Origin: a virus
Direction: 5' to 3' (one strand)
DNA: 26,871 nucleotides
IMG/VR virus record: IMGVR_UViG_3300025832_000052
Location: 1 to 26,871 of that record
In this document: positions 1 through 26,871 of the stretch, piece after piece
Numbering within the stretch: the stretch's first letter is position 1
Layout of the letters: every line of letters begins with the position of its first letter
Translations under genes and position numbers: made by a program
Notes under the pieces: model-generated
Told to the model about the DNA's origin: nothing
Database searches by the model: none
What the model saw: the letters and a program-made list of their open reading frames with translations, nothing else

Positions 1-33
1 GTCTATGCAAAAGAGTTGGAGCAAGTAGCATGA
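1..33 (+). CDS. 3' end of an upstream early gene (partial)
   Basis: The first 33 bases read as an open frame ending VYAKELEQVA and a TGA at 31-33. This stop overlaps the ATG of the exonuclease gene (ATGA, 30-33), the same coupling seen repeatedly downstream, so it is probably the last ten codons of a gene in the same early operon. Ten residues are too few to name a product. The same bases also hold the ribosome binding site (GGAG, 18-21) of the next gene. Confidence 0.5.
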   Translation, partial: VYAKELEQVA

Positions 34-683
34 TGATACACAATGTCCAGCAAAGATCAGACGCATGGCATGAGCTGCGTATGGGCGTTCCTACGGCCTC
101 TGAGTTCTCCAAGGCACTCACACCGAAGAAAGGCGAACTATCGACTCAGGCCCCCGCATACGCCTGTAAATTGGCCTTAGAACTTCATCGAAACGAACCT
201 TGCGAAGACTTCTTTGACAATGAGTGGATGGAGAGAGGCCGGGAGCTCGAAGAAGCGGCTCTCAACGAGTACACATTCTACCACGATATAAACACATCGA
301 AGGTCGGATTCATCCTCGACGACAAAGGCCGAGGTTGTTCACCTGACTTTCTAATTAACGACGATGGCATGGGTGAGATTAAGTGCCTCAAGGAAGAAAA
401 CCACGTTCTTACCCTCTACGAAATCTCAACAAAAGGCATATTCGACAGTAAATATATGCCTCAAATCCAAGGCCAAATGCTGATTGCACAACGAAAGTGG
501 TGTGACCTCGTATTCTACTGTCCCCGCCTCCCTTTATCTGTAATCCGCGTTCACGCAGATGAAAAATACCAAGCCGCCCTCGATGCCGCCCTCGATATCA
601 TTATCGGACATAGGGACGCAGCCTTGGGTTTACTCAACGCCAATGACGTTATCCGGTTTAAGGAGCTAGAAAATGCAGCTTGA
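30..683 (+). CDS. YqaJ/lambda-exonuclease-family recombination nuclease
   Basis: This is probably a 5'-3' double-strand DNA exonuclease that makes 3' single-stranded ends for a phage recombination system. The 217-residue protein begins with the family's N-terminal pattern (QRSDAWHELR, then G-x-P-TASEF). It carries the PD-(D/E)xK core: Asp106 in GCSPDF, and Glu116-Ile-Lys118 in GEIKC, about ten residues apart as in lambda exonuclease. A conserved MPQIQGQM segment follows. The length is normal for the family. The start at 30 has GGAG eight bases upstream; a second ATG follows directly at 33. The annealing protein and SSB lie two and three genes downstream, the expected partners of such a nuclease. 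The gene end overlaps the next start by 11 bases. The family call is firm; activity is inferred from the intact catalytic residues. Confidence 0.88.
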   Translation: MMIHNVQQRSDAWHELRMGVPTASEFSKALTPKKGELSTQAPAYACKLALELHRNEPCEDFFDNEWMERGRELEEAALNEYTFYHDINTSKVGFILDDKGRGCSPDFLINDDGMGEIKCLKEENHVLTLYEISTKGIFDSKYMPQIQGQMLIAQRKWCDLVFYCPRLPLSVIRVHADEKYQAALDAALDIIIGHRDAALGLLNANDVIRFKELENAA

Positions 684-969
684 TCTCTTAGAAGGAAAAC
701 GCCGCAGAGACGAAGGAATAGACCGTGCAGCACAGGCTAGTTCTGATTTTCTTTCTCTTTGTCGTCGCATTGCTCACGAGCACGCTATCTATCACGGCGA
801 AACCAGCATTAACGATGTTCGAAAACGCATTGAAGGTGTTCCCCACAATGTAAATCCAAACGTACTCGGGGCCGTGTTCAAGGAAAAGATGTGGGAAGCC
901 GTCGGCTACACCCAAGCAGAGCATCCAAACGCACACGCCCGCACAATTCGTGTCTATAAATTGAAATAA
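673..969 (+). CDS. small conserved-type phage protein of unknown function
   Basis: A 98-residue soluble protein without membrane segments or cysteine clusters. The N-terminus is rich in charged residues (EGKRRRDEGIDRA). The C-terminal part has the sequence VLGAVFKEKMWEAVGY followed by a His/Arg-rich end (HARTIRVYKLK). A tryptophan, a GY and a basic C-terminus of this sort recur in small proteins next to phage recombination genes, but I cannot name a family or function. It starts inside the last codons of the exonuclease gene and is followed ten bases later by the annealing-protein gene, so co-expression and a role in DNA replication or recombination are likely. That role rests on position alone. 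Confidence 0.7.
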   Translation: MQLDLLEGKRRRDEGIDRAAQASSDFLSLCRRIAHEHAIYHGETSINDVRKRIEGVPHNVNPNVLGAVFKEKMWEAVGYTQAEHPNAHARTIRVYKLK

Positions 970-979
970 GGAACCTCAC

Positions 980-1612
980 ATGAGCGACAAAAATATGATT
1001 ATCTGGGATGCAGTTAAAACAACTGATCCCGCACACACAAAAGTCGTTAATCAACGCGGCGGCTTCACTTCAATCAGCGCCCAATACCAAGTCCAACGCG
1101 CCACCGAAACTTTCGGGCCTGTTGGAATTGGATGGGGCTATGACGTTGAGTACGACTATAAAGCCCTCAACGACCAGACCGCTTTGATCTTTGCCAATGT
1201 CACAATCTGGCACGGCAAACGAGAGAACAAGTTTGGCCCCGTGTCCGGCTGCAATCCTCTCTTGTCTAAAGGGCGTGTCGATGATGACGCGCCGAAGAAG
1301 GCCATGACAGACGCGCTTACGAAAGGCCTGTCCCATCTTGGCTTCTCAGCTGACGTGTTCTTGGGATTGTACGACGATAATAAGTATATCCAAGGCGTTA
1401 AAAGCCAAATCGCTAACGCAGCGAACAGCGAGTATGAAGCCAAAACCAATGCTCTCATAAAAAACGTTGAGTCAACCAAATCTCTTGAAGAATTACATGA
1501 GATAAAAACCTCGATTAAAGCGGAGGTTGAGCAAATGCCAGCCAGCGTTTCAGCCAAGGTCAAAGCAGCGTTTGCCACACAAGCGCAATCATTCACACAA
1601 GCAGCGGAGTAA
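980..1612 (+). CDS. single-strand DNA annealing protein (Rad52/ERF/Sak-like)
   Basis: Probably the recombinase that anneals complementary single strands produced by the upstream exonuclease. In the 210-residue protein the N-terminal half has the Rad52-superfamily look: a short strand-rich region with GIGWGYDVEYDY, then a second strand set with an N-x-T-IWHGKRE pattern. A helix with DDAPKKAMTDALTKGLSHLG follows, then FSADVFLGLYDDNKY. This KKAxTDALxKxLSHLGFxADVFxGxxDD signature is typical of phage ERF/Sak-type annealing proteins. The C-terminal 70 residues are charged, probably helical and variable, as usual for the family. GGAACC lies just before the start (ten-base gap after the previous gene), and ssb follows after seven bases. 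The exact subfamily (ERF or Sak/DUF1071-like) cannot be settled by eye. Confidence 0.82.
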   Translation: MSDKNMIIWDAVKTTDPAHTKVVNQRGGFTSISAQYQVQRATETFGPVGIGWGYDVEYDYKALNDQTALIFANVTIWHGKRENKFGPVSGCNPLLSKGRVDDDAPKKAMTDALTKGLSHLGFSADVFLGLYDDNKYIQGVKSQIANAANSEYEAKTNALIKNVESTKSLEELHEIKTSIKAEVEQMPASVSAKVKAAFATQAQSFTQAAE

Positions 1613-1618
1613 CCCCAT

Positions 1619-2059
1619 ATGTCTACAGTTAATCGCGTAATCCTCGTCGGCAATCTCGGCAAAGACCCCGAAATGCGCACGACACAAAGCGGCGCCAAAA
1701 TTGGCAATATATCCCTCGCAACGTCTGAAACTTGGAAAGACAAGGGAACTGGCGAAAAGAAGGAAAAGACCGAATGGCACCGTGTCGTGATCTTCGACAC
1801 ACAGCTTGCCGATATCTGCGAACGGTATTTGAAAAAGGGGTCTAAAATCTACATCGAAGGATCGCTTCAAACACGGTCTTGGGAAAAAGACGGAGAAACC
1901 AAGTACACAACAGAAGTTGTGCTGCAACGGTTCTCAAGCAAGCTGGTTATGCTTGGAGAAAAGGGCGGCAACAACGCCCCGTCTAACTTTAACGACGGTC
2001 CAGCAGACGCAAGCGGCACAGACGAAAACCCTTTGGAAGGCGACGATATTCCTTGGTGA
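1619..2059 (+). CDS. ssb: single-stranded DNA-binding protein
   Basis: SSB coats single-stranded DNA during replication and recombination. The 146-residue protein starts MSTVNRVILVGNLGKDPEMR and continues with the OB-fold signature (IGNISLATSETW, then EKTEWHRVVIFD, then GSKIYIEGSLQTRSWEKDG), covering about residues 3-110. A flexible Gly/Asn/Asp-rich linker follows. The last residues are DDIPW, close to the acidic DDIPF tip through which bacterial SSBs recruit partner proteins; Trp replaces the usual terminal Phe. Length and layout are normal for a full-length bacterial-type SSB, so it was probably acquired from a host lineage. It follows the annealing protein by seven bases and is followed by a structured leader at 2065-2100. 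Confidence 0.95.
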   Translation: MSTVNRVILVGNLGKDPEMRTTQSGAKIGNISLATSETWKDKGTGEKKEKTEWHRVVIFDTQLADICERYLKKGSKIYIEGSLQTRSWEKDGETKYTTEVVLQRFSSKLVMLGEKGGNNAPSNFNDGPADASGTDENPLEGDDIPW

Positions 2060-2064
2060 TAACA

Positions 2065-2100
2065 GGTGGCGGGGGAAACCCCGCTGCCCCTTCGGAGCAG
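2065..2100 (+). promoter_or_regulatory. two mutually exclusive hairpins over the next gene's RBS
   Basis: Between ssb and the next gene, bases 2065-2074 and 2079-2088 can form a ten-pair stem (two pairs are G-U) closed by a GAAA tetraloop. A competing short stem pairs CTGC (2084-2087) with GCAG (2097-2100) and would enclose GGAG (2094-2097), the ribosome binding site of the gene starting at 2106. The first hairpin uses 2084-2087, so both cannot form together. No T-run follows, so it is not a standard intrinsic terminator. Structure is visible in the sequence; a regulatory role is inference. Confidence 0.4.
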
Positions 2101-2105
2101 AATAA

Positions 2106-2462
2106 ATGACAAAAATGCAAGACATGAGAAAATTGGTCGATCTACACGCAAGCTGTTTTACAGACCAAGAAATTGCAGACAGGCTTGATGATCGTGACCT
2201 TATATGGGTGCGGGAGGTACGGACATTCTTAGAGCTTGAAGAGCGATTTCCCATACCTTCACGACGACCTGTTGAAGTCTCCGTTCAGTTTAAATCTATG
2301 GAATCCCCAAGATCGAAGCCGAAGAGTGAACGGGAAGCCAAAAGAAAGTGCCTAAAGTGCCAAGGGCAGTTCTTATCAAATGGCCCTCAGAACAGAATAT
2401 GCGGATCATGCGCTAAACATGAAATATACCATGTTAACGATCAGTACGTGGGGGCTAGATGA
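2106..2462 (+). CDS. small zinc-ribbon protein with possible N-terminal HTH
   Basis: A 118-residue protein of unknown function. The C-terminal part has a clear four-cysteine zinc site: Cys82-x-x-Cys85 and Cys99-x-x-Cys102, with a FLSNGPQNRICGSC stretch characteristic of short phage zinc ribbons. The N-terminal 45 residues (DQEIADRLDDRDLIWVREVRTFL) resemble the DNA-reading helix pair of a helix-turn-helix. The middle is basic and proline-rich (SPRSKPKSEREAKRK). DNA or RNA binding is therefore plausible. The start at 2106 has GGAG eight bases upstream. A second ATG lies at 2115. Its stop overlaps the start of the next small gene (ATGA at 2459-2462). Family assignment is limited to the zinc-ribbon motif. 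Confidence 0.75.
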   Translation: MTKMQDMRKLVDLHASCFTDQEIADRLDDRDLIWVREVRTFLELEERFPIPSRRPVEVSVQFKSMESPRSKPKSEREAKRKCLKCQGQFLSNGPQNRICGSCAKHEIYHVNDQYVGAR

Positions 2463-2632
2463 CAGACCTCGTTTTCGTTCGACCAACATTTCAGCCGGAC
2501 GGCTTTGAGCTCTTTATCATGCAACAAGGAGCGAAAGCCCCTGTAATAATCCCCCTTAATCAAAACATGATTCACACTCTAGCGTCTCAATGCGTTGAGG
2601 CACTAAACCCCAAATTCAGAGAGACCACATAA
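2459..2632 (+). CDS. 57-residue protein of unknown function
   Basis: A short gene encoding MTDLVFVRPTFQPDGFELF and onward to NPKFRETT. I recognise no family; it has no membrane segment and only one cysteine. Support comes from context: its ATG overlaps the stop of the zinc-ribbon gene (ATGA) and its TAA overlaps the next ATG (TAATG at 2630-2634). It thus fills exactly the space between two genes in a tightly coupled operon. Phage genes of this size with a strand-rich start are often modulators of neighbouring DNA functions, but nothing here shows that. Confidence 0.6.
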   Translation: MTDLVFVRPTFQPDGFELFIMQQGAKAPVIIPLNQNMIHTLASQCVEALNPKFRETT

Positions 2633-2934
2633 TGACCATAAAGGAATTTGTCGCAGAGCTACCCCCGTCAATGACCATTAACACCTTCGCAAGCACCTTC
2701 GACTTTGACCATAAAACAGTTCGAAGAATGATTGTCGATGGCGAGATTGCTTGCCTAAGACGCCCAACTGATTCTATTCGTATTCTCAGACCCCATATTG
2801 AGGATTGGATAAACAGATGCGCCTCGTCAGGCAACCAAACAGAAGAAACTGGTATATCGCGTGGACAGAAAACCGCAGGACAAAACTTAAATCTACAGGT
2901 TGCACGGATAAATCAGATGCAAGGGCAGTCTTAG
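2632..2934 (+). CDS. helix-turn-helix protein, excisionase-like, overlapping the integrase
   Basis: A 100-residue protein whose first ~65 residues fit a small MerR/excisionase-type winged helix. INTFASTFDFDHKTVRRMIVD is the helix pair, and the SIRILRPHIEDWIN end resembles the closing helix of such domains. Position directly before an integrase gene suggests an excisionase or directionality factor, or a regulator of int. The last ~39 codons overlap the integrase start in another frame, and the residues encoded there (GNQTEETGISRGQKTAGQ) look disordered, so the folded part ends near the start of int. It begins with a TAATG overlap with the gene before. A second excisionase-like gene lies across the att site at 4501; which one acts in excision is unknown. 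Confidence 0.62.
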   Translation: MTIKEFVAELPPSMTINTFASTFDFDHKTVRRMIVDGEIACLRRPTDSIRILRPHIEDWINRCASSGNQTEETGISRGQKTAGQNLNLQVARINQMQGQS

Positions 2935-3824
2935 ATGCCTACAGGAAGGGAGAGCATAAAAGATCAGATCGTGTCGGATGCTCTGCGCTCATTGATAGAT
3001 ACCTCGATGCCCGGAAAGACGTTATGGACTACGAGAGGCTTATCAACGCTGCAAAACCTCTCAAAGTATTTTTTGCTGAGATTAGAGCGGAAAATATCGG
3101 CCCTGAGACGTGCCGTGATTACGCAAATTGGCGAGGCAAAGCTCCTGGCACTATGCGAAGAGAGCTTGCCGTCCTCCGGTCTGCCCTCTCTCTCGCTGGA
3201 TATGTTCAAAAGCTCTGGCTACCGGACAGGGTTTTACCCAAAACAAAATACCTATCGCGTGAGGAAGCCTTTGAAGCCTGTACGCATATGTCATGGCACA
3301 TTCGGCTCTTTACCCAGATCGCCCTTGCTACAGGGCAAAGGAAAACAAGTATTCTTCAACTGACTTGGGACCGGGCCGACTTGGACAGAATGGTTTTAGA
3401 CTTTGAAAGACCCGGAAGGCGAAGGACCAAGAAGCGAACAGCATCAGTACCTATTGGAAAGCAACTCGCTTCCGTTCTCAGGGACGCCAAGCAAACCGCA
3501 GAAACAGACTTCGTTATTGAATACAACGGAAAGCCCATAAAGAACATACGAAAGGGTTTCGATAGAGCTATGGAGAGAGCCGGGTTCCCTTGGTGTACGC
3601 CACACACCTTAAAACACACTGCAATCTCATGGATGGCAGAAGGAGGCTACACAGTAGACCAGATATCCGACCTGACAGGCACAGACGCCGATACGGTCAA
3701 ACGCATATATAGAAAGTTTAACCCCGACTACCTGCGAGGACTCGCAGATCACATGGATGGAGAATTATTCGATGGCATTAAACCAGTACAAAGCAGTTTT
3801 CGTCCCACAAAGAGGCCCGATTAA
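2817..3824 (+). CDS. int: tyrosine recombinase, phage integrase
   Basis: This enzyme integrates and excises the phage by strand exchange between attP and a host tRNA gene. Numbering from ATG 2817 (335 residues), an N-terminal arm-binding type segment (RNWYIAW, RRTKLKSTG) is followed by a core-binding helical region (about 50-130) and the catalytic domain. Visible catalytic residues are Arg175 (ATGQRKTSI), a hairpin lysine in TKKRTASVPI, His263-x-x-Lys266 with His267, and Tyr298 in VKRIYRKF. The second catalytic arginine of the HxxR box is lysine here. An open frame extends back to a TTG at 2805, but ATG 2817, with GAGGA at 2800-2804, is preferred. The gene overlaps the HTH gene before it and the next gene after it. 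The att core lies 310 bases downstream, the usual arrangement. Confidence 0.93.
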   Translation: MRLVRQPNRRNWYIAWTENRRTKLKSTGCTDKSDARAVLDAYRKGEHKRSDRVGCSALIDRYLDARKDVMDYERLINAAKPLKVFFAEIRAENIGPETCRDYANWRGKAPGTMRRELAVLRSALSLAGYVQKLWLPDRVLPKTKYLSREEAFEACTHMSWHIRLFTQIALATGQRKTSILQLTWDRADLDRMVLDFERPGRRRTKKRTASVPIGKQLASVLRDAKQTAETDFVIEYNGKPIKNIRKGFDRAMERAGFPWCTPHTLKHTAISWMAEGGYTVDQISDLTGTDADTVKRIYRKFNPDYLRGLADHMDGELFDGIKPVQSSFRPTKRPD

Positions 3825-4059
3825 ACATAAAGAAGGCACAATCCAAGAAATCGAAGAGTGGATAGACAGCAAATTCGGTTCAATGGCGGTTATGTTCCGA
3901 ACAGAATTTAATCCTATAAATTTAAAAAAAGAAGGGAAACTTATCGGCGTTGGTTATAAATGCACTGATCTGTTTGCAACAGTAAATTTCAAGTGCATCG
4001 CAATTCCATTAGATATCTACAAAACCCACTTTAAATCATCATTTTATCAGCGGTCTTAG
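3772..4059 (+). CDS. 95-residue protein of unknown function next to attP
   Basis: This gene begins inside the last 53 bases of int and ends just before the attachment region. I do not recognise it. The protein is soluble, starts MALNQYKAVFVPQRG, has an acidic helix (IQEIEEWIDSKFGSM) and ends with a basic, aromatic tail. The upstream ATG at 3757 is in frame, but 3772 has GGAG (3759-3762) at a good distance, so I chose it. Small proteins between integrase and att can be accessory factors, superinfection-exclusion proteins or lysogenic conversion genes; nothing visible decides between these. Confidence 0.55.
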   Translation: MALNQYKAVFVPQRGPIKHKEGTIQEIEEWIDSKFGSMAVMFRTEFNPINLKKEGKLIGVGYKCTDLFATVNFKCIAIPLDIYKTHFKSSFYQRS

Positions 4060-4079
4060 TTATGCCGCACCGCAACAAT

Positions 4080-4094
4080 GACAACGGTGTTGTC
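4080..4094. repeat. 15-bp palindrome, left copy flanking attP
   Basis: GACAAC-GGT-GTTGTC is a perfect 6-bp inverted repeat around a 3-base centre. It lies 39 bases to the left of the tRNA-derived core. A second copy lies at 4277-4291. Both are preceded by AT and followed by ACGG, so they also form a direct repeat with only the centre differing (GGT against ACC). It may be a binding site for integrase, an excisionase or a repressor; the function is inferred from position. Confidence 0.6.
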
Positions 4095-4133
4095 ACGGTC
4101 AAATTTACACGAATCGCTAACCCATTGATATTA

Positions 4134-4178
4134 TGGTCGGGAAGACAGGATTCGAACCTGCGACCTCTGCGCCCCCAG
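4134..4178 (-). other. attP core: 3' half of tRNA-Pro(GGG)
   Basis: Read on the - strand this is the 3' part of a tRNA: anticodon loop CTGGGGG (4178-4172), anticodon-stem 3' strand CGCAG, variable AGGTC, T-arm GCAGG-TTCGAAT-CCTGT, acceptor 3' strand CTTCCCG, discriminator A and CCA (4136-4134). GGG at the anticodon position with T before and G after, a 3' acceptor G (C1-G72 pair) and A73 identify tRNA-Pro. No matching 5' half exists: upstream bases pair poorly with the anticodon stem and no CGGGAAG acceptor strand is present. Downstream of int, this is the phage copy of an attachment site that would restore the 3' end of a host tRNA-Pro gene after integration. Crossover probably lies between anticodon loop and T-loop. 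Confidence 0.88.
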
Positions 4179-4258
4179 AACAGTGGTTAGCGCTGTAAAT
4201 GGCAGGAATCCTTACCAATAAGTCAGCATAACTGCCAGAATTAAAGGAGAACATCACC

Positions 4259-4429
4259 ATGCATACCAACCACTATGACAACACCGTTGTCACGGAAGAA
4301 TGTACAAACTGTAACGATAAGTTTGAACTTTACGAACCGCCTTATGACGGAATTATGCTTTGTAAGCCATGCCGAAAAGAATTAATCGCCACAGATTTAC
4401 ACAAAATTGGACAGACAAAACCTGACTAG
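4259..4429 (+). CDS. 56-residue zinc-ribbon protein
   Basis: A very small protein with two CxxC knuckles, Cys15-x-x-Cys18 and Cys35-x-x-Cys38, separated by 16 residues with a YEPPYDG turn. This is a zinc-ribbon or zinc-knuckle layout. AAAGGAG lies eight bases before the ATG, one of the better ribosome binding sites in the window. Codons 6-11 (YDNTVV) lie in the right copy of the palindrome that flanks attP. It is the first gene on the far side of the att core from the integrase, so it would sit at the opposite prophage end after integration. Nucleic-acid binding is plausible; the product is otherwise unknown. Confidence 0.6.
   Translation: MHTNHYDNTVVTEECTNCNDKFELYEPPYDGIMLCKPCRKELIATDLHKIGQTKPD
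4277..4291. repeat. 15-bp palindrome, right copy flanking attP
   Basis: GACAAC-ACC-GTTGTC is the exact reverse complement of the copy at 4080-4094. It lies 98 bases to the right of the att core and inside the start of the small zinc-ribbon gene. The matching flanks (AT before, ACGG after) extend the match to about 21 bases apart from the centre. In the integrated state the two copies would lie at opposite prophage ends. Confidence 0.6.
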
Positions 4430-4500
4430 GGTAACGACATGCACCTGATGTGCTCCTAGGTTGATCCACACAAACTCAACCGCACACAGGAGCAACCAAG

Positions 4501-4701
4501 ATGGAATGTCCTACTGCTACTCAAGCCAACCTCTCTTTTTCAATCGCGGGCGTATGCGAAGCCACTGGCCTCAATCGCACATCGATATTTCAAGAAATTC
4601 GCAAGGGTAATTTGAAAGCCCGTAAATTTGGTCGCAGGACGATCATCTTACGCGGCGACCTCGAACATTTCTTGCAGCAGCTTCCTGTCGCCAACGCTTG
4701 A
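4501..4701 (+). CDS. excisionase/AlpA-like helix-turn-helix DNA-binding protein
   Basis: A 66-residue protein that consists of a single small winged-helix domain of the excisionase/AlpA (MerR-like) type. FSIAGVCEATGLNRTSIFQEI supplies the two DNA-reading helices. GNLKARKFGRRTIILRGDLEHFLQQL gives the wing and closing helix. Proteins of this type act as excisionases or as small transcription regulators. AGGAG sits ten bases before the ATG, and the leader has an inverted repeat GGTTGA/TCAACC (4459-4464, 4476-4481). It is the last + strand gene before the convergent late operon and lies on the far side of attP from the integrase. It could be the true Xis or a repressor of the lytic switch; the sequence does not decide. 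Confidence 0.75.
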   Translation: MECPTATQANLSFSIAGVCEATGLNRTSIFQEIRKGNLKARKFGRRTIILRGDLEHFLQQLPVANA

Positions 4702-4709
4702 AAAGATTA

Positions 4710-4740
4710 GACCCGCCTCGGCAGCCACCGAGAACGGGTC
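4710..4740 (+). terminator. strong hairpin after the last + strand gene
   Basis: GACCCG (4710-4715) pairs with CGGGTC (4735-4740), and CTCGG (4717-4721) with CCGAG (4728-4732), around a 6-base loop with a small internal loop. It follows the HTH gene by eight bases and lies in the convergent gap before the end of the late operon. There is no T-run on the + side; on the - side TTTT follows a few bases after the stem. It may be a weak or bidirectional terminator. Bases 4741-4842 hold nothing else I can support. Confidence 0.4.
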
Positions 4741-4842
4741 AAAGGATTCATCATGAAACATGAATATACATTATCCATCCTATATGACCAATAAAAACAT
4801 GGAAGTAGTGCGATAAAAAATAATGAAGCAATTTAAACAAAA

Positions 4843-5256
4843 TTAGTCTTTTTTGTTTAGCTTATCCACGGTTCTTGCACCGGAATATCCTAAGTAACCT
4901 GCCCCAAATAGCGTGTATAGGCTGTCAGGAATAGCGCCTAGCCATCCTTGAAAGCCTACAGTTACTTTACCCGCTGCTTCTGGATAGACGGCGAACAATA
5001 TGCCCATTGGTATTGATGATAGTATTAGAATATAAATCACGTACATGAACGAAGGTCGAGCGCGTGAGGTCCACGGGTCTTTGCTATTGGCTTCTGCCAA
5101 GATTGCGGACAGGCGCGTTTCCATTTCTTTAAGATCGCCGTCCTGCACCAGCTTCATTAGCTTTGCTTTGGCTGACGCTTTCTCGGCATCAGTTTCAATA
5201 ACATCATCAAGAAGCTTGCCTAAAACTGGCAGTGCCGCTGTGATTAACCCAATCAT
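4843..5256 (-). CDS. holin of the GTA-type 3-TM family
   Basis: Holins form the inner-membrane lesion that times lysis. The 137-residue protein has a hydrophobic N-terminal segment (about residues 1-16), a charged cytoplasmic-type helix (21-60, DAEKASAKAKLMKLVQDGDL), then a conserved WTSRARPSFMYV motif. A strong membrane span (about 70-90) and a third hydrophobic segment (about 112-126) follow. WTSRARP before a transmembrane helix is characteristic of the three-TM holins found with gene transfer agents and alphaproteobacterial phages. It is the last gene of the late operon; only one base separates it from the DUF5675-like gene. The C-terminus is basic (DKLNKKD), as in many holins. Assignment is from motif and topology. 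Confidence 0.85.
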   Translation of the reverse strand: MIGLITAALPVLGKLLDDVIETDAEKASAKAKLMKLVQDGDLKEMETRLSAILAEANSKDPWTSRARPSFMYVIYILILSSIPMGILFAVYPEAAGKVTVGFQGWLGAIPDSLYTLFGAGYLGYSGARTVDKLNKKD

Positions 5257-5257
5257 G

Positions 5258-5701
5258 TTAGTCTCCTTTTACGACACAAGTCAGATTGCCCGCCTCTGCT
5301 GCATCAACAACTTTCGAGTACAGCGCTTTGTAAGCCTGTGATGATGAGGTTGTTTTCATTGCGCCCTGCCGTGAGTCACAGCCACCACCAGTCAAAATGC
5401 ATCCTTCTGTGTGGTCGTCCATGTTACCAACGTGGATGTAAACCCAAGTAAAATTAGGTACATTTTGAAGCCAAAGCATACCCTTGTGCATATCTGGGTA
5501 CTTTTTAGCGTAGCGTTTTGTCATGCCACCTTCGTTTCGTAACGTGACCTTATACTCGCCGCTTGGGATGCGCGTTTCGCCAGGAATTTTAATTTCACGA
5601 TACTCATCTTCTAAACCAAAGCATTCAAACACCTCATCGATATTTATGATCGACAAAGTGCTTTCGTTGTCTGACGTAAATCTATCGACTGAGATGATCA
5701 T
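5258..5701 (-). CDS. DUF5675-like protein, possible cell-wall-acting lysis protein
   Basis: A 147-residue protein that fits the DUF5675 pattern: a CFGLEDEYREIKIPGETRIPSG segment (about residues 27-48), then a GMLWLQNVPNF stretch, then WVYIHVGNMDDHTEGCILTG with His90, His97 and Cys101. The function of the family is not firmly known to me. The His/GC arrangement recalls L,D-transpeptidase-type cysteine enzymes, and the gene stands directly before the holin where podoviruses often place the endolysin, while no classical lysozyme, amidase or peptidase gene is visible in the window. A role in peptidoglycan cutting or modification is therefore a hypothesis. Its ATG overlaps the stop of the small gene upstream (ATGA). 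No signal peptide is apparent. Confidence 0.7.
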   Translation of the reverse strand: MIISVDRFTSDNESTLSIINIDEVFECFGLEDEYREIKIPGETRIPSGEYKVTLRNEGGMTKRYAKKYPDMHKGMLWLQNVPNFTWVYIHVGNMDDHTEGCILTGGGCDSRQGAMKTTSSSQAYKALYSKVVDAAEAGNLTCVVKGD

Positions 5702-5808
5702 TTCTTTTTAGTCATTTTCATAGCCTTGCCTGATTTTTTACTAGCTTTAGCTGCTGCCGCTTTTCCTTTTGGGCCATAACCGTAACTTTTGTTACCAACT
5801 TTTGGCAT
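5698..5808 (-). CDS. 36-residue lysine-rich protein
   Basis: The encoded peptide begins MPKVGNKSYGYGPKGK and ends in a run of Ala, Lys and Met (KAMKMTKKK). It contains no acidic residue and is strongly basic. AGGAG precedes the ATG by seven bases, and the stop overlaps the start of the DUF5675-like gene (ATGA), which makes it a real member of the late operon despite its size. Short basic peptides of this MPKVGxK type occur in T7-like marine phages, without known function. Nucleic-acid or membrane binding is possible. Confidence 0.65.
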   Translation of the reverse strand: MPKVGNKSYGYGPKGKAAAAKASKKSGKAMKMTKKK

Positions 5809-5818
5809 TAACTTTCTC

Positions 5819-6172
5819 CTATTTAGGATGCACACCATTGTGCATCTTGTACATTCGTTCAGAGCTATCTGATAAATAAGCTAATTGCTTATGTATTGTT
5901 TGTAGCTCGCCTTTAACTTCTGTTATTTCTCGCGATTGTTTATCTAAATTAGACGGTGACAAAATGCCGCCAAGCACTCCTACTTGATGGCGAAACACTG
6001 CTGACCCGCTTTCTTGCTTATCCAATCTAGTATTAACAATTTCCATTTCTTTTTGGATATGTTTTAAATCTTCAATGACCCTACTAAGCTGTGATTTCAC
6101 CACTGCAAACGCCCCGGCCAAAGTCGCAATAAGGCTTACAAACTGGACAAGTTCTCTAGTTCCTAGTTCCAT
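5819..6172 (-). CDS. membrane-anchored coiled-coil protein, possible spanin-like
   Basis: The product starts MELGTRELVQF, has one N-terminal membrane segment (FVSLIATLAGAFAVV), then about 90 residues of charged, heptad-like sequence with repeated Leu/Ile positions (IEDLKHIQKEMEIVNTRLDK, and EITEVKGELQTIHKQLAYL). One N-terminal span followed by a long coiled coil is the architecture of an inner-membrane spanin (Rz-like), and it lies in the lysis cassette. No lipoprotein partner is visible, so this is unproven. An ATG nine codons earlier (6199, 126 residues) has GGAGC upstream and could be the real start; I chose 6172 because it leaves only a 10-base overlap with the gene before. It could also be another small membrane protein of unknown role. 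Confidence 0.6.
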   Translation of the reverse strand: MELGTRELVQFVSLIATLAGAFAVVKSQLSRVIEDLKHIQKEMEIVNTRLDKQESGSAVFRHQVGVLGGILSPSNLDKQSREITEVKGELQTIHKQLAYLSDSSERMYKMHNGVHPK

Positions 6173-6729
6173 GAAATAGCCCCAGCCCGGTTGGCCCATA
6201 CAATAGCTCCAGCAATAGTTGCTGCCGCCAGAACGCCTATCAGCTTAGAACCCTCAACGATGCATCTAATAATTTTATTGTAAAACGCTTCATCTTCTAG
6301 CGCTTGTGCAGCGGCAGCTTCTTTAGCTTTCCTGCGTGTTGCCTTACGCTCTTCTAAGAGTGTCTCACGGGTCGCTAGAATTTCATCCCACGTACCTTCG
6401 CCAAAGCGATTATCGATCCTAATCCCAAGGTTAAGAATGTCCCTGTCAATTTTCTTCTGCTCTAAGACCATAGCAGCAACGGCACCGACGCTTAGTTCAT
6501 CTTCCTCGTCTTCGCCCGTCTTCTTACTAAAGAACTTGTGCAGATTTGATTTAGGTTTGGTTGTCTTCTGTTTCTTCTTAAGTTCTCTCGCAGCCGCATC
6601 ACGGTGATGGAACAGCGCATCAAGACCAGAGCTAATACCCTGTACGTCTTGAGCAGTATCAACCGCTGACTTAACAGCATCGACTGCACCTTTGACTAGA
6701 GCGAACGCTGCAAGAGATTCAGCAATCAT
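6163..6729 (-). CDS. phage protein with C-terminal membrane segment, function unknown
   Basis: A 188-residue protein. The N-terminal ~35 residues are small and alanine-rich (FALVKGAVDAVKSAVDTAQDV), then comes a lysine-rich stretch (ARELKKKQKTTKPKSNLHKFFSKK) and an acidic patch (GEDEEDEL). A central helical region includes EQKKIDRDILNLGIRIDNRFGEGTWDEI, and a charged helix is rich in Glu, Arg and Ala. A single hydrophobic segment (KLIGVLAAATIAGAIVWA, about 163-180) lies close to the end. I do not recognise a family with confidence. It sits between the receptor-binding protein and the coiled-coil membrane protein, so a tail-assembly or lysis role is possible. It starts two bases after the fibre gene stop. 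Confidence 0.65.
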   Translation of the reverse strand: MIAESLAAFALVKGAVDAVKSAVDTAQDVQGISSGLDALFHHRDAAARELKKKQKTTKPKSNLHKFFSKKTGEDEEDELSVGAVAAMVLEQKKIDRDILNLGIRIDNRFGEGTWDEILATRETLLEERKATRRKAKEAAAAQALEDEAFYNKIIRCIVEGSKLIGVLAAATIAGAIVWANRAGAISWN

Positions 6730-6731
6730 TG

Positions 6732-9700
6732 TTACTGCACCTCTATTGCCGTCACTAAGGCGCAGTAACTAGCTGTTGTTGATAAACCAGCCGGGGCTGT
6801 TACTGATGCAGCATCTGTCGAGGCTTTGATGTGCCACGAGTAACCACTTCCACTTGGTGTGTATCTTAGGTCACCGTTGCTTGCTCCAATGTCAAAGCCG
6901 ACAACAAACCCATTAGCGCCGTTATCAGACAACTCAACCCAGTCACTCCATACAGAGCCACCAGTGGGGATGTTAAAGGCTGCATCACCGTTCAACGTAA
7001 GTGCAACTTGAGTTCCTTGGTAATCCCAAGCATTGCCACTCGTTGCTTTAGCGTCGATGTAGATTGCATCAATATCAATGTCACCCGCCGTAGATGCTTC
7101 CATCTTCACACGTACTTTGGTGAAGCTGTGAGTTGCTACTGCTGATGCTGGTATCTGTGATCTAAACGTGTAATTTGTATTGCCACCACTATTCCCAGTA
7201 AGAGCAATAGATTGGATAGTTGCACCAGCGCGATACTGTGCCACTGTACCTGTGTAGAGTGGGTGTGTGTCTGGTAGGTTTTGGGTAGCTAGTGCAAGAT
7301 ATCCACTTTCAGACGGAACGTAACCCTGTTGTCCGAAGTCAACTAAGATACCTGTCGCATACATATCCGCGCAGAACCAATAAAGTTCCCCTGTAGGAAT
7401 ACCTGTTAGTTGTGTACCAAAAGCAACGCCATTTTCTTTAACATCAAAGTAGCCATTGTCAGCATCAAATAGAAATTCATACACATCACTGGTTGCGGAT
7501 GCAGCGCCGTTATAGTGGACTGTAGAAGAGCCACCATTAAATTTGTATTTGATATCTCCACTAGCCATGTGTAGGCCAAATGTTGTGTAGTTAGCTGCCG
7601 TTGTTGATATAAAGCGTGACCTTGCTGCTGTTGGCGACCCAAACTGATCTCTGACAATACAAACATCACCGTCATTAGAGCCACTAACCGCCCCTGTGAT
7701 TGTAAATTGTACACCCCATTTACCTGATGTTGGAAAAGCTATGGTTGATACTAAGCCTTTGTAATTAGCAGCAGCATTGGTAAACTGTAGATTACCTTCT
7801 GTCGGTACACCAACAGTATGACCCCCACCGTTAGTGGGGTCCCAAGTTGCAAAGTTACCAATGCCATCATCAGCGCTATCAGTTGGCGTGTCTTCTAGTT
7901 GATCGGATGCGGTGAAGTTGTTTGAAACATATCCATTATTTCCTGTTGCAAGAAACACAGCACTAACCGCTGCTACTTCTGTAGCTCCTGTATTAGGGGT
8001 AACTGTGATTGTATTTGATCCGGTAGCTGTAAGCTTTTTAGAGCCACCTGCTTGATATTGTGATCCAGCACCAGAAATATCTTCATCGTAATCTTCAGTA
8101 AGACCAGTAAAAGTAACGCTTGCATGATCTTTACCACCATAAACGGCAAGTATAATATCTTTAGCTCTACCCGATACAGTTAATGTAGCTGTAGACGATG
8201 TTGAAGTGTTAGTCGCTCCAACACCAGTTACACCAGTTAATGCCCACACACCAATACCACAACGACCTTTACCACTACTAAAAGTAACAACAATATCTGC
8301 TGTAGTTCCAGAAGGCACAGACGCATACCAAAGTTCAGTCTCAGTACTGTTTGTAGCATCAATGGCTTTGACTGCACTCAGACCGCCGACAGTTAATGTA
8401 TTTATTCCTGCCGGACTATTACCTGCCGAAACACCCACAGCTACAACACGATCTGATGATGCAGTGCCTATAGCTTGTGACGAGAAAGTATAAGCCGTTG
8501 CCCCACTACTGTTGACTGAACTGTCAGTAAACGTAACTGATGTGTCTCCAGTATAATTAACATCCTTACCAAAATCAGCCGTGTCTGCGAAGTAATACGC
8601 GCCACCGTTCTTACCAAGTCCATCATATGACCCAACAGCAAAAGCAACCATAGCACGATTTGAGTTTGTAGCAGAATAAGTAGCTGTAATAGTAAGATCG
8701 TTATCGCTTGTAATTGAACTAGATGCGCCAGACGCATTTGCACTTTCGCCGTTACTATTGTCAAAATTCTCTGTCGCCCCAACCCAAGTTACATCTGCAC
8801 TAGCAGTAGTCCATCCACAGTAAGCAACGACAAAACCATCGCCAGACATATTAGTAAGAGTATCCGTACCGGGTGAAGCATTGCTTGATATAATGTCTCT
8901 GACATAAAAGTTTGCTGTATTTATCGCCCACACACCAATGTCGCATGAATTTGAAGATTGAGGCCATGTGACAACAATGTCTGCCGTTGTACCTGATGGC
9001 ACATTTGCAACAAACAATGCAGCATAAAGCGCGTCTGTTGATGCTTTTCCAACAACTTCAGTTGCAGATACACCTCCAATTGTAACAGTTGGAGTTGCTT
9101 GTGGGGAGCCAGTGGACCGTTGAGCAGATGTGCCTACGATAACTTGCCGATTTGCATTAGCAGTTCCAATCGCTTGCCCAGAGAATGTGTAGCCTGTAGC
9201 GTTTGCTGTAGAAGAAGCGTTGCTTACATAGGTAACGCCGCCGGGATCACTTATAGTACTTGGAACGTATTCTATAGGATTCCAGAATCCATCGTCAGTC
9301 TCACCGAAATCTGTGGCACTCAGCGCTGCACCGTCGATGAGTTGGGGAAGTGCCATGAGGCCGTCAAAGAAGTTCGCTGACCCTGTGACTGTACCTATCC
9401 TATGGACGTTTGTGTTATTGACATCTGTGTCCATGTTGAGAGCGGGCCAGTTCGTCGTCTGAAACGATGTGATTTTTGACCCGTTGATGTAGAGTTTAAC
9501 CCTGTCTGTGTCTGTGGCCTGTGTTGTGTCTACAGCAACAACCATATGATACCATGCAGATGGGTCTAAGAACAAAGCAGTAGTTTGTAACTGGTCAGTG
9601 ACACTACCACCGTCTACATGGATGTACTGGATTGTGCCTGTAGATTGGTATTGCAGTCGGGTAGCGTTATTCGTAGTGCCGTCACCCGCACCAAAGAAGT

Positions 9701-9878
9701 GTTGCGTTGTTCCATCTACAGCAGGTTTAAACCAAACGCTGTACGTCCAAGCCTTACGGTTACCAGCAACAGATGGTGTGCGGTTTAGGTACGAAGCGCC
9801 ATCAAACAGTAGCGATTGCTCAAGGAGGTACGCACTTGCGCCCTGTGAGACTATGCCGGGAGAAAATCCATGTAACAT
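6732..9878 (-). CDS. receptor-binding tail protein with LamG-like lectin and SPRY-like domains
   Basis: Probably the distal adhesin that binds the host surface. About 1048 residues from ATG 9878. First comes a LamG/concanavalin-like domain (about 15-205: FDGASYLNRTP, WTYSVWFKP, WYHMVVAVD, RVKLYINGSKI). Two homologous units of about 200 residues follow, each with YTFS-QAIGTA, VPSGTTADIVVT and C-IGVWA. A SPRY-like region (about 655-840: ATWDPTNGG, WGVQFTI, YEFLFDADNG) precedes a strand-rich C-terminal domain. An in-frame ATG at 9908 also exists, but 9878 overlaps the upstream stop as TAATG and gives the family-like N-terminus, although no clear ribosome binding site is seen. Low Lys/Arg and high Ser/Thr/Gly/Ala are usual in fibres. 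It follows the fibre adaptor gene. Confidence 0.82.
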   Translation of the reverse strand: MLHGFSPGIVSQGASAYLLEQSLLFDGASYLNRTPSVAGNRKAWTYSVWFKPAVDGTTQHFFGAGDGTTNNATRLQYQSTGTIQYIHVDGGSVTDQLQTTALFLDPSAWYHMVVAVDTTQATDTDRVKLYINGSKITSFQTTNWPALNMDTDVNNTNVHRIGTVTGSANFFDGLMALPQLIDGAALSATDFGETDDGFWNPIEYVPSTISDPGGVTYVSNASSTANATGYTFSGQAIGTANANRQVIVGTSAQRSTGSPQATPTVTIGGVSATEVVGKASTDALYAALFVANVPSGTTADIVVTWPQSSNSCDIGVWAINTANFYVRDIISSNASPGTDTLTNMSGDGFVVAYCGWTTASADVTWVGATENFDNSNGESANASGASSSITSDNDLTITATYSATNSNRAMVAFAVGSYDGLGKNGGAYYFADTADFGKDVNYTGDTSVTFTDSSVNSSGATAYTFSSQAIGTASSDRVVAVGVSAGNSPAGINTLTVGGLSAVKAIDATNSTETELWYASVPSGTTADIVVTFSSGKGRCGIGVWALTGVTGVGATNTSTSSTATLTVSGRAKDIILAVYGGKDHASVTFTGLTEDYDEDISGAGSQYQAGGSKKLTATGSNTITVTPNTGATEVAAVSAVFLATGNNGYVSNNFTASDQLEDTPTDSADDGIGNFATWDPTNGGGHTVGVPTEGNLQFTNAAANYKGLVSTIAFPTSGKWGVQFTITGAVSGSNDGDVCIVRDQFGSPTAARSRFISTTAANYTTFGLHMASGDIKYKFNGGSSTVHYNGAASATSDVYEFLFDADNGYFDVKENGVAFGTQLTGIPTGELYWFCADMYATGILVDFGQQGYVPSESGYLALATQNLPDTHPLYTGTVAQYRAGATIQSIALTGNSGGNTNYTFRSQIPASAVATHSFTKVRVKMEASTAGDIDIDAIYIDAKATSGNAWDYQGTQVALTLNGDAAFNIPTGGSVWSDWVELSDNGANGFVVGFDIGASNGDLRYTPSGSGYSWHIKASTDAASVTAPAGLSTTASYCALVTAIEVQ

Positions 9879-11509
9879 TAGGTTACCGTCAAACCAACAG
9901 CCAACCATGTATCGGTTGCTAGTTTAACTAAGTCGCAAGCACCGTACTGAGCCAAGGCTCCGCTTCCTGCACTTATGCCGTTGATATACACGCCTGTGTC
10001 TCCTGTGATTGTAACTACACCAGCACCAATCATGGCGATGGAGAGCTTGGCACCAACCGGGAATGCTACGCTTGCGTTAGTCGGCACATTGAAAGCGATA
10101 GCAGAACCGTTGTTGCAAGTTATGATCTTATGGTCGTCAGTGAGGCTTGGCGTAAAGGTCGTGCCTGTCTGAGCATTGACTGTGCCTTGGACCATTGACG
10201 GCACGATAGCATCGTCTCCAATGCTGACAACGCTGCCTACTTTGGTGAGGCCAGCGCCAACAGTAATCTGTGACATCTGGACGCCAACCCAGTTGTCGGG
10301 GCTGTTGTCATCTGCAACAAACTGTATTTGTGCGTTGACGTCAGTGATCGTGATGTCTGACGCTGAACCGTTTAATGTGTCAGAGCCGCTGCGCTGAAAG
10401 ATCAGGCTGTTGGAAGCAGAGGTCTTTTGAAAAGCATACTTTGTACCTTCGGCAGTGCCGATTGCTGGCAATGTAACGGTGATATCGTTGGACGATGTGT
10501 CGCACAAATAGTATGTACCGTCGGCTGACAATGCTGGAGACAACGCCGCACCCGTTTGGTTTACGACAGTTGAATATATCTGCCCGCTGGCAGCTTGTGC
10601 CGCAGAAGCCGCAGCGTTCGCAGCGTATTTTTTAGCGGAGAACTCACCACCCGCAACAACTGTATCTACGTCGAATGACGCACCGCCTAAGGCCCATTGC
10701 TTAGATGACCCTGTACTTACCGTTGTGCCTTGGCTGTATTCCTTAGAAGAAAACTCTGAGGTATCAACCGCTGCGCCTGTGCTTGTTGCCCATTCTTTAG
10801 CAGCACCTCGAGCGCTTGTTGTCGTTACACCTGTGCCGCCAATAGCCCAAGCCTTTGATGCGTAATCTGAACCTGTTACAGCGCCGTCAATTTTAGTAGC
10901 GTAGTTGGTTGAAAGTGTCGCACTCGCCGCTGTCGTTACTACGTCTGCGTTTGTAAGCACGAGATCAGCTGCTGTTGCTGCTGCGTTTGATGCTGCATTG
11001 TTTATTTCAGCTACAGACGGCCCAACTTCAATACCACCGCTTGTTGTTACCTTAACTGTTCTTTCAGTCGTATCAAAGCCATCAGGCCAAACAAGAGAAT
11101 ATGTTTCTGGTGAAGTAGAAGGACGAGATATAGCGCGGGATATAATTGTGTTTATTTGCTGTAAAATTGCATACGCTTTATCTAGCGTTGTGTTTAATGT
11201 TCCAATATTAAAAATACCAGAAGTTGGGAAATCACTTTCGCGAGCAATTGGAACGTCACGATTTAGTGTCAACGTTACGTTGCTAATGTTAGAAACAAAA
11301 GTAACTGTTCCACCCGAAAACCCATCGTCAACAGCAGTGCCGCTTATTGTGTAGTGAGTGGTTATCGTTTTTAAAACCCCATCAACGTACACTTTAATAT
11401 CGTTTTCATTAAAATACGGGTATGAAATTGTAAAAGGGCCAGTAGTCGGAGTTGACCCTACTGCGTACTGATCTACTGCGTCATTTGCTGCAATTGTAAT
11501 TTGTGTCAT
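9878..11509 (-). CDS. tail fibre protein with T7 gp17-type N-terminal domain
   Basis: The 543-residue protein attaches the fibre to the tail. The first ~150 residues match the T7 tail-fibre N-terminal domain pattern: FTISYPYFNENDIKVYVDG, then YTISG, GTVTF, LTLNRDVPIARESDFP and TTLDKAYAILQQINTII. A central Ala/Ser/Thr-rich part (about 170-310) has repeated SKAWAIGG / AKEWATSTG / SSKEYSQG / SKQWALGG / SAKKYAANAAASAAQAA units, which are typical fibre shaft repeats. The C-terminal ~200 residues are strand-rich. It contains no obvious peptidase or endosialidase motif. Its ATG overlaps the stop of the gp16-like gene (ATGA), and the lectin-domain gene follows, so adaptor and receptor-binding parts are split between two proteins. 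Confidence 0.88.
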   Translation of the reverse strand: MTQITIAANDAVDQYAVGSTPTTGPFTISYPYFNENDIKVYVDGVLKTITTHYTISGTAVDDGFSGGTVTFVSNISNVTLTLNRDVPIARESDFPTSGIFNIGTLNTTLDKAYAILQQINTIISRAISRPSTSPETYSLVWPDGFDTTERTVKVTTSGGIEVGPSVAEINNAASNAAATAADLVLTNADVVTTAASATLSTNYATKIDGAVTGSDYASKAWAIGGTGVTTTSARGAAKEWATSTGAAVDTSEFSSKEYSQGTTVSTGSSKQWALGGASFDVDTVVAGGEFSAKKYAANAAASAAQAASGQIYSTVVNQTGAALSPALSADGTYYLCDTSSNDITVTLPAIGTAEGTKYAFQKTSASNSLIFQRSGSDTLNGSASDITITDVNAQIQFVADDNSPDNWVGVQMSQITVGAGLTKVGSVVSIGDDAIVPSMVQGTVNAQTGTTFTPSLTDDHKIITCNNGSAIAFNVPTNASVAFPVGAKLSIAMIGAGVVTITGDTGVYINGISAGSGALAQYGACDLVKLATDTWLAVGLTVT

Positions 11510-14500
11510 TTTGGAGCCCCTGCCATTAAATCTTCTGAATAATCAAATAAACCGTCAGCCCAGAAGACCCGATTACCTAACAAAGCCCTGCGACCATATT
11601 TGGCGTCACGCTTTCCAACGTGACCATCGGATAACCCGGATATTAACCGAGAAAGGTTTTGGGCTTGTGACACACTAGGGCCTAGAAGGTTTGAAGCTTT
11701 GTAAGCTGCCGAAGAGCGTCTTGGGTTTTCGCCAACAAGTGGCCCCAGACCAAATCGGTTATCAGAGAAAGTTTCAACCATGCCGTTAATGTCTGAGAAA
11801 TAACCAAGAATGCCTGACCTTTCTATGCCCGACTTAATAAGCTCGCCCGTACCCTTCGGCTTGTTGTTGCCAAGCTGCTCATCACGGATAAGAGTAATCA
11901 TCATTCCAAGAGCAACAGCACCGCCAGCGCCAATTAAAAAGTTCTTATCAGGGTTTTGAAGTCCAGGAACTAAGACGCGTTGCGTTGCACTTGTTGTGAA
12001 ACTCTTGAACTGGAACAAAACTTGAGCCATTTGAGGAGACATAAAGAAGTCTTGAGCTTTCTCTACTCTTGTTAAGTCTTCGCCAGCATCTTTTTTCGCC
12101 CGAAGTTTTGCGTCTGTTTCTTTAAATATTTTACCAAGACCGCCACTCATTGCGTTAGGCATGTCGCCAGCACCCGGCGTTACGATGATCTGGTTAATCT
12201 CTTTACCCAAAGCCGCAGAATAAGCCTCTGCAGCCTCACGATCTGTCCAATTCTGTGTCTTAGCAATACGAACCCGCCCCTTCCTGACACCATGTTCTTC
12301 AAACTGGATAGACATACGCCATGCCATGTTCTCATCGATGCCTACTCTGGAGAGCTTTGACTGCTCATAACCCGTGCTAGGCTGCCCTCTGGACCCCGCA
12401 CGGCGCAATGCTGCCTCGTTGATGCGTGTTTCATACACACCATTAGCTTCGCCTTTACGCGGCCTTATATCGGCGTGTGCAAGCTCATGCTCTATGACAA
12501 AATCACGCCATTCAGCGAAGGTTTTAAACTGGTCCTCTGGCATTGGCTGGACTTTTCGCCATTTTGGGTTCGCCCATGCCTTATTTTCGTAAGTCTCGCG
12601 TAATTTATCTAAATCCAAAGACACTGTGTTCGTCTTTTTATTGTATTTTGCGGCAATCCTTGTATTGCTCCGGTTAGAAACAACTTCTCCGTACTCAATC
12701 GTTGCTTTGGCACTATTCCGGCCAGCAGAAGCCCACTTTCCGGCCTCATCTAATATCCGAGAGCCGGTAATAAGACTTGCCATTGTTTTTACGCCGACAT
12801 TCCAAGGGTTCATAAGCGATGCGTTAAAAAATTGCTGTGTGGCTTTTGCTGCAATGTTTTCAAACTTAGACGTAGCGCTCATAGCATCAGATAAATCAGA
12901 AAATAAAGAAGCCCGCATCGACATGTACATATCAAGAGCTTCTCCTGCTAATTCAGCTTCATCATTAGCAAGGCCTATAACGCCTCTTTTCTTGTTTCCT
13001 TGCATAACGACACGCACATCTTTTGCGAACGCATCATAAAGGGTGCCAAAGGTGCGTGTTACGCCGTCATACATAACTAATCGACCCATATCAGGAACCG
13101 CTGCCATTGCTCCTGTAAGAAAAGTCATCGCGTTATACATTTTAGCGACACGCAAACCTCTGTTGGTGTAACTGTCAGGATCATCAGGCAACCCATAAGT
13201 GCCTCGGATACGATCCCGCACCACTTTTAGGTCTTCAATCTCGGCTTCCATGCGCTCTTCGAGCTTTTGCCTCTCAAGACCTTTAGCGTTATCTATTTTT
13301 TTCTGCCATTCAGCGCGGATTTTTTTAATCTGAGGTGCCAAGCTAATAGAGCCAAACTTTTTAATAAGCTCAACATCAGGAGCAACTCGGGTGGTATAAT
13401 ATTTACCCGTTGCAAAGATATTATCTTCAAGGAAATCCTCTAAAGCCTCGTCAGGAATATATGCTAACGTCCGGCCTTTAAGGCTTGATGCTCGTCCTGT
13501 TAAGTCTGACTTACGAAGCATATCAGAACCGGGTCCTAACATGTCTTCTTCAGGTGTTCTTGGACGATCTCCTAAAACACTATCAACCGTGTCATCTAAA
13601 GATTCTTCTCGAACTCCATGACGCCGCAATACGTCTTTAAATGCTTCACGGTTTTCTCGAATATACTCTTTCCGATAAATACGGTTCATATAATTAGGGT
13701 CGATATCCGCGCTATCGATTTCGCGTATCTTTAGACGAAGTGCTTTTATCTCTTCCTTCATTCCATCGAGGCGCTCGTCGGCTTTATTGGCTTTTCGAGC
13801 CGCCCAAAATGTATTCGTCTTTTCTGCAAGCTCGTCACGGAACGCTCTGCTAAATAAACCATTTGCTTTTGCGTCCTCGCCCATTGGACGGTAAACCTTG
13901 TTGTGCCAAGTGTTCGCGGCTTCCAAGACTTCCTGCTCAATACCAGATACATCGTCACCCAAGCGGCGCTTCGCTCTCCCGGCTGCTCTTAAGAACTCGT
14001 CAAAGCCCATAGAGTCACCTTTACCAGAAAGGTCACGGATGCCTTGGCCGATTATTGTTGTTGCATTAGAGCCATCTACACGCTGGCGATAACGAAGGTA
14101 TAGCTTTTCAGTGTCACGCATGGCGCTAACCATTTTCGTTGTCCACCGGATTGCAACCATACGGTCAACCCCGTGTGAACCGGACTGGTTAACACCGTTC
14201 TTCCTTAGATAAAAAGGATGCTCGACCAATTCAGATATGATGGTTTTTCCGACATTACTTCCGTCATACAGGGTCCGTTTAACCGGGCCATCAGGTAATT
14301 TTTCCGTCCCCATCGCGGGCATAATCCCGTCGCCGTCGTCTACGACTTTCTCTGTTGATGAAGGCTTCGGCGCTGGAGCGTCTACCTCTGCGTCCATAAT
14401 GATATCGCCGGGGTCTTTAACGTCTGCAACTTCTCTGCTGGTTGAGCCGACAACTGCGGGCTTTCCATCAGGGCCGACCATTGGAGGCTCGTCACCAAAC

Positions 14501-15396
14501 GGCAAATCATCATCAAGAGAGCGTTCCATTGCCTCTCTATCACGAGCGACAAAATCCATGTCGGTCTCGCCTTCACGAACCCTGCCATCGACTTTGCCAT
14601 TCATAACTGCGGCATCATCTAAGGTGTCTTGATCTAGGCTTCTCTCAAGGCCTTGAAGTTCTTCTACGCTATTTCTGAAACGGCGTGTTTCAAACATTCG
14701 ATACATTTTTTTCGCTGCGAGGACAGACCCACCCGTAGCGCCGACTAAACCAATGTTTATAAAGCTCTGCTCTGCGGTTCTATCTGTTTGCGTAGCTTGA
14801 AGGGCGTATTCATCTACCCCAAGAGTTGCAATCCCACCAAGCCACCCTTTGGCGCTTTTTATACGAAGCATAGTCAAAACGCCGCCGGGGTTAGAAAGCT
14901 CTCCGGCTATGGCGCCAGCAGAAACAAAAGCGCTGCCTGAGTTCCTCTGTTCAAGATCGGCATTTCGCTTTAAAAATGCTTGATATATAGAGTCTGCTTC
15001 CTCTGGGCTTTCAACGTCATAGTATCGTTCCTGCCATTCTTGAGGCAGAGTATTGAATTTTGGGTCTTCCCAAGCGTTGTATTGAGGGCGGTGCTTTACT
15101 TCTGCGTCGTTCCTCATTTGGGTTTCGTGCCTGATCTTCTTCCGATCATCCTCGATATTCGTCAGGACGCTATTGTTCATCAGCCAATCGAAGCCGACAG
15201 TCGGCAAGAAACTTTCACGGAAATTCTGCCCGAAGTTTCTAACTTCTTCGCCAAAAGGTTTGTCTGAACCGAAGTTGTCGAACGTGCCGCGAGGCTGCGC
15301 CCAAGAATCTCGCCGCGTTGCCTGTGCCGAATTAATCGTTGCGGAGCGGTCTAAAAGGATAGCGTCACGGGTGATGAAAGGGCCATCACTGGTCAT
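11506..15396 (-). CDS. gp16-like internal virion (ejection) protein with inserted HExxH zincin-like segment
   Basis: By size (1296 residues), position and sequence this is the large ejection protein that leaves the head and helps form the DNA channel across the cell envelope (T7 gp16 role). T7 gp16-like blocks are visible: RIRGTYGLPDDPDSYTNRGL (about 730-750), FFNASLMNPWNVGVK, ENMAWRMSIQFEEHG, IIVTPGAGDMPNAMSGGLG, and LFQFKSFTTSATQRVL near the C-terminus, followed by a hydrophobic stretch (FLIGAGGAVALGMMITLI). I see no lytic transglycosylase motif at the N-terminus, unlike T7. Instead residues ~900-1013 carry DFVIEHELAHADIRP (His970, Glu971, His974) with Glu989/Glu994 downstream, a zinc metallopeptidase pattern. 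It overlaps the gp15-like gene by 11 bases and the fibre gene by four. Confidence 0.83.
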   Translation of the reverse strand: MTSDGPFITRDAILLDRSATINSAQATRRDSWAQPRGTFDNFGSDKPFGEEVRNFGQNFRESFLPTVGFDWLMNNSVLTNIEDDRKKIRHETQMRNDAEVKHRPQYNAWEDPKFNTLPQEWQERYYDVESPEEADSIYQAFLKRNADLEQRNSGSAFVSAGAIAGELSNPGGVLTMLRIKSAKGWLGGIATLGVDEYALQATQTDRTAEQSFINIGLVGATGGSVLAAKKMYRMFETRRFRNSVEELQGLERSLDQDTLDDAAVMNGKVDGRVREGETDMDFVARDREAMERSLDDDLPFGDEPPMVGPDGKPAVVGSTSREVADVKDPGDIIMDAEVDAPAPKPSSTEKVVDDGDGIMPAMGTEKLPDGPVKRTLYDGSNVGKTIISELVEHPFYLRKNGVNQSGSHGVDRMVAIRWTTKMVSAMRDTEKLYLRYRQRVDGSNATTIIGQGIRDLSGKGDSMGFDEFLRAAGRAKRRLGDDVSGIEQEVLEAANTWHNKVYRPMGEDAKANGLFSRAFRDELAEKTNTFWAARKANKADERLDGMKEEIKALRLKIREIDSADIDPNYMNRIYRKEYIRENREAFKDVLRRHGVREESLDDTVDSVLGDRPRTPEEDMLGPGSDMLRKSDLTGRASSLKGRTLAYIPDEALEDFLEDNIFATGKYYTTRVAPDVELIKKFGSISLAPQIKKIRAEWQKKIDNAKGLERQKLEERMEAEIEDLKVVRDRIRGTYGLPDDPDSYTNRGLRVAKMYNAMTFLTGAMAAVPDMGRLVMYDGVTRTFGTLYDAFAKDVRVVMQGNKKRGVIGLANDEAELAGEALDMYMSMRASLFSDLSDAMSATSKFENIAAKATQQFFNASLMNPWNVGVKTMASLITGSRILDEAGKWASAGRNSAKATIEYGEVVSNRSNTRIAAKYNKKTNTVSLDLDKLRETYENKAWANPKWRKVQPMPEDQFKTFAEWRDFVIEHELAHADIRPRKGEANGVYETRINEAALRRAGSRGQPSTGYEQSKLSRVGIDENMAWRMSIQFEEHGVRKGRVRIAKTQNWTDREAAEAYSAALGKEINQIIVTPGAGDMPNAMSGGLGKIFKETDAKLRAKKDAGEDLTRVEKAQDFFMSPQMAQVLFQFKSFTTSATQRVLVPGLQNPDKNFLIGAGGAVALGMMITLIRDEQLGNNKPKGTGELIKSGIERSGILGYFSDINGMVETFSDNRFGLGPLVGENPRRSSAAYKASNLLGPSVSQAQNLSRLISGLSDGHVGKRDAKYGRRALLGNRVFWADGLFDYSEDLMAGAPK

Positions 15397-18346
15397 TGTT
15401 TTTATTCCTAGCAGCCTTCAACGCTTTTTCGTGGTCCATAACCATCTGAGTTTGTGCGCTTTGAAGCTCACGGAACCGGGCCATCGTCATTTCAGTTTCC
15501 CCGGCGTTGTACTGCCCCGGCGCAAGCGGGCTTAATGCCGCCGCTGGTGACGTAACGAACCTATGAACAGCCCCTTTTCCGAGCTCTTTTTCGATAATCT
15601 TTCGGGAAACGAGAGCGTGGACTCCTTGGTCTATTCTTATCAGTTGCTTCAACCGCATCTTGATAGGCTCGCCGCCAGCGTCTTTTGCGCCAAGCGTTAA
15701 GAACACCTCGAACGCGTTCAAGTCTTTGTTGTAACTCTTGATTTGAACTTTTCCGTCATTCCAAGCCTGTTCAAACCGTCCCTCGTTCATGATGTTCTCA
15801 GCAAGGTCGCCACCAAGGTCGCCACCTTCAAGTATGCCTTGCTGCGTCCCGTCTTCTGTAAACATCTCCCAAAACATCTCAAAGTCTCTGCTAAAGGCAC
15901 GTTCGACCCACCAATCAGCGCCAAAGTCGGCTCCTTTAATGGGGGAAGCCGCCTGTATTTGATCTGCGATAGTAGATAGAACAGCTTGCGTAACTCGTCT
16001 TGGGGACTCGGTTACTCCGGCGTTCTCCAAGGTTTTTTCATAAGAGTGATCGACGAGAATGTGGTTTCCGGGGGATGCCGTTGCGGATATCCCTGCGCCA
16101 CTTTCGCTGTATATATCCAGCGCCATGCCCGTGACTTTATGCTCTGGGTGTCCTGCGAGGATTAAACCCCGTGCGATATCTTTAAGCCTCGATACGGCGG
16201 CTTCGCTGCCAATCTTAAATTCCGGGCTATTAATAAGCCCCCGGATAGACTTAGGCACACCGTCCATGCCTTTAGGAACGTCAATGCCATTTGCGCCATA
16301 CAAGCGTCTAAAAGGGCCACCCTGACCAACAATGTCAGCCAATGTTGTTGTCGCCATGTCTGAATTAGAACTTAGAGCGTCTAGCTGGTCTGTAAGGCCG
16401 CTTGAGAAAGAGTCGCCCCCAAAAAAGCCTATGCCATTCACAAATTCTTCTGCTTTTGCAACCAAATCTACAGCGTCGGCGCTGCTATTGTTGTTGCCCG
16501 TTATCCATTTGTTTATTGATGTGACATAATCCTCTTCTGACCCAACGGCCATGCCTTGGATTTGCCCGAGGATTTTCGGATCGCTGAACTCTGCGGGGAG
16601 TTGCTCAAGAAGGGTTGAGTTGCCAGACTTGGAGAACACCTTCGCGGTGTTTACCATCCACAAGGCCGTCTTCTGGTCTAGGACAAGCTCTCTCCAGTTT
16701 CCAAAAGCCTCAACCACATAAGGGCTGACATATCTTTGGGCCACTGACTCAGCAATAGCCGTTTTCTGGTGGGCTTCATCGTTAGCGTTAAATGTCCCGC
16801 CATAATTGTTAGATAAATTCCAAGCGTCTCTGGACGTTCTTAAACTTTTGGGAACGTAGTTTGTCGTTTCAAGTGCGATATTGCCCGCACGGTATTTGAA
16901 CGCGTCGCTATTATGATAAGAATTGATGTAGGTGGTTATTTTAGCCCTGTTATCACGAAAGAATTTGCTTTGAGTAGAAGGCCCTTCCATCAACGCATGA
17001 AGATCACCAACAACGAAGTCGCCAGCACGGATCATCTTTTCGACAGTCACCAGATCATTGACTTCATTTTCTTTAAGGTCAGCTTTAAGTTTAACAAGGT
17101 GGGCATTGTAAAGACTGTGACGGTCTTGAACATCAAAATGCTGCCACGCATCACTAAGCATCAGGTCTCCATAAGCCGTCTTGCCCGATGCAACGTCACT
17201 TATTTTGTAAAAAGCAAAATCTTTGTAAGTCGCGGCAATAAGTTCATCTTGTTCTTCTTTAGAAGCCACTAATTGCTTTATTTCCCAAACCTTCACCGAC
17301 GGGACCGTGTTTGAAATTTCATCAAGCCCTGTCTTTTGCATAATTTCTTTTATTGAGGCTGGGGTGACAATCCCCCCTTGAGGGGCATTCATTCTAATCT
17401 CAGCCAGAAGCACTTCAGCTGCGAGAATCTTTGGCTTTGCAAGCCGCTCATACTCGCTTTCCTGTATGCTTCGGACTCTTGACTTCTCAGCGACACGCGA
17501 CTCGGCCTCTGCCGCGATGTTTGCCATGTCTGCAATACCCAAGCCGTCTAATGTTTTCTTTTTGAACTCTGCGATATGCGCCACGGCTTGAGAAAGAGAC
17601 ATTTTATCTGTTTCTCTTATAAGGTTGCCGCTTTCTTTTGCCGCAATAATCGACACGTTAAGCTGCTCAATACCTGCCATCGTAAGGAATTGAGGGTGTG
17701 CATCTTGTGCGTCGCCGTAAATTTTTTGCTCTAGGGCCTCGGCTTGCTTTTCCATGCCCTCCTGAGCCCGCATTTGCTCAAGGGCGCTAAGGTCCCGCTT
17801 GCTGTTAAACTCGTAAGCAGCCTGTCCGTCTTTATGCGACCGCGCCATTTCCAACTCAGAAAGATGGTTGAGCGTCCCCATGAAAACGCCATGCGCCACG
17901 ACTTCGACTTGCCCGCGTATATCCGGGTTCATGCCGTCAAGAAGCGGCTCTAAATAGTTAACTTTAAACTCTTCGTTAAAGTCTCTTGCTGCATTGGGGT
18001 TGTTTTTGTTCTTGCCTATAAACTCTTGAGCCTTGAGGCGTATGCTGCTCTCAAGAGAGCTTTTTGCGGCGACCCTTTGGGCGCTAACGAAATCTTTAGT
18101 ATAGTACCTGCCAGCATCCGGGACTAAAGCGCGAGTAATAGAGCCGTCTGAGTTCATTGAGACAGAGTTTTGACCCGCTAAACGGCCAGCGTCAGACGCT
18201 TCTTGCTTGGCCTCGTTTGCAAACTCAGTCTGCATAGACCGCGCTTCGGCAGCAATATCAAAAAACGACTGCGTTCTTGTCGCATTCGGGTTTACAATAG
18301 GCTGCTCTTGAATACGTGTGCGTTTTATGCCGTCAAATTCACTCAT
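15386..18346 (-). CDS. gp15-like internal virion (ejection) protein
   Basis: A 986-residue, mostly helical and charged protein between the gp14-like and gp16-like genes, the position and size class of T7 gp15 (747 residues in T7). The N-terminus includes IVNPNATRTQSFFDIAAEA. Long Ala/Glu/Lys-rich helices cover about residues 90-480, and LVDHSYEKTLENAGV appears in the C-terminal third. No membrane span or enzymatic motif is evident. In T7, gp15 forms a tube with gp16 and gp14 during genome ejection. Sequence similarity cannot be shown by eye, so the name rests on order, length and composition. Starts with an ATGA overlap with the preceding stop, with GAGGATGGC just upstream. Confidence 0.75.
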   Translation of the reverse strand: MSEFDGIKRTRIQEQPIVNPNATRTQSFFDIAAEARSMQTEFANEAKQEASDAGRLAGQNSVSMNSDGSITRALVPDAGRYYTKDFVSAQRVAAKSSLESSIRLKAQEFIGKNKNNPNAARDFNEEFKVNYLEPLLDGMNPDIRGQVEVVAHGVFMGTLNHLSELEMARSHKDGQAAYEFNSKRDLSALEQMRAQEGMEKQAEALEQKIYGDAQDAHPQFLTMAGIEQLNVSIIAAKESGNLIRETDKMSLSQAVAHIAEFKKKTLDGLGIADMANIAAEAESRVAEKSRVRSIQESEYERLAKPKILAAEVLLAEIRMNAPQGGIVTPASIKEIMQKTGLDEISNTVPSVKVWEIKQLVASKEEQDELIAATYKDFAFYKISDVASGKTAYGDLMLSDAWQHFDVQDRHSLYNAHLVKLKADLKENEVNDLVTVEKMIRAGDFVVGDLHALMEGPSTQSKFFRDNRAKITTYINSYHNSDAFKYRAGNIALETTNYVPKSLRTSRDAWNLSNNYGGTFNANDEAHQKTAIAESVAQRYVSPYVVEAFGNWRELVLDQKTALWMVNTAKVFSKSGNSTLLEQLPAEFSDPKILGQIQGMAVGSEEDYVTSINKWITGNNNSSADAVDLVAKAEEFVNGIGFFGGDSFSSGLTDQLDALSSNSDMATTTLADIVGQGGPFRRLYGANGIDVPKGMDGVPKSIRGLINSPEFKIGSEAAVSRLKDIARGLILAGHPEHKVTGMALDIYSESGAGISATASPGNHILVDHSYEKTLENAGVTESPRRVTQAVLSTIADQIQAASPIKGADFGADWWVERAFSRDFEMFWEMFTEDGTQQGILEGGDLGGDLAENIMNEGRFEQAWNDGKVQIKSYNKDLNAFEVFLTLGAKDAGGEPIKMRLKQLIRIDQGVHALVSRKIIEKELGKGAVHRFVTSPAAALSPLAPGQYNAGETEMTMARFRELQSAQTQMVMDHEKALKAARNKNNDQ

Positions 18347-18975
18347 GCCATCCTCGTATCATTGTAATCTCGGTAGCCTGTTAAGAGTGACCGCCCGCCT
18401 CCAATTAAACCTTTGTATGTTGCTGCTGTAGATGCGTTATCGGCTCCTTGAATTTTTAATGCCGCCGTGCGGTTTCCAGCGCCAGCGTTAAGCGCAATAT
18501 TGCCAAGCTCATCAGCTAGGTATCCTTCCCCAACTTTTATTTGAGCCATCATGTCACGACCCGGTTCTTGATTAGATGCCGCCGACTTCGCCATCGCAGT
18601 GCCGCGGGCGCGTTCAAAATTATTCAATGCCGCAGCTTTGTCTTGAAGAGCTTGAATGCGTCGACGATTGTTGTTGGCTTCTATTTGTGCTTTTTGAATT
18701 TCCGCGTCTTCTTTTGCAGCTTGCATCCCTACCATGTTACTGCCGAAGCTTAACGCTCCCATGCCAAGACTTGCCGTTTGGAATCCTGTCATGCCCGCAA
18801 AAAGGCTACCGCCGCCGCCCGCAACTGCAGAATAACCAATCGATGGAGGTACTAGCAAACCGCCAGTGCCAGCACCTGCCATACCAAAAGAACCCGCGAG
18901 TGCCGGAGCCGCGAACCAAGCCGCTGCCGCAACTGCACCGACGACAGCAACCGTTTTAACTGCTTTGCTACTCAT
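18343..18975 (-). CDS. gp14-like internal virion protein
   Basis: The protein is 210 residues from ATG 18975 and begins MSSKAVKTVAVVGAVAAAAW, a hydrophobic Ala/Val-rich segment (about 4-26). A glycine-rich stretch (GSFGMAGAGTGG, VAGGGGSLFAG) follows. After it come about 60 residues of helix with KEDAEIQKAQIEANNNRRRIQALQDKAAALNNFERA. The C-terminal part includes SAASNQEPGRDMMAQIKVGEG. Hydrophobic N-terminus plus this helix-and-GRD segment is typical of T7 gp14-type proteins, which insert in the outer membrane during ejection. The longer frame to 19059 adds 28 residues lying in the tail tubular gene; I reject it because GGAGG lies seven bases before 18975 and the ATG overlaps the upstream stop (ATGA). 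Confidence 0.8.
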   Translation of the reverse strand: MSSKAVKTVAVVGAVAAAAWFAAPALAGSFGMAGAGTGGLLVPPSIGYSAVAGGGGSLFAGMTGFQTASLGMGALSFGSNMVGMQAAKEDAEIQKAQIEANNNRRRIQALQDKAAALNNFERARGTAMAKSAASNQEPGRDMMAQIKVGEGYLADELGNIALNAGAGNRTAALKIQGADNASTAATYKGLIGGGRSLLTGYRDYNDTRMA

Positions 18976-20921
18976 GTTGTAACCTCCAAATATAAACCGC
19001 GAAGGCTTAATGGCAGGGGAACGGTTTGCGTAACAACTACCGTTGGGTCGCCACTCCACCCAAGCATAAAGAATTGAAATTCACCCTCTGTCTCAGCAGG
19101 AGGGTTTGAGAAATCTTGCGCTGCTTGCGTCAGGATCAACTCGTTCCCAGCAAGGTTTAATGTCTGTGTGCCTAAAATGCTGGCAACTACTCGGGAAATA
19201 CGTTTTTTCTCGCCCGTAATAGAACCGCGACGGCCTATGCTGGCATCAACAGGCATGGTTTCAATCTCAACTGTGAAATCTAGGCCAATCTCGATGTTGG
19301 TCACGCTTTCCTCAGTCGTTATCTCTCCACTTCCGTTCGTTGTGTATTCAGCAAGGTATTGCGCGTTTTGGTTTGTTGTCGCTTCAACCAAAGTGTTAGG
19401 AAGGTGCGCCGCCGTCCACGATGTTTTTGCCGCTGCCGTGTCTTGAATAACGGCATCCATCGTAACGTCCCAATCAAACTTTTCTAACCAGTAAACATCA
19501 ACGCTATTAATCGTTCTTTTAACGAGCGCAAATAGTTCTGATCCGGCATATGTCATGCTGACATAGGTGCCGTTCGTGTTCCATTGCACCCAACCTGCAA
19601 CCTCTTCACTTCGAACCGAGGTGAATACCGCAACAGTGCCGTCTGAGTTCACAAAGAAGGCATACTGCTCAGGCCTCTCATTCGTCCCCAGGAGCGTTGT
19701 TGTGTCATCGACTCCTGACACTAGGTGATTAGACGTGATGGACACTGCATTGGACGTATAGGCCTGCTCAGTGTCATTGTAGAGATACTCTCGGATAACC
19801 TTGCCCGTTTTTTGCAGAAAAAGTGTCGCACCATCGAATTTTACCGGGTTTGCTTTTTGCCCAGTGCCGTATGGTGTTTGAGGGACAAAACGCATATTGC
19901 TTTGAGTAATTGGCGCGTTAAGAGACTGTGGAACATAAAGCTCCCCAGCGTCTGTAAATATTTGAATATTCCGGGTTGCAACAAGGTGGCGAATTTCTGA
20001 AATCTGGTCAGAGCCTACTGTTTTATCAATGCCGTCTTCATCTGTTGCGTCATCAAGATCAAAATTAAAAAATGCAGAAATCTTAGAGCCCATAAGCCCA
20101 TCAGGTCGGCTAGTTGTTCCAGCAAAGAAAAGGCGTTGATCGTGGAACGTCACGCAACGAGGAAAGCCGCGAACCGACGAGAACGTTTGCTCTTGCCAGT
20201 CATTAACTGCCGCCGTGCCGTCAAGGGTTTCGCGTGAATTAAAAGTAGCGTTTTGACCGTCTACAACGCTGGCAATCTCAATCTCTTTATAGCCAGAGCC
20301 ATGATCTAATCGAAAAATTGTTCCAACATGCCCTGCGACAAACACATCAGCCGAGGCAACAATTGCAACGCCCGTGCCGCTTGTCGCTGCCGGGTTGAGT
20401 GTCACGTTATCCGGTAAAAAATTAAAATAAGGCTGCTTTAGTGGCGCTCCTGTTGTTCCTTGCTCAAACGCAAAGTCCGAAAGAACAAACGTTGTAGCGC
20501 CTGTTCGCAATATTTTTTGAATGGCAAACTCTTGGTGGCAAACAATAATGGTGTCTGCACTTGAAGCAATTGTCATTTCTTTAAGTTGAGTTGTTGTCCA
20601 AGGAGCCCCAGTTACCGTAGCAACGGTTGCGCCGTTGTTATCAAAAATTACAACCTTTTGGTGCTGGAAGCACAAAATGTATTCTTGCCCTTCTGTATAG
20701 CTATAAGGGTGCAGAACGCCCGTTGAGCCTAAATTGGCCTTATAAATAGAGCCGGGGCGACGGCGAAGACCGCCCTGCGCGTAAATCATTACGTTCCGTG
20801 CTTTACGAGCGCCCTTAAAATACGTTTTTAAGTCTGAGCGCATCCGCATAAGAGGGTCTAATTCTCCTGCACTAAAAGATGTTTGGAGCGCGTGTAGGTT
20901 ATTGTCAGGGGCTTCGGCCAT
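18972..20921 (-). CDS. tail tubular protein B (T7 gp12-like nozzle protein)
   Basis: This 649-residue protein forms the tip of the short tail in T7-like phages. It starts with LQTSFSAGELDPLMRMRSDLKTYFKGARKARN, then MIYAQGGLRRRPGSIY, a very characteristic opening for this family. Further family-like parts are FPRCVTFHDQRLFFAGTTSRPDGLMGSK (about residues 247-275), TDAGELYVPQ (about 325) and a C-terminal strand-rich region. It begins with a TAATG overlap with tail tubular protein A. The last bases supply the ribosome binding site of the gp14-like gene. Confidence 0.93.
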   Translation of the reverse strand: MAEAPDNNLHALQTSFSAGELDPLMRMRSDLKTYFKGARKARNVMIYAQGGLRRRPGSIYKANLGSTGVLHPYSYTEGQEYILCFQHQKVVIFDNNGATVATVTGAPWTTTQLKEMTIASSADTIIVCHQEFAIQKILRTGATTFVLSDFAFEQGTTGAPLKQPYFNFLPDNVTLNPAATSGTGVAIVASADVFVAGHVGTIFRLDHGSGYKEIEIASVVDGQNATFNSRETLDGTAAVNDWQEQTFSSVRGFPRCVTFHDQRLFFAGTTSRPDGLMGSKISAFFNFDLDDATDEDGIDKTVGSDQISEIRHLVATRNIQIFTDAGELYVPQSLNAPITQSNMRFVPQTPYGTGQKANPVKFDGATLFLQKTGKVIREYLYNDTEQAYTSNAVSITSNHLVSGVDDTTTLLGTNERPEQYAFFVNSDGTVAVFTSVRSEEVAGWVQWNTNGTYVSMTYAGSELFALVKRTINSVDVYWLEKFDWDVTMDAVIQDTAAAKTSWTAAHLPNTLVEATTNQNAQYLAEYTTNGSGEITTEESVTNIEIGLDFTVEIETMPVDASIGRRGSITGEKKRISRVVASILGTQTLNLAGNELILTQAAQDFSNPPAETEGEFQFFMLGWSGDPTVVVTQTVPLPLSLRGLYLEVTT

Positions 20922-21502
20922 TAGCCTTTCCTTGCGCCAATAAGACGCTTAGATCGGACGTTCCTTGCTGTTTGTGAGGATGAATCTGCCCATCGTGCTT
21001 GCTGATAAGCAGCAATGGCTTTTGCTTCATAAAACTGCGCAAGGTCGCCTTTTCGCGCAAGAGAGCCCGCAAACAATGCCGCAAGTTCAAGCTGCACGGC
21101 TTTTACAAAATAAGGAGGCCAGTTCGCTTCTGCTGCGTAGTAAGCGTAATCAAGATAAACTTGGTCGTCAGCCCCCGCGTTGCAGTAAAGCATATCCTCA
21201 TAACGATCAAATGGGATTGGCTTGTCTTGAATGGTAACACCATGAACCATCAACACTCTTGGGCTTGTCGGAACTTGATATGCAGCTTCCCATCGTGCAG
21301 CCGGAGATGCGACAAGACGAGATAACAAAACCTGTCCCGTAGCAAAGCGCCAGCGGTGAACAGTTAAAGCCGCTTCAACAAGCGGCTGGTATAAATTGTT
21401 CGCAACTTTTGCTTCATTTGATAGTTCGGAAAAAGCCGCAATCTCGTTCCCGCCAATCATGTTCATGGCGCGGGATGCGATGGTAACGTCTGTTACTGCC
21501 AT
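20921..21502 (-). CDS. tail tubular protein A (T7 gp11-like adaptor)
   Basis: The gp11-type adaptor ring joins the portal to the tail nozzle. The 193-residue protein is of the usual length. It opens with VTIASRAMNMIGGNEIAAFSE, continues with EAKVANNLYQPLVEAALTVHRWRFAT, and has the PPYFVKAVQLELAALFAGSLARKGDLA segment near residues 130-157; all three are typical for the family. The end is basic (RSKRLIGARKG). AAAGGA precedes the ATG. A strong hairpin (21526-21561) lies just upstream, between this gene and the small head protein, and the tail tubular B gene follows with a one-base overlap. Confidence 0.92.
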   Translation of the reverse strand: MAVTDVTIASRAMNMIGGNEIAAFSELSNEAKVANNLYQPLVEAALTVHRWRFATGQVLLSRLVASPAARWEAAYQVPTSPRVLMVHGVTIQDKPIPFDRYEDMLYCNAGADDQVYLDYAYYAAEANWPPYFVKAVQLELAALFAGSLARKGDLAQFYEAKAIAAYQQARWADSSSQTARNVRSKRLIGARKG

Positions 21503-21525
21503 GCCTAATCCTTTCTAATAAGGAG

Positions 21526-21561
21526 TTGGGGGGAAGGTAGAGCGATCCGACCTCCCCCCAA
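21526..21561 (-). terminator. long G/C hairpin between head and tail genes
   Basis: On the - strand TTGGGGGGAGGT (21561-21550) pairs with ACCTTCCCCCCAA (21538-21526) over 12 base pairs with one bulged base and an 11-base loop. No T-run follows, so it may slow or partly stop transcription, act in RNA processing, or protect the coat message. A second, smaller hairpin (TCTTGC/GCAAGA, 21572-21587) lies just before it. Structure is certain from the sequence; terminator function is a guess. Confidence 0.4.
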
Positions 21562-21600
21562 TCCGTTTGCTTCTTGCCAAAGCAAGACGCGCTTTAACGG

Positions 21601-21867
21601 TTAGTCTGTGTCAGTCTGAGCAACGGCTGTGCCGTCTGATACATCAACAGTCGTACCGTCATTAGTCAGAACAATGACAAAGCTCAGAGTTGGCGTGTTT
21701 GTGTCTTGGACAATAACCAAGTCTCCCACTTTCAACATATTTACTGAATCGCCAGTGAAGTAACCTGCCGTGTTGACCGTAGCAATGGGATCAACCGTGG
21801 AATAATGCCACAGTGAGAAACCGTTCGCCGTAACCAACATTGAAAGGCCTGATGCTGTATAAGCCAT
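21601..21867 (-). CDS. small protein after the coat gene, possible head decoration
   Basis: An 88-residue protein starting MAYTASGLSMLVTANGFSLW and followed by HYSTVDPIATVNTAGYF, then MLKVGDLVIVQDT. It is strand-rich, acidic and ends TAVAQTDTD. Small proteins of this pattern often follow the coat gene in phages of this type and are commonly guessed to be head decoration or cement proteins. I cannot assign a tested function. AAAGGAAATTACGC precedes the ATG, 15 bases after the coat stop. Hairpins after its stop separate it from the tail genes, so head expression may be set apart from the tail. Confidence 0.7.
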   Translation of the reverse strand: MAYTASGLSMLVTANGFSLWHYSTVDPIATVNTAGYFTGDSVNMLKVGDLVIVQDTNTPTLSFVIVLTNDGTTVDVSDGTAVAQTDTD

Positions 21868-21882
21868 GCGTAATTTCCTTTC

Positions 21883-22704
21883 TTATGCTTCGGAGATGGA
21901 AACTTCGACGATGCCGTCTGCGTCAATAAGACACGAACCTTGGCTCATCTTGTTTACCGTCAAATATGCTTGTTTGCGCCCGTCCCAAGTCATGTCTTGA
22001 GAGACGTCTTTGCCAATCCCGTGGCCAATAGCTGAAGTGTGATAAGCAAAGCATTTACGAATGTTTGATGCCACATCAAGGCCTGAGAATGGGAAGAACA
22101 AGAAGCCATGCCAGCGTTTAGCAGTCATGCCGCCTTGATATGGAAGACCGTCTGTACCGACATAATCTGCCGAAGCAAATTCTGTAATGTCCATTAGGTC
22201 AGTCCAAGCTGCGTGGGAAACAGGGAAAAAACGATTGCCGTCATCAGGCACATCATTGTTTCCAAGTGTTTCATATGCTGAGTGAACTTTTGCTTTAGTC
22301 ATGCCAGTAGAGCCGTGAGCAATAGTCTGCGTTGCAGTATCCATTGCTATTGTAATAAGCTCGTCTGTCTTGCGACCCAAAGCACCAGCACCAGCTTGTG
22401 CGGCAAGGCCGCGCTCATCGATGTTGGTTTTTAATTCATCAAGATCATCAATATATTCACCAGCATAATAATCTGACATTGGACAATCGACGTTTGTGTG
22501 CGAGACGTTCATCAACGGCACATCACCATGACGTGATTTTGTTGCCGCAGAGCCTTTTCCGTATTTTTGGAATCGGACATCTTCACCTTTTACGGCAACT
22601 TTACGACGAATTGTGTTCCGTAGTTTGGTTCCCATGCGCTGATAAGCAACATGTACATCGGACTCAAACTGGCGGATAAAAGCTGTATCAACAGAAGTAG
22701 ACAT
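21883..22704 (-). CDS. major capsid (coat) protein
   Basis: The 273-residue protein begins MSTSVDTAFIRQFESDVHVAY. Position after the scaffold, size and sequence identify it as the coat protein: a conserved N-terminal FESDVHxAYQRMGTKLRNTIRRK, then GEDVRFQKYGKGSA, then DDLDELKTNIDERGLAAQAGAGALGRKTDELI, all usual in podoviral coat proteins of the HK97-like fold. An in-frame ATG at 22734 would add ten residues, but 22704 has GGAGAG six bases before it and is preferred. A strong terminator (22870-22903) precedes the gene, so coat expression probably uses its own promoter in the 22705-22869 leader or read-through. That leader holds no convincing gene. Confidence 0.9.
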   Translation of the reverse strand: MSTSVDTAFIRQFESDVHVAYQRMGTKLRNTIRRKVAVKGEDVRFQKYGKGSAATKSRHGDVPLMNVSHTNVDCPMSDYYAGEYIDDLDELKTNIDERGLAAQAGAGALGRKTDELITIAMDTATQTIAHGSTGMTKAKVHSAYETLGNNDVPDDGNRFFPVSHAAWTDLMDITEFASADYVGTDGLPYQGGMTAKRWHGFLFFPFSGLDVASNIRKCFAYHTSAIGHGIGKDVSQDMTWDGRKQAYLTVNKMSQGSCLIDADGIVEVSISEA

Positions 22705-22869
22705 TTGTTTCTCTCCATCAGAGGTTATTTCCAATGACGCGCCGGGTTTTGCCTTGAGCCGGAACTTTGAGAGCGGTTAAGCCTTGCGGGGCCGCAACAG
22801 TTTGGCAGTAGGGGCCTCATGTCGTCTAAAGCCATATATGCAGTTAAATTTGTGTCAGACTCACTGCAC

Positions 22870-22903
22870 AAAAAAAGGCCCCCGGATTATTAGTCCGAGA
22901 GCC
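22870..22903 (-). terminator. intrinsic terminator between scaffold and coat genes
   Basis: On the - strand GGCTCTCGGA (22903-22894) and TCCGGGGGCC (22886-22877) form a ten-pair stem (two G-U pairs) around a 7-base loop, followed by seven T (22876-22870). This is a textbook rho-independent terminator. It lies 36 bases after the stop of the small basic gene and 165 bases before the coat start. Confidence 0.88.
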
Positions 22904-22938
22904 GAGTTTCCACAGGGAGCGTGGCAGTAATTCAATTT

Positions 22939-23193
22939 CTATTTTGTTGATTTGCTTCCTGAGCATTTCCAACGTTTTCTACTAAGGCGTAAGGGACTGT
23001 TTGCGTTTTTGGCTGCTTTGCTATGTTTTTTCATTTGCCCAGCAGATCGGGCGCAATAAGCATCGCCTTTTGCAGTCCCCGGCTTAACTCTTGAGCCGCC
23101 GCCTTTGGCTTTACCAGCTTGTCCGTAGCTAACTTTTTTGCCACTCGCTGTAACTTTAACTTTTGCTTTCCCTTTAGCAGGTTTAGTAGCCAT
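22939..23193 (-). CDS. small basic protein between scaffold and coat genes
   Basis: An 84-residue, Lys/Gly/Ala-rich protein. It begins MATKPAKGKAKVKVTASGKK, has a middle YGQAGKAKGGGSRVKPGTAKG and a distinctive end: DAYCARSAGQMKKHSK, then NSPLRLSRKRWKCSG. Cys and the LRLSRKRWKC motif suggest a short folded C-terminal part after a disordered basic tail. Similar small basic proteins with a DAYCARS-NSPLxLSRKxW motif occur in late operons of T7-like phages; I know no established function. DNA binding inside the head or packaging support is possible. It starts 16 bases after the scaffold stop and is the last gene before the terminator. Confidence 0.7.
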   Translation of the reverse strand: MATKPAKGKAKVKVTASGKKVSYGQAGKAKGGGSRVKPGTAKGDAYCARSAGQMKKHSKAAKNANSPLRLSRKRWKCSGSKSTK

Positions 23194-23209
23194 TTATTTT
23201 CCCTTTAAT

Positions 23210-24019
23210 TTACGAAACAAGTTGGCGATATCCCTCTTCAACTTTTCTAACAAAACCGGGATCACGACGGTTTGCATCCCAATATCGAGGGTCTGCTTGC
23301 ATTGCGCGCAAATCTTCCATTGTAACGCTAGATGATGATTGATGCTGATTAGGAGAGAATGAAGCCTCGCCAGAAGCAGCCATGATTTCTTCAAGCGCAA
23401 TTACGCCGTCAGCCGTCATAGCCATTTCGTGCATAGCGTTAACAGTATCGTCTGAGAAGTTTGCTTTGGCCCAGTTGCCGACGTGCATAGTTCGGTCATG
23501 CCCGTTGTCACCGAGCTTTCCAAGCTCTGCTTCAAAGTCAGGCATTTCACCAATTTTAGCGCCAGCATAAAGCTCTAAGCCTTTTTGGAATGATTCTTGG
23601 TTCATGCCTTGCTCAAACGCCATCTCACGCCAGAACGTCATAAGAGGGTCATCGTTATTAAACTCGATGTCGTAGCCTTCTGGCAGTTGCTCTTTAAAAT
23701 CGTCAGACAGAACAAGCTCGTAGTCTTCCATTGCTTCAGGACGGTTGATAGTCCGGTCAGCATCCATTTCGGATTGGATTTGAGCTCTTACGTCATCCGT
23801 CTTTTCGCGAATTTTGCCGCCAAGTTCTTTGTATGACTTTAAGAGGTCTTCGACTTTGACTTGTTTGGTATCTGTGTCCCAGAAGTTATCAGGCACATAA
23901 TCGGGCTTCCCCCCAACATCGGCAGCATTTTTCGCCGGGGCGGTATCTTCGGTCCCGCTGCTGGAAGCTCCTGCATTTGGACTCTCCGTCGCGCCGCTTT
24001 CACTAGATTGTTCGCTCAT
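23210..24019 (-). CDS. capsid scaffolding (assembly) protein
   Basis: This protein guides procapsid assembly and then leaves. The 269-residue product has the usual features: an acidic Ser/Ala-rich disordered N-terminus (about 1-35), PDYVPDNFWDTDTKQVKVEDLLKSYKELGGKI (the conserved phage scaffold opening), many Glu/Asp, a helical centre (FWREMAFEQGMNQESFQKGLELYA) and a basic C-terminus (DPRYWDANRRDPGFVRKVEEGYRQL). That end resembles the coat-binding tail of podoviral scaffolds. AAGGA lies before the start. Its start overlaps the upstream gene by 17 bases. Position between portal and coat is standard. Confidence 0.88.
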   Translation of the reverse strand: MSEQSSESGATESPNAGASSSGTEDTAPAKNAADVGGKPDYVPDNFWDTDTKQVKVEDLLKSYKELGGKIREKTDDVRAQIQSEMDADRTINRPEAMEDYELVLSDDFKEQLPEGYDIEFNNDDPLMTFWREMAFEQGMNQESFQKGLELYAGAKIGEMPDFEAELGKLGDNGHDRTMHVGNWAKANFSDDTVNAMHEMAMTADGVIALEEIMAASGEASFSPNQHQSSSSVTMEDLRAMQADPRYWDANRRDPGFVRKVEEGYRQLVS

Positions 24020-24287
24020 TTACTGTATCCTTTTTCTGTTTTATGCCTTGGCCTATGCGGGTTGAGATTAACGCCACAATGCTTCTCTGGCCTTCGAGGT
24101 GACGGAGATAAGTGTCCGTGCTTTCCGGGCCTGAGATTCGGTTGATCGTGATAGACTTGAGATAGTCCAGCACAACTTCTGCCGAGGCCTCACGGAATGT
24201 TGCCGCAAAAGCCTCGTTAATTTTCTTGTCGTGTTCGGGCGTTCGGCTAATGCCATCCGGCCCCATTATCTTAGGTGTTTTAGCCAT
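24003..24287 (-). CDS. small Bbp19-like phage protein
   Basis: A 94-residue helical protein. It begins MAKTPKIMGPDGISRTPEHDK, with a central FAATFREASAEVVLDYLKSI and a C-terminal DTYLRHLEGQRSIVALISTRIGQG. FxxTFxxxxxxxVLxxL followed by a GQRSIVxxI-type helix matches small proteins between portal and scaffold in T7-like phages (Bbp19-like), without known function. A head or ejection accessory role is possible. Its last 17 bases overlap the scaffold start. Confidence 0.62.
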   Translation of the reverse strand: MAKTPKIMGPDGISRTPEHDKKINEAFAATFREASAEVVLDYLKSITINRISGPESTDTYLRHLEGQRSIVALISTRIGQGIKQKKDTVNERTI

Positions 24288-24295
24288 TTCGCTCT

Positions 24296-24562
24296 TTACT
24301 TCCTAACAACCGCCTTCTTGCCCTTGCCTTTGAGTTTACGCTTTGCGCCATTTTTGGCGCGGAGCTTACTTTGGAGGGCTTTTTTGTCAGTGTGGGCTAG
24401 GCCAGCCGCCATCGCGCCCGCTGTAAAGTCGTCCATACTGTCGGACGTGGAGCCGGGGCCGCCTTTGTAGGTCCTGATCTTTTTGACCTTACCTTTTTTG
24501 ATTTGCTTGCTGATAGACTTCACCGCTTTTGTGCCGCCGTCGCCTTTGAATAAACCCCACAT
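24296..24562 (-). CDS. small lysine-rich protein, function unknown
   Basis: An 88-residue protein with a tryptophan-containing start (MWGLFKGDGGTKAV), a basic middle (ISKQIKKGKVKKIRTYKGG), a short acidic-polar stretch (SDSMDDFTAGAMAAGLAH) and a strongly basic end (KLRAKNGAKRKLKGKGKKAVVRK). No recognised domain. It may bind nucleic acid or the head interior. It lies three bases after the small gene before it and eight before the Bbp19-like gene, so all are co-translated from the late message. Confidence 0.65.
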   Translation of the reverse strand: MWGLFKGDGGTKAVKSISKQIKKGKVKKIRTYKGGPGSTSDSMDDFTAGAMAAGLAHTDKKALQSKLRAKNGAKRKLKGKGKKAVVRK

Positions 24563-24564
24563 GA

Positions 24565-24666
24565 TTATTTGCCCTTCTTCGATGGTTTCTTCGGCGCTGG
24601 CTTTTCAGCCTTCGCTGGCGCAGTTGCTTTCTTCTCGTTAAGCTTTTCGTTAAGCGTTCTAAACAT
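24565..24666 (-). CDS. 33-residue basic peptide after the portal gene
   Basis: The peptide begins MFRTLNEKLNEKKATAPAKA and ends EKPAPKKPSKKGK, a Lys/Pro/Ala-rich tail. The ATG overlaps the portal stop as TAATG, and the next gene starts two bases after its stop. The exact fit between neighbours supports a real gene, although its size and low complexity leave room for doubt. No function can be given. Confidence 0.55.
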   Translation of the reverse strand: MFRTLNEKLNEKKATAPAKAEKPAPKKPSKKGK

Positions 24667-26204
24667 TATTGCTGTCCTTGCTGATTGGGTTGTCGGTTTG
24701 CTTGAACTTGCTGCGTCTCTTGAATGGCTTGCTGAATCTGTTCGCGTTCTGCTTTGTCACGAATAAGCTTTTCCGGGACGCCAATCTCTTTACCAGTGTA
24801 AACAGCGGCTTCTTCTGCTTTAACGACTACGTTTGTCATCTGAGGGCCAAAGCCAGCGTTCATAAGTTCTAACCACCGTGCGACCCGTGCGACGTTCTCG
24901 TTATGCTGTGCTTGTGCCAGAGGGGATACGTTGACGATCTTTACTTCACGCCCGTTGACCTTCGGGATATTAATACGTCCCTGCTTGCGAAGGATATGCA
25001 CGACACGGCGTAAAATCTGTGTCACCCCTTCTGAGTGCAAGCGGCCATAAGCAGATCCGATTGTTCGCGCTAAATCAGCCATTCTCTCATGCACTTCTGT
25101 AGCAGACATTGGCGTACCTTCCGGCGCACCTAACTGCTCATTGAAGAGAGCTTTGCGAATATTGTGACGCATATCATTGAGGATAAACTGCCCCATATCG
25201 AAGTTGCCGGGGGACTGCAAAGGCTCAAGGCCACGGCTTCCCATAGCTCTTGGAATGATTGTGCCAGGAATTAGTTCTAAGGTATCAGGGTTGATAACAC
25301 CGTCATCGTCGGCTTGCCACATACCCGTAATAGCCAGCGCACCATTCTCAAGGCCAAGCTTTACGACCTCGTTAAGAACGCGAATATCAGGGAGTGCAGA
25401 CAATAGAGGCCCACGCCCGTATGTCTCTCCAGCGGCTTTAGACCACCTAAATGATATAATTGGTTGAGCGCCATCGCCTTTAAAGACGTTTTGTAAAATC
25501 ATGTGTTCTGGCTCTAAGCAAACGACACTAAAATTATGCGTTTCTGTTTCTTTGACTTTCCAGTCGCGAGCAACACACTCAATAACCTTGAACTTTTTTA
25601 ATTCATCTAAGCCAGCTTCACGGCGCATTTCTTCGCTGATGTCGGCTTTCGGCCAGATGACCTCGATAGCTTCAAGAGTAAGCATTCGGAGTCGATATTT
25701 TTTATCAACTTTTCCGTAAGGTCCGGCAGACAGGTAAACTTCGTTTTGAGGCAGAGTTGTGAACATAATTGGCTGTTCCGCGTCACCCTCCTCAATACAA
25801 ATAGAAGCGGAGCCAACTGCTAGATCGTAATAAGCTTCATGTAGCTCTTGATCCATATTTGAGCTTTGAAGGACTTCCCAAATATAATTACTAATCAAGT
25901 CTAGCTCTGTATCGACTTTTGACTTCTGGTCTTCTGGTATTTCTGACCCAGCCCTAAACTCAAACCATTTAGAAAACGGAGGTGTCAGGCCAGCTTGCAT
26001 ACGGCTGGCAAACTCATCAACGGCAGTTACTGGGGACGAGTCATAAATATCATCTGTTTCTGATTGGCCGGGAGATTGGCCGTAAAAGCCAAGCCGCTGC
26101 GGAAAACAATAGTCGTAGCAATCCTGCCAAAGCGGAATCCAGTTTGCGCGTTCTTGCTCACAAGCTCTAAACCCTGTGATAATTTTTTTAAGTTCTGGGG
26201 TCAT
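24666..26204 (-). CDS. portal / head-to-tail connector protein
   Basis: The dodecameric portal through which DNA enters and leaves the head. The 512-residue protein has the podoviral head-tail connector pattern: ACEQERANWIPLWQDCYDYCFPQR near the N-terminus, IYDSSPVTAVDEFASRMQAGLTPPFSKWFEF (about residues 52-84), then a long central domain with YGRGPLLSALPDIRVLNEVVKLGLE (about 265-290) and AFNEQLGAP-type residues LFNEQLGAPEGTPMSATEV. It ends with a Gln-rich tail (QQAIQETQQVQANRQPNQQ). Length is usual for T7-type connectors (536 in T7). It overlaps the gene before it as TAATG and the small gene after it in the same way. Confidence 0.93.
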   Translation of the reverse strand: MTPELKKIITGFRACEQERANWIPLWQDCYDYCFPQRLGFYGQSPGQSETDDIYDSSPVTAVDEFASRMQAGLTPPFSKWFEFRAGSEIPEDQKSKVDTELDLISNYIWEVLQSSNMDQELHEAYYDLAVGSASICIEEGDAEQPIMFTTLPQNEVYLSAGPYGKVDKKYRLRMLTLEAIEVIWPKADISEEMRREAGLDELKKFKVIECVARDWKVKETETHNFSVVCLEPEHMILQNVFKGDGAQPIISFRWSKAAGETYGRGPLLSALPDIRVLNEVVKLGLENGALAITGMWQADDDGVINPDTLELIPGTIIPRAMGSRGLEPLQSPGNFDMGQFILNDMRHNIRKALFNEQLGAPEGTPMSATEVHERMADLARTIGSAYGRLHSEGVTQILRRVVHILRKQGRINIPKVNGREVKIVNVSPLAQAQHNENVARVARWLELMNAGFGPQMTNVVVKAEEAAVYTGKEIGVPEKLIRDKAEREQIQQAIQETQQVQANRQPNQQGQQ

Positions 26205-26404
26205 TAGCCAAGGCTATCGCTGTAGAAACCATCGCCAGTATTTTCATCTGCAAGAAGTGAACGACGACCACGAAGATTACGCTTACGCTGCGCCTCTTCT
26301 TCCTCTTTACGCTTTTCAGCCTTTACGATATCTTCCTGTGCGCGTTTTTCTGCTGCTATTTCAGCCGCGCTCGGGCCTTGAACTGCTTGTTTGCCACCGC
26401 CCAT
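26204..26404 (-). CDS. small charged phage protein upstream of portal
   Basis: A 66-residue protein starting MGGGKQAVQGPSAAEIAAEK. Its centre is a highly charged helix (KRAQEDIVKAEKRKEEEEAQRKR) that could form a coiled coil. It ends NLRGRRSLLADENTGDGFYSDSLG. A short protein with an RGRRSLL-type end just before the portal gene is common in T7-like phages, but no function is known to me. GGAGAG lies before the ATG. It overlaps the preceding gene by 44 bases in another frame and the portal start by one base. Confidence 0.65.
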   Translation of the reverse strand: MGGGKQAVQGPSAAEIAAEKRAQEDIVKAEKRKEEEEAQRKRNLRGRRSLLADENTGDGFYSDSLG

Positions 26405-26834
26405 CGATACTCTCCTTAGAAATTCCTTTAGGCAAAGTCACGGTTCCTCCTCTTTGTCTCAATGCACAAAAAAGTCGGTATGGCGTATGGTAAAAAATAT
26501 CAACGCCAAGAAGGTGGGCTATGACGCTTGAGCAATCGACAAAAAATCTAATTTTCCACATAACTTTTGAAGGGGCCGCGTCATATTGGACAACGATGTT
26601 TTTGTTCGCCTCCATTAGCATTATTGGCACCATTTTCTTAGGCACGGGCCTGATAACAAGGTTCTTGTGCGTTGACTCTACACGGAGCCACGCATGAGTT
26701 TCGGGATCGTATGTAAATGCCCAGACATGACAAAAATTCTTCTTGAAGACCTTATCTACATGAGGAATGTGCGTATTGTGCTGGAACACAACATACCAAT
26801 TTAAAAGGCCCGGATCATCTTTGTATATAGTCAA
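26361..26834 (-). CDS. phage protein of unknown function between terminase-side gene and portal, TTG start
   Basis: A 157-residue protein reading TIYKDDPGLLNWYVVFQHNTH, with HVWAFTYDPETHAWLRVE, and later FFVDCSSVIAHLLGVDIFYHTPYRLFCAL (Cys101, His116). A cysteine at the start of a helix, followed by a small G(V/I)xxxxxTPYxLFxxL segment, recurs in podoviral proteins at this place, and it resembles cysteine-peptidase folds only weakly, so no activity is claimed. No ATG or GTG is available between the upstream stop and 26834; the first candidate is TTG at 26834-26832. It overlaps the TGA of the gene before it (TTGA), and an AAGAG lies upstream, which supports this start. Confidence 0.65.
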   Translation of the reverse strand: MTIYKDDPGLLNWYVVFQHNTHIPHVDKVFKKNFCHVWAFTYDPETHAWLRVESTHKNLVIRPVPKKMVPIMLMEANKNIVVQYDAAPSKVMWKIRFFVDCSSVIAHLLGVDIFYHTPYRLFCALRQRGGTVTLPKGISKESIDGRWQTSSSRPERG

Positions 26835-26871
26835 AATGCGGCTCTTGGAGCGCGTTTCTTTTTACCAAACG
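26831..26871 (-). CDS. 3' end of the upstream late gene, probably large terminase (partial)
   Basis: At the window's right edge the - strand frame reads FGKKKRAPRAAF and stops at TGA (26833-26831). A basic tail with this ending, directly before the gene pair that precedes the portal, fits the end of a terminase large subunit, which normally stands first in such late operons. Only twelve residues are visible. The stop overlaps the TTG start of the following gene by three bases, the same coupling used elsewhere. Confidence 0.4.
   Translation of the reverse strand, partial: FGKKKRAPRAAF

Follow-up and report, generated by a model that had tools for sequence, protein, structure and literature searches.

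The ejection proteins of short-tailed phages build a conduit, and the T7 version has a cell-wall enzyme attached. The gp16-like ejection protein encoded in the window, the 26,871-base virus record analysed here, contains an HExxH metallopeptidase-like segment, which raises the question of what this segment is and what it does in such a protein. The carrier was assigned from its PHROG matches (Table 1) and from gene order. The late genes on the minus strand run from portal, scaffold and capsid through tail tubes A and B and a pair of ORFs in the places of gp14 and gp15 to the 1296-aa gp16-like ORF and the fibre genes, so that the gp16-like ORF is placed as in a T7-type late operon. For the pair between the tail tubes and the gp16-like gene, no family gave a significant match, and the labels gp14- and gp15-like come from position only. 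Elsewhere in the window, a tyrosine integrase (Pfam PF00589; 2805-3824, +) in a record with a T7-type structural module suggests a temperate podovirus, a GTA_holin_3TM adjoining a DUF5675 protein (4843-5701, -) is a probable lysis cassette, and the protein at the fibre position (6732-9908, -) has a laminin-G/concanavalin-like domain at residues 44-193. No terminase was found among the window ORFs scanned, and the record is probably a fragment.

Table 1. Features of the window, and sites of the inserted domain along the gp16 profile
Feature	Coordinates	Strand	Basis or carriers
gp16-like ejection (internal virion) protein, 1296 aa	11506..15396	-	phrog_16310 E 1.4e-94; phrog_342 E 6.1e-56
Zincin-like domain, residues 890-1012 by profile	12361..12729	-	profile match 131 bits; AF2; structural matches
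HELAH, residues 970-974: H970 and H974 predicted zinc ligands, E971 predicted general base	12475..12489	-	
YETRIN, residues 988-993: E989 predicted third zinc ligand, N993 predicted second-shell residue	12418..12435	-	
Left flank MNPWNVG...LDEAGKWA, residues 862-889	12730..12813	-	gp16 core to profile position 773
Right flank LSRVGIDENMAW, residues 1015-1026	12319..12354	-	gp16 core from profile position 785
gp15-like neighbour, 986 aa	15386..18346	-	position
Capsid		-	named by position
T7-type scaffold	23210-24019	-	Pfam Phage_T7_Capsid
Portal	24666-26204	-	
Domain site 1	profile ~190-256		most copies
Domain site 2	profile ~473-499		L053/L056
Domain site 3	profile 575-596		L155
Domain site 4	profile 773-785		window, L032, L189
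Domain site 5	profile 824-829		eight loci

The segment is the only HExxH in the whole protein, and it lies at the coordinates given in the earlier note, but on the minus strand (ORF 15396-11506; residues 900-1013 correspond to nt 12699-12358). The note had also described it as an insertion between stretches that look contiguous in T7-like gp16 proteins. This holds closely: with the domain removed, the flanks align to gp16-profile positions 773 and 785. In tblastn searches against cultured phages, 59 records (from Vibrio, Escherichia, Klebsiella, Alteromonas and other phages) have gp16 relatives with a gap at the segment. The seven gp16 relatives from cultured phages that were examined, EC.W1-9, ctHz2215, PG9A-2, CKB-S2 and TL-2011b in full and ZP6 and Mwe-JY08 without their N-termini, have neither an HExxH nor a significant zincin-profile match.

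Relatives of the inserted domain were reached by its motifs. Single-protein scans of viral contigs found no relative, whether the query was the complete gp16 or just the insert. A DNA pattern that allows any 24-54 bases between HExAH and [YF]ExRIN matched in 72 viral contigs. Nearly all matches have a 39-base gap and 71 of them form one family; the remaining one (L030) was excluded as a non-member. Further pattern scans brought the family to about 100 viral-contig ORFs. Beyond the pattern the family has residues such as F966, E983, A996 and a KAWTKPKVKGVxPLPENxFKT stretch in common. No PHROG or Pfam family was recognised as describing the domain. DUF4344 ('putative metallopeptidase') was hit by 6 of 48 members (best E 6.7e-4) and M91 by 2 of 48; these matches are weak and scattered, and neither family is claimed.

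HExxH and a downstream E-x-x-x-N are kept across the family, including in copies that were found without reference to one or the other. HExxH is present in 16 of the 18 new copies retrieved with a pattern that omits it (counted after removal of tail-sheath-like matches), and E989 and N993 are present in all four copies retrieved without the downstream motif, as RENHAN in L079-L081 and YENRVN in L082. These catalytic residues are conserved among copies that are mostly 20-35% identical to the window. The roles of H970 and H974 in zinc binding and of E971 in catalysis, put forward in the earlier note, are predictions, and the conservation of the motif agrees with them. The note had further pointed to two glutamates, E989 and E994, some 20 residues downstream. 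E989 is conserved, as the first residue of E-x-x-x-N, and lies 15 residues after H974; E994 is variable (Q/E/K/R). E989 and N993 are kept and E983 is not in L079-L081, which makes E989 the likely third ligand. The E-x-x-x-N of the family would correspond to the E-x-x-x-D of gluzincins. L079-L081 form an outlying subfamily, with RENHAN for YENRIN, that may link the family to other zincins. A GES-YENRIN pattern mostly retrieved (among L083-L190) another virus protein that ends in LYENRINPIA, presumably akin to T4-type tail sheaths. Its stretch is unrelated and was set aside; it matches YENRIN and can mislead motif searches.

The HExAH and [YF]ExRIN pattern had five matches in 84,980 prokaryote genomes (257 Gb), none with the family spacing, and two of these, re-found by protein search, look like MqnE. 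This pattern admits a single His codon (CAT); with CAC in its place, nine matches were obtained among viral contigs, against 72 for CAT. The prokaryote result is a strong hint that the domain is restricted to viruses, although a CAT-only pattern does not prove its absence from prokaryotes.

Structure prediction, one of the checks named in the earlier note, gave a small zincin-like fold. The AlphaFold2 model of residues 885-1015 of the window protein, made with 47 homologues, has a mean pLDDT of 84, with 93-96 in the core. In this model a set of strands is followed by the HExxH helix (model residues 76-92) and then by a helix that carries E105 and N109, which are E989 and N993. To the extent that a predicted model can show it, the domain thus withstands the note's two refuting conditions, one on the fold and one on the motif in homologues. 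When the model was compared with solved structures by VIA-align, at least 41 of the best 50 rows were named zincin metalloproteins. The matches include YbeY (the best, Z 6.9), PprI/IrrE (Z 5.9 for PprI), M1 aminopeptidases, selecase (Z 4.9) and other minigluzincins, lethal factor, Spartan, ArdC and Wss1. Each single Z score is modest, and the strength of the predicted assignment is in the agreement among the zincin matches. Foldseek against the PDB found nothing below E 0.1 (best E 0.18), and sequence searches of the PDB with the domain profile or the gp16 profile found nothing significant. In a viral structure library, four matches had E values under 0.001; the proteins concerned are 990-1325 aa long. 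A model of the 706-residue gp16 C-terminal part shows the same secondary-structure elements at low confidence (mean pLDDT 59) and was excluded from the fold search.

The position of the domain in its carriers is variable. An intact copy is present in 91 viral-contig ORFs, 55 of which match a gp16 profile, and the domain occupies at least five distinct gp16 sites (Table 1). In the tree of gp16 cores each lineage has its own insertion site, the window and L032 forming one clade (100/100). The domain tree groups L177 (site 824), L186 (N-terminal site) and L137 (another carrier) at 96/94. The gp16 cores of L177 and L181 are 88% identical to the right of the domain, whereas their domains, at the same site and both with HExxH and YENRIN, are only 33% identical. 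Judged by sequence, the pair is a natural module exchange, the only clear one found. As a rule the domain diverges in step with its core (r = 0.91; 290 pairs, not independent of each other), which tempers the idea of fast exchange in general. The domain is conserved to about the same degree as the gp16 core: between the window and L032, the domains are 56% identical and the neighbouring gp16 parts 58-66%. The other carriers are large, virion or multi-domain proteins; a single virion-protein family (phrog_30152) is matched by three of them. Domains found beside the zincin-like domain are Phage_lysozyme in L013, SLT in a carrier of the L010/L027 type, and SLOG/NADAR-type domains in one carrier, probably L071. 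The L071 ORF (3334 aa; 3357-13358, -) has the zincin domain followed by an apparent SLOG/YspA-type domain (SGAADGADTVFE) and resembles a polyvalent effector protein.

Three copies have lost the motif. Among cultured phages the domain was found only in Pelagibacter phage Hodr, where it occupies residues 255-371 of the gp16-like protein (29515-29883 of the Hodr record), a place other than that in the window. The HExxH of Hodr has degenerated to KEVYR, and this copy is likely a pseudopeptidase. L087 and L173, which belong to one lineage, have KELNQ in place of HExxH; L210, with a domain apparently related to the dead L087 copy, retains HELAH. The copies in Hodr, L087 and L173 show that catalysis may be dispensable in some lineages while the domain persists.

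We propose that residues ~890-1012 would form a self-contained zincin metallopeptidase domain looped out of the gp16-like core. H970, H974 and E989 would bind one zinc ion, E971 would activate a water molecule and N993 would support the site. The domain would be packaged in the virion with gp16 and reach the cell envelope or cytoplasm together with this protein. Its most likely action there would be cleavage in trans, and a host protein encountered at entry is a more probable target than gp16. The domain boundary, the family, the predicted fold, the conserved catalytic residues, the several insertion sites and one exchange are supported by computation. We infer zinc binding, activity and substrate, as well as delivery with gp16, the last from gp16 homology. 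The variable position and the exchange fit action in trans better than a fixed cut site in the carrier. Overall, we regard an injected zinc peptidase acting in trans from a gp16-like protein as evenly poised between right and wrong. The broader picture, in which virus-restricted injected metallopeptidase cassettes occupy several ejection-protein sites, are occasionally exchanged and cut a host factor during genome entry, is more tentative. In the T7 topology (PMC8954989), the inner membrane would separate N-terminal from C-terminal insertion sites, which fits poorly with a single host target common to all copies.

The joint divergence of domain and core in most pairs also agrees with a function linked to the carrier and keeps a processing model alive, in which the peptidase would cut gp16 or neighbouring core proteins in the head or during ejection. 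The fusion of the domain to several unrelated large virion proteins is in keeping with such maturation or self-processing. However, at least five positions and an exchange between near-identical cores do not suggest a fixed cut site, and dead copies are present in intact gp16 genes. To our knowledge, T7-type gp16 matures without a peptidase, which also counts against processing. Self-processing has been proposed for P1 DdrB and is an option for the N4 virion RNA polymerase (vRNAP), but the latter, with its MPTase domain, is packaged uncut (PMC5512222). We consider this explanation rather unlikely, though worth keeping in view.

The dead copies in Hodr, L087 and L173 could also mean that the fold has a non-catalytic role as a peptidase-derived binding or spacer domain, for example in gripping a host protein or stabilising the ejection core. 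Pseudopeptidases are known among metallopeptidases (PMC11266112). This would be an improbable account of the family as a whole, since HExxH is retained in nearly all copies found without reference to it, at mostly 20-35% identity to the window, and E989 and N993 are kept as well. L210 is intact even though its domain resembles the dead L087 copy.

If the domain served to open the peptidoglycan or envelope, it would stand in for the lytic transglycosylase that is missing, with cell-wall peptides or proteins anchored in the wall as its substrates. There is indeed no sign of a transglycosylase at the N-terminus of the gp16-like protein, as the earlier note had observed: the match to phrog_342, annotated 'internal virion protein with endolysin domain', begins at profile position 252 of 1235, and a Pfam search of the 1296-aa protein returned zero domains. 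The preceding gene does not appear to supply one either. Its 986-aa product has no Pfam or PHROG match and no recognised peptidoglycan hydrolase, and it matches none of the relatives' genes at this position, the annotated lytic transglycosylase of CKB-S2 among them; in CKB-S2 and TL-2011b a transglycosylase is annotated in the preceding gene. However, the domain stands beside Phage_lysozyme (L013) or SLT (L027) in one polypeptide and is thus not simply a substitute, and the structural matches are mostly protein peptidases. We regard envelope opening as a poor candidate. A chance HExxH in a helical region without any zincin is hardly credible: the motif is short, but it arises in only 0.5% of shuffled proteins of the same composition, and the conservation at fixed spacing across the family together with the predicted fold refutes this explanation in practice.

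If the preferred reading of a peptidase-like module acting in trans is true, many environmental podoviruses would deliver a protease with the first proteins that enter the cell. Its clear definition, small size (~110 aa), natural dead copies and exchanged pair make the family directly accessible to tests of function. Zincins in virion-delivered proteins are already known from N4 and P1; searches of the open-access literature turned up no account of this family, its carrier or its several insertion sites, nor of a zincin in gp16-like proteins.

Among known systems, the zincin-like MPTase domains of phage 'polyvalent' proteins, which include the N4 virion RNA polymerase and P1 DdrB (Iyer et al. 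2017, PMC5512222), are the kind to which the earlier note had likened the segment; the N4 domain is also treated in an N4 structure preprint (PMC12633501). The likeness stands in kind. Both groups have a zincin core, predicted in the case of the window family, in which the HExxH helix is followed by one with a Glu; both sit in large virion-delivered proteins, and both co-occur with lysozyme and effector-type domains. It does not extend to a profile relation with the N4-vRNAP clade, the one compared of 12 MPTase clades: the alignment covers the HExxH neighbourhood only (hhalign probability 2%), and HExxH precedes NEFMAW by about 80 residues in that clade, compared with a 13-residue gap to YExRIN in the window family. 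No polyvalent-MPTase family occurs among the Pfam matches of 48 members, and the text of PMC5512222 mentions neither gp16 nor ejection or internal virion proteins.

The PprI/IrrE and ImmA-type (M78-like) zincins resemble the domain in its predicted fold (VIA-align Z 5.9 for 8sln, 81 residues, 3.4 A). The zinc ligands of IrrE are His82, His86 and Glu113 (PMC5552922), and the ranges aligned with IrrE 3dti (model 118 to chain 126) agree with a placement of E989 at Glu113. The window family has a shorter spacing from HExxH to Glu and lacks a DNA-binding or GAF part, and M78 (IrrE/ImmA) gave no Pfam match in 48 members at E 0.1. The minigluzincins selecase, abylysin and jannalysin are of similar size (~110 aa; selecase 4qhf, Z 4.9, rmsd 5.8 A), but they are archaeal free-standing proteins, and a sequence relation to the window domain was not found. 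T7 gp16 itself belongs to the homologous carrier family. Its N-terminal transglycosylase is a phage-specific part that is not universal among gp16-type proteins (PMC8954989); the window protein lacks that part and has a zincin-like domain inserted in its C-terminal half.
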